A stretch of 64,000 nt of DNA from an uncultured Flavobacteriales bacterium (GTDB taxonomy: Bacteria > Bacteroidota > Bacteroidia > Flavobacteriales_D > Parvicellaceae), in NCBI GenBank assembly GCA_943788755.1, contig CALSRM010000001.1, positions 124,001 through 188,000 of the forward strand, written 5' to 3'. The position numbers and the translations under genes are program-made. How positions within the stretch are numbered: position 1 is the stretch's first letter; every line of letters begins with the position of its first letter. The notes beneath the pieces were generated by a model, which was given only the letters and a program-made list of their open reading frames with translations, made no database searches and was not told the origin of the DNA. This document shows, in pieces, positions 1 to 64,000 of the stretch.

Positions 1-635
1 ATCAATAACGTAATTATAATAGAAGGAATTGTAGTCCACATCATGTAGCGAATGTGCGTAAATAAGTCTGTTCCAGCAACAGCAGGAGCGAGGTTTGTTG
101 TGTCACTCATAGGCGACATTTTATCTCCAAAATAGGCTCCAGAAATTATTGATCCAGCAATTAAACCAGTGTTTATGTCCATCGCTTGGCCGATACCAAG
201 TAAAGCTACTCCTATTGTAGCTATAGTGGTCCATGAGCTTCCAGTTGCTAACGAAATAATTGCACTAACTATGCAAGCAGCAAATAGAAATATAGTAGGG
301 TTTAATATTTTAAGTCCATAATAAATCATACTTGGCACAATACCACTGATTAACCAGGTTCCCGCTAAAGCACCTATTAATAAAAGAATCAGTAATGCGG
401 GAAGGGCGGATAAAATTGAATCACTAATACCACTGAGCATATCTTTCCATTTGTATTTAAGTCGCCAACCAATTAGCGCTGCTATTGCTGTTCCAAACAA
501 CAGTGCCATTTGATTAGCTCCGCCTAAAGAATCATCTTCCCAAATAGAAATAACAGATATCATTAAAAGAATAACCAAAGCAATTATTGGAGTTAATGCT
601 TGAATTAAAGAAGGTTTTTTGAATGTAGATTCCAT
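1..635 (-). CDS. nhaC: Na+/H+ antiporter, NhaC family (C-terminus beyond window edge)
   Basis: The first 211 residues of a polytopic inner-membrane protein are visible; the gene runs off the left edge. Hydrophobic segments lie near residues 14-32, 45-58, 75-98 and 112-130. The motif TGSSWTT (131-137) and the loop GDKMSPMSDTTN (170-181) are hallmarks of the NhaC family, which exchanges external protons for cytoplasmic sodium; some members (MleN type) also move malate/lactate. I chose ATG at 635 because the family's short hydrophilic N-terminus precedes the first membrane segment. Substrate cannot be told from this fragment. The gene is transcribed away from the following glycosyltransferase region, separated by about 60 bp. 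Confidence 0.88.
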   Translation of the reverse strand, partial: MESTFKKPSLIQALTPIIALVILLMISVISIWEDDSLGGANQMALLFGTAIAALIGWRLKYKWKDMLSGISDSILSALPALLILLLIGALAGTWLISGIVPSMIYYGLKILNPTIFLFAACIVSAIISLATGSSWTTIATIGVALLGIGQAMDINTGLIAGSIISGAYFGDKMSPMSDTTNLAPAVAGTDLFTHIRYMMWTTIPSIIITLL

Positions 636-698
636 ATTAATTTATAATTAATCGTTGTAAAAATACCTTTTTCCAAGAGATTGAGAAAGACTTGCAAT

Positions 699-825
699 TT
701 ATAAATCTTTGAATGTCTTTTTTTTGCGACCAAAATGCTTCCAAACGATATTACTAGAATACATGCCTTCCATTTCTGTAAAACTTTTGTATAACATTTG
801 TTTTCGCTTTTTATTCAATTGCGGG
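699..825 (-). other. Out-of-frame C-terminal tail of the GT2 glycosyltransferase
   Basis: In the frame shifted by one base from the upstream GT2, the minus strand reads PQLNKKRKQMLYKSF, continues through EMEGMYSS and WKHFGRKKK, and stops at 699-701. The junction KNIP-QLNKKRK and the basic, aromatic tail resemble the end of this glycosyltransferase family. This supports a single-base insertion in the G run at 823-825 rather than unrelated intergenic DNA. Confidence 0.6.
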
Positions 826-1701
826 AATGTTTTTGTAAAAATGAAAATGTGCTTTAATGATACTTCCTATGTGCCTTATTTTCCCAGAAAAAAGAAACTT
901 CGCTCCAGCTATACTGTCTAGGAATAATCGTGACAGTATTTTAATAAAAAGACCTTTATCTAGGTTTTTATACAGCGTAAATAAACTGTTTCTAAAGTTT
1001 AAATATGTTTTTTGTGGGTTGATATAGTTTAATGTTCCTCCGCCAACATGATAAACAGAACTAGACCCACAATACATTATTTTTTTCCCACTGTTTTTCA
1101 TTCTCCAGCAAAGGTCGATTTCTTCCATATGTGCTAAATAACTAGCGTCAAACCCCCCAAATTCATGAAATGATTTAGCCTTAATGAACAAACATGCTCC
1201 TGAAGCCCAAAATATTTCAGCTGTATCATCATATTGTCCTTCATCCTTTTCTAAATGGTCAAAAATTCGACCTCGACAAAATGGATAGCCATTTTTATCA
1301 ATCATTCCACCTCCAGCACCAGCATGCTCAAAGTATTGCCTATTGTGGTATGATAAGATTTTTGGCTGTGCTGCAACTATGTTTTCATCGCTTTCTAATA
1401 ATTGAATAATTGGGGTAATCCAATTTGGGGTGACTTCCACATCAGAATTTAAAAGAATGTAATAGTCTGCAGTGACCTGTTTGAGACCTTCGTTATAACC
1501 TCCAGCAAACCAGTAGTTTGAATCGTTTACAATAACCTTTAGTTGAGGGAAGTTGTCTTTCAGAAAAAGAACTGAATCGTCAGTGGAGGCATTGTCTATA
1601 ACGTAAATATCAGCTTCATTGCTGTTTGTAATAACACTGGGTAAGAATTTTTCGAGCCACTTCAACCCATTAAAATTTAATATGACAACTGCAGTATTCA
1701 A
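811..1701 (-). CDS. Glycosyltransferase family 2, C-terminus apparently frameshifted
   Basis: A 296-residue GT-A fold enzyme that transfers a sugar from a nucleotide-sugar donor, probably in cell-surface polysaccharide synthesis (rhamnosyltransferase/WbbL-like). Visible: the N-terminal VVILNFNG strand, the nucleotide-binding DNAST (36-40), the metal-binding NSDVEV (85-90, DxD equivalent) and a downstream MEEIDLCWR acceptor/catalytic segment. Bacteroidota homologues usually continue for about 35-40 more residues with a basic tail. Here the frame stops after ...NIPAIE, while removal of one G from the GGG run at 823-825 would continue it to a stop at 699-701 with a plausible basic tail. So this is either a real C-terminal truncation or a base-call error. 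The catalytic domain looks intact. Confidence 0.85.
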   Translation of the reverse strand: MNTAVVILNFNGLKWLEKFLPSVITNSNEADIYVIDNASTDDSVLFLKDNFPQLKVIVNDSNYWFAGGYNEGLKQVTADYYILLNSDVEVTPNWITPIIQLLESDENIVAAQPKILSYHNRQYFEHAGAGGGMIDKNGYPFCRGRIFDHLEKDEGQYDDTAEIFWASGACLFIKAKSFHEFGGFDASYLAHMEEIDLCWRMKNSGKKIMYCGSSSVYHVGGGTLNYINPQKTYLNFRNSLFTLYKNLDKGLFIKILSRLFLDSIAGAKFLFSGKIRHIGSIIKAHFHFYKNIPAIE

Positions 1702-1749
1702 ATATTTAAAATGAGTGTTATAAAGATTAAAACAATTAAATTTAATTTA

Positions 1750-3195
1750 TTAACGAGGTTTGTAAAATAAATCATCCGTACGATCTCCAAATTCAGGATC
1801 AGGGTTTACATCATCTACATTACCGCCTTTGGTACTTCTTCGCTTTAAATCAATTTTCCAATGAAAGTTTTGGATTTCTCCAATTAAATCAGAATGTAAT
1901 AATTCATAATCATTTGTAACTAAATCACGATCATAAAAAACAAAACGTTTATTATTAAATTTTCCAATTTTGTAGTAATGCCATATTTGATAGGGATATG
2001 AATTCGCTTCACTTCTCTGGTCATGCACAGTATTTGGAGCTCCATATTTCAGGAAAATACGTCCCCTATCTGTTTGATAACCTTTCTTGATACGCGTACC
2101 AAACTTAAGTTGTACTTGTTGTACTTGAAACTTATATGCATTCCAATCCTTTTCTGGAGTAACCGTGTTTCTGTTGTACCAAAAACTATAAATATATTGA
2201 AGTTTTAATGTATCGGTCATGTCGTCTAATTGACCATCAACAATTTTCTTCTCAATCTGGGTTGAAATGGGACGCAGGCAATAAATAAATTCATCCAACG
2301 AATCCATTGATAGCCTATCGGTGAATTGTCCAGCAAGATTTACATCTTTTAAGTTTTCAGTATTGAGGTCATTTAATAAATTTAAGCGTTGGAATCGTAA
2401 TTTCTTTTCCGCAACAACCTGGTTGTCTTTGTTTTTTACTTGTACCACAAGGTTATAGTTTCCGGTCGGAAGAGTGCCAATTTCAAATATATTTAGCGTA
2501 GCATTGACAGGATTAGATTTTTCCTTACTTAATTTATTGAAGCTTCCTGCAATTACGCCTCTTTCGTAGGATTCAATGAAGTGTTGTAATACATATTTCC
2601 CGTTTTCTCCTAATTCTTTGTCCGTATTATATATTTCAAAATAGTAAGCAATTTTATCAAATTCAGGTGAAAAATAATCAGAGACCAGTGGAACCATTTC
2701 AAAGCCAGACTTTGAAGTTTTGGAAGCTTTATCAGATTTCCAAAACGAATCAATTAATTCAATATCAGATATGGTAATGAGATCATTGAAATCTACTGTA
2801 ATTTCTTCGTAATAGGTTGTCTTTTGAGCAGATTCGTTAAATAAGTCTAAAATCTCTACTTCATATTCATAATTTCCATTTTCAACAAAAAAACGATGGA
2901 GATGCAATGGGTCGTTGTATAGGTCTTTGGTTGTGACACCTTTGTTTTCTAGTACTATTTTTTGAAAATCTATAATCTTACCATCTTTCTTTAACATTTG
3001 CAAAATCTCTATTTTACATCTGTCAACACCTAAATCATTTGGAATGTATTTAATAGAACCTGAAAAAATGCTTATATAGGTTTCAATAAATGGAGAACTA
3101 GGAGAATCAAATTTTTTAAAGCCAATTGTAGCTTCAGCCTGAGTATATCCAAGAGTACAAATGGCCATTAGTACAAGAAATGATAGATTTTTCAT
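1750..3195 (-). CDS. GWxTD domain-containing secreted protein
   Basis: The protein has 481 residues from the chosen ATG at 3195. An upstream in-frame start exists at 3240, but it would bury the signal peptide MKNLSFLVLMAICTLGYTQA behind 15 hydrophilic residues. The mature protein has a long beta-rich N-terminal part and, near the C-terminus, the GWxTD module common in Bacteroidota: a variant motif GYQTDRG followed by RIFLKYGAPN, an aromatic IWHYY stretch and a basic, Asp-rich tail ending in LFYKPR. The family's function is unknown; proteins of this type are periplasmic or surface-exposed. It is divergent from the DUF4294 gene, with about 150 bp of shared upstream DNA. Confidence 0.82.
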   Translation of the reverse strand: MKNLSFLVLMAICTLGYTQAEATIGFKKFDSPSSPFIETYISIFSGSIKYIPNDLGVDRCKIEILQMLKKDGKIIDFQKIVLENKGVTTKDLYNDPLHLHRFFVENGNYEYEVEILDLFNESAQKTTYYEEITVDFNDLITISDIELIDSFWKSDKASKTSKSGFEMVPLVSDYFSPEFDKIAYYFEIYNTDKELGENGKYVLQHFIESYERGVIAGSFNKLSKEKSNPVNATLNIFEIGTLPTGNYNLVVQVKNKDNQVVAEKKLRFQRLNLLNDLNTENLKDVNLAGQFTDRLSMDSLDEFIYCLRPISTQIEKKIVDGQLDDMTDTLKLQYIYSFWYNRNTVTPEKDWNAYKFQVQQVQLKFGTRIKKGYQTDRGRIFLKYGAPNTVHDQRSEANSYPYQIWHYYKIGKFNNKRFVFYDRDLVTNDYELLHSDLIGEIQNFHWKIDLKRRSTKGGNVDDVNPDPEFGDRTDDLFYKPR

Positions 3196-3344
3196 TTTTC
3201 GATATTTTGGATAGTAACAAATGTACGTTAATAAAGCCAAAATAGAGGAAGACTTATTTATTGAAGTGTTATATTGTGTTAAAAAAGTTACTAATCGGAT
3301 TGAAATGGATAACTTATTACCAGTATTTTCGTTGTAACGGTGGA

Positions 3345-4013
3345 ATGAAAATGCTAATAATTTATGTACTAACGATTGTTATTTCAATTGCGAGTTTTTC
3401 GCAAGGCATTAATAATGAAATAAAATTGCAGGTAATTGGTGAAGATATTTCGACTCCTGGATATGTATTAAACGATGTTCTTATCAAGGGAGATAATTCT
3501 GAGTACTTAAAAAATTATAGAACTACGAGGTATTTTTTGAGAAGAGTTTATACCTACTCTCAATTGGCATCAGCGATGCTAAATGAATATCAAGATTCTA
3601 TTTCGCACATGACCTCTAAACGTGATAAAAGGAAATATTTGAAACAAGCAAATAAAGAACTAAAGGACGAGTTTGGAGAAGAAATAAAAAATATGTCCAT
3701 AACGCGTGGTGTTTATTTAAATAAACTAATATTCAGAGAAACAGGACTAACAACCTATGATATTATTAAAGATTACAGAGGTGGTGGAAAAGCTGCTTTC
3801 CTACAAACACTTTGTCGGTTAAACGGTCAGGACCTTAAATTAACTTACTCTCCCGAGGGGGAAGATGTTATCATGGAGAGAATAATTAAAGAGATTGAAG
3901 CAGGTAAGATTAAAACATTACCGCGAACTGCAGTGACTCAAAAAGGAAAGCATATTCAAAAAAATAAAAAAAAGAAAAATCTTAGAAAAACAAAAGGAAA
4001 CGGAGTGATGTAG
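3345..4013 (+). CDS. DUF4294 domain-containing secreted protein
   Basis: A protein of 222 residues from ATG 3345, which gives a clean signal peptide (MKMLIIYVLTIVISIASFSQG); a longer frame begins at 3261 but adds a non-signal N-terminus. The central part (roughly 30-180) matches the Bacteroidota DUF4294 family: a YRTTRYFLRRVYTYSQLA segment, a charged helix with KRDKRKYLKQANKELK, then GVYLNKLIFRETG and DIIKDYRGG. The C-terminus is strongly basic (KKKKNLRKTK), suggesting contact with peptidoglycan or an anionic surface. Function unknown. It converges on the hydrolase gene downstream, with 12 bp between the stops. Confidence 0.78.
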   Translation: MKMLIIYVLTIVISIASFSQGINNEIKLQVIGEDISTPGYVLNDVLIKGDNSEYLKNYRTTRYFLRRVYTYSQLASAMLNEYQDSISHMTSKRDKRKYLKQANKELKDEFGEEIKNMSITRGVYLNKLIFRETGLTTYDIIKDYRGGGKAAFLQTLCRLNGQDLKLTYSPEGEDVIMERIIKEIEAGKIKTLPRTAVTQKGKHIQKNKKKKNLRKTKGNGVM

Positions 4014-4025
4014 CGGCTAGATAAT

Positions 4026-5039
4026 TTATTTACCGTGATTTCTTCCGTTAATTTTACCTTTGCTAAAATATTCATCATTCTTTTTCATTTCCTCTTTCAT
4101 TTCTTCAGATAAATCTTCTTTTAAGTCCGATAAGTCCGGTTGACCAGCATTTACCCATGCTGTATACCAAAAACTTCCTGCGGTTAAGATTGATTCTCTC
4201 ATTCTTCTTTCCTGCATTCCATTCAATCTTCTTTGGTATTCCATAGAGAAATCTTCACTATAAACCTTCATCACAACACGACCTCTGTGCTCAAAAGAAT
4301 ATTTTTTATCATCATCAAAAAGTTCTGTTAATTCTTTTTCTATGCTGAACACAGAGTCCAATGCGTAATGACTTTGTTTAACAATGTTCCAGGCTTTTTC
4401 CAAGGGGTTAGAGATATAACTAGCTCTACCCACCATATAATCATAGTTTTCAGCAGATAATTCAGGGATTCTGGATTCCCAAAATCCATGTATTCCCTTC
4501 TGATTTGTCATTTGTCCATTATAGTTTTCGGTAGTATGCAGAGGAACATGAGAGTCACCAACATAGTGACCTAAATCTGCTGAGTATTGTAATATTTTAT
4601 CTAAGTTCTTTTCCTTAAAAGCTCTTGTCAACCTTTTTACCATTACATCAAGGTGCCATGGAACGATCCCATAGGCTTTGAGTGTGTCCTCCGAAAATTT
4701 TTCAACTGCATCCTTCCATCTTTTTGGAACAACGTCAAATGGATCTTCCCCATTGTGCGCGTAATGATCAATATCGATGTAATGCCTTTCCGCTTCTCCT
4801 TTAGCTGCATATCTTCGTTTATCTGGGTCGATTGCATGCTCTGTTAAAAATTCAATGTGTTTTTTGTAAAAGGTGAATAGTTCTGGAGGCAAAGTAAATA
4901 CCGCCATTCTATTAATTCGTTTATGTGCATAAAAACCCCAACTAGAAGAACATTTGCTGCTGCCATTGTGGGGATCGGTGCCGGCCTTAATGTTAAGTGT
5001 CGAACTGATTAAAAGTATAAAGACAATTGTTTTTAGCAT
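4026..5039 (-). CDS. Secreted S1/P1 nuclease / zinc-dependent phospholipase C-like hydrolase
   Basis: The 337-residue protein has an N-terminal signal peptide (MLKTIVFILLISSTLNIKAG). The fold's zinc ligands are recognisable: WGFYAHKRIN near residue 35, HYIDIDHY about 105-112, the key DLGHYVGDSHVPLH segment (HxxxD plus H) in the middle, and GIHGFWESRIPE further on. This set defines the S1/P1 nuclease and bacterial zinc phospholipase C superfamily, which cleaves phosphodiesters in single-stranded nucleic acids or phospholipids. Which substrate is used here is not determinable. The charged C-terminus (EDLSEEMKEEMKKNDEYF) is a lineage-specific extension. A nutrient-scavenging exoenzyme is the likely role (inference). 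Confidence 0.8.
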   Translation of the reverse strand: MLKTIVFILLISSTLNIKAGTDPHNGSSKCSSSWGFYAHKRINRMAVFTLPPELFTFYKKHIEFLTEHAIDPDKRRYAAKGEAERHYIDIDHYAHNGEDPFDVVPKRWKDAVEKFSEDTLKAYGIVPWHLDVMVKRLTRAFKEKNLDKILQYSADLGHYVGDSHVPLHTTENYNGQMTNQKGIHGFWESRIPELSAENYDYMVGRASYISNPLEKAWNIVKQSHYALDSVFSIEKELTELFDDDKKYSFEHRGRVVMKVYSEDFSMEYQRRLNGMQERRMRESILTAGSFWYTAWVNAGQPDLSDLKEDLSEEMKEEMKKNDEYFSKGKINGRNHGK

Positions 5040-5142
5040 TCAATGGAATAATTATATGCCGCCTAAGATAATCAAAAGTCAGTTTGTAATCTTTTTTATC
5101 TATATATTATTCGTATAAAACAAATAATTCAGTGAAGGTGAC

Positions 5143-5241
5143 ATGAAAAAAAGAGACCTAATCCCAAATACAACTTTGGCTATTGATGCTGGATATCAAA
5201 GAATCAAGTTTGTGATTTTGAGTTTTGATTTTAAGAAGTAA
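5143..5241 (+). CDS. Possible small ORF, 32 residues
   Basis: A short frame (start MKKRDLIPN, end SFDFKK) lies in the otherwise empty 347-bp gap between two genes. It is preceded by GAAGGTG seven to nine bases upstream, a purine-rich spacing unusual for this genome. No family is recognised. It could equally be chance, and nothing else in the 5040-5386 gap looks coding. Flanking sequence is AT-rich without a clear terminator. Confidence 0.2.
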   Translation: MKKRDLIPNTTLAIDAGYQRIKFVILSFDFKK

Positions 5242-5386
5242 GATTCAGAACGACCAAGTTTAACGTCATTACGAAAAATTTTAGAAGAAAATTTTGTGGC
5301 AATCTTGTCATAACTGGAAGAAATTGTTACAAAAGTTGCATTTCATTTTGATTTTTTGCGGTGACGTTCTATTCGGATGAGCAAAA

Positions 5387-6787
5387 CTATTGATACTCAT
5401 AACAGCCAATGGTGTTTCCGAATCTACCATTACCATCTAAGTCATTTCCGGAAGTAGATCCAAAAGCTTGTCCAACAGCAGGTGAGTTACTTGGAACGTG
5501 GTAATCCCAAACACTAGGATCGACAAATAAAGGGTCGCTGTTGGTTGCGCAGTTTGAGAAGAAATTAGCATTCGCAATTGTCATATCTGTTTTTATCAAG
5601 CAATTGGCAAAATTAAATACTGGAGCAGATCCAGCAAGGCTCCTAGCTAGGGTATCTATAACAAATTCATTGTCGTTATTACCATAAATAATACTATTGG
5701 TAAAAGTAGCAGTCGTAAACGGTCTATATTGAATGGTGCTTCCTGATTCATAGTAATCAGAAAAAGCAAATAATCCAGAATTTCTAGTGCTGCTCCAGTA
5801 ATTACCAAATGTGCAATGGTCAAAATTAACAGATCCTCCAATGGAAATAACAGCTGAATATTGAGCAGAATTACCAAATAAACAATTTACCGCGGCAACA
5901 TTTGCTCCTTGGGTTAATATCCCAGCAAATAGGCTATTGTCTATTTTTACTGAATTCAAATTAACCGTGGTTCCATTTCCAGCTGTATCAATTTGGATTC
6001 CTATAACGGCATTTTTTATTTCTGCATAGTCAATACTGCTTGTCAGAGGTTCAATGAAGTAAATTCCTCTCCATTGACCAGCGACACTATCGGCTGGATA
6101 GAGCAAGAAGTCTGCTGTTCTGTCTTGCGAAAACTCAACGGGGTTACCCACGGATCCGTTCACCAATAAAGAACCTTTATAAACTAGAAGCGTGGCACTA
6201 TTATGACCATGAACTTTAGTTCCTGCAGGAATCGTTAAGGTAATAGCTGAATCCACGGCGCAATAGTTATAAATAACATGCGGCTTGTCATTATTCCAAG
6301 TCTCATCTACTACTATTATTTCTTTTACGTGAAAATAGGCATCTTGTCCCCAAGCATTTAAAAGAACTCTCTGCTCATTTCCATTGGTTAAGAACATAAT
6401 TGAATCCTCAACCACTAATGGATTATTAGAATTATTTGGGTCAACCGTAACCTCAACAAAAACAAAAAGACTGTCATTTGCTTCAATTTCCACTTCATTA
6501 AAACTAACTCCAGGGCTACCATCGACATTTATTCTAAATTGCGATTGTGTTCCGCTGGCTAACCAAATATCAGAAACAATTAATTTTCCAGAATTATTAT
6601 TGTAGATTTTAAAATATTTGGTAGTTGACCCAATGGTAGTAAATACTGTATCGAAAAGAACGGTGTCTAAAGAGAACTCCAATTTCGCTGAATTATCGGT
6701 TAATAATTGCGTTTTTTTGCAGTTGGAAAGCAGCAGCAAAGCGCTAGTTCCAATAAGTAAAAGTACTATTTTAAAAAAAGTTTTCAT
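5387..6787 (-). CDS. Surface lipoprotein with right-handed beta-helix repeats (choice-of-anchor Q-like)
   Basis: A 466-residue lipoprotein: the signal peptide ends in LLLLSNC, with Cys23 as lipidation site. Residues 30-160 form an Ig-like/ASPM-type region on gene-typical repeats of YYKFKI-type strands. From about 180 on there are short beta-helix coils with hydrophobic alternation and Asn ladders (for example NAVIGIQIDTAGNGTTVNL). The C-terminus GSTSGNDLDGNGRFGNTIGC is the choice-of-anchor Q signature found in Bacteroidota parallel beta-helix proteins. The protein is likely anchored in the outer membrane and faces the periplasm or the outside; ligand unknown. It is a single-gene unit, divergent from rpmE2. 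Confidence 0.78.
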   Translation of the reverse strand: MKTFFKIVLLLIGTSALLLLSNCKKTQLLTDNSAKLEFSLDTVLFDTVFTTIGSTTKYFKIYNNNSGKLIVSDIWLASGTQSQFRINVDGSPGVSFNEVEIEANDSLFVFVEVTVDPNNSNNPLVVEDSIMFLTNGNEQRVLLNAWGQDAYFHVKEIIVVDETWNNDKPHVIYNYCAVDSAITLTIPAGTKVHGHNSATLLVYKGSLLVNGSVGNPVEFSQDRTADFLLYPADSVAGQWRGIYFIEPLTSSIDYAEIKNAVIGIQIDTAGNGTTVNLNSVKIDNSLFAGILTQGANVAAVNCLFGNSAQYSAVISIGGSVNFDHCTFGNYWSSTRNSGLFAFSDYYESGSTIQYRPFTTATFTNSIIYGNNDNEFVIDTLARSLAGSAPVFNFANCLIKTDMTIANANFFSNCATNSDPLFVDPSVWDYHVPSNSPAVGQAFGSTSGNDLDGNGRFGNTIGCYEYQ

Positions 6788-6872
6788 TACTTGGCTACAA
6801 ACCTAAAGTTATTTACACAGTCTATAACTGATAAATAGCAAATATATTTTGTCTATTTTATTGTTTTGCTGA

Positions 6873-6902
6873 TTGTCTAATTAAAAAGAAAGTGTACATT
6901 TG
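6873..6902 (+). promoter_or_regulatory. Bacteroidota-type promoter of rpmE2
   Basis: TTG at 6873-6875, a 19-bp spacer, then TACATTTG at 6895-6902 match the -33/-7 pattern (TTTG / TAnnTTTG) of the Bacteroidota primary sigma factor. The expected transcript starts about 20 bases before the L31 start codon. Confidence 0.7.
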
Positions 6903-6928
6903 CACACTGAAATTAATAATAAAGTAAA

Positions 6929-7186
6929 ATGAAAGCAGGAATACACCCAGAGAATTACAGATTAGTAGTATTTAAAGATATGTCAAACGAATATTCGTTT
7001 GTAACTAACAGTTGTGCACCGTCTGCGGATACAATCAAATGGGAAGATGGAAATGAATATCCTTTAATTAAATTGGAAATTTCTCACAAATCACATCCTT
7101 TCTTTACTGGTAAACAAACATTAGTTGATACTGCAGGACGTATCGATAAGTTTAAAAACAGATATGTTTCTCGTAATAAGGGTTAA
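6929..7186 (+). CDS. rpmE2: 50S ribosomal protein L31, type B
   Basis: An 85-residue protein with the start MKAGIHPENY and the conserved segments FKDMSNEYSFVTNS, YPLIKLEISHKSHPFFTG and the C-terminal AGRIDKFKNRY. The longer type B form lacks the zinc-binding CxxC of type A: the only Cys visible is in NSCAPSAD. L31 joins the 50S central protuberance and bridges the subunits. In Bacteroidota the type B copy is the usual, constitutive one. The gene has its own strong promoter (6873-6902) and an efficient terminator just downstream, so it is monocistronic. Confidence 0.95.
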   Translation: MKAGIHPENYRLVVFKDMSNEYSFVTNSCAPSADTIKWEDGNEYPLIKLEISHKSHPFFTGKQTLVDTAGRIDKFKNRYVSRNKG

Positions 7187-7207
7187 GCCTTATTTAAAGA
7201 TATTCAA

Positions 7208-7239
7208 AACCCTCGACTTTTTAGTCGGGGGTTTTTTTG
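7208..7239 (+). terminator. Intrinsic terminator after rpmE2
   Basis: The stem ACCCTCGAC / GTCGGGGGT (one G-U pair) around a TTTTTA loop is followed by a run of seven T. It lies 22 bases after the L31 stop codon. Confidence 0.88.
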
Positions 7240-7282
7240 TATATAAATATTGGTACTTTTATACCACAATTAAAATCAATAT

Positions 7283-8458
7283 ATGGGCATTGTATTATTT
7301 GACGGTGTAGCTCACCAGCAACTTTTACCTTTAACTTACACTAAACCTGTTGCTGCTTTGCGCGTGGGTATTTTTACCATTCAAGAAAAATGGAATCATT
7401 ATTTGGGAGCTGACACATCGATACGAACGAAAGATTATTTGACGGAGAAGTTCAAAGGTAATAATGTTAAAACGGAAATAGGTGTGTTCGCCGGACTATT
7501 GCCAGATGAGGATATCGTAGATACTATTAACAACCTCGAGGAAAACCAACTGTTAATGCACAATGATCAGGTGATTGCTATTTGTCCACTACCTGCCGGG
7601 GAGGATATGAACGACGCACTTGCTAAAATGACTGTTCTTAAGTATGCGGGAGATTTAAATATTATTAATCGTCCATGGGATATCTTTAAATTGAATGGTG
7701 AGGAATTAGAAAAGGACTTTAAAATAGTTATAGCAGAAAAAGAGTCAGAAGAAATTGATGCATCTAATACTATCTTAGGAAAAAGAGTTTTTATTGAAAA
7801 AGGAGCAAAAGTTACTTGTTCGATTTTAAATTCTACAACAGGTCCAATATTTATAGCTAAAAACGCAGAAGTAATGGAAGGCTGCATGATTCGAGGAGGT
7901 TTTGCTTTGCTAGAAAGTGCTGTTCTTAAAATGGGAACAAAAATATACGGCCCAACTACTATTGGTCCCTTTTGCAAGGTTGGCGGTGAAGTTGGAAATT
8001 CGGTTATGCAAGGCTATTCAAACAAAGGACACGATGGTTATATGGGTAATAGCGTAATAGGAGAGTGGTGTAATTTAGGCGCTGACACAAATACTTCAAA
8101 CTTGAAAAATAACTACGGAAACGTCAAGGTTTGGAGTTATAAAGAAGAAGCATTGATTGATTCGGAAGAACAGTTTTGTGGATTAATAATGGGTGACCAT
8201 TCCAAATGTGGAATTAATACCATGTTCAATACAGGTACGGTCGTTGGTGCTTATGCGAATATTTATGGCGGAGGCTTTCCAGACAAGCATATCCCCTCTT
8301 TTTCTTGGGGAGGAAGTGATGGTTTTACAACGTACAAATTAGAAAAGTCTTACGAAGTGGCAAAACAAGTGATGGCTCGAAGAAACATTGAGCTGATAGC
8401 TGCTGACAAAGAAATCTTGAAGACGGTTTTTGAGAATACAGAAAAGTTTAGAGAGTAG
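7283..8458 (+). CDS. GlmU-like sugar-1-phosphate nucleotidyltransferase / acyltransferase family protein
   Basis: A 391-residue protein. The N-terminal half (1-165) is the GlmU-Nter module of Bacteroidota; its first strand reads MGIVLFDGVAHQQLLPLTYTK, so the usual GxGxRx5PK pyrophosphorylase loop is degenerate and catalytic activity is unsure. Residues about 165-350 form a left-handed beta-helix of hexapeptide repeats (IGPFCKVGGEVGNS, MGNSVIGEWCNLGAD, MGDHSKCGINTMFNTG), as in UDP-GlcNAc pyrophosphorylase/acetyltransferase proteins. It probably supplies or modifies an activated amino sugar for the envelope. ATG 7283 is the only sensible start. It stands alone, downstream of the L31 terminator. 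Confidence 0.82.
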   Translation: MGIVLFDGVAHQQLLPLTYTKPVAALRVGIFTIQEKWNHYLGADTSIRTKDYLTEKFKGNNVKTEIGVFAGLLPDEDIVDTINNLEENQLLMHNDQVIAICPLPAGEDMNDALAKMTVLKYAGDLNIINRPWDIFKLNGEELEKDFKIVIAEKESEEIDASNTILGKRVFIEKGAKVTCSILNSTTGPIFIAKNAEVMEGCMIRGGFALLESAVLKMGTKIYGPTTIGPFCKVGGEVGNSVMQGYSNKGHDGYMGNSVIGEWCNLGADTNTSNLKNNYGNVKVWSYKEEALIDSEEQFCGLIMGDHSKCGINTMFNTGTVVGAYANIYGGGFPDKHIPSFSWGGSDGFTTYKLEKSYEVAKQVMARRNIELIAADKEILKTVFENTEKFRE

Positions 8459-8497
8459 TTTGCAGTCTAAATGAGTCTTGCAGATTATGGTATGCAG

Positions 8498-9196
8498 TTA
8501 AATTTTTTGATGTAAGCTAAATTGAAACTGATGCTTTTGCCAAGAATTAGTTGTTTGTTTCATTATTCCTAGTTGAACTTTAAGTCCCTGTTTGATTACG
8601 TATCCAGTTGCGACATACAATCTATTTCTATCAAAAATTTCTACATTATTTCCATTCCCTGTGCTTCTTTGTCCATTGATGAAAATTTCATTATACAAGG
8701 CTAGGTAAATTGTCTTCTTATCCATTGAAGGATTGTTCAGCGGTATATTTAAAAATAAATTGTATCTATAGCGTGTTCTTAAGTCTTGATTTTCAATAAA
8801 TCTTTGCTCGTACCGAAATCGGTGATTGGTATAAAAACGATTCCCAAATTGAACCGGAAATAGCGCTTCCTGGTAAATTCTGCTCTCTGATGTAGTTGAA
8901 TTATTTGGACCATAGCTTCCAGTAGTTACATTTCCGCATCCGAGAGTCAGTTTAATGTTGGCTTTTTTTGGTTTGTAGGTTATTCCTCCTCGCAACAATA
9001 ATTGTTCAAGATCACCCGCAATATTCCAGTTCCGACATTGAATATCTCCTTGTAGCCCCCATGCACTTTCTTTGAAAGTTGTATTGAAAAAGTACATGTA
9101 CCATGCACCTATTTCATCTTCATTTATTTGAGTTATTCCTTTATTTGGAAAAAATAAAGAGATATTTATAATTATTAAAACGATACTTTTTTTCAT
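8498..9196 (-). CDS. DUF2490 domain-containing outer-membrane protein
   Basis: Using ATG 9196 gives 232 residues with signal peptide MKKSIVLIIINISLFFPNKG; the upstream start at 9223 would add nine residues before it. The mature chain is a series of amphipathic strands with EIGAWYMYFF, LLLRGGITYK, NRFYTNHRFRYEQRF and a terminal aromatic strand ending SLHQKI. This is the pattern of DUF2490, a small predicted outer-membrane beta-barrel family of Bacteroidota. Function unknown. It is transcribed in the same direction as the upstream sensor phosphatase with about 90 bp between. Confidence 0.78.
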   Translation of the reverse strand: MKKSIVLIIINISLFFPNKGITQINEDEIGAWYMYFFNTTFKESAWGLQGDIQCRNWNIAGDLEQLLLRGGITYKPKKANIKLTLGCGNVTTGSYGPNNSTTSESRIYQEALFPVQFGNRFYTNHRFRYEQRFIENQDLRTRYRYNLFLNIPLNNPSMDKKTIYLALYNEIFINGQRSTGNGNNVEIFDRNRLYVATGYVIKQGLKVQLGIMKQTTNSWQKHQFQFSLHQKI

Positions 9197-9286
9197 ATCT
9201 AGTAATAAATAAAAATTTGTCAAATATACACAACGAATTAGTTCTAGTGGAGTTGTTTTAGGTTGTTTTGTAGTTTTTTTTTATGT

Positions 9287-12200
9287 TCATATTTTTATTC
9301 CTATCACACAAACGTCATCAACTTGTTCAATATCACCTTTCCAATTAGAAAAGACTTCTCTAATTTTTTGATGCTGCTCTTCCATAGGTAAATGAGAAAT
9401 TGATAAGACAAACTCTCTCATTTTCTTCACCATAAATTTTTTGCCTTTTGGCCCACCAAATTGATCCTGAAAACCATCTGTTAAGGTATAGATTTGATCT
9501 CCTTGTTGAATTTCAAATTCACCGCCTACAAAAGGAATTTTATCCTTATCATGCTTGCCAAGGGGCATTTTCTCTGGTTTTATTTCTGTAAGTTTACCAT
9601 TTCTAATTACCCAAATAGGGTTTTGAGCTGCAGTGTAACTGAATTTAGAATTTTCAAAATCAAAGCAAATTATAGAGGCGTCCATGCCATCTTTACCGCC
9701 TTCAGAACTACCATCTTTTTTTAATCTTTCAATAATGAACTTTCTGGTTTTATTAAATATTTCATTCGGTGCAGTTGAGCCTTCTTTTATAGCCTCTTCA
9801 ATAGAACAAATATTGAGAATACTCATAATTGCTCCTGGTACACCATGGCCTGTACTATCGGCATTAACTATTGCAAAATCCCCATTGTTTAGTTTACTCG
9901 CCCAATAGAAGTCTCCGCTCACTGCTTCTCTTGGTTGAAAGAAAACAAAATATTCATTTAAGTTGGCATTCAGCAGTTCATCCGTAGCTAAGAAACTACG
10001 TTGAATTCTCTCTGCATAATTAATAGAGTCAGAGATCTCTTTATTTTTTTCTTCAACAAGTAATCTGTTTTTTTCCGATTCTGTGTGTTTTTCTGCTAAT
10101 TCTTTTGTTCTCCTTGTAACTGTTTTTTCTAATTCTATCTGTCTAGATTTTAATTGACGAGTTCTTATTCTCAACATAAAGTATATTAATAGACAAAGTA
10201 TGAAAATACAAAGCGGAATAAACCACCATGTTCTCCAAAAGGGAGGTGTAATGTTGAAAGAAAATGAGATGGGTTTACTCCATATACCATCTGAATTGGC
10301 TGCTTTTACTTCAAATGTATAGCTTCCAGGTGCTAATCTTGAATACTCAATAGATCTTTCATTAGCATAGCTCCATTCATTTTCTAGCCCTTTAAGTTGG
10401 TAAGCATATTCAATATTTCGTTCAGATGAAAAATGAATAGCAGAAAACTCAAATGTAATGTTGTTTTGATTGTAAGTTAGGGCGTAATTATTTTTTAATT
10501 TCTGATACTGGTTATTAAGTATCTCTATTTTTTCTTGAGAATTTTTATAGTTAAAATAGATATTGTCAAAATAAACATTTGGTAATGTTGTATCATTAAT
10601 AAAATCTAATGGATTCCAAGAATAAATCACATTATTATAAGCCATAAAAAAATCACCATTCTGGTTTTCACTTATTTTACTAGTGCTAGATAGAAGATCA
10701 ACTTTTTTAAGTCCATGTTTCTTATTGAATACTTTGATCTTTCTGCTATTCTTATCAAATTGTATAAGGCCAAATGAAGAAGTTGCCCATAGATTTCCTA
10801 AAACATCTATTTTAATCATACTTGTTGCATTGCTGGGCAACCCATTTTCTTTTTTAATACTATCTATTAATAGACCTGTGTTTGCATCAAAACATAGTAG
10901 GCCATTACTCCATGTAGATACCCAAATACTATCATTAACTATATCAAGACCCAACGTAGTCCCTTCATAATCACTCCCAATAGTAGAGAACTTTAATGTT
11001 TTAGTATTTAGTTTTACAAGACCTGCGGTATTGGTTGAAATAAAAAGAAACTGGTCTTTTAATTTTAAAGCTGATATCACATTCGTTTGATCCGGATAAT
11101 CAGATTCACCGTATTTAAAATATTTTAAACTATCTGAAAAAATACTTTTGTTAAGTAAACCATGTCCCAAGTCAGAAATCCATATTGTTTTATTGTCTTG
11201 AACCACCAAATCCACACAGTAATTTTCTACTTCATTGATGAACTCACCAGTTTTGTTATCAATATTATATTTTACTAAAAACTTATTATTACCATACCAT
11301 AAAATTCTTTTTTCAAAGTCATAGTAAAAGGAACCCATTTCATCTTTCTTGCTAAGCATGGATCCAGGTAGATTTTTCACTTTAAAGCTAAAAGGAAATA
11401 AACTATCATTTTTTATTTGATATTCTAATAACCCAAAATTGGTACTTAATAATAATGAACTATCTATTTGAACCACATTCAAAATAGAAAGTTCTTCATA
11501 ATTTTTTTTTGTGATTTCAAAAGTCTTTATTTTTTGGTGTTTGTAATTGAGTTTAAAAACACCTCTATCTATTGAAACTGCCCAAAAACAATTATTTCCA
11601 TCATAATGTATGTCTGCTATGCTGGGTTGTTGTTGATGATTTTTAGAAGGATCTAAAATCATAATCATGTCTTTTAAGTTTACTTTTCTTTTTTTTGATA
11701 GATCATAGTTTATTAATGCAGACCCATCCACTACCATAAATAATTCTCTTTTCTTTGAATAGGTCATTTTACTTAATTCCAATTTATCGAAACGCAGAGA
11801 ATTATCAGTAAACCAATAAACATATTCTTGCGCTGATTCTACGTAGAAATAAAAATTATTTAAATTGGAGATAAAGAGTAAAGTATCAGAGTTGTGTCGC
11901 GTGTAATTCTTTAGGTTTTCTTTTTCATTAGCAAAATTAAATTCAATAAATTTTGACCCTTTTAGGTCAGGATTAAATTCAATAATTCCTTTTTCAAAAA
12001 ACAATGTTGGTTTTTCTACGTCTTTTATAAATCTAAATGCGATGGTATCACTTAAATCAATATTTAAAACATCCTTGAACTCAATAGAATCAAGGGTGGT
12101 GGTTTTTAAATTATTTATAAAAAGTTTGTTGCATGCTGTGTATAATAAATGATCGGAATTAATTTGTTTAATATCTGCGATAACATTTGTGAATTTAAGA

Positions 12201-12595
12201 CCGTTACTTGATCTTAGATAGGCCGGGATTAATAATTCTCCAATCGAATCAGTAAGATAGTTTAAAAATTCAATTTTGAAAGAGAATTTATTATTGTAAA
12301 TTTCTCCTGTTTGAAACCACATTAGATCATTCCCTTCTACAATTTTATAAATTAATGTTCCTTTTAATTTCTTGTCATTCCATTTTGTTTTAAAGCTATA
12401 ACCATCGTAACATGTTATTCCGTCTTGAGTTCCAAACCACATATAGCCTTTACTATCTTTCAAACAACTTACTACACTTTGACTGGGAAGACCTTCTCTT
12501 TCGGTATAATTTTTAAACCGATAGTTGTTTTGCCCAAAGAAAGTTTGGACCAGAAGAATAAATAATATTGCTAAGAGTAACCTGGAGCATTTCAT
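9287..12595 (-). CDS. Two-component-regulator propeller sensor with SpoIIE PP2C phosphatase output
   Basis: A 1102-residue transmembrane sensor. After a signal peptide (cleavage near GQNNY) comes a long beta-propeller of two-component-regulator repeats, beginning GLPSQSVVSCLKDSKGYMWFGTQDG. A Y_Y_Y domain (YAYQLKGLENEWSYA, LAPGSYTFEVKAAN) follows at about 690-780. One membrane segment is at about 786-808, then a coiled coil (TKELAEKHTESEKNRLL), then a SpoIIE/PP2C phosphatase with SGDFYW near 893, DSTGHGVPGA and TDGFQDQ. Such proteins sense an extracytoplasmic cue and dephosphorylate an anti-anti-sigma factor; no such partner is in the window. The gene sits directly next to the left end of the integrative element. 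Confidence 0.9.
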   Translation of the reverse strand: MKCSRLLLAILFILLVQTFFGQNNYRFKNYTEREGLPSQSVVSCLKDSKGYMWFGTQDGITCYDGYSFKTKWNDKKLKGTLIYKIVEGNDLMWFQTGEIYNNKFSFKIEFLNYLTDSIGELLIPAYLRSSNGLKFTNVIADIKQINSDHLLYTACNKLFINNLKTTTLDSIEFKDVLNIDLSDTIAFRFIKDVEKPTLFFEKGIIEFNPDLKGSKFIEFNFANEKENLKNYTRHNSDTLLFISNLNNFYFYVESAQEYVYWFTDNSLRFDKLELSKMTYSKKRELFMVVDGSALINYDLSKKRKVNLKDMIMILDPSKNHQQQPSIADIHYDGNNCFWAVSIDRGVFKLNYKHQKIKTFEITKKNYEELSILNVVQIDSSLLLSTNFGLLEYQIKNDSLFPFSFKVKNLPGSMLSKKDEMGSFYYDFEKRILWYGNNKFLVKYNIDNKTGEFINEVENYCVDLVVQDNKTIWISDLGHGLLNKSIFSDSLKYFKYGESDYPDQTNVISALKLKDQFLFISTNTAGLVKLNTKTLKFSTIGSDYEGTTLGLDIVNDSIWVSTWSNGLLCFDANTGLLIDSIKKENGLPSNATSMIKIDVLGNLWATSSFGLIQFDKNSRKIKVFNKKHGLKKVDLLSSTSKISENQNGDFFMAYNNVIYSWNPLDFINDTTLPNVYFDNIYFNYKNSQEKIEILNNQYQKLKNNYALTYNQNNITFEFSAIHFSSERNIEYAYQLKGLENEWSYANERSIEYSRLAPGSYTFEVKAANSDGIWSKPISFSFNITPPFWRTWWFIPLCIFILCLLIYFMLRIRTRQLKSRQIELEKTVTRRTKELAEKHTESEKNRLLVEEKNKEISDSINYAERIQRSFLATDELLNANLNEYFVFFQPREAVSGDFYWASKLNNGDFAIVNADSTGHGVPGAIMSILNICSIEEAIKEGSTAPNEIFNKTRKFIIERLKKDGSSEGGKDGMDASIICFDFENSKFSYTAAQNPIWVIRNGKLTEIKPEKMPLGKHDKDKIPFVGGEFEIQQGDQIYTLTDGFQDQFGGPKGKKFMVKKMREFVLSISHLPMEEQHQKIREVFSNWKGDIEQVDDVCVIGIKI

Positions 12596-12744
12596 TCAAC
12601 TAAAATAATGAATTAACTTTATTTGATTTTTCTTACTTAAACTTTTTAACAGTAAAAAGAAAATTCATTGAGATGGTTTCTAAGCATATTTCTTTTCTTC
12701 TGAATTCTATTAGGGTTTATTCTTCTGGAAATTCCCATAATTTT

Positions 12745-12819
12745 TTCACTAAACAAAAAGACACAAAAAAAGCCCAATCTATAGTAGATTGAGCTTTAAA
12801 AGTCGGGGTGGCAGGATTC
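12745..12819. repeat. Distal attachment-site repeat (tRNA-Pro 3' fragment)
   Basis: All 75 bases are identical to 22679-22753. It contains the last 17 nt of tRNA-Pro and the tRNA terminator hairpin but no tRNA body. Sequence to its left is chromosomal, to its right is the element. Confidence 0.93.
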
Positions 12820-12973
12820 TCTCTGCTATCCCTGTATCTCTTATTTGTATTAACTTTTAGCTTTTAATTAACCTACTTGTTCACTAAAAATGCCACTAAA
12901 ACTCATCTTCTCCGTTATTATCAAATATAATAATTTTGTTGTTAATTTATTATTTAATGGCTATTGTTTTAGT
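12820..12973. other. Element left end, non-coding
   Basis: There is no gene between the left attachment repeat and the first element gene. The stretch holds one GTTCACTA site (12879-12886), the same motif that occurs three times beside the integrase gene, and AT-rich DNA. It probably carries an integrase arm site and the 3' end of the leftmost transcript. Confidence 0.5.
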
Positions 12974-13372
12974 TTAATTATAATTTACAATTTTTATTCT
13001 AGTAGCAATTGAGTATGACCCATCCATAGGGTAAATATAAACTACTTCTTCTTCTTCATAGTTAAATATAAATAAATACTTATTTCCTTGATCACTTATA
13101 GTATAATAAACATCTTGTTCTACTTCATTAATAGTACTATCAATATAGTATGTTGATGTAAGATTATTATTATATGTTGAATGCTCAAATGATGTCTTTA
13201 AATCATTAAAAACAAATCCACTTATAAAGTTTGTATCATATCTACAATCTGAATATAATCCAGTTATATCATCACGAAAACATATTTCATATTCTGAGGT
13301 ATATACTCTTAATTGTGCTACACCTACCATCCCTAAGAATAGCAGTGCAACAGTGCTGAATATCTTTTTCAT
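12974..13372 (-). CDS. Small secreted protein of unknown function (element cargo)
   Basis: A 132-residue protein with a strong signal peptide (MKKIFSTVALLFLGMVGVAQ). The mature part is acidic and Tyr-rich, with two cysteines (in YEICFRDD and YSDCRYD) that could form a disulfide, and predicted beta strands such as YYTISDQGNKYLFIFNY. No family is recognised. It is the leftmost gene of the integrative element. It has the same orientation as the secreted protease gene but is separated from it by 279 bp in which I see no gene or clear signal, so co-transcription is not evident. Confidence 0.6.
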   Translation of the reverse strand: MKKIFSTVALLFLGMVGVAQLRVYTSEYEICFRDDITGLYSDCRYDTNFISGFVFNDLKTSFEHSTYNNNLTSTYYIDSTINEVEQDVYYTISDQGNKYLFIFNYEEEEVVYIYPMDGSYSIATRIKIVNYN

Positions 13373-13651
13373 AATTTTTGTTTTTAAAAGGTTATTAGGT
13401 TAATGTGCTAATATTAATAAGGAACATAATTAGAGTGAGAATATTTGGAGAAGAAAAGGAAGGAGAAATCCTAAGGGGGCATTTAGTGGCTTTGAGATTG
13501 TCTTAGAGAAGTAGGGGGTTGAGATGTTTGGCTGATGATTTAGAGCCGAGGGAATTACTAAGAAGATGTTGAACAAATTAAATTATGGAAGGCTAATTAT
13601 TTATGTGATTAGAGGTCAATTTACCTATGGTTACTTTATCATGTACTGGTT

Positions 13652-15130
13652 TTACCTAGCCTCTATTATGTATACAAATTCTTTAATGAATTTTACTTGT
13701 TCAGGTAAATTTAGACCAGATATAGCATTATCTGAACTAAATTTAAAATCCTTTTCCAAGGACATTGAAAGCATATTAAGGTAATTACTTTTAATTGAAT
13801 ATGAGGCATTTTCAGCACCTATGTGTTTTGCATTTATAACACCAATAATTTGACCATTTGAATTAAACATAGGACCACCACTATTGCCAGCTTGTACGGG
13901 AATAGACACTTGATAGGTAGTAATGTCTCCCTGAAAACCTGACTTTGAGCTAATTATTCCATTGGTAAGTTTAATCTCATCCCCCATGGAGGCTCTTAAA
14001 GGGTATCCTAGAGCAAAAACATTCTCTCCTACATCTGAGATGTTAAAGTTAAAATTATAAGGCAAGGTCCCTAATGTGGTGAATTTACTATCTGTTATTT
14101 TTAAAATTGCTAAGTCATTGTTAGCATCCTTAATGGTAACAACAGCTTTATACTCTTTATTAAAGTCACCTTTAATACCCTTAATTATTATATCTGATGA
14201 GTTTCCTATTACATGGTAGTTTGTCGCTATATATCCGTTAGATGAAATCGCAAACCCAGTACCAGAACTAAAAAGGCTTTTGGATCCGTTAATGGCAATA
14301 TTTTCAGAAGTAGGGAATAATTTTATATAAAGAACACTTTCTGCATCGTTATTCTGGTTGAATATGGTTTTTAGTCCACCCTGAACACATGTAACGTATA
14401 CATCATGATTTGTAGTTTTGTTTGCCATATACCAAGTGGCTTTATACAAGTTGGCAGTAGCAGTACTTGTTATTTTAGCTTTTATATCTCCTTCATTCCA
14501 AACATAAGAATCACCTCCAGATAGGTATATTATTTGAAGCGATCCATAATTGTTAACTAGCGCTAGTTTGTATTTGTTGTTACTATTTGTTGATTCATAA
14601 ATCCCTTCAGAATCTGACATTCCATTCTCTTTCCACATTTCTTTAATAGAAGCTTCTGTTAATAAAGTCTTTGGCGTAAATGGTATTTTTGGATTTTCAA
14701 TTCTGACGCCTTCCCATTTAAATCCATTATATATATCTTCCTTAATATCAAAATAAGTAGCTCCAGGGGGAACCCTTGGGAATACTAATACAAACGCTAT
14801 AATTTCCTTTGATTGATAAGTGTACTTTGTTCCAAACGTTGCTTTTTTAGAGTTAAATTGTTTATCAATTAACTCAATACTCTTAGCTCTATAACGTTTT
14901 CCAGAAACTTTATCTATTATGTAAGTATTATGAGAAAACTGAGCCCAAAGTGAATAAGTGTAATTATTATACATACTTATTGAAACCCTAGTGTCGTTAT
15001 TATAGCACATGACACTATTAACCGTGGTGCTTGGGTAACTTTTATAGACATTTGGCCCAATAGTGATGGCTTGAGAAAAATTTGTAAATGACAAAATACA
15101 GAAGCTTAAAACAAGGATGAACTTTACCAT
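13652..15130 (-). CDS. Secreted trypsin-like serine protease (S1C/DegP-like) in the element
   Basis: The protein has 492 residues and a signal peptide ending near FSQA. Residues 21-280 form a large, unrecognised, beta-rich N-terminal region. The trypsin-like domain occupies about 285-455 with all three catalytic residues visible: His306 (ATNYHVIG), Asp339 (ANNDLAILK) and Ser417 (AGNSGGPMF). There is no PDZ domain after it, unlike DegP/HtrA. The short tail ends in FIKEFVYIIEAR. An exported protease is unusual cargo for a 10-kb element; it may act on the host envelope or on competing cells or phage (inference). It reads leftward, away from the two small genes. Confidence 0.82.
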   Translation of the reverse strand: MVKFILVLSFCILSFTNFSQAITIGPNVYKSYPSTTVNSVMCYNNDTRVSISMYNNYTYSLWAQFSHNTYIIDKVSGKRYRAKSIELIDKQFNSKKATFGTKYTYQSKEIIAFVLVFPRVPPGATYFDIKEDIYNGFKWEGVRIENPKIPFTPKTLLTEASIKEMWKENGMSDSEGIYESTNSNNKYKLALVNNYGSLQIIYLSGGDSYVWNEGDIKAKITSTATANLYKATWYMANKTTNHDVYVTCVQGGLKTIFNQNNDAESVLYIKLFPTSENIAINGSKSLFSSGTGFAISSNGYIATNYHVIGNSSDIIIKGIKGDFNKEYKAVVTIKDANNDLAILKITDSKFTTLGTLPYNFNFNISDVGENVFALGYPLRASMGDEIKLTNGIISSKSGFQGDITTYQVSIPVQAGNSGGPMFNSNGQIIGVINAKHIGAENASYSIKSNYLNMLSMSLEKDFKFSSDNAISGLNLPEQVKFIKEFVYIIEAR

Positions 15131-15304
15131 TAGATCTGTTTTTATGTTGATTTATTTAGCACCTTGTTTAAGAAATAAGAGAAACAATATAATTATTCTA
15201 CTAAAGTACATCATTCAAGATTAGCTTTTAGCTATAATATAAAGAAAGTCTGCGAAAATAAAGTCTAAATCATTCTATTATAGGGTAGGCTTATACCTCC
15301 ACTC

Positions 15305-15547
15305 TTAATTCAAACTAAATAAGTAATAGGGATAAGGTCTTTTATTAACTACATACTGTAACTCTAGTTTTTTATTAATAGCTATAAACTGTACTTCATA
15401 TATAGCACCTTTCTTCAATAGTTTAAGGTTGTATTTGCTAGTAACATTAAATGGGCAGTGTTTTCTCCTTAAGCCACTAGGCGTGCTTACTAAAAGGCTA
15501 TTAAAATCACATTGTCTTCTTAGGGCAAGTAATAAATCATTATTCAT
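15305..15547 (-). CDS. Hypothetical protein, 80 residues (element cargo)
   Basis: A short basic protein starting MNNDLLLALRRQCDFNSLLV and carrying RRKHCPFNVTSKYNLKLLKK, then GAIYEVQFIAINKKLELQYV. The last part looks like a small beta sheet. No family is recognised. It follows the 120-residue gene on the same strand, but an intrinsic terminator (15572-15600) lies between them, so it needs read-through or its own promoter. It has a sensible ATG and a codon composition like its neighbours; still, a gene this short may be spurious. Confidence 0.45.
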   Translation of the reverse strand: MNNDLLLALRRQCDFNSLLVSTPSGLRRKHCPFNVTSKYNLKLLKKGAIYEVQFIAINKKLELQYVVNKRPYPYYLFSLN

Positions 15548-15571
15548 ATTAAGTTTTTAATTGTTTATGGA

Positions 15572-15600
15572 TAAAAAAAAGGGACTGCCGAAACAGTCCC
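15572..15600 (-). terminator. Intrinsic terminator after the 120-residue gene
   Basis: On the minus strand the perfect 7-bp stem GGGACTG / CAGTCCC around a TTTCGG loop is followed by eight T. It lies nine bases after the stop of the gene at 15609. Confidence 0.85.
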
Positions 15601-15608
15601 TAATTATA

Positions 15609-15971
15609 CTATGCCAATTGCTTGGACTTTACATCTTGAAAGACTTCACTTTCAAGCTCTTTGTTTTCTTGCTCATCTTCAGTGAGGTATTCAAACCTGT
15701 GATTGAGAGTGATTACTTCTTCCGTTTCAGGAATAGTGTACTCATAAGGATCGCACTTAACCTTACTAATCTTACCATCTAGTTCTTTGCCTATTAGTTT
15801 TTGACAAACTGCTTCACTAAATGTTGATGTTACAGAGCTTCTGAGTGCCGTGGCATAATATTTACCTGTCTCAGTGCTTTTAACCATTTCCAAGTCTCCT
15901 TCAAGGATTAAAACATGGAAAATTTCCCCTCCAGAATTCTGACGAGGAACAAAATCTACAATTGTTACCAT
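15609..15971 (-). CDS. Conserved-looking small cytosolic protein, element-borne
   Basis: A 120-residue acidic protein. The N-terminal half alternates strands (MVTIVDFVPRQN, GEIFHVLILEGDLEMVKS) and contains KYYATALRSSVTSTFSEAVC; the C-terminal half has KISKVKCDPYEYTIPETEEV and a charged, disordered end. The strand pattern could be a small beta barrel of OB type, which would suit a nucleic-acid-binding accessory factor, but I cannot name the family and this is inference. It diverges from the helicase gene across a 189-bp region full of inverted repeats, so it may be the element's regulator or replication accessory protein. Confidence 0.6.
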   Translation of the reverse strand: MVTIVDFVPRQNSGGEIFHVLILEGDLEMVKSTETGKYYATALRSSVTSTFSEAVCQKLIGKELDGKISKVKCDPYEYTIPETEEVITLNHRFEYLTEDEQENKELESEVFQDVKSKQLA

Positions 15972-16160
15972 AATATAATTTTTAAGTATTTATTGATGGG
16001 GGGGACTTTCCCTCCCAGAACTTAATGGGAGTTACTTATCTAGAAGGAGTGCACTTTCAATAAAGTTTTTGAAAAAAATAAAAAATCGTGAAAATGATTT
16101 TTGTTAGATAATGCCAAGTAATAATTATTAACTTTCGGTATTAAAACAGATTAAAGAATA
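15972..16160. promoter_or_regulatory. Divergent intergenic region with stacked inverted repeats
   Basis: Between the 120-residue gene and the helicase gene lie several small inverted repeats: CTCCCA (16012-16017) with TGGGAG (16026-16031), ACTTT/AAAGT (16053-16066), TTTCAA/TTGAAA (16055-16074), and an AAAATC/GATTTT hairpin around 16081-16101. They may be operators for the two divergent transcripts or part of a replication origin. No consensus is recognised. Confidence 0.35.
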
Positions 16161-19100
16161 GTGACAGACAAACTCATATCATCAGTAAACAATTGGAAAT
16201 CATTAAAGGCTTCTATTGATTTAGAAAGCAAGAAGGTAAAAGGAGATGCTTTTGAATTACTGACAAAGCTCTACTTTAAAGTAGCTCCTAAATTTCAGGA
16301 CTTATATGATGATGTTTGGCTACTTTCAGAACTACCATCTAAGGTGCTGGAAGAATTAGGTATTCCTTCTCACGATTTAGGAATAGACTTAATACTAAGA
16401 GCTGGAAAGGAGTATCACGCAGTACAATGTAAATACCATTCTGATAAGAGTAAATCAGTCACCTTTTCAGAAGTAGCTACTTTCATCTCTTTAGTAGAGA
16501 GTAATGATAAGATTACACAAGGGTATATCTGTTCTACTGCAGAATTAACATCCAAAAACTTTAACAAGCTTAATCTTTCAGACATGGTTCTGCTTATGTC
16601 AGATACATGGCAAGGGTTAGATAGTGAGTTTTTTAGTAGTGCAAAAGCACTTTTAAAAGGGAAGAAAAAGAGCCTACTACCATTTAAGCCAAGAGCACAC
16701 CAAACTAAGGCATTAAAACAAGCAGATAAGTACTTCAATAAAGAGAAACACACTAGAGGGAAGTTAATATTCCCATGTGGAGCTGGTAAAAGTTTAACAG
16801 GCTTTTGGTTAACACAAAAGTTAGCCTCAAAATCCACACTTATAGCAGTACCTAGTTTATCACTTGTAAAACAGACTTTAGAAGTCTACTTAAGAGAGAT
16901 AGTTGCCCACAAGAAGAAAGTTAAGTGGTTGTGTATCTGTTCTGATGAAGGAATAGGCAAAAATGATGATGTAGTTGTTTATACGCAAGATTTAGGCGTA
17001 CCCTGTGTTACAGATCCCGAGTACATAGAGAATTGGTTAGCGGAAAATGTAAATGAAGAGAAGGTTGTATTTACTACTTACCAAAGTGGTAGAATAATAG
17101 CAGAGATTTCTAAGAAGTTAGCTTTCACTTTTGATGTAGGGATTTTTGATGAAGCGCATAAAACAGTAGGCTCTGACAAGAAGCTATTCAGTCATTTACT
17201 TTTTAGTAAGAACATCTCTATAGCTAAAAGAATATTCATGACTGCTACTGAAAGGTTTTATGAAGGTTCTAAGGATGATATTATCTCTATGGACGATGAA
17301 GATATCTACGGAGATACGTTTGCTTTAATGAGCTTTAAGGAAGCTATAGAGCTTCAATTACTTACAGATTATAAAGTAATAACCATAGACATACAGAAGT
17401 CTGAAATAGCAGACTTTATTAGGGATAATAACCTAGTACAGTTAAATGACAAATGGAAAAAAGAAACAGAAGCTAGGTCTTTAGCATCTATGTTAGCTTT
17501 ACGTAAAGCAATGAAGCGTTTTAATATTAAAAACGCAGTATCATTTCATTCATCTATTGAAAAAGCAAGAAGAAACAAAGACTTACAGCAGTACATTACG
17601 GATACTTATGATTACCAACCTATAGATACCTATACCGTATCAGGAAAAGATGCTACTACCAAAAGGAATGACATAGTACAAGAGTTTGCTAAGTCAGATA
17701 AAGCTTTAATTACCAATGCACGTTGTTTAACAGAAGGTGTTGATGTACCAAACATAGATTGTATTGTTTTTGCAGACCCTAGAAAGAGTAAAGTAGACAT
17801 AGTTCAAGCATTGGGTAGAGCGTTAAGAAAAAAAGAAGGGAAAGATTGGGGTTATGTAATACTGCCTGTTATATATGATAACACAACCAATGAGATAGAT
17901 AATGACAACTTCAATGAAATACTACGTGTTGTTAGAGGTTTAGCAGCCAACGATGAAAGAATTATAGAGCATTTTAAGGATAAAGGAGAGATAAATACAA
18001 AAGCTAAAAAAGAGGTTGAAGAGCAGTTTAATTTTGAAGTGTTATCTGAATACATGGATGAAGGGGAACTCTCCAAACAACTGCAGATAAAGGTTTGGGA
18101 GAAGCTTTCTAAGTTTAATTGGATGGAGTTTGAGGAGGCGAGAGGTTTTGTTCGCCAGCTTAAACTTAAAAATCAGGCTGAATGGCGTGAGTTTAGTAAG
18201 TCCGATAAAAGACCATTTAATATGCCCACGAGACCACATGTTAATTATGTGAATGCGGGATGGGTAAGTTTAGGAGATTGGCTTGGGACTGGAACTGTTG
18301 CCACCCAAAATAAGTCATACAAAAGCTTTAAAGCGGCAAAAGACTGCATTCAGAAACTTAAAATAGGTTCAGCCAAAGACTGGTATTCATATGCAGATTC
18401 AAATGATAAACCAAAAGATATTCCATATCACCCAAATAGAGTCTACAAGAATGAAGGTTGGCTTAACTGGGGAGATTTTCTTGGTACTGGACTAGTTGCA
18501 AATTATAAAAGGAAATATGCTTCTTTTGATGAGGTGAAAAAGTATGCTTTGAATAATAAAATCACTAGTTCTTCAGAATGGAGGAAACACGGAAAAGAAG
18601 GGAAGTTACCATTTAATATTCCAGTTGCTATATGGGTTACTTATAAAGATGAAGGATGGAGCGGTTGGGGTGACTTTCTTGGTACCGGAATAATCGCAAC
18701 CAGCAATAGAGTCTTTCTTTCGTACAAAGAAGCAAAACACTTTGCTAGAAAACAAAAATTCAAAAAAATAAAAGAATGGTGGGATTTTGTGAAGTCCGAT
18801 AAGAAACCGGAAACAATTCCATATAATCCTTTAAGAACCTATAAGGGTAAGGGTTGGAATGGATGGGATGATTTTCTTGGAACTGAAGTTTTACATAACA
18901 AAAATAGAAAATTTAGGTCGTTTAATGAGGCAAGAGAATTTGCTCATAGCTTAAGCCTTGGTAAAAGAGCAGATTGGACTGAATACACAAAATATAATGA
19001 ATTGCCTTTTGATATCCCTGTTGGAGTTTATGGTGTGTATAAAGATAAAGGATGGATTAGCTGGGGAGATTTTCTTGGTACTGGAAAGGTGGCAGACAAA

Positions 19101-19286
19101 GATAAAGTCTTTTTGTCATTTAATTTGGCTAGAGAAATAGTGGTTAAACTGAAGCTTGCTAGTAGCAAGAAGTGGAAGGAATATATCAAATCTGGAAAAA
19201 GACCGAAAAACATACCCTCCGCTCCAAATGTTGTTTATAAAAACAAAGGTTGGAAAGGATGGGGAGACTTTTTAGGTAATGAGTAG
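16161..19286 (+). CDS. Mrr-type nuclease / SF2 helicase with six 66-residue C-terminal repeats
   Basis: A 1041-residue multidomain protein with a GTG start at 16161; the next in-frame Met is past residue 140, inside the nuclease domain. Residues 25-150: a restriction-endonuclease-like (PD-(D/E)xK, Mrr/HSDR) domain with GDAFELL, Asp75 in GIDLIL and Gln89-Cys-Lys91. Residues 170-620: SF2 helicase with Walker A CGAGKS (206-211), DEAH (330-333), TAT (361-363), LTEGVDVP (523-530) and QALGRALRK (549-557). Residues 655-1041: six repeats with the anchor GWxxWGDFLGTG, with Trp at 701, 767, 833, 899, 965 and 1031, exactly 66 apart. They resemble the integrase/helicase-associated repeats thought to bind DNA. 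The stop overlaps the next gene by 8 nt. Confidence 0.88.
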   Translation: MTDKLISSVNNWKSLKASIDLESKKVKGDAFELLTKLYFKVAPKFQDLYDDVWLLSELPSKVLEELGIPSHDLGIDLILRAGKEYHAVQCKYHSDKSKSVTFSEVATFISLVESNDKITQGYICSTAELTSKNFNKLNLSDMVLLMSDTWQGLDSEFFSSAKALLKGKKKSLLPFKPRAHQTKALKQADKYFNKEKHTRGKLIFPCGAGKSLTGFWLTQKLASKSTLIAVPSLSLVKQTLEVYLREIVAHKKKVKWLCICSDEGIGKNDDVVVYTQDLGVPCVTDPEYIENWLAENVNEEKVVFTTYQSGRIIAEISKKLAFTFDVGIFDEAHKTVGSDKKLFSHLLFSKNISIAKRIFMTATERFYEGSKDDIISMDDEDIYGDTFALMSFKEAIELQLLTDYKVITIDIQKSEIADFIRDNNLVQLNDKWKKETEARSLASMLALRKAMKRFNIKNAVSFHSSIEKARRNKDLQQYITDTYDYQPIDTYTVSGKDATTKRNDIVQEFAKSDKALITNARCLTEGVDVPNIDCIVFADPRKSKVDIVQALGRALRKKEGKDWGYVILPVIYDNTTNEIDNDNFNEILRVVRGLAANDERIIEHFKDKGEINTKAKKEVEEQFNFEVLSEYMDEGELSKQLQIKVWEKLSKFNWMEFEEARGFVRQLKLKNQAEWREFSKSDKRPFNMPTRPHVNYVNAGWVSLGDWLGTGTVATQNKSYKSFKAAKDCIQKLKIGSAKDWYSYADSNDKPKDIPYHPNRVYKNEGWLNWGDFLGTGLVANYKRKYASFDEVKKYALNNKITSSSEWRKHGKEGKLPFNIPVAIWVTYKDEGWSGWGDFLGTGIIATSNRVFLSYKEAKHFARKQKFKKIKEWWDFVKSDKKPETIPYNPLRTYKGKGWNGWDDFLGTEVLHNKNRKFRSFNEAREFAHSLSLGKRADWTEYTKYNELPFDIPVGVYGVYKDKGWISWGDFLGTGKVADKDKVFLSFNLAREIVVKLKLASSKKWKEYIKSGKRPKNIPSAPNVVYKNKGWKGWGDFLGNE
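18123..19283 (+). repeat. Six tandem 198-bp coding repeats in the helicase gene
   Basis: The six units have a strict 198-bp period, set by the anchor Trp codons at 18261, 18459, 18657, 18855, 19053 and 19251. The units are well diverged in sequence but never change length. Each unit follows the pattern SFxEAxxFAxxLxLxSxxEW, then P-x-x-IP and Y-x-x-x-GW-x-x-WGDFLGTG. Confidence 0.9.
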
Positions 19287-20505
19287 ATATAATTTTTGTA
19301 TACCATCAAATGTTTCCAGAACTCAAATTTTGAGTGATTTAGAGGATTCTAAACTATGGAAAGTATATTATTTTCTAAATCTGCTTTATGAAGTACCTGT
19401 AAAGAAGCAGAAAGTTTATGATAAATATTTGATAAATGGTTGGGTGCAATTACACAGCGTTCTCTTGAAAAAAGGCATAGGAAATGACTATAAAGAAATT
19501 ATTGATTTTTTAATAGGAAAAGGTATAGTTTTAAAAAGAGAGGATAAAAAGTATAAAGTAAAAAAATATAGTTCAAGTTTTGGTTTGTCAGAAGAATATA
19601 GTTTAGACGTAAAGGCGGTTGAAGCAAATGTGCCAACTAAAGTATTTAATAGGTTGAAAACCACTAGAGCAAAAGGAAGATTTGAAATTCCTTATTTATG
19701 GAAATGGCTCTATGATCCCAAGTTTACAATAGACATTTCAGGCGCATTACAACAGTTGATTAACGAGCAATTGGACAATAAGTACAAAGAGAGGTTGTTA
19801 AGGTATAAATTGTACTCTATTATGAACAAGTCATTTTATTTTACAAGAGATACTAGCGGAAAACGATTACATACCAATATTTCACATTTGAACAAAGATT
19901 ACAAAAAGCACCTTCGTTATGATGGTCAAAAATTGGTAGAAATAGACATAGAGAATAGTCAACCTTTTTTTAGCTTGTTAATTCTGCAAAAGTTTTTTGG
20001 CAAGTCTTTAAATCAGCTTAAAGAATTGAAAGGTGAATATAATGATGTCCCGTTGTATATAAGTTTGGTAGAGAGTGGCCTTATTTATGAGCACATGGAT
20101 ATGGAGTACATGTCTTCAAAATATGAAAAACCTACCTTGGAATTTAAGGATATGCGAGATAAGATAAAAAATCGCTTTTGGAAAGTGTTGTTCTCTAAAG
20201 AAGAATCATTTAAAGGCTTGAGAAAAGTCTTTTCAGAGGCATTTCCTAATGTTTATAATGCATTCATTCCTAAAACAAAGAGAGGACTTAACTTTGCAGA
20301 GCAGCTGCAAAGAGCAGAGTCAAATATTATATTAGATAAAGTTTGCAAAAATATAAACAGGGAATTTCCTGAATGTCCGATGTACACAGTTCACGATAGC
20401 ATACTTACAATTTCAGAATATGCAGACGATGTTAAAGCAATATTAAAAGCGGAAATATTTAAAACAATAGCAACAGTACCTAACTTACACACTAAACAAT
20501 TATAA
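19279..20505 (+). CDS. Divergent family-A (T7-like) polymerase palm-domain protein
   Basis: A 408-residue protein whose ATG overlaps the helicase stop by 8 nt, so the two are translationally coupled. The N-terminal 120 residues look like a winged-helix-type region. In the C-terminal half I see the layout of a PolA/T7 RNAP palm: a motif A candidate, LVEIDIENSQPFF with Asp223; an O-helix-like RDKIKNRFWKVLF (293-305) with Arg/Lys; SEAFPNVYNAF and EQLQRAESNIIL (341-352); and a motif C candidate TVHDSI with His372-Asp373. Asp223 and Asp373 would be the metal ligands. The length is half that of a PolA core, with no exonuclease domain. The identity is my inference from motif order; a structural match would be needed to settle it. 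Confidence 0.6.
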   Translation: MSRYNFCIPSNVSRTQILSDLEDSKLWKVYYFLNLLYEVPVKKQKVYDKYLINGWVQLHSVLLKKGIGNDYKEIIDFLIGKGIVLKREDKKYKVKKYSSSFGLSEEYSLDVKAVEANVPTKVFNRLKTTRAKGRFEIPYLWKWLYDPKFTIDISGALQQLINEQLDNKYKERLLRYKLYSIMNKSFYFTRDTSGKRLHTNISHLNKDYKKHLRYDGQKLVEIDIENSQPFFSLLILQKFFGKSLNQLKELKGEYNDVPLYISLVESGLIYEHMDMEYMSSKYEKPTLEFKDMRDKIKNRFWKVLFSKEESFKGLRKVFSEAFPNVYNAFIPKTKRGLNFAEQLQRAESNIILDKVCKNINREFPECPMYTVHDSILTISEYADDVKAILKAEIFKTIATVPNLHTKQL

Positions 20506-20585
20506 TATAATTACTATTATGTTTCCGTTTGTTATTTAAGTTGTTGTAAATCAGGATATTGTTATTTTATTAATTTCATTTCCTT

Positions 20586-21371
20586 TTAGGTAAATTGCAA
20601 AATAATTGTGGCAATTACGTCAAAGTCCATACAAGCGTCAAATTCTATTTTAGGGCTGAACATTCCTTTTTTCTCTCTTATTCTAATTAGTTGTGGATTA
20701 ACTGAGCCCGTGTGACCTTCTATTCCCTTTTGCACCCCTATCCATAGTAGATCATTTTTATCTGATAACCCAATACTCAACCTCTTCTTTCCTTTTATGA
20801 TAAACCCTTCTTTAGAAATAATAATGTCATCACCATATCTAATTTGACCTTTTTCCTCAAGTTCTCTCTTGTAGAGATCATATCTTTGGTCAAAACTAGC
20901 TTTTCTTATATAATTTCCAATTCTGAATAATTCTTCTACTTTTCTAATTTTTTCTTTTTGCCAGGAGTTGGAAGATGACATGGCAATTATTATGTCCTCT
21001 GGATATTTGTTTGAATAGTTAAAACCTATTTGCAAACTAGAAAGCCTAGAAGTGATTAAGTTGTAGGTGCTAGAACTGCTAGCTATAGTAAGCCTAGAGA
21101 TGTCTGTAATAGAATATGACGTTCCTCTATATGATATCTTATTATGAGTTACAGTAAGTCCTTCAAATTGCCAAGGGTTATTTTCTGTAGGTGGAGTAAC
21201 ATAGTTGTTTGGTGATGAGCCTCTTAGGTTGTTAATTATGGTCTTAGCTCCTCTTTTTAGTGATTCTACTTTCTCATTAAGCTTGTGTTTTGAATCTAAC
21301 CACTCTCCACAATGCTTACATTTTAAAGCATCATCTTTTATTTCTTCTTTGCAAAATTTACAAGTTGCCAT
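20586..21371 (-). CDS. Zinc-ribbon protein of unknown function (element cargo)
   Basis: The 261-residue protein starts with a zinc ribbon: Cys4-x2-Cys7 and Cys18-x2-Cys21 (CKHCGEW). A polar linker (about 25-65) leads to a beta-rich region (NPWQFEGLTVTHNKISYRG, DISRLTIASSSS), reminiscent of PH-like domains, and a second similar segment GDDIIISKEGFIIKGKKRLSI near 175-210. No signal peptide or membrane segment. It lies 51 bp downstream of the integrase stop on the same strand, so it may be co-transcribed with the integrase. Function unknown; a DNA- or membrane-binding adaptor is possible. Confidence 0.65.
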   Translation of the reverse strand: MATCKFCKEEIKDDALKCKHCGEWLDSKHKLNEKVESLKRGAKTIINNLRGSSPNNYVTPPTENNPWQFEGLTVTHNKISYRGTSYSITDISRLTIASSSSTYNLITSRLSSLQIGFNYSNKYPEDIIIAMSSSNSWQKEKIRKVEELFRIGNYIRKASFDQRYDLYKRELEEKGQIRYGDDIIISKEGFIIKGKKRLSIGLSDKNDLLWIGVQKGIEGHTGSVNPQLIRIREKKGMFSPKIEFDACMDFDVIATIILQFT

Positions 21372-21422
21372 TTATTGCTTGTTTTGTACAATATTTTTTT
21401 CAATGTATAGAAAATTTATGTG

Positions 21423-22598
21423 TCAGACAATTAATTTAGCAAAATCCTGAGATACCTTCTCGTTCATTATCTGACCATAAATTTGTGTACTTCTTATGCT
21501 GTTATGTCCCAATACTTTTTGTAGCGTTTCCAATGGCACTCCATTAGCTAGTGCTATAGTGGTGGCAAAGGTGTGTCTTCCAGAGTGGTAGCTTAAGTTC
21601 TTGTTTAGGTTTACTAGTTTTGCTAGTTTTTTTAAGTTCCTATTAATTGCTTGGTTACTATATATGGGAAAAGTCTCTTTGTAATGTGTTAAATACCTAT
21701 TCAATATAGCTATTGCTTTCGGAAGCAAAGGAACTTCCTCTTTAGTTCCAGTTTTTTGTCTTGTAGTACTCAACCATAGGTTGTCATCAAAGCCTACTAT
21801 TATATTGCTCTTAGTAAGGTTCTTAACTTCTATGTAAGATAGTCCTGTATAACATGCTAAAAGAAAAAAGTCCCTTGTGTTATTTAAGGTTTTATCTTGG
21901 AAAATAGCAGATTCTATGGTTTGCAATTCATGTTTGTTTAAATACTTGGGTAATACCTTTTTGAATTTAATTTTGTATGCTGATAAAGGGTTGTATTTAA
22001 GGCATTCTATTCTTATTCCGTAGTTGAGTATAGCTTTTAGTCTTTGGAGGTGTTTCATGGCTCCATTTTGCGTGCAAGAGGTATTTGTTTTTAGGTATTT
22101 TTCAAAGTAAACGGCAAACTTCATTGAAATACTTTCTAATGGTATTTCTTTTCTTTTGTAATCCTTTATCAAATACTTTTCTAACGCCCTATAAGTATAT
22201 CTGTAGTTCTTTAAGCTTCCTTCAGCTAGTTCTTTATCCATGTCTTTAATAAATACCTCTGTCAGTTGTATAATTCCATTTACTTTAATGTGTTTACCAA
22301 AATAAATATCTTTTAAAAGTTCAGCAGAAATAGGAGAGGAGTTCTTTCCTTTAAACTCAAAGTATAAATCTTTGAGTTTTTTATCTAGTTCATCTAAGGA
22401 TTGGTTTAAACTATCAGAGTATTCAGCTTTTGGGGATAACCTTTTGAACTCATTGTTCCAAAGTCCTTCTTTAGCTCTGATTTTTGTGGAAAACTCTGCT
22501 ATAGTTTTTCCAATTTTAATTCTGCAGTAAATCGGAATCCCTTTTTTACTCTTTCTGCCATTTCTTGGAATAAATGAAATTACACATGTGTTAACCAT
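21423..22598 (-). CDS. IntDOT-like tyrosine recombinase (element integrase)
   Basis: A 391-residue integrase with an arm-binding N-terminus (1-105), a core-binding SAM-like domain (105-210) and a catalytic domain (215-391). Catalytic residues visible: Lys282 (RQKTG), His338-x2-Arg341 (SYHSGRHTF), His365 (LGHNS) and nucleophile Tyr374 (STQIYGQ). The first catalytic Arg, normally in TGLR, is Ser254 (TGLSYIEV). The same substitution is known in IntDOT of Bacteroides CTnDOT, which marks this as the Bacteroidetes conjugative-transposon branch. It starts 81 bp from the attachment repeat, beside three GTTCACTA sites that may be arm sites or control its own promoter. Confidence 0.92.
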   Translation of the reverse strand: MVNTCVISFIPRNGRKSKKGIPIYCRIKIGKTIAEFSTKIRAKEGLWNNEFKRLSPKAEYSDSLNQSLDELDKKLKDLYFEFKGKNSSPISAELLKDIYFGKHIKVNGIIQLTEVFIKDMDKELAEGSLKNYRYTYRALEKYLIKDYKRKEIPLESISMKFAVYFEKYLKTNTSCTQNGAMKHLQRLKAILNYGIRIECLKYNPLSAYKIKFKKVLPKYLNKHELQTIESAIFQDKTLNNTRDFFLLACYTGLSYIEVKNLTKSNIIVGFDDNLWLSTTRQKTGTKEEVPLLPKAIAILNRYLTHYKETFPIYSNQAINRNLKKLAKLVNLNKNLSYHSGRHTFATTIALANGVPLETLQKVLGHNSIRSTQIYGQIMNEKVSQDFAKLIV

Positions 22599-22638
22599 AA
22601 TCCTTGTTTTAAATTAAACATTGTTATGGAGAAAAAGT

Positions 22639-22685
22639 GTTCACTAATATGTTCACTAGATGAACAAAATAGAGCTTGTTCACTA
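22639..22685. promoter_or_regulatory. Three GTTCACTA repeats, candidate integrase arm sites
   Basis: GTTCACTA occurs at 22639-22646, 22651-22658 and 22678-22685, between the integrase start and the attachment repeat, with the last copy reaching into it. A fourth copy is near the other end (12879-12886). Position and repetition fit arm-type binding sites of a tyrosine recombinase; the integrase promoter must also lie here. Confidence 0.5.
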
Positions 22686-22753
22686 AACAAAAAGACACAA
22701 AAAAAGCCCAATCTATAGTAGATTGAGCTTTAAAAGTCGGGGTGGCAGGATTC
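22679..22753. repeat. Proximal attachment-site repeat at the intact tRNA-Pro
   Basis: Identical over 75 bp to 12745-12819. It spans the last 17 nt of tRNA-Pro and its terminator. Because the repeat carries both, tRNA synthesis and termination survive the insertion. Confidence 0.93.
22698..22733 (-). terminator. Intrinsic terminator of the tRNA-Ser/tRNA-Pro operon
   Basis: On the minus strand AAAGCTCAATCTA pairs with TAGATTGGGCTTT (one G-U) around a CTA loop and ends in seven T. A second copy is stranded in the distal repeat (12764-12799). Confidence 0.88.
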
Positions 22754-22811
22754 GAACCTGCGATCTCCTGGTCCCAAACCAGGCGCCTTGACCGGACTGG
22801 GCCACACCCCG
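22737..22811 (-). tRNA. tRNA-Pro (TGG anticodon)
   Basis: A 75-nt cloverleaf: the acceptor stem CGGGGTG pairs with CACCCCG, discriminator A; the anticodon loop reads TTTGGGA with anticodon TGG; the T arm is GCAGGTTCGAATCCTGC. CCA is not encoded. It lies 63 nt after tRNA-Ser(GCT), and the shared terminator follows. The 3' 17 nt are duplicated at the far end of the integrative element, so this gene is its integration target. Confidence 0.95.
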
Positions 22812-22874
22812 AAAAATCGGTTTTGCAAAGGAAAGCATTTTTGTGTAACCACAAAGCACTTTCCGAATTAATTG

Positions 22875-22962
22875 CGGAGAGACAGGGATTCGAACCCTGG
22901 GTACCCTTTTGGGGTACGCTTATTTAGCAAACAAGTCCTTTCGGCCACTCAGGCACCTCTCC
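22875..22962 (-). tRNA. tRNA-Ser (GCT anticodon)
   Basis: An 88-nt class II tRNA with a long variable arm (GCGTACCCCAAAAGGGTAC). The acceptor GGAGAG pairs with CTCTCC, discriminator G; the anticodon loop TTGCTAA carries GCT, reading AGC/AGU codons. It is first in a two-tRNA operon with tRNA-Pro. Confidence 0.94.
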
Positions 22963-22994
22963 GTATGTAAAGATCATTTCCCTTAAAGGGATTG

Positions 22995-23024
22995 CAAAAA
23001 TAACACAGTTTTTGAAAACACAAA
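22995..23024 (-). promoter_or_regulatory. Promoter of the tRNA-Ser/tRNA-Pro operon
   Basis: On the minus strand, TTTG (23021-23024), an 18-bp spacer and TATTTTTG (22995-23002) match the Bacteroidota housekeeping promoter. It lies 33 bp before tRNA-Ser. Confidence 0.75.
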
Positions 23025-23077
23025 CCTCTTGTGGCTATTTTATAAAAAAAAGATGAAATAAAAATGAAAAGAGACTG

Positions 23078-24214
23078 TTAAGTTACACCCCGGTAAACAT
23101 CAAGCAGTTGATTCGTTAGCTCTTCGGAATCGAATTTTTTTACGTATTCCAGTCCTTTTTCAGACATTAACTTTTGTTGAGAAGGATTCTCCAATAGTTC
23201 ATCAATCGTTTTTCCTAATTCTTCAAAGTTATTCGTGTCCAAATAAATACTATCTGGACCTCCAGCTTCAGGAAAACAACCTCCTTGTGTTGTGATTACG
23301 GGTATTCCAGAGTTAAGTGCTTCTATAATTGGGATTCCAAAGCCTTCAAATACGGATGGGTAAACAAAAATAGTAGACAATTGATAGATTGCAGGAAGTT
23401 GATCCATGGTTACATCCTTTAAAAAGATAAAACGGTCTTCATCAATTTTTAGCTTCTGCATTTGGACTTTTAAAAAGTTAAAATATTTCGTCTTTCTGCC
23501 AACAACAACAATTGGTAAGTCGTTTTTCATTAATGGAATTGCTTGAAGTAATGCATTCAAATTTTTACGTGTTTCAATCGTACCTACATTCAGAATAAAT
23601 TCATCTGGCAGATTGAAATTTGTTTTAATGTGTTGTTTTATTTCTTTAGAATATTCCTTTTTAAAATTCTCATGGCAAGTTTGGTAGATCACCTTGATTT
23701 TTTCTTCAGGTACTTTATAGTATTGAACTATGTCTCGCTTAGTCTGCTCGCTTATAGCAATTACCACATCCGAATTTCGAGAAGCATACTTAAACTTAAT
23801 ATTGTGAATCCTTCTGTCTATTGCTCTATAATTCCGAGGGTATCTTCTGAAAATTAAGTCATGTATCGTAACCACATATTTAATCCTTTCAGCACCAAAC
23901 TTTCTTCTTCGCGGTATTTCATTACTTAATCCATGAAATACTTCAATACTGTCTTTTAGTAAGAATTTTTCCAAATTTATGGATCTCCAAAAACCTTTAA
24001 ACGTTTTATGGATAGGCGTTTCGGGAAAACGTTTGTGAACATTTTCCTTTCCCTCAATAAAAGCGAAACGCGGGTTTTTGGCAGATTTAGGGCTGTAGAT
24101 AAAGAATTCATCCACAGAATCGCTTTCCAGTAAACTTTTAATCAAGTCTCTACTGTAATTACCTAAACCAGTATAGTTGTGGTAGGCTCTTTTAGCGTCA
24201 AATCCAATTTTCAT
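23078..24214 (-). CDS. Glycosyltransferase family 4 (GT1-type fold)
   Basis: A 378-residue GT-B enzyme with two Rossmann-like halves. The N-terminus MKIGFDAKRAYHNYTGLGNY holds the acceptor-side glycine loop typical of GT4 mannosyl/glucosyltransferases. The C-terminal half has the donor-binding ETRKNL, VVVGRK and the retaining-enzyme motif SVFEGFGIPIIEALNSGIP (E-x7-E equivalent). It transfers a nucleotide-activated hexose, probably to a lipid-linked or polysaccharide acceptor at the inner membrane. It is 26 bp downstream of dapD on the same strand, which may mean co-transcription without a shared pathway. Confidence 0.88.
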   Translation of the reverse strand: MKIGFDAKRAYHNYTGLGNYSRDLIKSLLESDSVDEFFIYSPKSAKNPRFAFIEGKENVHKRFPETPIHKTFKGFWRSINLEKFLLKDSIEVFHGLSNEIPRRRKFGAERIKYVVTIHDLIFRRYPRNYRAIDRRIHNIKFKYASRNSDVVIAISEQTKRDIVQYYKVPEEKIKVIYQTCHENFKKEYSKEIKQHIKTNFNLPDEFILNVGTIETRKNLNALLQAIPLMKNDLPIVVVGRKTKYFNFLKVQMQKLKIDEDRFIFLKDVTMDQLPAIYQLSTIFVYPSVFEGFGIPIIEALNSGIPVITTQGGCFPEAGGPDSIYLDTNNFEELGKTIDELLENPSQQKLMSEKGLEYVKKFDSEELTNQLLDVYRGVT

Positions 24215-24240
24215 TTAGGTGTAAAACTAAAGAATAAATC

Positions 24241-25059
24241 TTAAACGGCTACATTGTGTTCGCGCAATGCATCATTTAAGGAAGTTTTAAGGTCTGTACT
24301 CGCTTTTCTTTCTCCTATGATAAGCGCACATGGAACATAGTATTCTCCGGATTTAAATTGCTTAGGGTAGGTTCCTGGTATTACCACCTTTCTAGGTGGC
24401 ACAACTCCTCTGTTTTCAACCGGTGTATCGCCAGTAACATCAATAATCTTTGTTGACTTTGTAAGAACAACGTTTGCGCCTAGTACAGCTTCTTTTCCAA
24501 CTCTTACACCTTCTACTACAATACATCTTGAACCAATAAAGGCTCCATCTTCGATGATTACAGGTGCAGATTGTAACGGTTCTAAAACACCGCCAATTCC
24601 AACACCTCCGCTTAAGTGAACGTCTTTTCCAATTTGAGCACAAGAACCAACAGTAGCCCAAGTGTCTACCATCGTTCCGCTATCTACATATGCTCCGATA
24701 TTGATGTAACTCGGCATCATGATTACACCGCTTGCTACAAAAGCTCCATAACGAGCTACCGCATGCGGCACTACCCTAACGCCCAATTCTTTGTAATTTG
24801 TTTTAAGGGCCATTTTATCGTGGAATTCAAAAGGCCCAACTTCTATGGTTTCCATTTTACGAATAGGAAAATACATAACTACCGCTTTCTTCACCCATTC
24901 ATTCACTTGCCATTCCCCATTTTCCAGTGGTTCAGCACAACGTAATTGACCTTTATCTATCTTTTCAATAACAGATTCAATTGCATTTATTATTTCAGTT
25001 TCTTTTAAAAGCGCTCGGTTATCCCAAGCTTTCTCAATTGTTGCTCTCAATATTTCCAT
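24241..25059 (-). CDS. dapD: 2,3,4,5-tetrahydropyridine-2,6-dicarboxylate N-succinyltransferase
   Basis: DapD makes N-succinyl-2-amino-6-ketopimelate in lysine and diaminopimelate synthesis. I chose ATG 25059 (MEILRATIEKAWDNRALLKE), which gives 272 residues, the usual family length; an upstream in-frame start at 25101 adds 14 unlikely residues. The left-handed beta-helix is obvious: YINIGAYVDSGTMVDTWATV, GSCAQIGKDVHLSGGVGIGG, then IIEDGAFIGSRCIVVEGVRV. The substrate-binding FHDKMALKTN and the C-terminal YYVPCALIIG also fit. It supplies peptidoglycan and lysine precursors in the cytosol. It is divergent from ruvX. Confidence 0.95.
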   Translation of the reverse strand: MEILRATIEKAWDNRALLKETEIINAIESVIEKIDKGQLRCAEPLENGEWQVNEWVKKAVVMYFPIRKMETIEVGPFEFHDKMALKTNYKELGVRVVPHAVARYGAFVASGVIMMPSYINIGAYVDSGTMVDTWATVGSCAQIGKDVHLSGGVGIGGVLEPLQSAPVIIEDGAFIGSRCIVVEGVRVGKEAVLGANVVLTKSTKIIDVTGDTPVENRGVVPPRKVVIPGTYPKQFKSGEYYVPCALIIGERKASTDLKTSLNDALREHNVAV

Positions 25060-25170
25060 TACTACACTTAATTTTAGTGCTAAGTTAATAGGTTGTGTCA
25101 TTTAGTAATTGAATTGTGGTAAATTCTATGAGATTGTTGATATTTGTGAAATTATTAATTGAATGTAGAA

Positions 25171-25596
25171 ATGCCAAGAATAGTTGCTATAGATTACGGG
25201 ACCAAGCGGGTAGGAGTTGCGGTTACAGATGAGCTGCAGATTATAGCAAGCGGACTCACAACAGTGCATTCTAGCAAAATTATTCAATTCTTAAAAGATT
25301 ATTGTGATAAGGAAAAAGTGGAGCGCATTGTGATTGGAGAGCCTAAAAGCCTTCAGAATGGAGATACAGATAGCACTGAGTCAATTGAAAATTTTGTTCG
25401 GCACATGTTGAAAATATTCCCTTCAATAAAAATTGATAGAATAGATGAACGTTTTACATCTGTCCTAGCTTCAAGAGCTATACTCGCTTCTGTGGTTAAA
25501 AAGAAAAAACGACAAGACAAAGGATTGGTGGATGAGGTGAGTGCAACTATCATGTTGCAAGATTACATGGAAAGAAAGAGTAAGGGGTTTTCTTAA
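25171..25596 (+). CDS. ruvX: Putative pre-16S rRNA nuclease / Holliday-junction resolvase-like RuvX (YqgF)
   Basis: A protein of 141 residues from ATG 25171; a TTG at 25159 in the same frame adds four residues, but homologues start with the MPRIVAIDYG-type strand. The RNase H fold shows Asp8 in AIDYGTKRVGVAV, ERIVIGEPKS with Glu, IDERFTSV and a final DEVSATIMLQDYM with Asp. The family is YqgF/RuvX, implicated in 16S rRNA 5'-end maturation and earlier in Holliday-junction resolution. Upstream of def, with 36 bp between. Confidence 0.9.
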   Translation: MPRIVAIDYGTKRVGVAVTDELQIIASGLTTVHSSKIIQFLKDYCDKEKVERIVIGEPKSLQNGDTDSTESIENFVRHMLKIFPSIKIDRIDERFTSVLASRAILASVVKKKKRQDKGLVDEVSATIMLQDYMERKSKGFS

Positions 25597-25602
25597 ATTA
25601 AC

Positions 25603-25610
25603 TACTTTTG
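25603..25610 (+). promoter_or_regulatory. Candidate -7 box of def
   Basis: TACTTTTG fits TAnnTTTG, 22 bases before the def start codon. No convincing TTG is seen at the -33 position, so support is partial. Confidence 0.5.
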
Positions 25611-25632
25611 CAAACTAATTTTAGATAAAAAA

Positions 25633-26214
25633 ATGATATTACCTGTTATAGCATACGGAGATCCAGTTTTGAGAGCTGAATGCGAAGAAGTTGAGGAGGG
25701 TACTGACATGACTTCGGTTTTGAAAGATATGCGTGAAACAATGCATCAAGCTTCAGGTGTTGGTTTAGCAGCTCCACAAGTTGGGAAATCGATTCGCTTA
25801 TTTATTGTTGATGCTTCTCCGTTTGCGGAGGAAGAACCTGAAAATGAAGAGGAGGCGCAGAACTTTGAAATTCTAAAGGATTTTAAAAAAGTATTTATCA
25901 ATCCGATTATTGAAGAGGAGAGAGGAAAAAAGTGGGCTTTTTCGGAGGGTTGTCTTAGTATTCCTGGAATTCGAGAAGAGGTAATTCGAGAAAATATTGT
26001 CAAGATATCTTACTTCGATGAGGAATGGAATTTCCATGAAGAAGAGTACACAGGGGTTGCTGCTCGTATTATTCAGCATGAATACGATCATATTGAAGGA
26101 ATACTTTTTACAGATCATCTTAATCCGTTGAAAAAAAGAATGTTAAAGAGGAGGTTAACGGACATTTCCAAAGGTGAGGTTAGTGTAACCTACCGAATGA
26201 AATTTCCAAAATAA
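25633..26214 (+). CDS. def: Peptide deformylase
   Basis: A 193-residue enzyme that removes the N-formyl group from nascent proteins. The three family motifs are present: GVGLAAPQ (42-49), EGCLSI (105-110, with metal-binding Cys107) and QHEYDHIEG with His149, Glu150 and His153. A short acidic insertion after the first metal-side strand (AEEEPENEEEAQ, near 65-76) is typical of Bacteroidota deformylases. It has its own putative -7 box and is followed after 7 bp by a lipoprotein gene. Confidence 0.96.
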   Translation: MILPVIAYGDPVLRAECEEVEEGTDMTSVLKDMRETMHQASGVGLAAPQVGKSIRLFIVDASPFAEEEPENEEEAQNFEILKDFKKVFINPIIEEERGKKWAFSEGCLSIPGIREEVIRENIVKISYFDEEWNFHEEEYTGVAARIIQHEYDHIEGILFTDHLNPLKKRMLKRRLTDISKGEVSVTYRMKFPK

Positions 26215-26221
26215 ATTGAAT

Positions 26222-26785
26222 ATGAAGAAAGTTATTTATCTATTCGCGACTGTATTAATCTTTGCAAGTTGTGGAACCGAAGAAGTAAAATCAGATGAAC
26301 AAACAGCAGAACCTGTTACTCTTAGTTTGGAGGATCAATTTTCTGCCTTAGTAGAATTGGATAGCAAATTACTTACAACTGACTTATCCATTGATACAAA
26401 AGTTGCCAAACAGCTGTATGATGCTGCAAAGTTATTTGCTAGCGAAAATCCTTTACACGAAAAAGCACCGGATGCACTGGAACTTGCTGCAAAAGGTGCT
26501 GAAGGAATTGAAAAATATGATGAAGCTATTACTGTTTTACACAAAATCATAACAGATTATCCTGAGACAGAAAAAACGCCAATGTTTATGTATCGAAAGG
26601 CGATTATTCTTGAGGAAAATTTGGGGAAAAATGACAATGCTAAGGCAGCCTACCAGGCTCTGATAGAAAGATTTCCAAACGACGCACTATCTATTAGTGC
26701 AAAGGAGTATTTAGATATGGACTACCTCAATATGTCTAATGCAGAGTTAATTGAATTTTTGGAAAGCAAAAATCAAGATCAATAA
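26222..26785 (+). CDS. TPR-type lipoprotein
   Basis: A lipoprotein of 187 residues from ATG 26222; a TTG at 26216 in frame is unlikely. The signal peptide ends FASC with Cys17 lipidated. A short acidic linker leads to helical tetratricopeptide-like repeats (NPLHEKAPDALELAAKGAEG, KYDEAITVLHKIITDYPETE, NAKAAYQALIERFPNDAL), as in BamD-like proteins but shorter. It is probably a periplasmic adaptor; partner unknown. It directly follows def. Confidence 0.75.
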   Translation: MKKVIYLFATVLIFASCGTEEVKSDEQTAEPVTLSLEDQFSALVELDSKLLTTDLSIDTKVAKQLYDAAKLFASENPLHEKAPDALELAAKGAEGIEKYDEAITVLHKIITDYPETEKTPMFMYRKAIILEENLGKNDNAKAAYQALIERFPNDALSISAKEYLDMDYLNMSNAELIEFLESKNQDQ

Positions 26786-26794
26786 TAAGTTTGC

Positions 26795-27481
26795 TTAGTC
26801 GTAAAGTAGCTCTCCGTTTTCATCGGTAGTCAGAACTTCACTCATATAATCAAAGAATGGGCGCATGTTTTCAAAGACTTTGTTGGCTTCTTTGTAAAAG
26901 TCTTTTGAAAGCATTTCTTTTTCTGTAAACTTCTTAGAAACTAAAAACTGTTTGTAACGCAACAAGTCAATGTTTTTATGGTCTTTAGCAAATCCTTTTG
27001 GTGCTGTTTTTACTTTGCTTCCATCCAATTGACCAAAAGTATCTATAAATTTTTTGCTCTCAATTATCTTTCTTAATTCACTACCATCAGCAGCCAGTTC
27101 AACTCTAATTCGTTTTAGGTCTTCTGGGTTTGGGTTCCAAAAACCCCCACCTATGAAGCAATTTCCGGGTTCTATATGAAAATAATATCCACCTCTTAAG
27201 TAGTTGGTTGCTCTTTTAAAATACCCACCCCAATGCGTTTTGTAGGGTGTTTTGTCTTTTGAGAACCTTATATCTTTATAAATTCTATACAAAGACTTTT
27301 TTCCGGTAACAGTTTCGATGTTGTCGTGTTTTTTCATTTCTGATAACAAGCAATCAGCAAACGCAATGGTATTGTCTAGAGCGCTTTGATAAGCGGTGGC
27401 CTTATTTTCTTGAAACCAGTCTCGGTTGTTGTTTTTACTTAACTGTTTCAAAAAATTAATGTTGGACGTAGAAATTTGCAT
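26795..27481 (-). CDS. DUF2461 domain-containing protein (TIGR02453 family)
   Basis: A 228-residue cytosolic protein. The family signature is clear: NFLKQLSKNNNRDWFQENK at the N-terminus, then LYRIYKDIRFSKDKTPYKTH, the central GGYYFHIEPGNCFIGGGFW and a helical C-terminus (EKEMLSKDFYKEANKVF). The function of DUF2461 is unknown; some fungal members are linked to stress or toxins. It converges with the lipoprotein gene, with 9 bp between the stops. Confidence 0.85.
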   Translation of the reverse strand: MQISTSNINFLKQLSKNNNRDWFQENKATAYQSALDNTIAFADCLLSEMKKHDNIETVTGKKSLYRIYKDIRFSKDKTPYKTHWGGYFKRATNYLRGGYYFHIEPGNCFIGGGFWNPNPEDLKRIRVELAADGSELRKIIESKKFIDTFGQLDGSKVKTAPKGFAKDHKNIDLLRYKQFLVSKKFTEKEMLSKDFYKEANKVFENMRPFFDYMSEVLTTDENGELLYD

Positions 27482-27615
27482 GTTTAAGAATTAGAGTGTT
27501 AAATTATTAATAATTTGTCAAACGTTGGGGTTGTTAGAACATTCAAAATGAAAGTATATTTTTATCGGTATACGTATAACGGAGATGGTTTCAGTAGCCA
27601 TTATTTCGGAGAGTT

Positions 27616-29688
27616 TTATAATTGAAAACCTAAAACGAGTATATCATCTAATTGAGCCATTTCACCTCTCCATTGGTCAAGCTTTTTTTGCAGTTTTACA
27701 TTCGCATTATTTGGATCCGAAGCAAGCTCTTTTAGTATATTTTCAAATTCATCTATCCCCAATGAAGTGAACGTACTTCCTTCTAATTGATCATGAAAAC
27801 CGTCAGAATACATGAACACCCAATCGGTATTTTTTAAAGAAATTGATTGCGTTGTATACGTGCGGTTGAGCTTTTTATTTTTTGAGCTGTAACAGCCGCC
27901 AACTGGCAGCAAATCGGCTTGAAGTCTTATCGGCTTTTCGTTTTGGATAATGATTATTCCATTTCTTGCCCCGCTAAAATGCATCTCTTTAGTTTTTTTG
28001 TCAACTAAACATATTGAAATGTCCATTCCGTCTTGAATTTCCCCACCGCTGCTTTGATTTAGTACTGTAATAATTTCCTTGTTCAATTCTTCCAAAATTT
28101 TAGCTGTATCCAGTTGGTCTAATTTTACAATTTTATCCAAAAGTAAGCTTCCCATCATACTCATAAAGCCACCAGGCACTCCATGTCCTGTGCAGTCAAC
28201 AGATGCCACAACTGCAAAATTATCGAAGCAGCGGTACCAGTAAAAATCGCCACTAACGATGTCTTTTGGAAGGTAGAACGCAAAGAAATTCTTGAAAAAG
28301 GATTGAAGCCCTTCAGCGTCTGGCAGTATAGCCTCTTGAATGCGTTTGGCGTAATTTATAGAGTCGGTTATTACCTTGTTTTTTTTCTCGACTTTTAGTT
28401 TTTCTTTATTGAGGTCTGAATATGCGTTTTCAATTTCAATCTTCTTTTCACTGATAATATTCTTTTGTCTTCGAATAACTCTAAATCGATTGTATAAAAA
28501 CAATAGAAATCCTACTATAAGTAAGAGGATTCCTAGTAAGAAATATCGAAAAAATTGCTCCCTCTTTTTCTCCTCAACTCTAATTATATTGTTTGTTAAC
28601 TCTTTATTTTTGTAATCATTTTCTATTTTTTCTAGATTGTTAAGAAAGCTGAACTCAGTCAAAGCATTTTCTGTTTCTTTTTGTTTTATTCTTTGAACGG
28701 ATGCCAAATAAATTTCATGAAATTTAAGGGCAGAGTCAGGCATATTCCATGTTTTATATATCTCGTATTGACTTTTTGCACTTATTCTAATTTCTTTATG
28801 TAAATGCATCTTTTCTGCTTTTCTACGACTTTTACGGAAATAGGCTAATGCTAGCTCAGATTCTCCTTTTTCTCTCAAAAGATTTCCCAGCTCGTTTTCC
28901 GCTTTTGCCACTTCTGTTTGGTAGCCAACATCATTTCGAAGCGCTAAAGCTGCTTTTAAGAAATCGAAAGCCAAGTCGAATTGTTTTCTTTTTTGATAAA
29001 CTAAACCAACTCCAGCAAGCGTGTAAGCATAATCGTTTTTCTTTTGTATATCAGATAATGTATCAAGTGTTACAATTTTAAGGAGTACTTGGTGATGGGT
29101 ACTATGTGTTTTATCAAAAAAGAAAAGCGCACTGTCATATCGATTTTGGTCGAGATGTATGTAGGCAATATTATGATAAAGAGTTCTGAGATAATGAGCC
29201 TTTTTAATAGATGTTATATTTTTATCATTTATTAGTTTTATTTGCTTTGCTGTTTTTTGATAACATAAATACGCTTCCTCATATTCTTGGTTGTTATAAT
29301 AAACTAAACCTAAGTTAATTAATGACTTGCATTTTATGTCATAGAAACGCTGATATTGATCTGTTTTTTCTATTACTTTTCTATAGTAGCTGCATGCTTT
29401 ATCACTAGCGCCGATATTAAAACACATTCTCCCTAAAGAATTTAGAGAATTCAATTCTAATTCATTGTAGTTATTAGACTCCGCAAGGTGCAAGCATTTC
29501 TCAAAAAGCTGCAATGCCATAGATGGATTCGACTTTTCTGAAATTTCCCCTTTATGATAGACGGCGCTACACAATACTGAGTCGTTTTCTGGGTTATTAA
29601 TAATAGCATTTAGTGAGTCAATCTGATTAGTTACTTGACCAATACTTACTGCGCAATAAAGCGAGGAAAACAAAAGAAATTTCTTCAT
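27616..29688 (-). CDS. TPR sensor with SpoIIE PP2C phosphatase output
   Basis: A 690-residue protein with a signal peptide (MKKFLLFSSLYCAVSIGQV), about eight tetratricopeptide repeats (30-350), one membrane segment at about 380-400, a coiled coil (KIEIENAYSDLNKEKLKVEK) and a SpoIIE/PP2C phosphatase from about 470. The phosphatase has SGDFYW, DCTGHGVPGG, GEIQDGMDIS and YSDGFHDQ. It shares output and architecture logic with the protein at 9287-12595 but senses through TPRs instead of a propeller. Such proteins usually control an anti-anti-sigma switch. Divergent from the M14 peptidase. Confidence 0.9.
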   Translation of the reverse strand: MKKFLLFSSLYCAVSIGQVTNQIDSLNAIINNPENDSVLCSAVYHKGEISEKSNPSMALQLFEKCLHLAESNNYNELELNSLNSLGRMCFNIGASDKACSYYRKVIEKTDQYQRFYDIKCKSLINLGLVYYNNQEYEEAYLCYQKTAKQIKLINDKNITSIKKAHYLRTLYHNIAYIHLDQNRYDSALFFFDKTHSTHHQVLLKIVTLDTLSDIQKKNDYAYTLAGVGLVYQKRKQFDLAFDFLKAALALRNDVGYQTEVAKAENELGNLLREKGESELALAYFRKSRRKAEKMHLHKEIRISAKSQYEIYKTWNMPDSALKFHEIYLASVQRIKQKETENALTEFSFLNNLEKIENDYKNKELTNNIIRVEEKKREQFFRYFLLGILLLIVGFLLFLYNRFRVIRRQKNIISEKKIEIENAYSDLNKEKLKVEKKNKVITDSINYAKRIQEAILPDAEGLQSFFKNFFAFYLPKDIVSGDFYWYRCFDNFAVVASVDCTGHGVPGGFMSMMGSLLLDKIVKLDQLDTAKILEELNKEIITVLNQSSGGEIQDGMDISICLVDKKTKEMHFSGARNGIIIIQNEKPIRLQADLLPVGGCYSSKNKKLNRTYTTQSISLKNTDWVFMYSDGFHDQLEGSTFTSLGIDEFENILKELASDPNNANVKLQKKLDQWRGEMAQLDDILVLGFQL

Positions 29689-29730
29689 GAATTCAATATA
29701 ATAAGAAAACTCATTATATTCGACGAAATC

Positions 29731-31452
29731 ATGAAGTATATTTTATTGTCATTTCTTATTGGGCTTATGTTCAACGTTTCAGCGCAAATTGATTTTTTGT
29801 ATCAAAATAATCTTTCATTTTCTTATTCAGAAACGATTGAAAGTTATAAAATGCTGGATAGCCTATATGCCAATGCGAGGTTAGTAGAAATTGGTAAATC
29901 AGATATTGGTAGACCTATACATTTATTTATAGTTTCAGAAGCGGGCGATTTTTCACCTGAATCACTCCACAGCAAAGGAAAGGCTATTTTGTTAATCAAT
30001 AATGGCATTCACCCAGGAGAGCCCTGCGGAATTGACGCGAGCTTAAAATTTGCCGAAGATTTATTGTCGAGCGAAAAGAAATTGTTAAAAAACACAGCAG
30101 TCTGCATAATTCCATTTTATAACATTGGCGGAGGTTTAAATAGGTCTTGTTGCAGTAGGGCAATGCAAAACGGTCCACAAGAATATGGTTTTAGAGGAAA
30201 TGCCCAAAACAGAGACCTGAATCGAGACTTTATAAAATGCGACTCTGAAAATGCGAAAGCTTTTACCAAAATATACCATCAATGGAACCCTGAGGTATTT
30301 GTAGATTGTCACACAACCAATGGCTCTGATTTTCAATATGGAATGAGTATAATCGCCACGCAAAAGGATAAACTCAACAAACGCGTTAGCGACTACTTAA
30401 ACAATAAAATGCTTCCTTTTTTGTATAAGGACATGGCTTCTAAAAAAATGGAGATAATCCCTTATGTATATAACGTGGATAAATCTCCAGATAATGGAAT
30501 TCAGGACTATTTGGAAACACCTCGTTATTCAACGGGCTATACAACCTTGTTTAATTCAATAGGTTTTGTCACTGAAGCATTGAAATACAAAAAATACAGT
30601 GAAAGAGTTGAACAGACGTATGCCTTCTTGCATTCTTCAATAACATGGATGAATGAGAATAGTTCAGAAATAATAGCAACAAAGCAACTTGCTGATGCAG
30701 ATGTTAAGCAGCAAAAAACATTTGTGATCTCTTGGGAAAGAGATACAATTACTCACCAAATTATTGATTTTAAAGGCTATGAAGTGGAGGAGGTAGAAAG
30801 TGCTTTTGGTAAAAATGCTAAAAAAACAATTTACAATCACGATAAACCTTTTATCAAGAAAATTAAGTACTTCAATAAATTTAACCCTGATATTATTGTT
30901 GAAAAACCCATAGCTTATATTGTTCCACAGGCTTACAAATATGTGGTAGAAAGATTAAGGTTGAATCAAATTGAAATGGTGGAAATTAAAAATGACACAA
31001 GTATAACTGCTGAAGTCTATTACATAAAAGACTATGAAACGGTAAAGACTCCTTATGAAGGCCATTACTTGCATTATGATTTAGAAGTTATTAAAAAGAT
31101 TGCACCCATTGATTATTATAAAGGTGATTTCATTGTTTATACAAATCAGGCTTCTAATCGATATATTGTTGAAGCTCTAGAGCCACAAGGAGTTGATTCA
31201 TATTTTGCATGGAATTTTTTCGATGGCATTTTACAGCAGAAAGAATGGTTTTCTCCTTTCTCTTTTGAAGATGAAGCTATAAAGTTGTTAAATGATGATT
31301 CAAAGTTGAAGGTTGAATTTCAGAATAAAATGAAATCCGACGAAAATTTTGCAAAGAGTCAGTGGGAACAGCTATTTTTTATATATCAAAGGTCACCGTA
31401 TTACGAAAAAACGCACAATAGATATCCTGTTGCTAGGTTAATAAAATGGTAA
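29731..31452 (+). CDS. Secreted M14-family zinc carboxypeptidase
   Basis: Start ATG 29731 gives a signal peptide (MKYILLSFLIGLMFNVSAQ) and 573 residues; an earlier in-frame start at 29635 lies inside the divergent gene. The zinc-binding HPGE (His94, Glu97) appears in INNGIHPGEPCG, followed by LNRDFIK with Arg and FVDCHTTNGSDF with the third ligand His. The general-base Glu should be in GFVTEALKY. Beyond about 330, a long C-terminal domain without recognised motifs is typical of Bacteroidota M14 proteins. It degrades extracellular peptides or possibly muropeptides. Confidence 0.85.
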   Translation: MKYILLSFLIGLMFNVSAQIDFLYQNNLSFSYSETIESYKMLDSLYANARLVEIGKSDIGRPIHLFIVSEAGDFSPESLHSKGKAILLINNGIHPGEPCGIDASLKFAEDLLSSEKKLLKNTAVCIIPFYNIGGGLNRSCCSRAMQNGPQEYGFRGNAQNRDLNRDFIKCDSENAKAFTKIYHQWNPEVFVDCHTTNGSDFQYGMSIIATQKDKLNKRVSDYLNNKMLPFLYKDMASKKMEIIPYVYNVDKSPDNGIQDYLETPRYSTGYTTLFNSIGFVTEALKYKKYSERVEQTYAFLHSSITWMNENSSEIIATKQLADADVKQQKTFVISWERDTITHQIIDFKGYEVEEVESAFGKNAKKTIYNHDKPFIKKIKYFNKFNPDIIVEKPIAYIVPQAYKYVVERLRLNQIEMVEIKNDTSITAEVYYIKDYETVKTPYEGHYLHYDLEVIKKIAPIDYYKGDFIVYTNQASNRYIVEALEPQGVDSYFAWNFFDGILQQKEWFSPFSFEDEAIKLLNDDSKLKVEFQNKMKSDENFAKSQWEQLFFIYQRSPYYEKTHNRYPVARLIKW

Positions 31453-31550
31453 TATTTTCTGAATTTTTCAAAAGATCGAATTAAACATTATTTTAAGTAA
31501 GATAAAGTGAGTATTTTTGCACGATTTTGAACAACAAATAAGATTATTTA

Positions 31551-33053
31551 GTGCAAGAGAGCGACATCAAAGAAAAAGAGGGTAAGAAGTTATACGATTA
31601 CCAAAAGAATGATTTGGATGAGATTTTCCGAAGGGTAAATGAGCATCCCGATAATTATAATTTTCTTTATCAATTGCCAACAGGAGGAGGAAAGACCGTT
31701 ATTTTTACTGAGATTGCGAAAAGGTATATTCAGGAAACAGGAAAAAAAGCATTAGTACTTACACACAGAATAGAGTTGTGTAAACAGACTTCTAATATGC
31801 TTTTCGAATTTGGTGTAAAGAATAAAATAATCAATAGTAAGGTTAAGGAATTGCCAGATCAAGCAGATTTCACTTGTTTTGTTGCAATGGTTGAGACATT
31901 AAATAATAGGCTCAATGACGGTTTAGATATTAGTGATGTTGGCTTGGTAATAATCGATGAGGCACATTATAATTCATTTCGTAAATTATTTAAACATTTC
32001 GAAAAGTGTATTATTCTTGGAGTTACTGCAACTCCGCTGAGTTCCAACATAAAATTACCAATGTATGAGAATTACGATGAGTTAATTGTTGGTAATTCAA
32101 TTAATTCTTTGATTGGAAGTGGCTTTTTATCAAAAGCAACGACATATAGTTTTGATGTCAGTTTACGCTCGCTAAGGATTGGTATTAATGGAGATTACAC
32201 AGTTCGTTCTTCGGAGTTGCTTTATGGTAATTATTCAATGCTGGAAAAGTTGCTATATGCTTATGAGCAAAAGTCAAAAGACAAGAAGACATTAATATTT
32301 AACAATGGTATTAATACATCAAAATTGGTCCATGAGACTTTTTACAATGCAGGATATGACGTTAAGCACTTGGATAATACCAATTCCGATAATGAAAGGA
32401 AGGAGATTATTCAATGGTTTAAACATACTCCAAATGCAATTTTAACATCTGTAGGAATACTGACTACAGGTTTTGATGAGCCTACAGTGGATACGATTAT
32501 TCTAAATCGTGCTACCAAATCTTTGACACTTTATCACCAAATGATAGGAAGAGGATCAAGGGTGCTCCCTAATAAGAAAGAATTTACGGTAATTGATATG
32601 GGTAATAATGCTGCTAGATTTGGTTTGTGGAATGCTCCAATTGATTGGTATGCTATTTTTAAGTCACCTGACTTTTATCTGCAGAATATTGTAGATGATG
32701 AAGAGATTGAACGTCAGTTTAGGTACCTAATGCCGGAAGAATTAAAGGGAAATTTTAAAAACTCTACAGATATAGATTTTGATATTAAGGCGGATTACAA
32801 AAATGTTATTAAAAATGGATTAAGACCCAAAGCAGCAATTGATAATTCCATTAATCATCATGCCAAGATATGTGTTGAAAATGCTGAGGAGCAGATGGAT
32901 TCTCTTGCTTTAGTTGATTTATTGAAAGATGATATAGAGTATAAGGTTAAACAATACTCTTATTGTATATGCAAAAGTACGCCAAGTTATATCAAATGGC
33001 TAAGAGAAGAGTACACACGCAAGTTGCGTTACGCTGTTCGTCAGGCTTATTAA
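31551..33053 (+). CDS. DEAD/DEAH-box SF2 helicase
   Basis: A 500-residue ATPase with GTG start at 31551, following a likely -7 box TATTTTTG at 31512-31519. Motifs: Q-like YQKNDLDEIF, Walker A GGGKT, DEAH, TATP, ILTTGFDEP (motif V) and QMIGRGSR (motif VI). The last 120 residues are basic with a compact helical end (SYIKWLREEYTRKLRYAVRQ). It is related to UvrB/RecQ-like and restriction-subunit helicases but carries no nuclease domain. Found widely in Flavobacteriia as a single gene; its exact role in repair is unknown. Confidence 0.87.
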   Translation: MQESDIKEKEGKKLYDYQKNDLDEIFRRVNEHPDNYNFLYQLPTGGGKTVIFTEIAKRYIQETGKKALVLTHRIELCKQTSNMLFEFGVKNKIINSKVKELPDQADFTCFVAMVETLNNRLNDGLDISDVGLVIIDEAHYNSFRKLFKHFEKCIILGVTATPLSSNIKLPMYENYDELIVGNSINSLIGSGFLSKATTYSFDVSLRSLRIGINGDYTVRSSELLYGNYSMLEKLLYAYEQKSKDKKTLIFNNGINTSKLVHETFYNAGYDVKHLDNTNSDNERKEIIQWFKHTPNAILTSVGILTTGFDEPTVDTIILNRATKSLTLYHQMIGRGSRVLPNKKEFTVIDMGNNAARFGLWNAPIDWYAIFKSPDFYLQNIVDDEEIERQFRYLMPEELKGNFKNSTDIDFDIKADYKNVIKNGLRPKAAIDNSINHHAKICVENAEEQMDSLALVDLLKDDIEYKVKQYSYCICKSTPSYIKWLREEYTRKLRYAVRQAY

Positions 33054-33099
33054 AATAAATTTTATTGAAAGTTTTACTTCAGGGTTGAAGAAAAAAAAT

Positions 33100-33194
33100 G
33101 GGCAAGCTACTTACATCGCATCGCTCAACCACCGACCCTTGCTATGTTCCCATTCTGGGGGATTAAGTAGGAGCTGATCGTATAAGACTTGCCC
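33100..33194 (-). ncRNA. ffs: Small signal recognition particle RNA (4.5S-type)
   Basis: A 95-nt minus-strand RNA bounded by the terminal stem GGGCAAG / CTTGCCC. The apical domain IV is recognisable: CCCCCAGAATGGGAA, then ATAGCAAGGG with the asymmetric GGAA-like and AGCA internal loops that bind Ffh. A run of eight T follows immediately (33091-33098), acting as terminator. A TACTTTTG -7 box (33199-33206) sits just upstream. Confidence 0.87.
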
Positions 33195-33198
33195 AACG

Positions 33199-33206
33199 CA
33201 AAAGTA
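33199..33206 (-). promoter_or_regulatory. -7 box of the SRP RNA gene
   Basis: On the minus strand TACTTTTG, five bases before the RNA 5' end, matches TAnnTTTG at the expected distance. Confidence 0.6.
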
Positions 33207-33254
33207 AACAAATGTTTAAAAAATCCTACGGAATAATTATAAATAAATAATTAT

Positions 33255-34091
33255 TTAAATAGGTAAGTGCTCGTCGTTTGTAATCAGCGCATTATCAAGC
33301 ATTTTTTCTAAATCAGAAAAATCATGTATATCCTTATCAAGAAGGTGAGTTGGAGATACATTTCTCAATGCGTTAAACATAATAGCTCTACGATTAGGAT
33401 ATCTTTTTTCCCAGTTTGTCAATAATTCTTTCATCATTTGACGTTGCAAATTGGGTTGAGCGCCACATAAGTTGCACGGAATAATAGGATGGTTTCTTAG
33501 TTTCGAGAATGCAGCGATTTCAGATTCTTTACAATATGCCAAAGGCCGAATTACGATATGTGCACTGTCATTGGTAATGTATTTTGGTGGCATAGCTTCC
33601 ATCTTTCCCGCAAAGAATAGATTCAGCATAAACGTTTCAATAATATCGTCTCTATGGTGTCCTAGAGCAACTTTATTGCATCCATGATTTTTTGCTGTGG
33701 TATATAAAACACCTCTCCTTAATCGAGAGCATAGACTGCATGTTGTTTTTCCTTCAGGAACTTTTTCTTTTACAATGCTATAAGTGTCTTTTTCTACTAT
33801 ATCAAAAGGAACACCTAGTTCAGTAAGGTACTTAGGAAGCGTTTCTTCTGGGAATCCAGGTTGTTTTTGGTCTAGGTTAACAGCTAGTATTTCGAAATCT
33901 ATGTCAGAGTAATTTTTAAAGTGCAGTAAACAATCTAGTAGGGTATAACTGTCTTTTCCACCAGAAACACACACCATGACCTTGTCACCGTTCTCAATCA
34001 TATTGAAATCTTGCATCGCATTCCACACGTCTGTATGCAGCCGCTTTCGAAGCTTTTTAAGTGGGTTTAGGGGCTTTTTTTTATCTGACAT
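33255..34091 (-). CDS. ttcA: tRNA 2-thiocytidine(32) synthetase TtcA
   Basis: A protein of 278 residues from ATG 34091 ([13 protein letters not shown]); the earlier start at 34112 adds seven residues not typical of the family. The ATP-pyrophosphatase P-loop SGGKDS is at 43-48. Iron-sulfur/sulfur-transfer cysteines are in [12 protein letters not shown] and PCNLCGAQ. TtcA thiolates C32 of certain tRNAs using a [4Fe-4S] cluster. It reads toward the SRP RNA gene, and the shared 60-bp gap carries the SRP promoter. Confidence 0.92.
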
Positions 34092-34212
34092 TTTTCTTAT
34101 TTCGAAATGCAAATGTAATGCATTTTGGTACTTGAGAAAGTATTGTTAGAATCAAAATGAGTGTATGGTCTAATATAAAGTGAACTTTACGTTATTAATA
34201 GGTTATTTATTC

Positions 34213-34220
34213 TACTTTTG
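34213..34220 (+). promoter_or_regulatory. -7 box of typA
   Basis: TACTTTTG lies 21 bases upstream of ATG 34242. A -33 TTG is not obvious at 19-20 bp, so only the -7 element supports it. Confidence 0.55.
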
Positions 34221-34241
34221 CGGCTTCATAAAAAACCTAGT

Positions 34242-36002
34242 ATGCAATCAATCAGAAACATCGCTATTATAGCACACGTCGATCACGGAAAAACAACATT
34301 AGTTGATAAAATAATTGGGGAATGTCAAGTACTCGACCCAAGGAAAGAATCGAAAGATTTAATCTTAGACAACAATGACCTTGAAAGAGAAAGAGGTATT
34401 ACCATTCTTTCAAAGAATGTTTCGGTAAATTATAAAGGTGTGAAAATCAATATAATTGATACACCTGGTCACGCCGATTTTGGAGGTGAAGTAGAACGTG
34501 TATTAAAAATGGCTGATGGTGTATTACTATTGGTAGATGCTTTTGAGGGCCCAATGCCTCAAACGCGTTTTGTACTAACCAAGGCACTTGAGTTAGGACT
34601 AAAACCTATTGTTGTCGTTAACAAAGTCGATAAAGATAATTGTACTCCAGATTTAGCGCAAGACAATGTTTTTGACCTGATGTTTAATCTAGATGCTACA
34701 GAAGATCAATTGGATTTTGTTACAATTTTTGGTTCTGCAAAAAACGGTTGGATGAGTACAGATTATCAGAAACCAACTACTAACATAATTCCATTATTGG
34801 ATGCTATTGTAGAAAGCATACCAGAAGCACCTTATAACGAGGGAACTCCACAAATGCAAATTACTTCTTTAGATTTTTCAGCATTTACAGGACGTATAGC
34901 AATTGGAAGGTTGTTGAGAGGAGATTTAGAAGTAGGTAAGGATTATTCGCTTTGCACAGCAAGTGGAAATAAAAAGGTTAGAATAAAAGAACTCCATGTT
35001 TTTATTGGTCTAGGGAAAGAGAAAGTTGAAAAAGTAAGAAGTGGAGATATTTGCGCTGTTGTTGGTATTGAAGGATTTGAAATAGGTGACACTGTTGCTG
35101 ATTTGGATAACCCTGAAGCGTTAGGAAGGATTAAAGTAGATGAACCAACCATGAGTATGTTGTTTACAATTAACAACTCTCCATTTTTTGGTAAAGAAGG
35201 AAAATTCGTTACATCTCGTCACTTAAGAGATAGGTTATATAAAGAATTAGAAAAAAATCTTGCATTAAAAGTTGAGCCTACAGGTACTGAAGATAAGTTT
35301 ACTGTATTTGGTAGAGGTGTTCTTCACTTATCAGTTTTGATTGAAACTATGCGAAGAGAAGGATATGAACTGCAGGTTGGAAAACCACAAGTTATTATCA
35401 AAGAGATTGACGGTGTTAAATGCGAACCCTATGAAACAATGGTAATTGATGTTCCGGAAGAAGTTTCTGGTAAAGCAATTGAATTGGTTACGCAGCGTAA
35501 GGGTGATATGCTAGTAATGGAACCAAAAGGTGATTTACAACATTTAGAATTTGATATTCCATCCAGAGGAATAATTGGATTGAGAAATATTATGCTTACT
35601 GCAACATCAGGTCAGGCAATTATGACACATCGTTTTAGAGAATATGCTCCGTTAAAAGGTGATATTCCTGGAAGAAACAAAGGTTCTTTGGTCTCTTTAG
35701 AGCAAGGGCAAGTTTTAGCTTATTCATTAAATAAGTTGCAAGATAGAGGCCGTTTCTTTTTGGAGCCAGGTGAGCAAACGTACAAAGGGATGGTAATTGG
35801 TGAGCATTCTCGCGATACTGATTTAGAACTAAACATTACCAAAGGAAAGCAATTAACAAATATGCGTAAATCCGGAACGGATGAAGCAGAAAAAATTGCA
35901 CCTAAAGTTAAATTTTCATTGGAAGAAGCTATGGAGTACATCAAAGAAGATGAGTACTTAGAAGTTACTCCTGAAAGTTTAAGAATGCGAAAGATTTCAT
36001 AA
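34242..36002 (+). CDS. typA: Translational GTPase TypA/BipA
   Basis: Start ATG 34242 (MQSIRNIAIIAHVDHGKTTL); an upstream in-frame TTG-type start would cross the promoter. 586 residues, normal for TypA. GTPase motifs: AHVDHGKTT (P-loop), DLERERGITI (switch), DTPGHADFGGEV and NKVDK. EF-G-like domains II, III and V and the BipA-specific C-terminus (SLEEAMEYIKEDEYLEVTP) follow. It binds the ribosome under cold or stress and aids 50S assembly. A GTG-started mltG follows after 18 bp. Confidence 0.96.
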   Translation: MQSIRNIAIIAHVDHGKTTLVDKIIGECQVLDPRKESKDLILDNNDLERERGITILSKNVSVNYKGVKINIIDTPGHADFGGEVERVLKMADGVLLLVDAFEGPMPQTRFVLTKALELGLKPIVVVNKVDKDNCTPDLAQDNVFDLMFNLDATEDQLDFVTIFGSAKNGWMSTDYQKPTTNIIPLLDAIVESIPEAPYNEGTPQMQITSLDFSAFTGRIAIGRLLRGDLEVGKDYSLCTASGNKKVRIKELHVFIGLGKEKVEKVRSGDICAVVGIEGFEIGDTVADLDNPEALGRIKVDEPTMSMLFTINNSPFFGKEGKFVTSRHLRDRLYKELEKNLALKVEPTGTEDKFTVFGRGVLHLSVLIETMRREGYELQVGKPQVIIKEIDGVKCEPYETMVIDVPEEVSGKAIELVTQRKGDMLVMEPKGDLQHLEFDIPSRGIIGLRNIMLTATSGQAIMTHRFREYAPLKGDIPGRNKGSLVSLEQGQVLAYSLNKLQDRGRFFLEPGEQTYKGMVIGEHSRDTDLELNITKGKQLTNMRKSGTDEAEKIAPKVKFSLEEAMEYIKEDEYLEVTPESLRMRKIS

Positions 36003-36008
36003 ATAGCT

Positions 36009-36016
36009 TACTTTTG
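36009..36016 (+). promoter_or_regulatory. -7 box directly before mltG
   Basis: TACTTTTG ends five bases before the GTG start codon of mltG. If active, the transcript would start at or within a few bases of the start codon, giving a nearly leaderless mRNA. Confidence 0.4.
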
Positions 36017-36020
36017 CTTT

Positions 36021-37064
36021 GTGAAAAAGCTTATTGTGTTAATTGTTGTTCTTGGTATAGCGGGATATTTTGGATATCCCTATTTTAAAGTATATCAAAT
36101 AAGGAATACACCTACAGATAGTGGGTTTAATCTTACAATTCCATCAGAAATTTCTTATACTGAGTTAGGAGAGGTACTTCAGAATTTAGGGTATATTGAA
36201 AGTAGTTCAGATTTTATGATTTTGGTTTACCATAAAGGATACCAGAATGAGAAAATTCCTTCAGGTAAATTAAAAATTGAAAAGGAGTGGAATACGTATA
36301 ATTCATTGGTAAATAACGTTCATTATTATGCAAATCCGGATATTCAAAAAAGAGTTATTGTAAATGTTGTAATAAACAATGTGCGCACGATAGAAGATGT
36401 AGCAGGAGTTGTAGCTTCATTTATTCATGCAGACTCAACTTCTTTGAGTGCTATTTTTAATAACGATTCTATTATTGCACACTATGGTTTTACGAAACAA
36501 ACATTCCCAACTTTCTTTATGCCAAACACGTATGAGTGTTATTCTGATATTACTCCCGAACAATTCATTGAAAAGCTAGCGGCTTCCTACAAAATTTTTT
36601 GGAACCCATCTAGAATTCAGAAAGCTGCTGACCTAGGACTTAGTCAGTCAGAAATTACCATATTAGCTTCCATTGTATACGAAGAGCAAAAAGTAAAATT
36701 TGATGAGCAAGCAAAAATTGCTGGACTGTATATAAACAGATTAAAAAATGGGTGGAAACTACAAGCGGATCCAACTGTAAAGTACGCTATGGGAGATTTT
36801 ACTTTAAGAAGGCTGTTGTATCGGCATTTAGAAGTAGAATCACCATACAATACCTATAAACATCTGGGGTTACCCCCAGGCCCAATATCAATTCCAGAAA
36901 TTCAAACAATAGATGCTGTTTTGAACCACGAAGCACACGACTATTTCTTTATGTGTGCAAAACCAGAATATACAGGATACCATAATTTTTCTAAAACATT
37001 ACATCAGCATAATGTTTATTCAAAAGAGTATCATAAGTGGATTGATCAGCAAAACATAAGATAA
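36021..37064 (+). CDS. mltG: Endolytic peptidoglycan transglycosylase MltG (YceG-like)
   Basis: A 347-residue inner-membrane enzyme. An N-terminal membrane anchor (LIVLIVVLGIAGYFGYPYF) precedes a LysM-like domain (about 45-110) and the YceG catalytic domain: LGLSQSEITILASIVYEEQ with the conserved Glu, then GLYINRLKNGWKLQADPTV, HLGLPPGPISIP and the C-terminal FFMCAKPEYTGYHNFS. MltG cuts nascent glycan strands and sets their length. Start is GTG 36021, 18 bp after typA, with a TACTTTTG box in between. No Shine-Dalgarno is visible. Confidence 0.92.
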   Translation: MKKLIVLIVVLGIAGYFGYPYFKVYQIRNTPTDSGFNLTIPSEISYTELGEVLQNLGYIESSSDFMILVYHKGYQNEKIPSGKLKIEKEWNTYNSLVNNVHYYANPDIQKRVIVNVVINNVRTIEDVAGVVASFIHADSTSLSAIFNNDSIIAHYGFTKQTFPTFFMPNTYECYSDITPEQFIEKLAASYKIFWNPSRIQKAADLGLSQSEITILASIVYEEQKVKFDEQAKIAGLYINRLKNGWKLQADPTVKYAMGDFTLRRLLYRHLEVESPYNTYKHLGLPPGPISIPEIQTIDAVLNHEAHDYFFMCAKPEYTGYHNFSKTLHQHNVYSKEYHKWIDQQNIR

Positions 37065-37078
37065 TGTCCATTTTACTA

Positions 37079-37108
37079 TTGATTAAAGGTTACGTATTAA
37101 TACATTTG
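37079..37108 (+). promoter_or_regulatory. Promoter of the DUF4920 lipoprotein gene
   Basis: TTG (37079-37081), 19 bp, TACATTTG (37101-37108): full match to the Bacteroidota -33/-7 pattern, 28 bp before the start codon. Confidence 0.7.
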
Positions 37109-37136
37109 CATCTAAATTAAAACTAAATAACATCAC

Positions 37137-37715
37137 ATGAAAAAAATTATTTATTCTTTATCAATAGCATTAGTTGCAACATTTACTTCTTGCGGAGAAG
37201 CAAAAGAGGAAGTAAAAGAAGAAGCAAAAGAGGAAGTAATAGAAGAAACAATGGAGGAAGATGTTCTTGAAGAGGGAGTTGTAATGGTTAATGGATTACA
37301 GTTTTTTGGAAACAATGAATTTGAAATGTCAGATTGGTCATCGGTTGATGAAATGTATGCTGCTGTTATGGAAACTGGTGAATTCGAAGGCTTGGTAAAA
37401 GCAGAAATCTCTGAGGTATGCAAAAAAGCTGGGTGTTGGATTACGGTATTAAAAGAGGATGGTAGTACTGTTCGCGTAATTTTTAGGAATCACTTTGGTA
37501 TTCCAACGGATACACCTGCAGGATATGAGGTAATTATGAATGGTGTTGGTCAAGTAGATACAACAAGTATTGAGCTTCAGAAACATTTCTTAGATGATGC
37601 GAAAGAAGCTGGAGAAGAAGTTTATCAAGCTGATTATGATGAAATTACTGAAGATTTAATAGAAGTTTCGTTTGATTGCGATGGTTTATTAGTTCCGCCA
37701 GTAGAGGAGTTTTGA
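37137..37715 (+). CDS. DUF4920 domain-containing lipoprotein
   Basis: A 192-residue protein with signal peptide ending TSC (Cys19). Residues 21-46 are a low-complexity Glu/Lys linker (KEEVKEEAKEEV). The domain follows, with EISEVCKKAGCWITV bearing Cys95 and Cys100, then VRVIFRNHFGIPTDTPAG. The two Cys may bind a metal or form a disulfide. Function unknown; the family is common in Bacteroidota and often near redox genes, and here a glutathione peroxidase follows after 35 bp. Confidence 0.82.
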   Translation: MKKIIYSLSIALVATFTSCGEAKEEVKEEAKEEVIEETMEEDVLEEGVVMVNGLQFFGNNEFEMSDWSSVDEMYAAVMETGEFEGLVKAEISEVCKKAGCWITVLKEDGSTVRVIFRNHFGIPTDTPAGYEVIMNGVGQVDTTSIELQKHFLDDAKEAGEEVYQADYDEITEDLIEVSFDCDGLLVPPVEEF

Positions 37716-37750
37716 TGTAATTTTACCTAATCATACTTTAAAATTTATTT

Positions 37751-38272
37751 ATGTTTTCATTTTTACTTTTCTGTTTATCCGTTGCCATGCAAACGTCATC
37801 TACTGTTTATGATTTCTCTTTAACTGGAATAGATGGTAAAGAGATTAATTTAAATGCGTTTAATGGGAAAAAAATATTATTCGTAAACGTTGCTTCTAAA
37901 TGTGGTTTTACATCGCAATATGAAGGCTTGCAGAAGTTGTATGAGCAAAATAGAGAGAACTTGGTGATTATCGGTTTGCCTTGTAATCAGTTTATGCATC
38001 AGGAGCCTGGGACTAGCGAAGAAATACAAGCATTTTGCACGAAGAACTACGGTGTCACTTTTCCAATTACCGAAAAAGTAAATGTAAAAGGAGATGAGAT
38101 TCACTCGCTTTACAGTTGGTTGACAAGAAAGGAATTAAATGGGGTAAAGGATTCTAAAGTCAAATGGAATTTTCAAAAATACCTAATCGATGAAGAAGGA
38201 AAACTGGTTCAAGTATTTGGGTCCAAAGTAAAACCTTTAAGTCAAGATATAATTGATGCAATTAATAGTTAA
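37751..38272 (+). CDS. Glutathione peroxidase-family thiol peroxidase
   Basis: A 173-residue protein beginning with a short hydrophobic stretch (MFSFLLFCLSVAM), so it is probably exported. The thioredoxin-fold core starts at YDFSLTGIDG. The peroxidatic Cys51 lies in VASKCGFTSQY; further family sites are LPCNQFMHQEPG and KWNFQKYLID. It uses Cys, not Sec, and most likely thioredoxin rather than glutathione as reductant. The stop overlaps the convergent phosphatase gene by 4 bp. Confidence 0.92.
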   Translation: MFSFLLFCLSVAMQTSSTVYDFSLTGIDGKEINLNAFNGKKILFVNVASKCGFTSQYEGLQKLYEQNRENLVIIGLPCNQFMHQEPGTSEEIQAFCTKNYGVTFPITEKVNVKGDEIHSLYSWLTRKELNGVKDSKVKWNFQKYLIDEEGKLVQVFGSKVKPLSQDIIDAINS

Positions 38273-38745
38273 GGAGCAATATATTGCTTAACTGTGCATG
38301 TGTCTTTTGACAATTGAGCCCATTCATCTATTTCCACATTCAATAAAACAGTATTACAAGTTTCTAAATTGAAATTTTCACCTGTTAAATAAGATGCTAG
38401 CATACTCAAACCTGGGTTATGCCCAAATATCATTATACATTCATGATTTTCGGATATTTGGTTTATTTTCTCCAATACTGTTTCCATATGAGCATTATGT
38501 AAGCTTTTTACCGAAGTAATTTTAGTAGTGTCAAATTCTAATTCTCCACCAATTATTCTCGCTGTTGTGATTGCTCTTTTGGCAGCACTTGATAGTATGT
38601 AAGAGGGACGAGGGTAACCTTCGTTTAAATGCAGCCCGATATTGATTGCGTCATACTTCCCCATTTCGCTTAGAGGTCTTTCAAAATCATCTCCTCCGTT
38701 AATAAATGGTGAATCTCCGTGACGTATTATGTATACTTGTTTCAT
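38269..38745 (-). CDS. SixA-like histidine phosphatase
   Basis: A 158-residue protein of the phosphohistidine phosphatase branch. The catalytic RHG is in YIIRHGDS; the second pocket includes SSAAKRAITTARIIG and the terminal IMIFGHNPGLSM with the conserved His. SixA removes phosphate from phosphohistidine on phosphotransfer proteins or, in other members, from small molecules. It overlaps the peroxidase stop on the opposite strand by 4 bp. Confidence 0.87.
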   Translation of the reverse strand: MKQVYIIRHGDSPFINGGDDFERPLSEMGKYDAINIGLHLNEGYPRPSYILSSAAKRAITTARIIGGELEFDTTKITSVKSLHNAHMETVLEKINQISENHECIMIFGHNPGLSMLASYLTGENFNLETCNTVLLNVEIDEWAQLSKDTCTVKQYIAP

Positions 38746-38883
38746 TCGTCTATTGGAATTCTGAATAGTTTAGGTATCGCCTCTCTACTGAGGAAAAAAA
38801 CAACAGTAACAGATTGATTTAATATAATTGGATGGAATTAAAAAAGAGTGAGACCTGGGGACCTTATTTTTTGTGTAAATATA
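38746..38883. other. 138-bp gap, nothing recognised
   Basis: No coding frame continues from the PD40 protein into this stretch, so its missing OmpA domain is not hidden here by a frameshift. No terminator or RNA gene is seen. Confidence 0.5.
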
Positions 38884-40473
38884 TTATTGCTGCTTGAAAT
38901 CTTTCTTCACTAAATTAAATTCATAGTTGGTGTACAAATCTGTGCTTTCAGGAAAGTTCATGTGTAAAATTCGGGAGTTGTATCCTTCTGCTTCAATAGC
39001 AATTTGATAGTCGACTCCAGGAAGAACCACCATAATAAATTTTCCTGAGCCGTTAGGTCGATAAATGCCTTTTAATTTATGGCTAACCTCGTCAATTAAA
39101 GTAATTTTTGCATTCACCGCTGTTTTCTCTTTTTTGTTAAAAATACTGCAGTGAATTACTTCCTGATAGTTAGCTGCATCAAACATTTTAATTTTGAATA
39201 TATCCGATCCTCCCAAGCTACCATCTCTATCTGATGAATAATAGCCTGTTTTGTTGTCTTCGCTAATAGTAAAGTAAATATCATTCTCTACTGTATTGAT
39301 AGGGTATCCTATGTTTTCTGGCGTACTCCAATATTTATTTGCTCTTTCGTAAGATTTAAATATGTCAAAGCCTCCCATGGTAGTATGTCCTTCGGAAGAA
39401 AAATAGAAGGTTTCTCCATCTGGATGCATAAACGGAGCATTTTCATTATGTTTTGTATTTATTATTGGCCCTAGATTAACCGCTAAACCCCAGGCTCCGT
39501 TTGGTAGTTGCTTCGACTTGTAAAGGTCAAATCCACCATATCCTCCTGGCCGGTTTGAGGAGAAATAAAGCGTTTTCTTGTCTAAAGAGAAGCATGCGCT
39601 CAATTCTTGAAATTGACTATTGATATTTGGTCCAAATTTTATTGGCGCAGTCCATAATGTGGAGTCACTGTAATTAGAGTAGTAAAGATTACCGTCAGAA
39701 GAAGAGGTTTTTTTTGAACTGTTATCACTAGTAATGTAACTAATTAGTGAATAGCCATCATGAGAAATACTGACACAGCCATCGTTTAGTTTTGAATTAA
39801 ATGATTTTTCATTATCCGGTGTTTGCCATTCATAGTTTTTGAATTCAGAAAAATAAATATCTTGAAAATAATTGCCCTTATAATTTTTATCATCAGAAAA
39901 ACCACCTTCCCTTCTTGAAGTAAAGAACATCCCTTTTCCGTTAGGTAAAATTACCGGAATAGACTCTTCATTTGCCGTATTAATTGAAGATCCAACATTT
40001 ACTATTTCTATATTCCTAGCGTTTAAAACTTGTTTTTTTGCATTGATGGCCATGTCAATATTTTGATCTATTTCAGGCAGAGGAATTGAAATTTTATTAT
40101 TGGTTTTATACTCCTCAAAAGAAGATTGTGCTTCATCAAACTTATGATGAAAATGATATGCTTTTCCTAAATAGAATAATATATCGTCATTTTTAGTTCC
40201 GTTTCTGTAGGCTTCAATTAATATTGGAAGCGCATTTCTTTCCACTCCTCTTTTGTTTAGCTTGCAAACACCTATTCCAAATAGTACTTCAGGGTTTTCA
40301 GGGTATTTACTATAGAGTGTAGAAAACATATTAAATGCTTCAGTGAAATTTTCTTTTGATAAATTTGTTTGCGCTATTTTAAGCGCTTTTTTATCAGGTT
40401 TAGTTATGTTTACCTGGCCTATTACATTGATGAATAGGAGACTGGATATAGTTATTGCAAAAATTTTCTTCAT
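38884..40473 (-). CDS. TPR and PD40-propeller periplasmic protein (PorE-like without OmpA)
   Basis: From ATG 40473 the protein has 529 residues and a signal peptide (MKKIFAITISSLLFINVIGQ). Then come TPR-like helices (30-150), a WD40-like PD40 propeller (about 160-420, with GKGMFFTSRREGG, DKKTLYFSSNRPGGYGG and DNKTGYYSSDRDGSLGG) and a carboxypeptidase-regulatory-like module (TAVNAKITLIDEVSHKLKG). PorE-type proteins add a C-terminal OmpA peptidoglycan-binding domain; this one stops before it. It may be a periplasmic or surface accessory of a secretion or gliding complex (inference). Confidence 0.8.
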   Translation of the reverse strand: MKKIFAITISSLLFINVIGQVNITKPDKKALKIAQTNLSKENFTEAFNMFSTLYSKYPENPEVLFGIGVCKLNKRGVERNALPILIEAYRNGTKNDDILFYLGKAYHFHHKFDEAQSSFEEYKTNNKISIPLPEIDQNIDMAINAKKQVLNARNIEIVNVGSSINTANEESIPVILPNGKGMFFTSRREGGFSDDKNYKGNYFQDIYFSEFKNYEWQTPDNEKSFNSKLNDGCVSISHDGYSLISYITSDNSSKKTSSSDGNLYYSNYSDSTLWTAPIKFGPNINSQFQELSACFSLDKKTLYFSSNRPGGYGGFDLYKSKQLPNGAWGLAVNLGPIINTKHNENAPFMHPDGETFYFSSEGHTTMGGFDIFKSYERANKYWSTPENIGYPINTVENDIYFTISEDNKTGYYSSDRDGSLGGSDIFKIKMFDAANYQEVIHCSIFNKKEKTAVNAKITLIDEVSHKLKGIYRPNGSGKFIMVVLPGVDYQIAIEAEGYNSRILHMNFPESTDLYTNYEFNLVKKDFKQQ

Positions 40474-40719
40474 AATAATAGTGTTAAATGAATTACACAA
40501 TTCCTAGTAACGTATTAACCGTAGGTAACTTTAATAAGTGCTTTCCAAATATAAACTTCAAGTTGTCCAATAACATAAATGACAATAAATATTTAACCTA
40601 GTAAGGTGCTAGATATAACATAAGACCATAAATATAGTATATTTAGCCTTATATCAGTATAGATTTTGTTTTATTTTATAGACGTATCTATATGTAGTAT
40701 GTACGTTGTGTTTTGATAA

Positions 40720-41604
40720 ATGAATAATATGAAATTAGCTGCAATAGACATAGGTTCGAACGCAATTCGATTATTGATAAAACGAGTTGTCTTTGAAAAA
40801 GGGATAGTAAATACCTCTAAAATATTATTGTTGAGAGTGCCGCTTCGTTTAGGAGAAGATGTTTTTAAAGAAGGTAGGATCCTAGATGACAAATGTGAGA
40901 AGTTGTTAAAGGTTATGCAGTCATTTAAATTATTAATGGAAGTCAATGAAATAGTCGATTATAGAGCTTGCGCAACATCTGCAATGCGTGAAGCAAAAAA
41001 TGGTATTGAGGTAAGAGACTTTATTAATTCTCAATCGGAAGTTTTTATTGATTTAATATCTGGTGAAGAAGAAGCATCTCTCATTTTTTCTAATTGGAAA
41101 ACTTCAGGCTTGTCCGTTAAAAAGTCGTATTTATATGTGGATGTTGGAGGCGGAAGCACTGAAATTACATTGTTGAAAAATGGGCAAAGGATTACATCTA
41201 GATCGTTTAAAGTTGGAGCTGTAAGATTACTGGAATCAACAGTTAAAGATAAGGTTTGGAACGAATTAAAAGATTTTATTAAAAGTATTGTTAAAGTAAA
41301 CGACAATTTGGTTTCGGTAGGTTCCGGAGGGAGTATTACTAAAATATTTAAAGAGAGTAATCATCAACCGCACGATTTCATTTCTTACAATGAAATAGAA
41401 GAATTTGTTAAATCGATGGCTTCATTTGAATTGGAAGAAAGGATTGAAAAATTTAACTTGAAACCAAATCGAGCTGATGTAATTATTTTTGCAGGAGAAA
41501 TATATCTATTCGTAATGAAATCAGCCGGCTCAACCAATATGATTGTCCCAAAAATGGGAGTTGGTGATGGCATAATCAAAAGATTGGCATTAAAGCACAT
41601 TTGA
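40720..41604 (+). CDS. Ppx/GppA-type exopolyphosphatase
   Basis: A 294-residue ASKHA-fold phosphatase. ATG 40720 or 40729 both give plausible starts (MNNMKLAAIDIG). Phosphate-binding motifs: AIDIGSNAIRLL at the N-terminus and YVDVGGGSTEI in the middle. Catalytic Glu is expected in CATSAMREAKNG. The family cleaves polyphosphate or pppGpp; the short length fits a one-unit Ppx/GppA as in Bacteroidota. The AT-rich upstream region shows no clear promoter. It converges on a thioredoxin-like gene with 7 bp between. Confidence 0.88.
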   Translation: MNNMKLAAIDIGSNAIRLLIKRVVFEKGIVNTSKILLLRVPLRLGEDVFKEGRILDDKCEKLLKVMQSFKLLMEVNEIVDYRACATSAMREAKNGIEVRDFINSQSEVFIDLISGEEEASLIFSNWKTSGLSVKKSYLYVDVGGGSTEITLLKNGQRITSRSFKVGAVRLLESTVKDKVWNELKDFIKSIVKVNDNLVSVGSGGSITKIFKESNHQPHDFISYNEIEEFVKSMASFELEERIEKFNLKPNRADVIIFAGEIYLFVMKSAGSTNMIVPKMGVGDGIIKRLALKHI

Positions 41605-41611
41605 GCTAATT

Positions 41612-42193
41612 CTATTGGCCCGGTTGAGTTTTGCCTTGCTGTTGTTGCAACGATTTTTGCCATTGTTCATTCAAGAAATTATGATAATACTTATATTGAT
41701 CTGTTGCAAAAAACACTAAAATTCCGATTAACTCATCTTGCTTTTTAAATCCTTTCCAAATCATTAATCTTGTGAAATTTTCATCAAGCATAGCATAAGA
41801 AGGATAAGATAATTGACTTTCCAACAAAGATTGAGCAAACCAATGTGTACGACCTCTTGCGTTAGCTGATTTTTTTACAAATGAAGGATCAGTATTCACA
41901 AAGGTATGGTTATTAAAGACAATTGTATCTCTAGTCTCGGCATCAAATTTAACTGGGTAAAAATTTTGATTCATATAGGCTACAATATTAGGATCTGCAA
42001 ATGTTGTAGCATCCATTTTCTTACACCATCCGCACCATCCAGTATAAAAATCTACAAATATCTTTTTCTTAACTGAATCCGTTTCTCGTAGAGCAGTCAT
42101 TTCGTTCCATGTCATCCAATTAATTTGATTGGTTGCTTGTGCTATAGAAACACTGGAAGTAAAGATTAGTAAAGCAAATACAAATACTTTCAT
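41612..42193 (-). CDS. Exported thioredoxin-like protein
   Basis: A 193-residue protein with a signal peptide (ending SIAQA). The thioredoxin fold begins at KKIFVDFYTGWCGWCKKMD with active-site Cys54 and Cys57 (WCGWC), followed by VKFDAETRDT and a helical C-terminus with a Gln-rich tail. The DUF255/thioredoxin_7 type acts as a periplasmic reductase or isomerase. It lies 10 bp after the DPP-IV gene on the same strand and is probably co-transcribed, which suggests help with folding secreted enzymes. Confidence 0.87.
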   Translation of the reverse strand: MKVFVFALLIFTSSVSIAQATNQINWMTWNEMTALRETDSVKKKIFVDFYTGWCGWCKKMDATTFADPNIVAYMNQNFYPVKFDAETRDTIVFNNHTFVNTDPSFVKKSANARGRTHWFAQSLLESQLSYPSYAMLDENFTRLMIWKGFKKQDELIGILVFFATDQYKYYHNFLNEQWQKSLQQQQGKTQPGQ

Positions 42194-42203
42194 AGTTGTT
42201 GTT

Positions 42204-44414
42204 TTATAAATTATTTAGTACGAATTTAGTCATTTTGTTATATAAATTTAAACGTGTTTTACCTCCATAAATACCATGATTTTTATTTGGGTATGCCATA
42301 AAATCAAATTGTTTATCCACTTTTTGTAAGGCATCTACCATTTCAACCGCATTTTGAAAATGTACATTATCATCTGCAGTTCCGTGAATAAGTAAGTAAT
42401 TTCCTTTTAATTTATCTACATGGTCAATAGGAGAGTTGATATCGTAATTTTCACCATTTTCTTGTGGAGTTCTCATGAATCTTTCTGTATAAATATTGTC
42501 ATAAAAACGCCAGTTGCTAACAGGAGCAACAGCAATTGCAGCTTTAAATACATCAGCACCTTTTGTAATACAAAGAGATGACATATATCCGCCATAACTC
42601 CAACCAAAGATTCCAATTCTTTCTGAATCAATATAGGGTCTGTTACCTAAATTTTTTGCTGCTGCTATTTGATCTTCAGTCTCGTATTTCCCTAATTGTA
42701 AATAAGTACTGTGTTTAAAGTCTCTTCCTCTGTATCCGGTTCCTCTAGCATCTACAGAAACAACGACATAACCTTGTTGCGCTAAAGACTGCCACCAGAA
42801 GTAATTGTTGTATTCCCACGAATCATTCACAGTGTTTATACCAGGACCTCCATAAACAAACATTAACATCGGATACTTTTTACGCTCATCAAACGAAGAA
42901 GGTTTAATCATCCAAGCATTTAAATCATCTCCGTTTTCACCTTTTACTGTAAAGAATTCTTTCGGAGAGATATCAAATGTTTTTAAAGTATCGATTAACG
43001 TTTTATTATCTTCCAGTACTTTTATTTCTTTTCCTTTTGCACTATTAAGTGTAACGTGAGCAGGTGTATTAGCATCTGTGTTCCAATGCAAATAGTACTT
43101 AAACCCTTTACTGAATTCAGCTCTATTATTTCCTGACTTAGTGGATAGTTTATTTACAGCACCTTTTTTTGAAAGGTAATAAACTTCTCTTTTGGTAGGA
43201 TGATCTTTTGCTGCTTGAAAATAAATGGACTTACTTTTTTCATTCATTCCATAAACACTTGTTACTTCCCAGTTTCCTGAAGTAAGTTGCGTTTCGTCAC
43301 CAGTAATCATATTGATTTTGTAAATATGGTTGAAACCATCTTTTTCACTTGTCCACAAAAAGTTTTCTCCATCCTTTAAAAAGGTGGTGTTATCATGTAT
43401 GTCTATATATGTCTTAGCTGTTTCTGTGTAAATTACTTTTGCTGGGGCAAGCGTTAGTTTTGCATTTGGGTTTGAAAACTCAGTGGTAAGCAATTCAATT
43501 TTGTTTTGGAGTCTATTCATTCTTTGTACACAGAGTACATTAGGATTGTTTGTCCATTGGATTCTGGGAATGTAGATATCTGTTTCTGTTCCAATATTGA
43601 AAGGAAATGTTTTTCCAGCATCTACGTAGTATACATGAATGCTAATTATGGAATTATCTTCACCTGCTTTTGGGTATTTAAAAACGAAACGGTCTGGATA
43701 TAGCGTCCCATATGTTTCCATTTGAAATTCTTTGACTTTCGATTCATCAAATTTGTAATAGGCTATTTTACTTCCATCAGGAGCCCAGTAAAAGCCTTTG
43801 TGAAATGCAAACTCCTCTTCGTAAACCCAGTCAGTTCCACCATTGATGATTTCATTCATTTTACCATCAGTAGTTACTGTAACTTCTTTGTTAGCTGATA
43901 AGTCGTTAATAAAAATATTATTTTCTCTAACAAATGCAACTTTGTTACCATTGGGAGAAAATTCTGCTAATCGCTGTTTTCCTTTTGAAAAGTCTGATAA
44001 AGCACTAATTTTTTTAGAAGCAATATCATAGATGTAATAATTCGATTTAGAGGAGTGTCTATAAATAGACTCCTGTTCTGTAGCTAGTAAGAGTTTTGTC
44101 TCGTCTGAACTGAATTGGTAGTCATCAAATGATATTACTTTTTTTCCATCTGGCTTAAAGTCTGCAGATGATAATATTGTTCCAACTTTTTCATAATTAG
44201 CGTAAGAATATTTATTGATTTCAAGCGCTTCTGTTTTTTGATTGTAATCCAAAGAAGTAAAGTGTTCTCCATCATTCATTGAGTTAACTCCACTAATGTT
44301 TTCCGGATAAAAGACGCCATTATACCAAATTGTAGTATTGTCAATTTGTGTCTTTTGAGAAATAAAACTATTAAAAAATAGAGGGGTTATTAAAGCTATT
44401 AGTAAGTATTTCAT
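42204..44414 (-). CDS. Dipeptidyl peptidase IV-like prolyl oligopeptidase (S9)
   Basis: A 736-residue exported serine peptidase. Signal peptide, then an eight-bladed propeller (about 40-470) with the DPP-IV double-Glu loop (WVYEEEFAFHKGFYW) that binds the substrate N-terminus. The alpha/beta-hydrolase domain has the triad Ser606 (GWSYGGYM), Asp681 (HGTADDNVH) and His713 (NKNHGIYGG). It removes X-Pro dipeptides from peptides in the periplasm, a common asaccharolytic nutrient route. In an operon with the thioredoxin-like gene. Confidence 0.95.
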   Translation of the reverse strand: MKYLLIALITPLFFNSFISQKTQIDNTTIWYNGVFYPENISGVNSMNDGEHFTSLDYNQKTEALEINKYSYANYEKVGTILSSADFKPDGKKVISFDDYQFSSDETKLLLATEQESIYRHSSKSNYYIYDIASKKISALSDFSKGKQRLAEFSPNGNKVAFVRENNIFINDLSANKEVTVTTDGKMNEIINGGTDWVYEEEFAFHKGFYWAPDGSKIAYYKFDESKVKEFQMETYGTLYPDRFVFKYPKAGEDNSIISIHVYYVDAGKTFPFNIGTETDIYIPRIQWTNNPNVLCVQRMNRLQNKIELLTTEFSNPNAKLTLAPAKVIYTETAKTYIDIHDNTTFLKDGENFLWTSEKDGFNHIYKINMITGDETQLTSGNWEVTSVYGMNEKSKSIYFQAAKDHPTKREVYYLSKKGAVNKLSTKSGNNRAEFSKGFKYYLHWNTDANTPAHVTLNSAKGKEIKVLEDNKTLIDTLKTFDISPKEFFTVKGENGDDLNAWMIKPSSFDERKKYPMLMFVYGGPGINTVNDSWEYNNYFWWQSLAQQGYVVVSVDARGTGYRGRDFKHSTYLQLGKYETEDQIAAAKNLGNRPYIDSERIGIFGWSYGGYMSSLCITKGADVFKAAIAVAPVSNWRFYDNIYTERFMRTPQENGENYDINSPIDHVDKLKGNYLLIHGTADDNVHFQNAVEMVDALQKVDKQFDFMAYPNKNHGIYGGKTRLNLYNKMTKFVLNNL

Positions 44415-44756
44415 ATCTATATAATTACGGTTTATTAATTCGGCTGTGAAAATACAGTAAACAAATTTTAGTCCAAAGAAGATTGTTATAAAAGGTAGTT
44501 AAGTGGTTGTATTCTTTGACCGCACTAAAGCTTCAATGATTATTCAATAAATATTTACAACAGATTTACTTTACGTTGTTGAAATCTTTCTTTGGTTAGT
44601 AATAGGGATGTTGGGTCGTCTTTAACGTCAATGAAATATGAAGGTTTAGCTTTTATTTTAAGATGTTTATTTATTTCTTGCTCAAAAAGCAATCAATCAT
44701 AGATTAGTTTTTAATCTTTTTTTGTGCTGCTAATATTTCCTTTCAATTTTTTTTAA
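44415..44756. other. 342-bp gap before dinB, possible relic
   Basis: Apart from a 46-codon minus-strand frame (44555-44692) I see no gene. The DNA upstream of dinB is AT-rich with no recognised LexA-like palindrome. A T-rich stretch (AATCTTTTTTTGTG at about 44713) lies 40 bp before the start and may be promoter DNA. Confidence 0.4.
44555..44692 (-). pseudogene. Possible gene remnant
   Basis: A 45-residue open frame with KPSYFIDVKDDPTSLLL and TKERFQQRKVNLL at its end has protein-like composition but starts with TTG directly after a stop. It may be the C-terminal end of a lost gene. No family is recognised; chance is possible. Confidence 0.25.
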
Positions 44757-45971
44757 ATGAGCAATAGAACAATTATTCATATGGACTTAGATACTTTTTT
44801 TGTCTCTTGTGAAAGACGAATTAATTCAAAATTAATTGGAAAGCCAGTACTTATTGGCGGAAATTCTGATAGAGGAGTAGTCGCTTCTTGTAGTTATGAG
44901 GCTAGAAAGTTTGGTGTCCATTCGGCAATGCCAATGCGGTTGGCAAAAAGACTTTGTCCTGAGGCGTTTATTATTAGAGGAGATAGTGGTGTTTATAGCA
45001 AGTATTCTCATTTGGTAACAGACATTATAAAAGAGGATTCTCCAATCTATGAGAAGTCCTCTATTGATGAGTTTTACATTGATGCTTCGGGCATGGATAA
45101 GTTTTATAGCTGCTATAAGTGGGCAACAGAATTGAGGCAGAGAATTATAAGGGAAACAGGGCTTCCTATTTCATTTGGCATGTCAACTAATAAAACGGTT
45201 TCGAAAGTAGGAACAGGACAGGCAAAACCTGATGGTCAAATTATTGTTAAAAGTGGTTTAGAGAAACCTTTTCTAGCTCCTTTGTCTATTCAGAAAATTC
45301 CAATGGTGGGAGAAAAAACTTTTATGCTCTTACGTAACATGGGGGTTGAATACATACATACTATGCAGAAAATGCCTGTGGAAGTAATTCAAAGGGTTTT
45401 AGGAGTTAATGGTGCTACGATTTGGAAAAAATGTAATGGAATTGATAATTCTCCAATAATCCCTTACCAGGAAAGAAAGTCTATTAGTTCAGAAATCACT
45501 TTTGAGAAGGACTCCACAGATATCAATAAGCTTCTTAGTATAGTAATAGCAATGACGGAGAATTTAGCTTTTCAATTACGAAATGGCAACAAGTTAACAG
45601 CTTGTCTTGCTGTAAAAGTTCGCTATTCAGATATGCAGACTTATACCAAACAAAGACGAATTCCATACACTTCTTCCGATAATGTGCTTATTGATACAGC
45701 AAAGGAATTGTTTAATGAAGTATATAATCGAAGGGTAAGGGTAAGACTTGTAGGTGTACGTTTTTCTCACTTTGTAGAAGGGGGCCAGCAGATTAACCTT
45801 TTTGAAGATACAGAAGAATTAATTAGCTTGTATCAAGCTATGGATGTGCTAAGAAATCGGTATGGAATGAAAGCCGTTATACGCTGTGCTGGTTTGGGTA
45901 CAAGAGGCTTCGGTAGAATGAATTCATTTACAGGAGAACCGCCTGTAATTCCAGCACACAGAAGGCAATGA
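44757..45971 (+). CDS. dinB: Y-family DNA polymerase (DinB/Pol IV-like)
   Basis: A 404-residue translesion polymerase. Palm metal ligands: Asp10 in HMDLDTFF and Asp104-Glu105 in SSIDEFYID. Little-finger domain from about 240 and a canonical beta-clamp-binding motif QQINLF at 344-349. The tail (GFGRMNSFTGEPPVIPAHRR) is typical of Bacteroidota DinB. Its stop overlaps the start of the DnaE-like gene (ATGA), so translation is coupled. The pair is analogous to imuB-dnaE2 mutagenesis cassettes, but this DinB keeps its catalytic residues. Confidence 0.93.
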   Translation: MSNRTIIHMDLDTFFVSCERRINSKLIGKPVLIGGNSDRGVVASCSYEARKFGVHSAMPMRLAKRLCPEAFIIRGDSGVYSKYSHLVTDIIKEDSPIYEKSSIDEFYIDASGMDKFYSCYKWATELRQRIIRETGLPISFGMSTNKTVSKVGTGQAKPDGQIIVKSGLEKPFLAPLSIQKIPMVGEKTFMLLRNMGVEYIHTMQKMPVEVIQRVLGVNGATIWKKCNGIDNSPIIPYQERKSISSEITFEKDSTDINKLLSIVIAMTENLAFQLRNGNKLTACLAVKVRYSDMQTYTKQRRIPYTSSDNVLIDTAKELFNEVYNRRVRVRLVGVRFSHFVEGGQQINLFEDTEELISLYQAMDVLRNRYGMKAVIRCAGLGTRGFGRMNSFTGEPPVIPAHRRQ

Positions 45972-48946
45972 TTGTTAATTGTCATTCATATTATAGTTTA
46001 CGCTACGGCACTTTATCAATTCGGGAACTTATAGAGTTTGCCAAAGAATCCGATGTTTCTACTTTGGCGTTAACAGATATCAATAACACTTCGGCAGCTT
46101 TGGATTTTGTAAGGTATGCAAAGAGTCATGGAATAAAACCAGTTATAGGAGTCGAGTTTCGCAATTCAGGTGAATTATTGTATACGGCTTTGGCTAAAAA
46201 CAATGAAGCTTACTACAGAATTAACAAGTACCTTTCTAGCTTTCTATTAAATAGAGTCTCAATTGATACAATTGCTCCTGCACTTAAGGATGTTTTAATT
46301 ATCTATCCCTATGGAAAAATTCATCCCAGTGAATTATCGGACGATGAATTTATAGGTGTATTACCACATCAAGTTAATCACGTTATTAAATACAATAAAC
46401 AATATCAAGACAAGCTAGTTGCTCTGCATACTATTTCCTTTAAGCGTAAAGAGAATGATTACCGCTTGCATAAAATACTACGTGCAATTGATCTGTGTAC
46501 AATCCTTTCTAAGTTAAAAGAAATTGATTTTGCTCCTGCTAATCAGTTTTTTGTAGGGCAGACTCAATTGAAAGAGAAGTACCAGTTATTTCCTATTTTG
46601 ATTGAGAATTCTCAAAATATTTTAGATGAGTGTTCGATTGATTTTGAATTTGGAACACCTAAAAATAAAGCTTCTTTTACGGAGTCTCTCGAAAGGGACA
46701 ATGCACTATTGCTTTCTCTTGCTAAGAAAGGATTTGCTTATAGGTATGAAAAGCAGAACCCCAAAGCACTAGAAAGATTTAATAAAGAAATAAAAGTGAT
46801 AAAGCAACTGGGTTTTTCTCCTTATTTTTTAATTACATGGGACATCTTAAGGTATGCTAAAACGAAAGGGTTTCATCATGTTGGTAGGGGAAGTGGAGCA
46901 AATAGTATTATTGCTTATTGTTTGAAAATAACAGATGTAGATCCAATTAAATTGGACTTGTACTTTGAGCGCTTTATTAACCCACATAGAACTTCTCCAC
47001 CAGATTTTGATATTGATTTTTCTTGGGATGAACGAGATACTATTATTGATTACGTATTCCGGAGATATGGAGAAGAGCACGTTGCATTAATAGCAACTTA
47101 CACTACATTTAAAGGTCGTTCTGCAATAAGAGAAATAGCTAAAACCTTTGGACTTCCCAAAGAAGAAATAGATAGAATAATTAGACAGCCTGATCATGTT
47201 TTGAACGCAAATCAAATAACGAAGAAATTGTTTAAATATGCTTCTTTACTTGAAAGAATCCCGAACTATTTAGGCATTCATGCAGGAGGAATAATTATAT
47301 CAGAAAAGTCGCTGTATAATTACACAGGAATGCAAATGCCACCCAAGGGATTTCCTATAGTACAATGGGATATGCATGTAGCCGAAGATATTGGGTTTTA
47401 TAAGTTTGACATTCTTTCTCAAAGGGGACTTGGACATATTAAAGAAGCGGTTCAAATCATTAAAAAGAATAAGGGCATTGACATTGATATTCATCAAGTG
47501 GAAAAATTTCAGGAAGACTTGCAAGTCAAAAAACAACTCAAATCAGGTAATACGATAGGATGTTTTTATATTGAGTCCCCAGCTATGAGAGGCTTGTTGA
47601 ACAAACTCCGCTGTGACAATTACATTTCATTAGTGGCAGCCAGCTCGATTATCCGTCCAGGAGTTGCTAAGTCGGGAATGATGAAACTATATATAGAACG
47701 ATTTCATAAAGCAAAATTTGAGTACCTCCATCCAGTAATGGAAAAGTTACTTGAGGAGACTTATGGGATTATGATTTATCAAGAAGATGTTATAAAGGTC
47801 GCTCATTACTTTGCAGGAATTGACTTAGCTGATGCGGACGTTCTTAGAAGAGCCATCAGTGGAAAATATCGTTCTAAAAAAGAAATGCAACGTGTCATTA
47901 ATTTGTTTTTTGAAAATTGTAAAGCAAAAGGCTATCCGGATGAATTAACCAACGAAGTATGGAGGCAGATTGAGAGTTTTTCAGGATATTCTTTTTCAAA
48001 AGCACATTCGGCATCTTATGCTGTAGAAAGTTTTCAGAGCTTGTATTTAAAAGCGCATTTCCCTTTGGAGTTTATGGTAGCTGTAATCAATAATAGGGGG
48101 GGCTTTTATTCGACAGAGTTTTATATCCACGAGGCGAGAGTTGCTGGAGCAACTATCAATGAGCCTTGTATAAATAAAAGTGAGCAGAATGCCTGTATTT
48201 ATGGAGAAGAGATTTATATCGGATTAAGCTTTGTCAAGGAGCTTGAATACAAATTGGTTAAGAAGATTATTTGCAATAGAGTAGAAGAGGGGATTTATAT
48301 TGATTTAATAGACTTTATAGAACGAACAAATGTAAGTATCGAACAGCTGTTTATTCTCATTCGGATTAACGCACTACGCTTTACAAATTTATCTAAAAAG
48401 CAATTGATGTGGCATAGTCAGTTTATTTTAAAAGGAGCACCTAAAGCATCTGAAACAGCGTCGTTATTTAAAATACAAATTCAAATATTCGAACTACCTA
48501 GATTGACGCATAACTCCTACGACGATATAATAGATCAAATTCAATTATTGAATTACCCCTTATGCTCACCTTTTTCTTTGATAAAGGAACGGTTAGGGAA
48601 GTCTATATTAGCGAGTGATTTGTCACAGCAAGAAGGTCAAATTGTTGTAATTGACGGCTATTATGTTAATGAGAAGAAGGTTAGAACAAGTAAAGGGGAT
48701 ATAATGAAATTTGGATGTTTCGTTGATTTAAACGGAAAGTTCTTCGATACCGTTTTTTTTTCGCAGGTACTCAAACAATATCCTTTGCAAGGTAAAGGTT
48801 GTTATTATATGATGGGGAAAGTCGTTTTGGAATTTGGCCATCCCTCTATTGAAGTAATTAAGATGAAAAAGATGGAGCTTAAATCAAGAAATGAGTATGT
48901 CGTAGAGCAAATTGAAATTTCGAATACGGTTGACATATTATTTTGA
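45968..48946 (+). CDS. DnaE-like error-prone DNA polymerase III alpha subunit
   Basis: A 992-residue C-family polymerase, shorter than replicative DnaE. The PHP domain starts MIVNCHSYYSLRYG, where metal-binding residues are partly replaced (the usual HxH reads NxH and the Asp of LxDG reads Tyr), so proofreading is unlikely. The palm has PDFDIDF with Asp346, Asp348 and Asp350, and GRGSGANSI. HhH (KGYPDELTNEVW) and an OB-fold near the C-terminus (VVIDGYYVNEKKVRTSKGD) follow. Translationally coupled to dinB; the likely role is damage-induced translesion synthesis. Confidence 0.92.
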   Translation: MIVNCHSYYSLRYGTLSIRELIEFAKESDVSTLALTDINNTSAALDFVRYAKSHGIKPVIGVEFRNSGELLYTALAKNNEAYYRINKYLSSFLLNRVSIDTIAPALKDVLIIYPYGKIHPSELSDDEFIGVLPHQVNHVIKYNKQYQDKLVALHTISFKRKENDYRLHKILRAIDLCTILSKLKEIDFAPANQFFVGQTQLKEKYQLFPILIENSQNILDECSIDFEFGTPKNKASFTESLERDNALLLSLAKKGFAYRYEKQNPKALERFNKEIKVIKQLGFSPYFLITWDILRYAKTKGFHHVGRGSGANSIIAYCLKITDVDPIKLDLYFERFINPHRTSPPDFDIDFSWDERDTIIDYVFRRYGEEHVALIATYTTFKGRSAIREIAKTFGLPKEEIDRIIRQPDHVLNANQITKKLFKYASLLERIPNYLGIHAGGIIISEKSLYNYTGMQMPPKGFPIVQWDMHVAEDIGFYKFDILSQRGLGHIKEAVQIIKKNKGIDIDIHQVEKFQEDLQVKKQLKSGNTIGCFYIESPAMRGLLNKLRCDNYISLVAASSIIRPGVAKSGMMKLYIERFHKAKFEYLHPVMEKLLEETYGIMIYQEDVIKVAHYFAGIDLADADVLRRAISGKYRSKKEMQRVINLFFENCKAKGYPDELTNEVWRQIESFSGYSFSKAHSASYAVESFQSLYLKAHFPLEFMVAVINNRGGFYSTEFYIHEARVAGATINEPCINKSEQNACIYGEEIYIGLSFVKELEYKLVKKIICNRVEEGIYIDLIDFIERTNVSIEQLFILIRINALRFTNLSKKQLMWHSQFILKGAPKASETASLFKIQIQIFELPRLTHNSYDDIIDQIQLLNYPLCSPFSLIKERLGKSILASDLSQQEGQIVVIDGYYVNEKKVRTSKGDIMKFGCFVDLNGKFFDTVFFSQVLKQYPLQGKGCYYMMGKVVLEFGHPSIEVIKMKKMELKSRNEYVVEQIEISNTVDILF

Positions 48947-48997
48947 AAAGGCTCCTTTCCTGTCGTTTTATAAAGAATAAAAACCTTCCTAAAAATA

Positions 48998-49025
48998 GAA
49001 AGCCGTCCCTCCCGGAACGGCTTTC
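48998..49025 (+). terminator. Hairpin after the polymerase gene
   Basis: The stem GAAAGCCGT / ACGGCTTTC with an 10-base loop lies 51 bp after the dnaE-like stop. A T run follows only on the minus strand, so its efficiency on the plus strand is unsure. Confidence 0.5.
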
Positions 49026-49220
49026 ACCACCTTACAGAAATAACCAGTATTTTTAAACCCGAAGTGAAACCAATTACTTCAATGACTAGTTACTATGCTT
49101 GTGTAACGTAGATTTAAAAAAAAGTTACACTATTAACTAAAATTTAACACTTTTTATCATTAAAAATAAGTTGCTTATCCTTAAAATAGGCTCTTTTATG
49201 TAGGTTTGAAAAAAATAAAA

Positions 49221-49228
49221 TATTTTTG
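49221..49228 (+). promoter_or_regulatory. -7 box at the start of the membrane-protein gene
   Basis: TATTTTTG lies six bases before the likely TTG start codon (49235), suggesting a leaderless or very short leader. Confidence 0.4.
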
Positions 49229-49234
49229 TATTTT

Positions 49235-49837
49235 TTGAAATGGGATATCAAAATAGCGCTTTACCTTTTCCTTGCTTACGCACTTTATGGAATTAGTTAC
49301 CTATTTTCTGATGGGGATTATGTAGTTCCGTTACCGATGCTTTTTATTCTCATGCCCATCGTTTCGATGTCCTTCTTTTTTACAAGTGGGTTTAGTAAGT
49401 ATTCTATTTTCTTTTTGTTGCTTCCTTTAGGTGCAATGAGCGATTGGATTAGCCAAATTAATTCAGGTGTTAGTGGGGTTTTAGCTATAACCAATATTGC
49501 CGCATGGGCAGTCCTAGGACTACTATTGTTTTTTAATAAGGAATATCAAGTACAGGCAAATAAAAATAGATTACTGTATTCTTTTCCTGTTGCAAGTATG
49601 TGTGCATTACTCTTCCTATTAAATATCCCTTTAGTTAATATTTTTGTTTTTCTTTTAATTGGAATTACGGCAAGTTTAATAATAAGAGAAGATGAAGAGA
49701 AATATAATTTAAATACTTCGGTTAGAAGGCTAATGATTCTTTCCTCTTTTATTGCATGGTTGTATCTCATTTCTACGCTATCCGTTTATTTAGCTAAATC
49801 ATCCATGCCTATTTTGAAAGAAGTAGTAAATTTATAA
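49235..49837 (+). CDS. Small polytopic membrane protein, unknown function
   Basis: About 200 residues with five or six hydrophobic segments, starting with IALYLFLAYALYGISYLF and including FFLLLPLGAMSDW, AAWAVLGLLLFFN and NIFVFLLIGITASLII. No ATG exists near the first segment. TTG 49226 would lie inside the -7 box, so TTG 49235 (LKWDIKIALYL) is preferred. No family is recognised; it resembles small Bacteroidota inner-membrane proteins of no known role. Confidence 0.65.
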   Translation: MKWDIKIALYLFLAYALYGISYLFSDGDYVVPLPMLFILMPIVSMSFFFTSGFSKYSIFFLLLPLGAMSDWISQINSGVSGVLAITNIAAWAVLGLLLFFNKEYQVQANKNRLLYSFPVASMCALLFLLNIPLVNIFVFLLIGITASLIIREDEEKYNLNTSVRRLMILSSFIAWLYLISTLSVYLAKSSMPILKEVVNL

Positions 49838-49998
49838 GTGATTTTTTTCATAAGCCAAGGCATTCAACCGTTCACCCTTCATTTTGGTCATTTATACTTT
49901 TTTAACAGTTTTAGTAATAGGATTAATCTAATTTTACTAGGCAAATTTATTTGTATAGTCAGTACTATTCAATTATTTAATTTTCAGAAACAACCTAA

Positions 49999-52746
49999 AT
50001 GAAAAAACTATTAGTTTGCTTATTCTTGCAGATAATTGGTTCAACCTCAATTGCACAAGACCTAACTATAAAAGGTAATGTTGTTGATACTGTCAATAAA
50101 CTTCCATTAGCAGATGCTGTTGTTATGGCGGTTCGCTTAAGTGATTCGGTTTTATTAGATTTTCAACGTACAGATTTAAAGGGAGAGTTTTTGTTTTCGA
50201 ACCTTCCGGTAACAACAATAGAATTATTGATAACGCATCCAAAATTTGATGAGCGCTCTTATTTTATAATTGGAACACCAGAGAAAAAGGAATTTACTAT
50301 ACCTGAAATAATATTACCGAGCGAAAGTCAAGTATTTGATGAGGTAGTAATATTTGCAAACAATGAACCCGTTTATTTTAGAGGAGATACACTGGTCTAC
50401 AATGCAGATTCTTTTGCAGTTGGACAAAACGCAGTTGTAGAGGATTTACTAAAAAAGCTACCAGGTATTGATGTTGATCAAGATGGAAATATTACTTCTC
50501 AGGGGAAGTCAATATCGCAAGTTTTGGTCGATGGAGATGAGTTTTTTGGTTCTGATCCTACTGTAGCAACTAGAAACTTAGGGGCTGATGGAGTAGAGTC
50601 TGTTCAGGTATATGAAAAAAAGAATGATGATGCTGAAGATGGTGAAGATGAAACCATACAGGTCATGGATTTAAAGTTGAAAGAAGACGCTAAAAAAGGA
50701 TATTTTGGAAGGGTTTCTGGTGCGACGGATGGCGATTTAACTCCGGGAGTTGCAAATCCTTTTTATGAAGGAGAGGTTCTACTGAATAAATTTAATAAGA
50801 CGCAAAAGATTTCGTTCTTTGGATTAGGTTCTAACACTCCACTTTCTACTTTTGGCTATAGGGATAGAAATCGATTTGGTTTAGATAATGAAAGCGGAGG
50901 CGGTTTTAAATACTCTAGCATGGATGCAGATCAAAACAATGTTTCTGGTATACCCAAAACTCTTAGGACAGGTTTTTATTACAGTGATAAAATAGGCAAG
51001 AAAGCAAAAGTGGGCTTTAATTATTCATATTACAATACAGAATTAGATGCTACCTCTAGCAGTTTATCGCAGTATTTTCTATCCGACTCTTCTTATTACA
51101 CAGATAATTATGCAAATAATGTTAACAAGGATGAATCGCATAGAATCAATTTAAAATTAATAAGTGATATAGATTCCTTGACTTACTTTGAATTGCGCCC
51201 AGGAATAACAATAGATGCCGCATCGCAAAATGATTCCTCAAACGCTACGTTTCTAACTGATAATGCTAAGGAAACTTTAAATACGACTATCAAAAATTTG
51301 AATAATTCGGAAGGCTATTCTATTAACTCTCGTGCAAAGCTGCGTAGAAGATTTAAGAAGGATAAAAGAGAGCTGATGTTAAAGTATAATTTTGAAATGA
51401 ATGATAATAAAACCACTGGGTCATTGCTTTCTGCAACAACATATTATGGCATTATCGATTACGCTGATGTAGTTGATCAGCAAAAGGAAAACGTTAATTC
51501 TAGTCAAAAACATACGGGAATATTAACATTTACAGAGCCATTGAGTAAAAAAATTAAATTAGAGATGGAATACGAGTATAGGTACGAGTTATCAGACTTG
51601 AGCATAACTTCTTTTAATAATGTTAATGGTGAGTATACAGAATTGGTTTCTGACAACTCGAATATTTTCAAAAACATTCGTCAAGAAAACAAAGCGGGAG
51701 CGAAGTTTATTTACGAAACAAAAAAGCATGTTTTCAATGTTGGCAGTCGTTTACGCAATGTGGCAATCTCAAATGAGAATTTAATTTCGGACACATTAAT
51801 TCTTCAGGACATTAATAACCTTTTACCGAATTTTAGATATAAATACAAGCCCAGCCGAAGTAAAAGTTTGTCTTTTGCCTACAATACTGCATCTTCTCAA
51901 CCTTCAATTTCTGCTTTGCAACCTATTCAAGATAATGCTAATCCAAACAGGATCTCTCTTGGTAACCCTAACTTAAGGCCTGATTATAGTCATTCTTTCA
52001 ATGTGAATTTTAATTCCTGGTCTCCATTAACTGCAAAATATGTATGGACAGGAATCAATTTCTCAGTTAAGGAAAATGCGTTTACCAATGCAACCAATTA
52101 TGATTCTTTTGGTAGAACAATAGCACAAACTGTAAATGTGGATGGTAATCAATTTGGAAGTTTATACGGAGGAGCAAGTTTTCCAATCTATAAAAGGATA
52201 CTGAAGCTAATGCCAAATGTTAATGGTTCATATAGTAAATATACAAGTTTTATTAACGATGCCGAAAATCTAACGGAAAATACAGCTATTGCTGGAGGGC
52301 TTAAATTGGAATTAGATTTAGATTCTTTAGATATTTCCGTTGGGAATAATTTTTCTTACAATGAAGCAAATAGCACTTTTTACATCAACACGCCATTTAC
52401 AATACAGAGTTATACAGCTTATGTAAAGTGGCAGTTGCCATTCCACTTTATTTTGAAGTCAGATGTTTCTTACACTATTAATTCTCAGTTATCAGACGGA
52501 TATAACCTGAGTTTTCTAATTTGGAATGCTGAAATTAGTAAAGCATTTTTAGAAACGGAAAACCTAATTTTATCAATTATTGGTAATGATATATTAAATC
52601 AAAATATTATAGCTCAACGGCAAATTAATGGTAATGTAATTACCGATAATAGAACTACAATTATTAGTCGATATTTTTTGTTGAAGTTGACAATGAAGTT
52701 TAATAATAACAAAACTAAAGAAAAAGATCCGCAGGGTTGGCATTAA
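49999..52746 (+). CDS. Outer-membrane beta-barrel receptor (TonB-dependent-like)
   Basis: A 915-residue protein with signal peptide (ending STSIAQD), an N-terminal carboxypeptidase-regulatory-like domain (about 22-115, DLTIKGNVVDTVNKLPLADA), a plug domain (130-220, EDLLKKLPGIDVDQDGNITS and the VDGDEFFGSDP loop) and a barrel of alternating strands (about 245-915) ending KLTMKFNNNKTKEKDPQGWH. The barrel type matches the OMP_b-brl_3 family of Bacteroidota, which usually takes up a metal complex or peptide. It is followed after 3 bp by a GLPGLI gene, a frequent pairing. Confidence 0.9.
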   Translation: MKKLLVCLFLQIIGSTSIAQDLTIKGNVVDTVNKLPLADAVVMAVRLSDSVLLDFQRTDLKGEFLFSNLPVTTIELLITHPKFDERSYFIIGTPEKKEFTIPEIILPSESQVFDEVVIFANNEPVYFRGDTLVYNADSFAVGQNAVVEDLLKKLPGIDVDQDGNITSQGKSISQVLVDGDEFFGSDPTVATRNLGADGVESVQVYEKKNDDAEDGEDETIQVMDLKLKEDAKKGYFGRVSGATDGDLTPGVANPFYEGEVLLNKFNKTQKISFFGLGSNTPLSTFGYRDRNRFGLDNESGGGFKYSSMDADQNNVSGIPKTLRTGFYYSDKIGKKAKVGFNYSYYNTELDATSSSLSQYFLSDSSYYTDNYANNVNKDESHRINLKLISDIDSLTYFELRPGITIDAASQNDSSNATFLTDNAKETLNTTIKNLNNSEGYSINSRAKLRRRFKKDKRELMLKYNFEMNDNKTTGSLLSATTYYGIIDYADVVDQQKENVNSSQKHTGILTFTEPLSKKIKLEMEYEYRYELSDLSITSFNNVNGEYTELVSDNSNIFKNIRQENKAGAKFIYETKKHVFNVGSRLRNVAISNENLISDTLILQDINNLLPNFRYKYKPSRSKSLSFAYNTASSQPSISALQPIQDNANPNRISLGNPNLRPDYSHSFNVNFNSWSPLTAKYVWTGINFSVKENAFTNATNYDSFGRTIAQTVNVDGNQFGSLYGGASFPIYKRILKLMPNVNGSYSKYTSFINDAENLTENTAIAGGLKLELDLDSLDISVGNNFSYNEANSTFYINTPFTIQSYTAYVKWQLPFHFILKSDVSYTINSQLSDGYNLSFLIWNAEISKAFLETENLILSIIGNDILNQNIIAQRQINGNVITDNRTTIISRYFLLKLTMKFNNNKTKEKDPQGWH

Positions 52747-52749
52747 GAT

Positions 52750-53457
52750 ATGAGAGCATTTATTATTGGTTTATTAGTTATAATAAGTTTTACTGGAACG
52801 GGGCAGATAAGATCGGGTAAGATTGTTTTTGAGAGGAGGACAAACTTATTAAAGAAATATTCAGATAGCCGAATGAAGGCGTGGCTAAAGGATAAAAAAA
52901 TAAAAATTGATATGTTCGAAATGTATTTTAATGATACGATGTCAATTTTTAAGCCGCAAGAAACTGATTTGGTAGAACAAATGGATTGGGCTACTATGAA
53001 GAATACAGTTTATCAAAATCTAAAGAAAAATCAAAGAATGTCAATATTGCCTGTTTGGGGTGATAATGTTTTTGTATCTGATAGTTTGAAAAAAAGAGAA
53101 TGGAAAGTGACTTCAAGTATGCGAAAAATTGCGGGATATGATTGTCGAAGAATGATTTGGGAAAAGGATGATACAACAAGAATCCATGCTTGGTACACGG
53201 AAGAAATTATGCCTAGTATAGGTCCCGAAAGTTTCTGGGGTTTACCTGGAACTATATTAGGCTTAGCCACTGAAGATGGAGGAGTTGTTTATTTTGCTAA
53301 GACTGTTGAAATAGGAGTTGATAATATTAAGGAATATATTCCCGAATTTCCGGTAAAAAAAATAAAGACAGAAGAAGAGCTTCGAAAAGACATGGCAGAA
53401 AAGTTTGGAGATAAACCATGGGGAAAACAAGTTATGGAAGGCCTTTTTGCCTGGTAA
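52750..53457 (+). CDS. GLPGLI family protein
   Basis: A 235-residue secreted protein (signal peptide ending TGTGQIRSG). The name motif appears as FWGLPGTILGL after ARIHAWYTEEIMPSIGPE. The first half carries a beta sheet with TSSMRKIAGYDCRRMIW. Found downstream of TonB-like receptors in Bacteroidota; its job is unknown, perhaps a periplasmic partner of the receptor. It is translated 3 bp after the receptor and certainly co-transcribed. Confidence 0.88.
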   Translation: MRAFIIGLLVIISFTGTGQIRSGKIVFERRTNLLKKYSDSRMKAWLKDKKIKIDMFEMYFNDTMSIFKPQETDLVEQMDWATMKNTVYQNLKKNQRMSILPVWGDNVFVSDSLKKREWKVTSSMRKIAGYDCRRMIWEKDDTTRIHAWYTEEIMPSIGPESFWGLPGTILGLATEDGGVVYFAKTVEIGVDNIKEYIPEFPVKKIKTEEELRKDMAEKFGDKPWGKQVMEGLFAW

Positions 53458-53570
53458 AAGTGTTGTTTTATTATTTTCAACTAAAATTTCTTTTATCAGT
53501 TTAGAACCTTTCTAGGATATTTAAGTATAAGGTCTTACATTTATTGAAAATAAATTTTAAAATTGTTTTT

Positions 53571-54203
53571 ATGAAAAAGTTAGTTCTAGTATTAATTACG
53601 TTTCTTAGTATTAATTATTTTGCTCAAGTAAACTTGGAGGATGGTAAAAGTTATGCAAAAGAGAATGGAATTACATTGCATTCAGATTTAACCAGTTATA
53701 TAGGAAAGTCAGACTTTTCGGCTCCAGTTATTATCACGCGGGATGGAGGCTTGATGATTATAGGAGAAGGTTATGAAGGAAAATTTAAAGGAGCTAAGGT
53801 GGTTTTTCTTAACGAAAAGAAAGAGGTTATTTGGTCTCACTTTTTTGGCTCGAAAAATGACAACACTGAAGCTCAAAGTATAATTGAAGATAGAACAGGA
53901 TACTTTTATATTTTTATGGAAGCGCACAGTAAATTAGACGATACAGATACCAGAGAGAGAGTTGTAAAGGTAAATGCAAGAGGGGAAATTCAATGGGACT
54001 ACGCTTTAGAAGAAAAAGAAGAACATTACCATCGTCATTGTTCTTATGTTAAATTGGATGAAGATGGAAAGCATTTAGTGTTGTTTGGAACGGTTCAACC
54101 GGATAAAGTTTCAATTAAAAATAACGAACATTACTCATGGCAAGCGAAATTGGATGGTAATGGGAAATTAGATTCGGAAATAGGTGAGCTATTAAAAGAT
54201 TAA
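53571..54203 (+). CDS. Secreted protein of unknown function
   Basis: A 210-residue protein from ATG 53571 with signal peptide MKKLVLVLITFLSINYFAQ; the earlier in-frame ATG at 53544 adds nine residues and lies in the upstream stretch. The body looks like a short beta-propeller or repeat (GGLMIIGEGYEG, EVIWSHFFGSKND, GEIQWDYALEEKE) and may bind a ligand. No family is recognised. It may be a separate unit from the GLPGLI gene, which ends 113 bp upstream. Confidence 0.65.
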   Translation: MKKLVLVLITFLSINYFAQVNLEDGKSYAKENGITLHSDLTSYIGKSDFSAPVIITRDGGLMIIGEGYEGKFKGAKVVFLNEKKEVIWSHFFGSKNDNTEAQSIIEDRTGYFYIFMEAHSKLDDTDTRERVVKVNARGEIQWDYALEEKEEHYHRHCSYVKLDEDGKHLVLFGTVQPDKVSIKNNEHYSWQAKLDGNGKLDSEIGELLKD

Positions 54204-54355
54204 CGGAATAATAAAATCCTTGTTAAACCTTATTTTCTTTAAATGCTGAGAGTGGATTTTATCTTATATTACCTAATCAACGCTACTTAATCAGTATTTA
54301 CGTACATTCGAATTCATTGTTTAGAATATAATATAACTAAGAATATAATTCCAAT

Positions 54356-55174
54356 ATGAAAAAATCAATTTTTTCCTTTTTCCTTTTGCTGTTTGTTTTT
54401 AATGGCTTTATTGCTGCAAATGTCAGTGTAACCCATACGGTTGAAAAAAATTCAGAGAAGAATGAATATCGGATTACTTCTGTTTTCTTAGGTCTTTCCA
54501 ATGCCGAATTTGCAAAAGCTTCTTTTAAAATTCCAAAAGGAATAAATGTAATTACTCCCTCTTCTGGAGTTAATGTGGCTAAGAAGGAAAGTGATGGAAT
54601 TTCTATTTACTCGCTTTCTGTAGGCGATGAAGGGGTGACAACTGTTTTTTATATACAACCTTCTGTTGAACAAGATATTTCCATTGGAGTTAAGTTTATT
54701 TATGCTGTTGGAGAAAATAAAATGAAACCAATTTTTAAAAACTTAATTATTTCAATAGAGACGTCGGATTATGATCTTTATCAGGGTGTTACACCTGAAG
54801 ATAATTCTTTTGTGATAAAGGATTTAAGTAATAATAATTCTGATGTTTCAGGGCCTAAAGAAAATAGAGAAAGTAAGGAGAGTGGGGAAAATAGAGAAAG
54901 TAAGAATCATTCTGAAAACATAACGAACCATAGTGTTAATGGTGATTATTCAATTCAGTTACTGTCCCTTGCAGAGTATAGCGACCGAAGAGTTATGGAG
55001 TTTTGTATTAAACACAAGCTTAAAACAGGGGATTTAATTAAAAGAAATGTAGGGGATTTAACCAAAGTGTCAATTGGTACTTTCAGTTCTAAAGAGGCTG
55101 CAAACTTAGCTAAGAAGAAAATGATTTCTGGAGATGCTCTATTAGATGATGCATTTGTAGTTAGATTGAATTAA
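54356..55174 (+). CDS. Secreted protein with C-terminal SPOR-like domain
   Basis: A 272-residue protein with a signal peptide (ending IAANV). Residues 25-150 form a beta-sandwich-like region (cohesin/BACON-like, unassigned). A polar linker (NNNSDVSGPKENRESKESGE) leads to a 75-residue SPOR-type fold: DYSIQLLSLAEYSDRRV, then VSIGTFSSKEAANLAKKKM and the end DAFVVRLN. SPOR domains bind denuded septal peptidoglycan, so the protein may act in the division septum or at the cell wall. Confidence 0.7.
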   Translation: MKKSIFSFFLLLFVFNGFIAANVSVTHTVEKNSEKNEYRITSVFLGLSNAEFAKASFKIPKGINVITPSSGVNVAKKESDGISIYSLSVGDEGVTTVFYIQPSVEQDISIGVKFIYAVGENKMKPIFKNLIISIETSDYDLYQGVTPEDNSFVIKDLSNNNSDVSGPKENRESKESGENRESKNHSENITNHSVNGDYSIQLLSLAEYSDRRVMEFCIKHKLKTGDLIKRNVGDLTKVSIGTFSSKEAANLAKKKMISGDALLDDAFVVRLN

Positions 55175-55320
55175 TGATTACCCGGTAATAAATAAGTTAA
55201 TTTTTTACTATTGCTAAAAGTCTTGCTATTTAAAAATAGACAAGAGTAGTTGTAGTTATTTTGTGAATTTCATTGTTCTTATTTAGAATAATTAAATTTA
55301 CAAAAAATTTAAAAACAGAT

Positions 55321-56658
55321 TTGGAACACGTAGTAATTATTGGAAATGGCATCTCGGGGGTTACTGCTGCTCGTCATATTCGCAAATTAAGCAACAAGCG
55401 TATTACGATTGTTTCTGCGGAAACCGATTATTTCTTTTCTAGAACCGCTCTTATGTATGTTTATATGGGACATATGAAGTTTGAGCATACACAACCCTAT
55501 GAAAATTGGTTTTGGGAAAAGAACAGGATAGAACTAAAAAAAGGGCTCGTTGAAACCATTGACTATAGTTCTAAGACATTAAGTTTGTCAGGAGGCGACC
55601 AAGTTACTTATGATAAACTAATATTAGCAGTTGGTTCCAAAACAAATAAGTTTGGTTGGCCAGGGCAAAATTTAAAAGGAGTTCAAGGATTGTATAGTAA
55701 ACAAGATTTGGACCTAATGGAAGAGAATACTTCCGTACTCAAGGTAGAAAGAGCTGTTATAGTTGGAGGAGGGTTAATTGGTGTTGAAATGGCTGAAATG
55801 CTTCATTCTAGAAATATACCCGTTTCTTTCTTTGTAAGAGAAGACCAATTTTGGGGAAATGTCCTTCCAGTGAAGGAAGCAGAGATTATAGGGAAACACT
55901 TAGAGAGTAGGGGGATTGATTTGCGTTTTACTACGGAGTTGAAAGAAATAATTTCAGATGAAAGTGGGCGTGTAAAAGCGGTAGTTTCATCTAATGGGGA
56001 AGAATTAGCTTGTCAGTTTGTTGGCTTAACTCCAGGGGTATCTCCAAATATAGATTTCTTAAAAGAGACAGATTTAGAAACTGAAGAAGGTATTGTTGTC
56101 AATCAATTCCTAGAGACGAATCAGCCGGATGTTTATTCAATTGGTGATTGTGCGCAGTTTTCGAAACCAGCAGCAGGAAGAAATAATTTAGAGCAAGTGT
56201 GGTATACAGGCCGGATTATGGGAGAAACGGTTGCGCAAACTATATGTCGAAACAAACTAGCCTACAAACCAGGTCATTGGTTCAATTCCGCTAAGTTTTT
56301 CGATATAGAATACCAGACTTACGGTTGGGTACACTCAAAGCTACAAGATGGTGAAGCAAATTTTTATTGGGAACATAAAGATGGTGAAATGTGTATGCAT
56401 TTTGTATTCGATAAAGCTTCAAGAAAGTTTTTAGGTCTTAATACTTTAGGAATTAGAATTCGACATGAAGTAATGAATCGTCATTTAGATGCTGATTCCA
56501 CTATTGATAAAGTAATGGAGCAGTTAAAAGATGCTAATTTTGATCCAGAGTTTTATAGAGTCTACGAAGATGAAATTGTTGCGAAATTCAATGTAGAACA
56601 GGGTACAAATATTTCAGCAAAAAAGAGAAGTTGGAAACGAATTTTAGGTGTAGGGTAG
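55321..56658 (+). CDS. FAD-dependent pyridine nucleotide-disulfide oxidoreductase family protein
   Basis: No ATG precedes the FAD site. The TTG at 55321 gives MEHVVIIGNGISG and 445 residues; a further TTG at 55273 adds 16 residues with no homologous look. Motifs: FAD GxGxxG (GNGISG), NADH site VIVGGGLIGVEMAE and the FAD-binding SIGDCAQF. The C-terminal part (YQTYGWVHSKLQDGEANFYW) is family-specific. No redox-active CxxxxC pair is seen, so it is nitrite-reductase/rubredoxin-reductase-like. It is followed after 1 bp by a membrane iron-sulfur protein. Confidence 0.85.
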   Translation: MEHVVIIGNGISGVTAARHIRKLSNKRITIVSAETDYFFSRTALMYVYMGHMKFEHTQPYENWFWEKNRIELKKGLVETIDYSSKTLSLSGGDQVTYDKLILAVGSKTNKFGWPGQNLKGVQGLYSKQDLDLMEENTSVLKVERAVIVGGGLIGVEMAEMLHSRNIPVSFFVREDQFWGNVLPVKEAEIIGKHLESRGIDLRFTTELKEIISDESGRVKAVVSSNGEELACQFVGLTPGVSPNIDFLKETDLETEEGIVVNQFLETNQPDVYSIGDCAQFSKPAAGRNNLEQVWYTGRIMGETVAQTICRNKLAYKPGHWFNSAKFFDIEYQTYGWVHSKLQDGEANFYWEHKDGEMCMHFVFDKASRKFLGLNTLGIRIRHEVMNRHLDADSTIDKVMEQLKDANFDPEFYRVYEDEIVAKFNVEQGTNISAKKRSWKRILGVG

Positions 56659-56659
56659 T

Positions 56660-58525
56660 ATGAAAAACATAAGAAATATTGGCTTAGTAGTGTTCCTTAT
56701 AGGTTTTGCAGTTTTTATAGCGTCTCTATTTGTTGGTACTTATAAAATTTCGGAAGATAAGTTAAAATCCCTGTATGATACTACAGAAAAAATTGACAAA
56801 GGCGATACCATAACAGCTAGTTTAAAAAAGGCTGCTATTGAATTGGAGATACTAGATAAAGAGTTTAGTAGCCAATTTTCATTTAGTTCTCATCTAGCTG
56901 ATTTACTGAATAAATCAAATGCGGCCATTTCTGATGGATTAGCTGATAAAGATGGAATAACTGCTATAGAAGTTGAAGGGATTTATGATTTAGCAATTGT
57001 AGGTGGTAAGGTAATATATAGTAAGGATGTGGTTTTAGCAGTATTCTCTGATAATCCTAAGAAGCAGAAATTATTGATAGATAATACCAGTTGGATGTTC
57101 AACGAAAGTAAATTGTATGAAAAGGTTGATGACTTTAAAAAGGACTTTGAAAACAAACTCAAAAGAATAAACGGAAAACTAGGAGAGAAGTATTTTGTTT
57201 GGGATAATAAATATTCTCGATTTGATTTAGTAAAAGCAGCCTCGAATGGACCAATTACTGATAATAAAGGGCTGTTTTTATTCTTAACATTTGGTCTTTG
57301 TATTTTTGGTGCACTAATGTATATTCTGCCTGGGGCAATTTTAATGGGTGGTCCTGGAATTAAAAACAATGGAGTCTATCATGATGCTGCAACTAGCAGA
57401 GGTTGGATTGGAATCTTAGCTTTCGTTTTCTTATTATTTTTTTATATTCTACTGTATTTTTACCCTTGGCTAATTGTTAATTGGACAAGTATAGTAGATC
57501 CTTTCAAAGGTTTGTTTATTGAGGGAGCTTCTGCATCTCAATGGTTTTTATACGGTACGTTATACACAGTTTCTATGTCTGTAATGGGAATAAGAATGTT
57601 TATTAAGTATCGTCATAATCGCTATCAAATAGTTAGAACTGCTAGCGTGTTATTTTTCCAAATAATTTTTGCTTTTCTGTTAGTAGAAATTTTACCCTTA
57701 TTTGATTTACCTGCGATGGACTTGAAAAATGCATGGCCATTGGATTATGATATGTTTTTTGATTGGAATGTAACAGGGCACTTTGATTCAGGAACAGTTG
57801 GAATATTTATGTTTGTTTGGGGCGTTGTGTTGAGCGCAATAGTTATTCCGGTAATGGTTTACTTTTATGGGAAAAGATGGTATTGCTCATGGGTTTGTGG
57901 ATGTGGAGGTTTAGCTGAAACTTTAGGAGACCCATATAGACAATTATCTGATAAGAGATTAATTACGTGGAAAATTGAAAGATGGATGATTTATAGTGTG
58001 TTTCTATTAGCAATAATCATGACTATATTCGCTGGTTATCATTCTTACAATGAAGTGAACTATCCAGAAATGAGTAGCAAAGATGTATTATTCGGAATGT
58101 CTGCCTATAATATTAGAGAATGGTATGGATTTTTAATTGGGTCAATTTTCGCAGGAGTTATTGGTACAGGTTTTTATCCAATTCTTGGGAATAGAGCTTG
58201 GTGTCGATTTGGTTGTCCATTAGCAGCTTATATGGGAATAGTTCAACGATTCAAATCTCGATTTAGAATTACTACCAACGGAGGTCAATGTATTTCTTGT
58301 GGAAATTGCTCTACTTATTGTGAGCAAGGGATTGATGTTCGAGCTTACGCTCAAAAAGGACAAAATATAGTCCGTTCTTCTTGTGTAGGATGTGGAGTTT
58401 GCTCTGCTGTTTGCCCAAGGGGAGTTCTTAACTTAGAAAATGCTCCTAATACTAATGGTTCTAGAATGGAAGCTCCAGAAGTAATTCTAGGAAACGAAGG
58501 CTTGAAAGAGTTTTTAAACAAATAA
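56660..58525 (+). CDS. Membrane polyferredoxin (NosR/NapH/CcoG-like)
   Basis: A 621-residue membrane iron-sulfur protein. An N-terminal anchor (GLVVFLIGFAVFIASLFVG), an external domain (30-210) and about six further membrane segments precede the electron-transfer part. Cysteine motifs: WYCSWVCGCGG and WCRFGCPLA in the membrane region, then two ferredoxin clusters CISCGNCSTYC and CVGCGVCSAVCPRG near the C-terminus. With the FAD protein upstream it probably forms a membrane electron chain, passing electrons from NAD(P)H to an unknown acceptor outside or in the membrane. Confidence 0.87.
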   Translation: MKNIRNIGLVVFLIGFAVFIASLFVGTYKISEDKLKSLYDTTEKIDKGDTITASLKKAAIELEILDKEFSSQFSFSSHLADLLNKSNAAISDGLADKDGITAIEVEGIYDLAIVGGKVIYSKDVVLAVFSDNPKKQKLLIDNTSWMFNESKLYEKVDDFKKDFENKLKRINGKLGEKYFVWDNKYSRFDLVKAASNGPITDNKGLFLFLTFGLCIFGALMYILPGAILMGGPGIKNNGVYHDAATSRGWIGILAFVFLLFFYILLYFYPWLIVNWTSIVDPFKGLFIEGASASQWFLYGTLYTVSMSVMGIRMFIKYRHNRYQIVRTASVLFFQIIFAFLLVEILPLFDLPAMDLKNAWPLDYDMFFDWNVTGHFDSGTVGIFMFVWGVVLSAIVIPVMVYFYGKRWYCSWVCGCGGLAETLGDPYRQLSDKRLITWKIERWMIYSVFLLAIIMTIFAGYHSYNEVNYPEMSSKDVLFGMSAYNIREWYGFLIGSIFAGVIGTGFYPILGNRAWCRFGCPLAAYMGIVQRFKSRFRITTNGGQCISCGNCSTYCEQGIDVRAYAQKGQNIVRSSCVGCGVCSAVCPRGVLNLENAPNTNGSRMEAPEVILGNEGLKEFLNK

Positions 58526-58544
58526 TAATTACGGTCTTTTATTA

Positions 58545-59249
58545 ATGATTCAAAAACCAACCATCGACGTAGTAATCCCTGCCTTTAATGAACAAGAATC
58601 AATTGTACACATATTAAAAGATATGCCGATGGATTGGGTTCGAGAAGTGGTAGTGGTTAATAATAATTCTACGGATGATACTGTAAAAAGAGCTTCTGGA
58701 AATGGCGCAACTGTTTTGGACGAACCTCGCCAAGGATATGGATATGCTTGCCTAAGAGGAATTGATTACTTAAAGAATAAAACAGATCAACCAGATATTA
58801 TTGTTTTTATGGATGCAGACTATTCTGACCATCCAGAGGAATTGCCTTTCGTGGTTCAACCAATTATCGAAAGAAACATGGATATGGTGATTGGATCAAG
58901 AGCACTAGGTACAAGAGAGAATAAATCCATGATGCCTCAGCAACTATTTGGCAATTGGTTAGCTACCCGACTTATTAGATTGTTTTATGGTGTTAAATTT
59001 ACAGACCTAGGACCTTTTAGAGCTTTGAAATTTAATAAGTTATTAGAATTGAATATGCAGGACACTACATATGGTTGGACGGTTGAAATGCAAGTAAAAG
59101 CAGTAAAAAGGAAATATGAATTTTACGAAGTAGCTGTAAGTTATAGAGAAAGAATAGGGGTGTCTAAAATAACAGGAACAATAAAAGGAACTATTTTAGC
59201 AGGCTATAAAATCTTATTTACAATATTAAAATACGTTTTTAAGAAATAA
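58545..59249 (+). CDS. GT2 glycosyltransferase, dolichol-phosphate-mannose-synthase-like
   Basis: A 234-residue GT-A enzyme without a membrane domain. Signature: VVIPAFNEQESIVHIL, VVNNNSTDDTV, the metal site FMDADYSDHPEEL and KFTDLGPFRAL, plus the acceptor loop YGWTVEMQVKAVKR. Like DPM1-type enzymes it likely makes a polyprenyl-phosphate sugar. It is directly upstream (2 bp) of a processive GT2 and in an operon with the electron-transfer pair; the GT-C-like protein below could be the user of the lipid-linked sugar. Confidence 0.87.
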   Translation: MIQKPTIDVVIPAFNEQESIVHILKDMPMDWVREVVVVNNNSTDDTVKRASGNGATVLDEPRQGYGYACLRGIDYLKNKTDQPDIIVFMDADYSDHPEELPFVVQPIIERNMDMVIGSRALGTRENKSMMPQQLFGNWLATRLIRLFYGVKFTDLGPFRALKFNKLLELNMQDTTYGWTVEMQVKAVKRKYEFYEVAVSYRERIGVSKITGTIKGTILAGYKILFTILKYVFKK

Positions 59250-59250
59250 C

Positions 59251-60735
59251 ATGGAATTTGTCATTGTAGGATTATATATTTTCTTTTTGAGCTTTATTTT
59301 GCTGTATGCACTTACAGAACTCAACTTAACTTTTGCTTACTTAAGGGATAGGCGAAAAAATAGAGGAGTTCAAGAAAAGTCTTTTGATAATGATGAAGGG
59401 AAACCTATGGTTACAATACAACTTCCCGTTTACAATGAACTTTATGTAATTGAACGCTTAATCGATGTAGTTGCTAATTTTGATTGGCCAATAGAAAAGT
59501 TAGAAATTCAAGTGTTGGATGACTCCAATGATGAAACCGTAGATATTATAGCTAATAAAGTAAAGGAATGGAGCAGGAAAGGAATTGATATAACACACGT
59601 AATTCGACCTGATAGAGAAGGCTTTAAAGCAGGCGCATTGGCCTATGGTATGGACTTACTAAGGGGAGAATATATAGCTATTTTTGATGCTGACTTTGTT
59701 CCAGGATCAGATTTTTTAAATAGAACAATTCCTTATTTTGCAGATGATAGAATTGGAGTTGTTCAGACTCGCTGGGGTTATTTAAATAGAGATTACTCCA
59801 TTCTAACAAAGCTACAAGCATTTGCTTTAGATGCTCATTTTAAAATTGAGCAAAGGGGAAGGAATTCTGGTGGTCACTTTATAAATTTTAATGGTACTGC
59901 AGGGATTTGGAGAAAAACCACCATTGAAGATGCTGGTGGTTGGCAATCAGATACATTGACCGAAGATTTAGATTTGAGTTATAGAGCTCAATTAAAAGGG
60001 TGGAAGTTTCAATATTTAGAAGATGTTGAATCTCCAGCGGAATTGCCAGTAACAATGACTGCTCTTAAAAGCCAACAGTTTAGATGGAGTAAAGGAGCTG
60101 CCGAATGCACAAGAAAGAACTTAGGTAAAGTTCTAATTAAAAGAGGTATTGGAATGAGAACAAAAATCAATGCTACTTTTCACCTTTTAAATAGCTTTTT
60201 ATTCATTTGTGTTATTTCTTTGGTAATGCTAAGTATTCCAGCTATGTTGATCATTAATCAATTTCCTCAGTTCGACCATGTCTTCAGGAATTCCTTGTCA
60301 TTTTTCTTTATTAGCACCATAATACTTGGGATAATTTACTTTGTATCCAATAAGTCCCCAGAGGATAATTTTATCGTTGCTTTTTTCAAGTTTATACTCT
60401 TCTTTCCTATCTTCCTGGCTTTAACTATGGGAATAGGCTTATATAATTCAATTGGAGTAGTGGAAGGTTATTTGGGTAAGAAATCACCTTTTGTTAGAAC
60501 ACCTAAATTTAATGTTACTACAAAATCTGATTCCTTGAAAGCAAATAAGTATGTGATTTCTTCATTCAACCCTATGGCAATATTGGAATTCCTTCTTGTT
60601 CTTTATGCTGGATATGGAATATATGTAGCATTAGAATTTGAGAACTACTATATGCTTGGTTTTCTTGTTATGATTGCAATCGGATTTAGTTACACTAGTT
60701 TTTATACGTTAAAACATGCGGCAGCTGCAAAATAA
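59251..60735 (+). CDS. GT2 processive glycosyltransferase, cellulose-synthase-like
   Basis: A 494-residue membrane protein. One N-terminal membrane segment, then a GT-A core with IQLPVYNELYVIERLID, the UDP site VLDDSNDETVD, FDADFVP, the TEDLD motif (SDTLTEDLDLSYR) and QQFRWSKGAA (QxxRW), followed by four membrane segments. This is the cellulose synthase/hyaluronan synthase signature, so a beta-linked polysaccharide or glycolipid is the likely product. No PilZ domain or BcsB partner is seen, so it is not cellulose synthase in the strict sense. Confidence 0.88.
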   Translation: MEFVIVGLYIFFLSFILLYALTELNLTFAYLRDRRKNRGVQEKSFDNDEGKPMVTIQLPVYNELYVIERLIDVVANFDWPIEKLEIQVLDDSNDETVDIIANKVKEWSRKGIDITHVIRPDREGFKAGALAYGMDLLRGEYIAIFDADFVPGSDFLNRTIPYFADDRIGVVQTRWGYLNRDYSILTKLQAFALDAHFKIEQRGRNSGGHFINFNGTAGIWRKTTIEDAGGWQSDTLTEDLDLSYRAQLKGWKFQYLEDVESPAELPVTMTALKSQQFRWSKGAAECTRKNLGKVLIKRGIGMRTKINATFHLLNSFLFICVISLVMLSIPAMLIINQFPQFDHVFRNSLSFFFISTIILGIIYFVSNKSPEDNFIVAFFKFILFFPIFLALTMGIGLYNSIGVVEGYLGKKSPFVRTPKFNVTTKSDSLKANKYVISSFNPMAILEFLLVLYAGYGIYVALEFENYYMLGFLVMIAIGFSYTSFYTLKHAAAAK

Positions 60736-62098
60736 ACAAGCAGCTATAATTGCTTTAGTCGGAATAACCTCTCTTTTCTTTTTTGGGTATTACATAAATC
60801 GGAGCAATTCATTTTCGTTGTTTATAGTTTATGCTATTTTAACGGGATTATTCCTTTATGTATTTCCTTTTTGGAAATCATTTTTGAGCCCAAAACTGGC
60901 GTTTAAGCAAGTACTCGTTATTGGCATTGTATTTAGGTTTGTTTTACTTTTTTCAACACCAAATTTAAGTGACGATTACTATCGTTTTATATGGGATGGA
61001 GAGCTTGTTTCAAGCGGGAATAATCCTTACAAGTTCAAACCAGTGGATCAGATGTTTGCCAGTCCGAAAGATGAAATTAACTTAAAGGATAGGGTTTATT
61101 ACAAATTAAATTCCAAAGAGTATTACTCGGTCTATCCACCTGTAGATCAATTTTTCTTTGGTTTAGTAGCTTATGCTTCTGGAAATAATTCATTTCAATT
61201 CATAGTCTTGTTGAGGTTATTACTTATTGGTTTTGATATTGGTGTTATTCTCATTTTAGCTAAACTATTAAAGTGGTTTAATAAAAAGAGAGAGTTAGTT
61301 GTTCTATATGCATTAAACCCTCTGGTTGTTACGGAGCTTACTGGTAACTTACATTTTGAAGGTGTTACCTTATTCTTTGTGTTAACTTCTATATGGTTTG
61401 TCATTCAAAAAAGACATATTCAGGCTGGATTATTATATGCCTTGGCAATTTGCACAAAGCTAGTTCCTCTATTGCTGTTACCGTTTTTCATTTATAGAAT
61501 GAATTGGAAACCTCTAATGGTGTTTTATACCGTTATTGGCCTCTTTACGGTAATGCTATTTGTTCCATTTTCAGATGTAAATCTATTAGAGACAATGGGG
61601 TCTAGTATTGGTTTGTATTTCCATTCATTCGAATTTAACGCAAGTATTTATTACCTATTCAGGGAAATTGGTTTTAAGATTTATGGTTATAATCAAATTG
61701 AAAATATCGGTAAAATTGGACAAGTAATAGTTCTAATTTCTTCAATTCTTCTTCTTATAAAAAATCGCCATAGAAAAGAATTTAATAATATGTTTAGCTT
61801 TTTTGTTTGGATGTTGCTCATCTACTATGCGTTAGCATCAATAGTACATCCTTGGTATATTATCTACCTCTTAACCTTGTCTATTTTCACGAATTTGAAG
61901 TTTCCATTAGTCTGGAGTTTTTTAGTCGTACTAAGTTATTACGCTTATCGAGATGTGGGTGTTGTTAATGAAAGCTACTGGCTGATTTGGTTTGAATATT
62001 CAGTTTTATTGGGTGCTGTTGTTTGGGACCTACTAAATTTAAGAAAACAATCATCACTGCGAATTCGAGAATCGAATGAAGCAATCTCACCAAGTTAG
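60716..62098 (+). CDS. GT-C-type polytopic glycosyltransferase (GT87/DUF2029-like)
   Basis: A 460-residue protein with about eleven hydrophobic segments. The extramembrane loop DDYYRFIWDGELVSSGNNPY carries the acidic pair typical of GT-C enzymes, and YSVYPPVDQFFFGLVAYA follows. LTGNLHFEGVTLFFVL matches the acidic-loop region of polyprenol-phosphate-dependent mannosyltransferases. It overlaps the preceding gene by 20 bp, a compact coupling. Together with the upstream GT2 it may build a lipid-linked surface glycan. Confidence 0.78.
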   Translation: MRQLQNKQAAIIALVGITSLFFFGYYINRSNSFSLFIVYAILTGLFLYVFPFWKSFLSPKLAFKQVLVIGIVFRFVLLFSTPNLSDDYYRFIWDGELVSSGNNPYKFKPVDQMFASPKDEINLKDRVYYKLNSKEYYSVYPPVDQFFFGLVAYASGNNSFQFIVLLRLLLIGFDIGVILILAKLLKWFNKKRELVVLYALNPLVVTELTGNLHFEGVTLFFVLTSIWFVIQKRHIQAGLLYALAICTKLVPLLLLPFFIYRMNWKPLMVFYTVIGLFTVMLFVPFSDVNLLETMGSSIGLYFHSFEFNASIYYLFREIGFKIYGYNQIENIGKIGQVIVLISSILLLIKNRHRKEFNNMFSFFVWMLLIYYALASIVHPWYIIYLLTLSIFTNLKFPLVWSFLVVLSYYAYRDVGVVNESYWLIWFEYSVLLGAVVWDLLNLRKQSSLRIRESNEAISPS

Positions 62099-62185
62099 TG
62101 CTTTTCGATGAGATTACTTCGTTATTGTTTTGCAATTTCTGGAAATGACGTTTAACAATGCACACTTGAACAAATAACGAGAAAG

Positions 62186-63094
62186 CTATTTATCACCCCA
62201 TGGATGATGGTCCAAAATCACTTGTTTTAAGAAACTTCTATCTAGGTGTGTGTAAATTTCAGTGGTTGTGATAGATTCGTGTCCTAGCATTTCTTGAACG
62301 GCTCTTAAATCAGCTCCGCCTTCCACTAAATGCGTCGCAAATGAATGCCGAAAGGTATGAGGAGATATATTCTTTTCCAGTCCAATCTTTTCTGCTAGTT
62401 GTTTAATTATGGTGAAAATCATAACCCTTGTCAATGATTTTCCTCTTCTGTTTAAAAAAACAAAATCTTCAAACCCTTTTTGTATTGTTTGATGAACGCG
62501 TACTTCGTTAATATAAATTTTTAATTGTTTCAATGCTTTTCCTCCTATAGGAACAAGTCTTTGTTTATCTCCTTTCCCAATAATTCGCACAAAACCTTCT
62601 TGCCAAAATATTTCGGATAGTTGCATTGTAGTAAGTTCTGTTACACGAAGACCGCAGCCGTAAAGTGTTTCAAGTATAGCCAAATTCCTTTCTCCTTGCG
62701 CATTACTTCTATCAATAGCGTTTATCAGAGAGTCAACTTCATCAATAGACAGAGTGTCAGGTAGTTTTCTTCCGAGTCTTGGTGATTCTAGTAATTCAGA
62801 AGGGTCTACTTTTATCATATCTTCTAAGATCAAGTATTTAAAAAAAGATTTAATTCCTGAGATTATTCGGGCCTGGCTTCTTGCAGATAAACCAATTTCA
62901 TTTATCCATTTAATAAAACCCTGTAAGTCATCGATTGATACAGAACTAATTGTTTTTTCTGTTACTAAAATTTGCTGAAAATAGTTAGCTAATTTACCAA
63001 CATCTCGCAAGTAATTAGAAATAGAATTATCTGAAAGTGAACGTTCTAATTTAAGATAAGCCTTAAAGCCTGCTATTGCACTATGCCATGACAT
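62186..63094 (-). CDS. xerD: Tyrosine site-specific recombinase XerD
   Basis: A 302-residue recombinase. Catalytic set complete: Arg150 ([10 protein letters not shown]), Lys174, His246-x2-Arg249 ([12 protein letters not shown]), His272 (LGHESI) and nucleophile Tyr281 ([10 protein letters not shown]). The core-binding N-terminal domain spans 1-110. With XerC it resolves chromosome dimers at dif; no dif site is recognised here. It keeps Arg150, in contrast to the element's integrase. Confidence 0.94.
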
Positions 63095-63147
63095 AACAAA
63101 GCACTAATGTAGAAATAAAAAAGATATAATGTTTTTTATGAAAACAC

Positions 63148-63177
63148 TTGCATATACAAAAATCCGTTCTATTTTTG
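63148..63177 (+). promoter_or_regulatory. Promoter of tRNA-Ser(TGA)
   Basis: TTG (63148-63150), 19 bp, TATTTTTG (63170-63177): full match to the Bacteroidota pattern, 9 bp before the tRNA 5' end. Confidence 0.75.
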
Positions 63178-63186
63178 CAGCCACTC

Positions 63187-63271
63187 GGATAGTTGGCAGA
63201 GTGGTCGAATGCACTGGTCTTGAAAACCAGCGTACCGCAAGGTACCGGGGGTTCGAATCCCTCACTGTCCG
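63187..63271 (+). tRNA. tRNA-Ser (TGA anticodon)
   Basis: An 85-nt class II tRNA with variable arm CGTACCGCAAGGTAC. The acceptor GGATAGT pairs with ACTGTCC; discriminator G; anticodon loop CTTGAAA with anticodon TGA, decoding UCA-family codons. Own promoter and terminator. Confidence 0.95.
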
Positions 63272-63277
63272 CAGCTA

Positions 63278-63317
63278 GGGATAACTGAAGATTTAATTCA
63301 GTTATCCCTTTTTTTTT
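63278..63317 (+). terminator. Intrinsic terminator after tRNA-Ser
   Basis: The perfect 12-bp stem GGGATAACTGAA / TTCAGTTATCCC with a 7-base loop is followed by nine T. Confidence 0.93.
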
Positions 63318-63423
63318 CTGTTATCCTAATTAGCTGTGGTCCGTAAGCTTTTATTTTATCATTCAAAGATTCAGTCTAACCATTAGCACTCTATCGTCAA
63401 AATACTATATTTGTTAGAATTAT

Positions 63424-64000
63424 ATGGAAATAGAAAACCAAAATATTCAAATATCAATTGTTGTCCCTTTGTTCAATGAAGAAGAATCTATCGGTGAATT
63501 GACTGATTGGATTGACCAGGTCTGTACTGAGAATAATTTCAATTATGAGATTATAATGGTTGATGATGGTAGTACTGATAATTCTTGGAAGAAGGTTGAA
63601 GAGTTAATGGTTTCTAATAATAAAATTAAAGGAATTTCATTTCGCAGGAATTATGGAAAATCAGCCGCATTAAATGTTGCTTTTGAAGCTGTAAAAGGAG
63701 ATGCTGTAATTACTATGGACGCGGATTTACAAGATAGTCCAGATGAGATTCCTGAGTTGTATCAAATGGTTAAGGAAGAAGGTTTTGATATTGTGTCTGG
63801 TTGGAAAAAGAAACGATATGATCCGATAACTAAAACTATTCCTACTAAATTATATAATGCTACAACTCGAAGGGTAAGTGGAATAAAACTACATGATATG
63901 AATTGTGGTTTAAAAGCTTACAAGAAAGAAGTGGTAAAATCCATAGAAGTTTATGGAGAAATGCATCGTTACATTCCTGTTATTGCAAAATGGGCAGGAT
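63424..64000 (+). CDS. GT2 glycosyltransferase, ArnC/DPM-like (C-terminus beyond window edge)
   Basis: The first 192 residues are present; the gene continues past the right edge. The GT-A core is complete up to the acceptor loop: ISIVVPLFNEEESI, MVDDGSTDNS, RRNYGKSAAL, TMDADLQDSPDEI and the DMNCGLKAYKKEVV segment typical of the undecaprenyl-phosphate glycosyltransferase (ArnC/GtrB) branch. These enzymes load a sugar onto polyprenyl phosphate, and two C-terminal membrane helices are expected beyond the edge. ATG 63424 is the start; no clear promoter is seen. Confidence 0.88.
   Translation, partial: MEIENQNIQISIVVPLFNEEESIGELTDWIDQVCTENNFNYEIIMVDDGSTDNSWKKVEELMVSNNKIKGISFRRNYGKSAALNVAFEAVKGDAVITMDADLQDSPDEIPELYQMVKEEGFDIVSGWKKKRYDPITKTIPTKLYNATTRRVSGIKLHDMNCGLKAYKKEVVKSIEVYGEMHRYIPVIAKWAG

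What the first reader, a model, noticed from the sequence alone, without database searches (positions are those of the whole stretch)
16161..20505. Coupled nuclease-helicase and polymerase-palm proteins: candidate undescribed system
An Mrr-type nuclease/SF2 helicase (1041 aa) and a 408-aa protein with PolA/T7-like motif A and C candidates overlap by 8 nt inside a mobile element. One reading is a replication module for the excised element; another is an anti-phage system in which DNA is processed by nuclease, helicase and a polymerase-like protein. The combination is not one I recognise from described defence systems.
Basis: partly seen in the sequence, partly recalled or inferred. Interest (0 to 1): 0.78.

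Follow-up and report, generated by a model that had tools for sequence, protein, structure and literature searches.

The report
Mobile element: polymerase plus restriction cargo
The two overlapping genes are not a new paired system: one is a known kind of mobile-element DNA polymerase, the other a stand-alone restriction-like DNA-cutting motor that happens to sit beside it inside a 9.9-kb element inserted at a tRNA gene; the cutter's unusual repeat domain is the interesting part.

Summary
In detail: ORF1 (16161-19286, 1041 aa) and ORF2 (19279-20505, 408 aa) overlap by 8 nt. They lie in a 9,934-bp tyrosine-recombinase element bounded by 78-bp repeats at tRNA-Pro; a congener carries the empty site. 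ORF2 does have a polymerase fold: with 41 relatives AlphaFold gives pLDDT 89.8, and residues 131-408 match Pol theta, Pol I and T7 DNA polymerase (Z up to 16.4). Motifs and context fit the TV-Pol family (Iyer 2008), proposed primase-polymerases of mobile elements. ORF1 residues 22-608 are the Mrr nuclease plus SF2 motor of Type ISP restriction enzymes (LlaBIII, E 1.7e-59), but methyltransferase and target-recognition domain are missing, replaced by about six 66-aa repeats resembling Pfam INT_rpt. The pair is not conserved. None of 67 other TV-Pol loci has an ORF1-like gene next door, and none of three ORF1 homologues has an adjacent TV-Pol; one rides 7 kb from a different TV-Pol in another element. 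Best reading: TV-Pol element backbone plus a restriction-type cargo gene. ORF1's motor half is under purifying selection while its repeats diverge quickly, as expected of a recognition domain.

The parts
12742..12819 (.). left attachment repeat (attL), 78 bp
   Evidence: 99% identical direct repeat of 22676-22753; single copy at the empty site of congener G491
12974..13372 (-). 132-aa cargo ORF, unknown function
   Evidence: 520 bp around it are 97% identical to a segment beside the ORF1 orthologue in congener G427
13652..15130 (-). 492-aa trypsin/HtrA-like serine protease, cargo
   Evidence: Trypsin_2 E 2.9e-23
15305..15547 (-). p80, small backbone gene
   Evidence: weak homologues beside p120 in TV-Pol locus L113, in L026 and in other integrative elements
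15609..15971 (-). p120, conserved element-backbone protein, 120 aa; candidate single-strand-binding subunit (conjecture)
   Evidence: homologues in 7 TV-Pol loci (window included) and in 9 further islands with DUF3871, AAA_24 and p80; no known domain
16161..19286 (+). ORF1: Mrr nuclease + SF2 motor + INT_rpt-like repeat array, 1041 aa, GTG start
   Evidence: Pfam, PADLOC; LlaBIII 4xqk over 22-608, E 1.7e-59; repeats about 652-1041, period 198 nt
18084..19283 (+). about six tandem 66-aa repeats (xxFxxAxxxxxxLxLxxxxeWxxyxxsxxxPxxIPxxPxxxYkxxGWxxWgDFLGxx)
   Evidence: 198-bp spaced direct repeats, unit alignment; a relative's repeats hit PF14882 INT_rpt
19279..20505 (+). ORF2: TV-Pol-type family-A polymerase, 408 aa
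   Evidence: AlphaFold pLDDT 89.8; Z 16.4 to Pol theta over 137-408; conserved motifs
20586..21371 (-). 261-aa zinc-ribbon protein, cargo or accessory
   Evidence: weak Zn_ribbon hit; no homologue in the other loci
21423..22598 (-). tyrosine recombinase (integrase)
   Evidence: Phage_integrase E 3e-18
22676..22753 (.). right attachment repeat (attR), overlapping the tRNA-Pro 3' end
22736..22811 (-). tRNA-Pro(TGG), integration target

Best explanation
The region is a 9.9-kb tyrosine-recombinase integrative element at tRNA-Pro built from two unrelated modules. Backbone: integrase, TV-Pol (ORF2) and the small proteins p120 and p80. After excision the TV-Pol is inferred to prime and/or copy the circular element, with host or element helpers. 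Cargo: ORF1, a self-contained restriction-type enzyme. Its SF2 motor and Mrr nuclease are those of Type ISP restriction enzymes; its C-terminal repeats are inferred to bind target DNA in place of the missing methyltransferase and target-recognition domain, after which the motor would translocate on duplex DNA and the nuclease cut incoming DNA. The 8-nt overlap gives shared expression, not a joint mechanism. Shown: domains, predicted fold, element ends, empty site, lack of pair conservation. Inferred: priming/replication by ORF2, restriction by ORF1, DNA recognition by the repeats.
For: Element: 78-bp att repeats and empty site in G491. ORF2: polymerase fold, motifs, published TV-Pol features and mobile context. 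TV-Pol loci carry a tyrosine recombinase in 23 of 50 cellular loci against 0 of 20 control regions, Fisher p 1.2e-4, and p120 in 7. In huge-phage-type loci L069, L070 and L023 the TV-Pol overlaps a second gene; the L069 copy is a PF00476 DNA polymerase (E 2.8e-18), which fits a replication or priming role. ORF1: LlaBIII match over 22-608; homologues at 69% (G427), 58% (G676) and a decayed copy (G582), none adjacent to a TV-Pol. Motor half 527/639 identical to G427 with dN/dS about 0.06, repeats only 186/391 identical, the pattern of a conserved engine with a changing recognition part. R-M-type genes lie near 17 of 50 TV-Pol cellular loci against 0 of 20 controls, so restriction cargo is usual there.
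Against: No activity is shown for either protein. dS between the ORF1 copies is near saturation, so dN/dS is approximate. The R-M enrichment used queries drawn from the same loci. ORF1 rides in TV-Pol elements in both congeners (this one and the 17.5-kb tRNA-Cys element of G427), so loose co-travel exists and a functional link is not fully excluded. No cognate methyltransferase lies in the element, so self-protection is unexplained. Direct sequence homology of ORF2 to published TV-Pol members was not tested.
Confidence: 0.74

Rival explanations
1. Replication module: ORF1 supplies helicase (and nickase) and ORF2 the primase/polymerase to copy the excised circle, like Cch2 with CCPol-MP in SCCmec.
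For: Translational coupling; TV-Pols are often linked to helicases and the CCPol-MP-Cch2 complex is established.
Against: The helicases in those cases are D5/Cch2-type, whereas ORF1 is a Type ISP-like restriction motor. Other TV-Pol loci lack ORF1 and ORF1 persists without a TV-Pol (G676). TV-Pols were reported to lack conserved links to nucleases.
Confidence: 0.08
2. Joint anti-phage system in which ORF1 cuts and unwinds invading DNA and ORF2 synthesises DNA on it.
For: Overlapping genes in a mobile element; in G427 the ORF1 orthologue also lies in a TV-Pol element.
Against: No conserved pairing; TV-Pols occur broadly in phages, including huge phages, where a host-defence role is unlikely; no PADLOC system matches.
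Confidence: 0.06
3. ORF1 is an anti-plasmid or element-competition nuclease that protects the element's niche rather than the host.
For: Carried by elements in tRNA hotspots and in a tandem array in G427; fast-diverging repeats.
Against: A stand-alone copy without a detected element exists in G676.
Confidence: 0.12

Closest known systems
TV-Pol family (Iyer, Abhiman and Aravind 2008, PMC2579912)
   Same: Minimal family-A polymerase domain without exonuclease, conserved hairpin Arg, two palm Asp, RxxxK in the fingers; mobile-element and phage context with lambda-type integrase.
   Different: An overlapping upstream Mrr/SF2 gene; the paper states that TV-Pols lack conserved nuclease links. Here the link is not conserved either.
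CCPol-MP / PolA-SSB primases of SCCmec and Bacillota (PMC7581432, PMC10061031)
   Same: Family-A polymerase in an excisable element; a small conserved protein (p120) might play the SSB role.
   Different: No Cch-type helicase beside it, p120 not adjacent to ORF2 and not shown to be an OB fold; tyrosine rather than large serine recombinase.
Type ISP restriction-modification enzymes (LlaBIII, LlaGI; PMC4666363)
   Same: Mrr nuclease and SF2 motor aligned over residues 22-608 of ORF1.
   Different: No methyltransferase or target-recognition domain; tandem repeats instead.
PF14882 INT_rpt (Integrase repeat unit) proteins
   Same: Tandem ~60-66-aa repeats of the same type, elsewhere fused to IS66 transposase/RNase H-like domains or to an apparent HNH nuclease.
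   Different: Here fused to a Mrr-SF2 restriction motor; the ORF1 repeats themselves miss the Pfam cut-off.

Membership tests
TV-Pol | RRM-like palm with two catalytic aspartates | tested here: met
   D223 invariant and D373 at least 90% conserved in 41 sequences; fold match over 131-408, Z up to 16.4
TV-Pol | beta-hairpin with an absolutely conserved arginine before the palm | tested here: met
   R196 invariant in 41 sequences, next to predicted strand 197-199
TV-Pol | fingers with RxxxK motif | tested here: met
   R293-x3-K297; K297 invariant in 41, R293 invariant in the 7 closer sequences
TV-Pol | bi-helical thumb | tested here: inconclusive
   helices 153-163 and 168-182 precede the hairpin; not inspected residue by residue
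TV-Pol | occurrence in transposons/viruses with recombinase | tested here: met
   tyrosine recombinase in 23/50 cellular loci; also plasmid and phage records
TV-Pol | sequence homology to published members | not tested
   member sequences are not held in the text of the paper
TV-Pol | primase and DNA polymerase activity | not testable with these tools
   needs biochemistry
Type ISP R-M enzyme | Mrr-family nuclease | tested here: met
   PF13156 E 1.7e-16
Type ISP R-M enzyme | SF2 helicase-like ATPase | tested here: met
Type ISP R-M enzyme | N6-methyltransferase | tested here: not met
   no methyltransferase match in ORF1; LlaBIII match ends at 608
Type ISP R-M enzyme | target-recognition domain | tested here: not met
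   residues about 652-1041 are tandem repeats
PolA-SSB primase | adjacent OB-fold SSB subunit | tested here: inconclusive
PolA-SSB primase | adjacent Cch/D5-type helicase | tested here: not met
   the only helicase-like gene in the element is ORF1
Known anti-phage system (PADLOC) | complete match to a described system | tested here: not met
   only partial Type IIG/I R-M and PbeA matches of ORF1; ORF2 only a marginal hit
INT_rpt (PF14882) | repeat scores over the Pfam cut-off | tested here: inconclusive
   ORF1 does not reach it; relative L205 does, 36.9 against 26.5 bits

The most novel reading that the evidence does not exclude
ORF1 founds a class of single-chain, methyltransferase-less restriction motors whose target is read by a tandem array of INT_rpt-like repeats, a modular DNA-recognition domain that is also fused to transposases and nucleases.
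Probability: 0.3. Interest if true: 0.68.

Novelty: new variant of a known kind. Interest (0 to 1): 0.42.

Why it matters
It removes a candidate two-gene system, places the unannotated 408-aa protein (no Pfam, NCBIfam or PHROG hit) in a recognised polymerase family with a confident model, and defines the element precisely. What remains interesting is the repeat array on a Type ISP-like motor: if it reads DNA sequence, restriction enzymes have exchanged a fixed recognition domain for a modular repeat domain, and how such an enzyme spares its own genome becomes a testable question.

Tried and rejected
Folding ORF2 without an alignment gave no usable model (pLDDT 33). An alignment of 20 relatives was too divergent for pattern search, so a 7-sequence subset was used. 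hhalign of the ORF2 family against host Pol I aligned only motif C with low probability, so membership rests on fold and motifs. A profile of p120 found no PDB relative, so its SSB role is conjecture. The conserved-pair hypothesis was tested and dropped. A new polymerase family was considered and rejected in favour of TV-Pol. No paper on INT_rpt function or DUF3871 elements was found in the held library.

Full report
ORF1 (16161-19286) and ORF2 (19279-20505) exist on the + strand and share 8 nt. ORF1 has an Mrr_cat_2 nuclease, a ResIII/Helicase_C motor and a C-terminal array of repeats 198 nt apart. ORF2 matches no curated family.

Both genes lie in an integrative element. A 78-bp direct repeat at 12742-12819 and 22676-22753 (99% identical) overlaps the 3' end of tRNA-Pro(TGG), and a tyrosine recombinase lies just inside the right copy. 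Congener G491 carries the left flank (100% over the searched segment) and the right flank (98%) joined over a single 78-bp copy, so the element is 9,934 bp and absent there. G427 lacks it at this tRNA too.

ORF2 is a polymerase by predicted fold. Relatives are scattered in Bacteroidota (12 of 395 genomes), huge uncultured phages, a Hymenobacter plasmid, IMG/VR contigs, and a few other phyla (Planctomycetota and Ignavibacteriota). The alignment shows GRxHT, DIxNSQP, RxxxK and HDS motifs in the order of family-A polymerases. AlphaFold with 41 sequences gives mean pLDDT 89.8 and pTM 0.87. Foldseek's best PDB hits are Taq/Bst Pol I (E about 1e-5) and VIA-align gives Z 14.7-16.4 over residues 131-408 to Pol theta, T7 DNA polymerase, Pol I and yeast mitochondrial RNA polymerase. 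These are the features Iyer et al. used to define TV-Pols. The only biochemically studied member known to the authors of PMC7581432, CCPol of SCCmec, is a polymerase that primes de novo with its partner MP.

TV-Pols here are mobile-element genes. A tyrosine recombinase lies in 23 of 50 cellular loci and in 0 of 20 random regions of the same genomes. Window protein p120 (15609-15971) has homologues in six other TV-Pol loci and in nine islands without a nearby TV-Pol; all nine of those carry DUF3871, seven carry p80 and six a Sak4-like AAA_24 ATPase. p120 and p80 are therefore element backbone. Calling p120 a single-strand-binding partner of ORF2 is conjecture.

ORF1 is a Type ISP-like enzyme without its methyltransferase. 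Residues 22-608 align with LlaBIII (E 1.7e-59) and 174-608 with LlaGI (1.2e-47), and most listed plasmid hits over this segment are annotated as Type ISP enzymes. Beyond about residue 650 there are only repeats. Related repeats occur in proteins with IS66 transposase and RNase H-like domains and in a phage protein whose N-terminal part reads like an HNH nuclease; one relative scores above the cut-off of PF14882 INT_rpt. This spread over DNA-acting enzymes suggests a DNA-binding module (inference).

The pair is not conserved. Among 68 TV-Pol loci only the window has an Mrr-SF2 gene next to the TV-Pol. ORF1 has a 69% orthologue in G427, a 58% homologue with at least eight repeats in G676, and a decayed copy in G582; none is adjacent to a TV-Pol, and in G676 neither a TV-Pol nor a tyrosine recombinase was found on the 35.5-kb contig. 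In G427 it lies in a 17.5-kb element at tRNA-Cys that has its own integrase and a very different TV-Pol 7 kb away on the opposite strand, in tandem with a second TV-Pol element. ORF1 is thus cargo that TV-Pol elements can carry, not a fixed partner.

ORF1 evolves like a restriction enzyme. Between window and G427 the nuclease-motor half is 527/639 identical with dN/dS about 0.06, while the repeats are 186/391 identical and differ in number. Synonymous change is near saturation, so the ratio is approximate. Restriction-type genes are common near TV-Pols (17 of 50 against 0 of 20, with queries drawn from the same loci), in line with the 2008 remark that TV-Pol elements sit in hotspots with restriction-modification operons.

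Mechanism. For ORF2: excision by the integrase, then priming and/or copying of the circle by the TV-Pol (inferred from family and context). For ORF1: repeats bind DNA, the SF2 motor translocates, the nuclease cuts (inferred from Type ISP). How the host is spared without a methyltransferase is open; possibilities are recognition of a modification or feature absent from the host, or avoidance of the site.

Verdict: the proposed two-gene system is not supported. ORF2 is a new member of a known family; ORF1 is a new variant of a known kind.

Noticed in passing
L069:7137-8426, L070:7167-8456, L023:10633-11919: In huge-phage-type contigs the TV-Pol gene overlaps by 4 nt a second gene; the L069 copy is a PF00476 DNA polymerase. 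A primase-polymerase pair is a possible reading.
   Followed up: partly
L191-L199; window 15305-15971: A conserved module p120 / Sak4-like AAA_24 / DUF3871 / p80 recurs in Bacteroidota islands, four of nine with a tyrosine recombinase within the fetched 20 kb, some beside C5 methyltransferases and other restriction-type genes. No description was found in the held library.
   Followed up: partly
G427:C4 212448-238456 (L124, L125): Two tandem elements at tRNA-Cys, each with integrase, HTH gene and TV-Pol; the second TV-Pol gene is broken into separate frames. Three copies of the core GAGGTCTCTGCCGGA mark the ends.
   Followed up: yes
window 12586-12720: Just left of attL a stretch resembles integrase coding sequence (77% over 53 nt to 22116-22168) and is also present in relatives G491 and G485: probable scar of an older element.
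   Followed up: no
L130:5392-8751, L202, L203, L206: INT_rpt-like repeats in proteins with an IS66 transposase domain, three of the four also with an RNase_H_2 domain: an unusual transposase architecture.
   Followed up: partly
L083:9899-11959 (same as L026): A TV-Pol with a C-terminal extension carrying GIY-YIG and NUMOD1 (homing-endonuclease type) sequence in a Tenacibaculum.
   Followed up: no
window 12873-13392: A 520-bp segment with a 132-aa ORF is 97% identical to G427 although ORF1 is only 79% identical in DNA: recent exchange between elements at different tRNA sites.
   Followed up: no

Follow-up and report, generated by a model that had tools for sequence, protein, structure and literature searches.

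An uncultured Flavobacteriales bacterium carries, in the 64,000-nucleotide stretch analysed here (the window), a 408-aa open reading frame (P0001) that resembles the catalytic palm of a family-A polymerase. The locus raises two questions: whether so small a protein is a polymerase, and what such an enzyme would do where it is found. The open reading frame is genuine, and Asp223 (in EIDIENSQ), Arg293-x3-Lys297 and His372-Asp373-Ser374 occur in the order and spacing that a sequence-only reading had claimed for them. That reading also placed a Q-ES segment between motifs A and C. The segment is present, but its spacing is Q-x2-ES and not Q-x3-ES. EIDIENSQ is correct for motif A in this protein, and the string best kept across homologues is D-x-x-N-S-Q-P.

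Sequence libraries give little help with P0001. The single protein found no convincing match in Pfam, NCBIfam, PHROG, PADLOC or PDB sequences, and a sequence-library search with it gave no match to Pfam DNA_pol_A (PF00476). Phmmer and profile searches of PDB sequences returned nothing useful. For 48 relatives, 22 families were listed and PF00476 was not one of them, a sequence-library result that says nothing on the fold. Matches to the PADLOC 'Cyclase' model (0.0028) and to Pfam Glyco_transf_61/ASA5 (0.33) were rejected as chance level. The family itself is more informative. Its conserved set comprises R196, D223, N226-S227-Q228-P229, Y270, K297, Q344, E347, H372 and D373 (142 homologues, 100 of them non-redundant at <90% identity). 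Among the 100 non-redundant homologues, Arg196, Lys297, Glu347 and Asp373 are kept in 100%, Asp223 in 99%, and Gln344 and His372 in 98%; position 293 is Arg in 66% and Lys in 27%. Because key residues are kept at 98-100% in 100 homologues, the motif set is, on this alignment, not due to chance. At Asp+5, where Pol I has its ribose gate, P0001 has Gln228 and not Glu.

An AlphaFold2 model of P0001, built with 48 sequences, reached a mean pLDDT of 89.9 and a pTM of 0.88. In VIA-align, residues 133-408 superpose on human Pol theta (9au5) with Z 15.1 and an rmsd of 3.2 Å over 246 residues, and on apPOL, Bst, KlenTaq and T7 DNAP with Z 14-15. Taq and Bst Pol I are the first-ranked Foldseek matches of the model. 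The structure prediction and search proposed in the sequence-only reading thus returned the T7/PolA-like palm that it expected, and the superposition would place Asp223 and Asp373 close together in space. The best 50 structural matches are DNA polymerases throughout; T7 RNAP chains are not among these 50, which excludes nothing. In BFVD, two viral proteins rank first (409 and 403 aa, TM 0.76 and 0.66), ahead of compact phage proteins of 400-450 aa, one of them from a Rheinheimera barbavirus. The model and the alignment to family-A polymerases also bear out the proposed absence of an exonuclease domain and of a full thumb: the predicted thumb position holds at most a short helix pair (153-163 and 168-182) ahead of the hairpin, much shorter than the thumb of Pol I. 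Residues 1-132 have no structural match. The order of elements in the DSSP string of this N-terminal region (helix, strand, helix, two-strand wing) suggests a resemblance to a winged helix. The fold and the active site are well supported, and P0001 is almost certainly a family-A polymerase with an intact active site. The features of the protein and of the surrounding element are collected in Table 1.

Table 1. Features of the polymerase gene and of the element that carries it, in window coordinates
Feature	Position	Strand	Basis
Integrative element, about 9.9 kb between repeats	12745..22753	.	Direct repeats and empty site in G002
Left att copy, 75-bp perfect direct repeat	12745..12819	.	Single copy in same-genus empty site
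132-aa ORF, no convincing family	12974..13372	-	
Trypsin-like/HtrA-type protease, probable cargo	13652..15130	-	Trypsin_2 2.9e-23
80-aa core gene, related to 80-83 aa gene of related elements	15305..15547	-	
OB-fold, SSB/PriB-like protein, 120 aa (likely)	15609..15971	-	AlphaFold2 and structural matches
Mrr_cat_2 nuclease, ResIII/Helicase_C SF2 helicase and C-terminal repeats of about 66 aa	16161..19286	+	
Compact family-A polymerase (P0001), 408 aa	19279..20505	+	ATG at 19279, stop at 20505
N-terminal domain, residues 1-132, mixed alpha/beta, unmatched	19279..19674	+	Model
Palm/fingers core, residues 133-408	19675..20502	+	VIA-align Z 14-15 vs family-A DNA polymerases
Arg196, template-side Arg of beta hairpin	19864..19866	+	100% in 100 homologues
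Motif A, Asp223 to Pro229 (D-I-E-N-S-Q-P)	19945..19965	+	Asp 99%, NSQP 98-99%
O-helix motif, Arg293-x3-Lys297	20155..20169	+	Lys 100%, Arg/Lys 93%
Gln344-x2-Glu347-Ser348 helix (Pol I 'NxPxQG' position)	20308..20322	+	Q344 and E347 98-100%
Motif C, His372-Asp373-Ser374	20392..20400	+	98/100/93%
261-aa protein, N-terminal zinc-ribbon-like motif	20586..21371	-	Below Pfam cut-off
Tyrosine recombinase (integrase)	21423..22598	-	Phage_integrase 3e-18
Right att copy, overlaps 3' end of tRNA-Pro(tgg)	22679..22753	.	Repeat comparison and empty site
tRNA-Pro(tgg) gene	22736-22811	-	Overlapped at 3' end by right att copy

P0001 is indeed far shorter than any standard PolA, as the sequence-only reading stressed, and compact, thumb-poor relatives of this kind have already been published (divPolA2, PMC11348598; TV-Pol, PMC2579912). 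When core profiles are compared, divPolA2 is the closest known group and TV-Pol comes second. The controls were column shuffles restricted to match columns, 60 per target; an earlier shuffle that included insert columns had given spuriously high scores in 2/30 cases per target, which were attributed to those columns. Against divPolA2 the core profile reached 98.1% (E 1e-13, score 91.6; shuffles at most 21). Against TV-Pol it reached 67% (E 5e-5, score 41; shuffles at most 17), the target being three sequences of the Ma-LMM01 MAP_030 group, taken as TV-Pol from size, motifs and nearby transposases only. The T7 RNAP group gave 4.7% with a score of 28 over 36 columns, and PolA gave 3.1%.

The divPolA2 proteins are phage polymerases of barbaviruses and of Vibrio and Aeromonas phages, reported to have neither thumb nor exonuclease and an unmatched N-terminal domain, and considered to be possible DNA polymerases for repair or RNA polymerases (PMC11348598). 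P0001 is similar in size to most divPolA2 members compared (about 420-435 aa), keeps motifs A, B and C in the palm, lacks an exonuclease and a standard thumb, and has an N-terminal domain of its own; in both groups, the phages that carry the gene also encode a regular polymerase. In the alignment, D223 falls on the motif-A Asp, K297 on the O-helix Lys, and Q228 on the Glu at Asp+5. Motif A differs, however, being D-x2-NSQP here and DFKAFE in divPolA2, and profiles of the two N-terminal domains gave no match (0.3%, six divPolA2 sequences). The sources differ as well: the present family occurs in Bacteroidota elements and huge phages, whereas the divPolA2 set compared comes from phages of gammaproteobacteria.

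TV-Pols are transposon-virus polymerases proposed as element prim-pols (PMC2579912). Like P0001, they have a compact core in proteins of 400-600 aa, belong to mobile elements with recombinases, and keep the Arg hairpin and RxxxK. Unlike them, P0001 has no D5-type helicase fused or adjacent, and the profile match is weaker than that to divPolA2. The one possible link to a D5-like helicase is a VapE-like helicase that occupies the same slot in a sister element. The family may overlap with published Bacteroidetes TV-Pols, which lay outside the sequence comparison. A search of 198 Bacteroidota genomes with the MAP_030 protein found no match, but this single-protein search lacked a positive control and is not informative. 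CcPol-MP of SCC elements makes DNA primers (PMC7581432), and this protein and the PolA-SSB primases of SCC and other Bacillota elements (PMC7581432, PMC10061031) share with the present case the combination of a family-A polymerase, an OB-fold protein and a helicase gene in one integrative element. CcPol, in contrast, closely resembles Pol I: its ribose gate is Glu (noted as Glu710 in Pol I; PMC7581432), and it retains remnants of an exonuclease. The Pol, SSB and helicase genes of CcPol-MP are adjacent; here the helicase overlaps the polymerase gene and the OB-fold gene lies 3.3 kb away on the opposite strand. With Pol I and T7 DNA polymerase, P0001 shares the palm and fingers fold, the catalytic Asp pair and the O-helix Lys, but it differs from them in its missing exonucleases, short thumb, HDS in place of HDE, and missing Pfam DNA_pol_A match.

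New here is the setting of the polymerase gene: an integrative element of 9.9 kb, whose empty site is resolved to the base in a congener. In the same-genus genome G002, the genes that flank the element are about 550 bp apart and the junction contains one att copy. Bases 1-575 of the junction match window positions 12245-12819 (99.7%), and bases 498-1099 match 22676-23278 (92%). The stop of the nuclease-helicase gene overlaps the polymerase start by 8 bp, and the two proteins may act together. As a conserved operon, this pair was rejected: no relative of this helicase, of any length, was found beside the polymerase in other elements, and no substantial one beside other family members. The C-terminus of the nuclease-helicase has five copies of a spaced 198-nt (66-aa) repeat (18238-19094). 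The protease of the element matches PADLOC RT-Protease models through its protease part only.

The model of the 120-aa protein (pLDDT 82) has the element order b-b-b-a-b-b, which is the OB order. Its PDB matches in Foldseek are nearly all SSB, PriB or PrgE and are weak (best E 0.05, VIA Z 5.1), so that an OB fold is likely, not certain. The protein is found again with related elements. The gene is present in 12/390 genomes, of which three (G000, G231 and G235) also carry the polymerase within 10 kb of it on one contig; neither gene, therefore, needs the other. The idea of an obligate partner was accordingly dropped, the OB-fold gene being found mostly without the polymerase.

Two sister elements of Bacteroidota, L177 (G459) and L186 (G235), have core DNA that is 93-97% identical. 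The core of this element type comprises an integrase, the 120-aa OB-fold protein, an AAA_24 ATPase, DUF3871, RadC and the 80-83 aa gene. Where L177 has a VapE-like helicase (PF05272, 4.6e-35) in the slot that follows the 83-aa gene, L186 has the polymerase. Past the slot, the two are 67% identical, and in L186 this stretch is part of the C-terminal extension that the polymerase ORF has there. The core also occurs without the polymerase. In this one pair, a polymerase and a helicase alternate in one slot, the pattern that exchangeable replication modules should give; the same argument was used to assign TV-Pols to replication (PMC2579912).

Viral contigs scanned with the single P0001 protein gave no relative, and an alignment-led scan (A2) of viral contigs found 105 family loci, many on contigs over 100 kb. 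By tblastn, relatives at 26-34% identity occur in phage records of 595-735 kb and on a Hymenobacter plasmid; this plasmid has its own replication initiator gene, and its family member was rejected as sole replication protein. In genome contigs, the alignment-led scan found 32 loci; most are from Bacteroidota, and single records come from a planctomycete and from Ignavibacteriales. Of 395 Bacteroidota genomes, 18 contained members by profile search. A related integrase lies within 3 kb in 10 of the 32 genome loci, different integrases adjoin the polymerase gene at L117 and L121, and several members lie outside recognisable integrase contexts. Six relatives match one unnamed PHROG; otherwise, the family has no model in Pfam, NCBIfam, PHROGs or PADLOC. 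Two uncharacterised co-directional neighbour genes are common to 64/85 and 67/85 phage loci. Of nine phage records tested, eight have PolB matches and the remaining one has PolC. Since a regular PolB or PolC is encoded too, the homologue is likely auxiliary in huge phages.

With respect to function, we lean towards P0001 as an element-encoded primase-polymerase or DNA polymerase, a replication enzyme of the element that would probably both prime and extend. We favour, as the probable activity, DNA-templated synthesis that uses dNTPs. The compact, exonuclease-free polymerase would serve replication of the tRNA-Pro element as follows. The element would excise, the overlapping helicase would open the duplex, and the OB-fold protein would hold the single strands. 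The polymerase would then make primers, extend them, or both, by two-metal catalysis at Asp223 and Asp373, like CcPol-MP. The priming step is inferred. The slot exchange and the related integrases near the loci suggest a role in element replication. The occurrence of relatives in huge phages and in other elements of Bacteroidota likewise suggests that P0001 initiates or performs the DNA synthesis of such elements. Against this role, the OB-fold gene is not part of a Pol-SSB-helicase operon, and the VapE-like slot partner is a helicase and not a polymerase.

Other functions can be read from the same evidence. The resemblance to T7 RNA polymerase noted in the sequence-only reading holds at the level of the motif (HDS in motif C) but is no proof of an RNA polymerase. 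We consider it improbable that P0001 is not a DNA polymerase but an RNA primase or a small DNA-dependent RNA polymerase, even though most relatives share D-x2-G-R with T7-like RNAPs, Gln228 stands in place of Glu at the ribose-gate position, and one homologue matches Pfam RNA_pol (0.0011) and a PHROG RNA polymerase (0.01). The alignment to the RNAP profile spans just 36 columns, a promoter-binding N-terminal domain was not detected, and the leading structural matches are all DNA polymerases, although these do not exclude RNAPs. An auxiliary repair or translesion polymerase, the option also raised for divPolA2, would agree with the missing proofreading domain and with the second, replicative polymerase of the phages. 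We consider it slightly less probable still, as both the location in a mobile element with an integrase and the exchange of the slot with a helicase of replication type speak for element replication.

The polymerase could also be defence cargo that answers phage infection with a protective or toxic nucleic acid, like the bacterial DRT/Abi reverse transcriptases. Some of the islands do carry conflict genes (an Eco57I-type methylase, a NACHT protein beside L131 and a CAP12-type TIR gene near L128), several members lack a recognisable integrase context, and the element core exists without the polymerase. Defence is nonetheless doubtful: PADLOC gives just the chance-level cyclase match, the slot is exchanged with a helicase, and the fixed neighbours at many phage loci fit a replication or repair role better.

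A bolder version of the replication role is a tentative one. P0001 might represent a separate, self-priming branch of family A, in which a new N-terminal domain replaces the thumb, a near-invariant Gln sits at the ribose gate, strands start with rNTPs or dNTPs, and the enzyme acts together with an OB-fold protein encoded elsewhere in the element. If so, one small enzyme, widespread in huge phages and Bacteroidota elements, could start strands. The family occurs in many elements of Bacteroidota and in phage genomes as large as 735 kb, yet it is nearly without library models. It connects three groups, divPolA2, TV-Pol and the CcPol primases. P0001 is a small candidate for how a family-A polymerase can dispense with a thumb, and perhaps with a primer.

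Some members depart from the compact form. In L115 (9767-11956) and L186 (14523-16580), the polymerase ORF is about 690-730 aa with a long C-terminal extension, and one alignment member, probably of this extended type, matches NUMOD1/GIY-YIG homing endonuclease domains. In the same-genus genome G003 (L003:1444-2518), the polymerase lies in two overlapping frames (285 and 108 aa) and is probably a broken copy. The 595-kb phage has a second compact PolA-like gene of 430 aa (L009:6627-7916; PF00476, 71.6 bits) directly downstream of its family member, and this phage record is the one that carries PolC.
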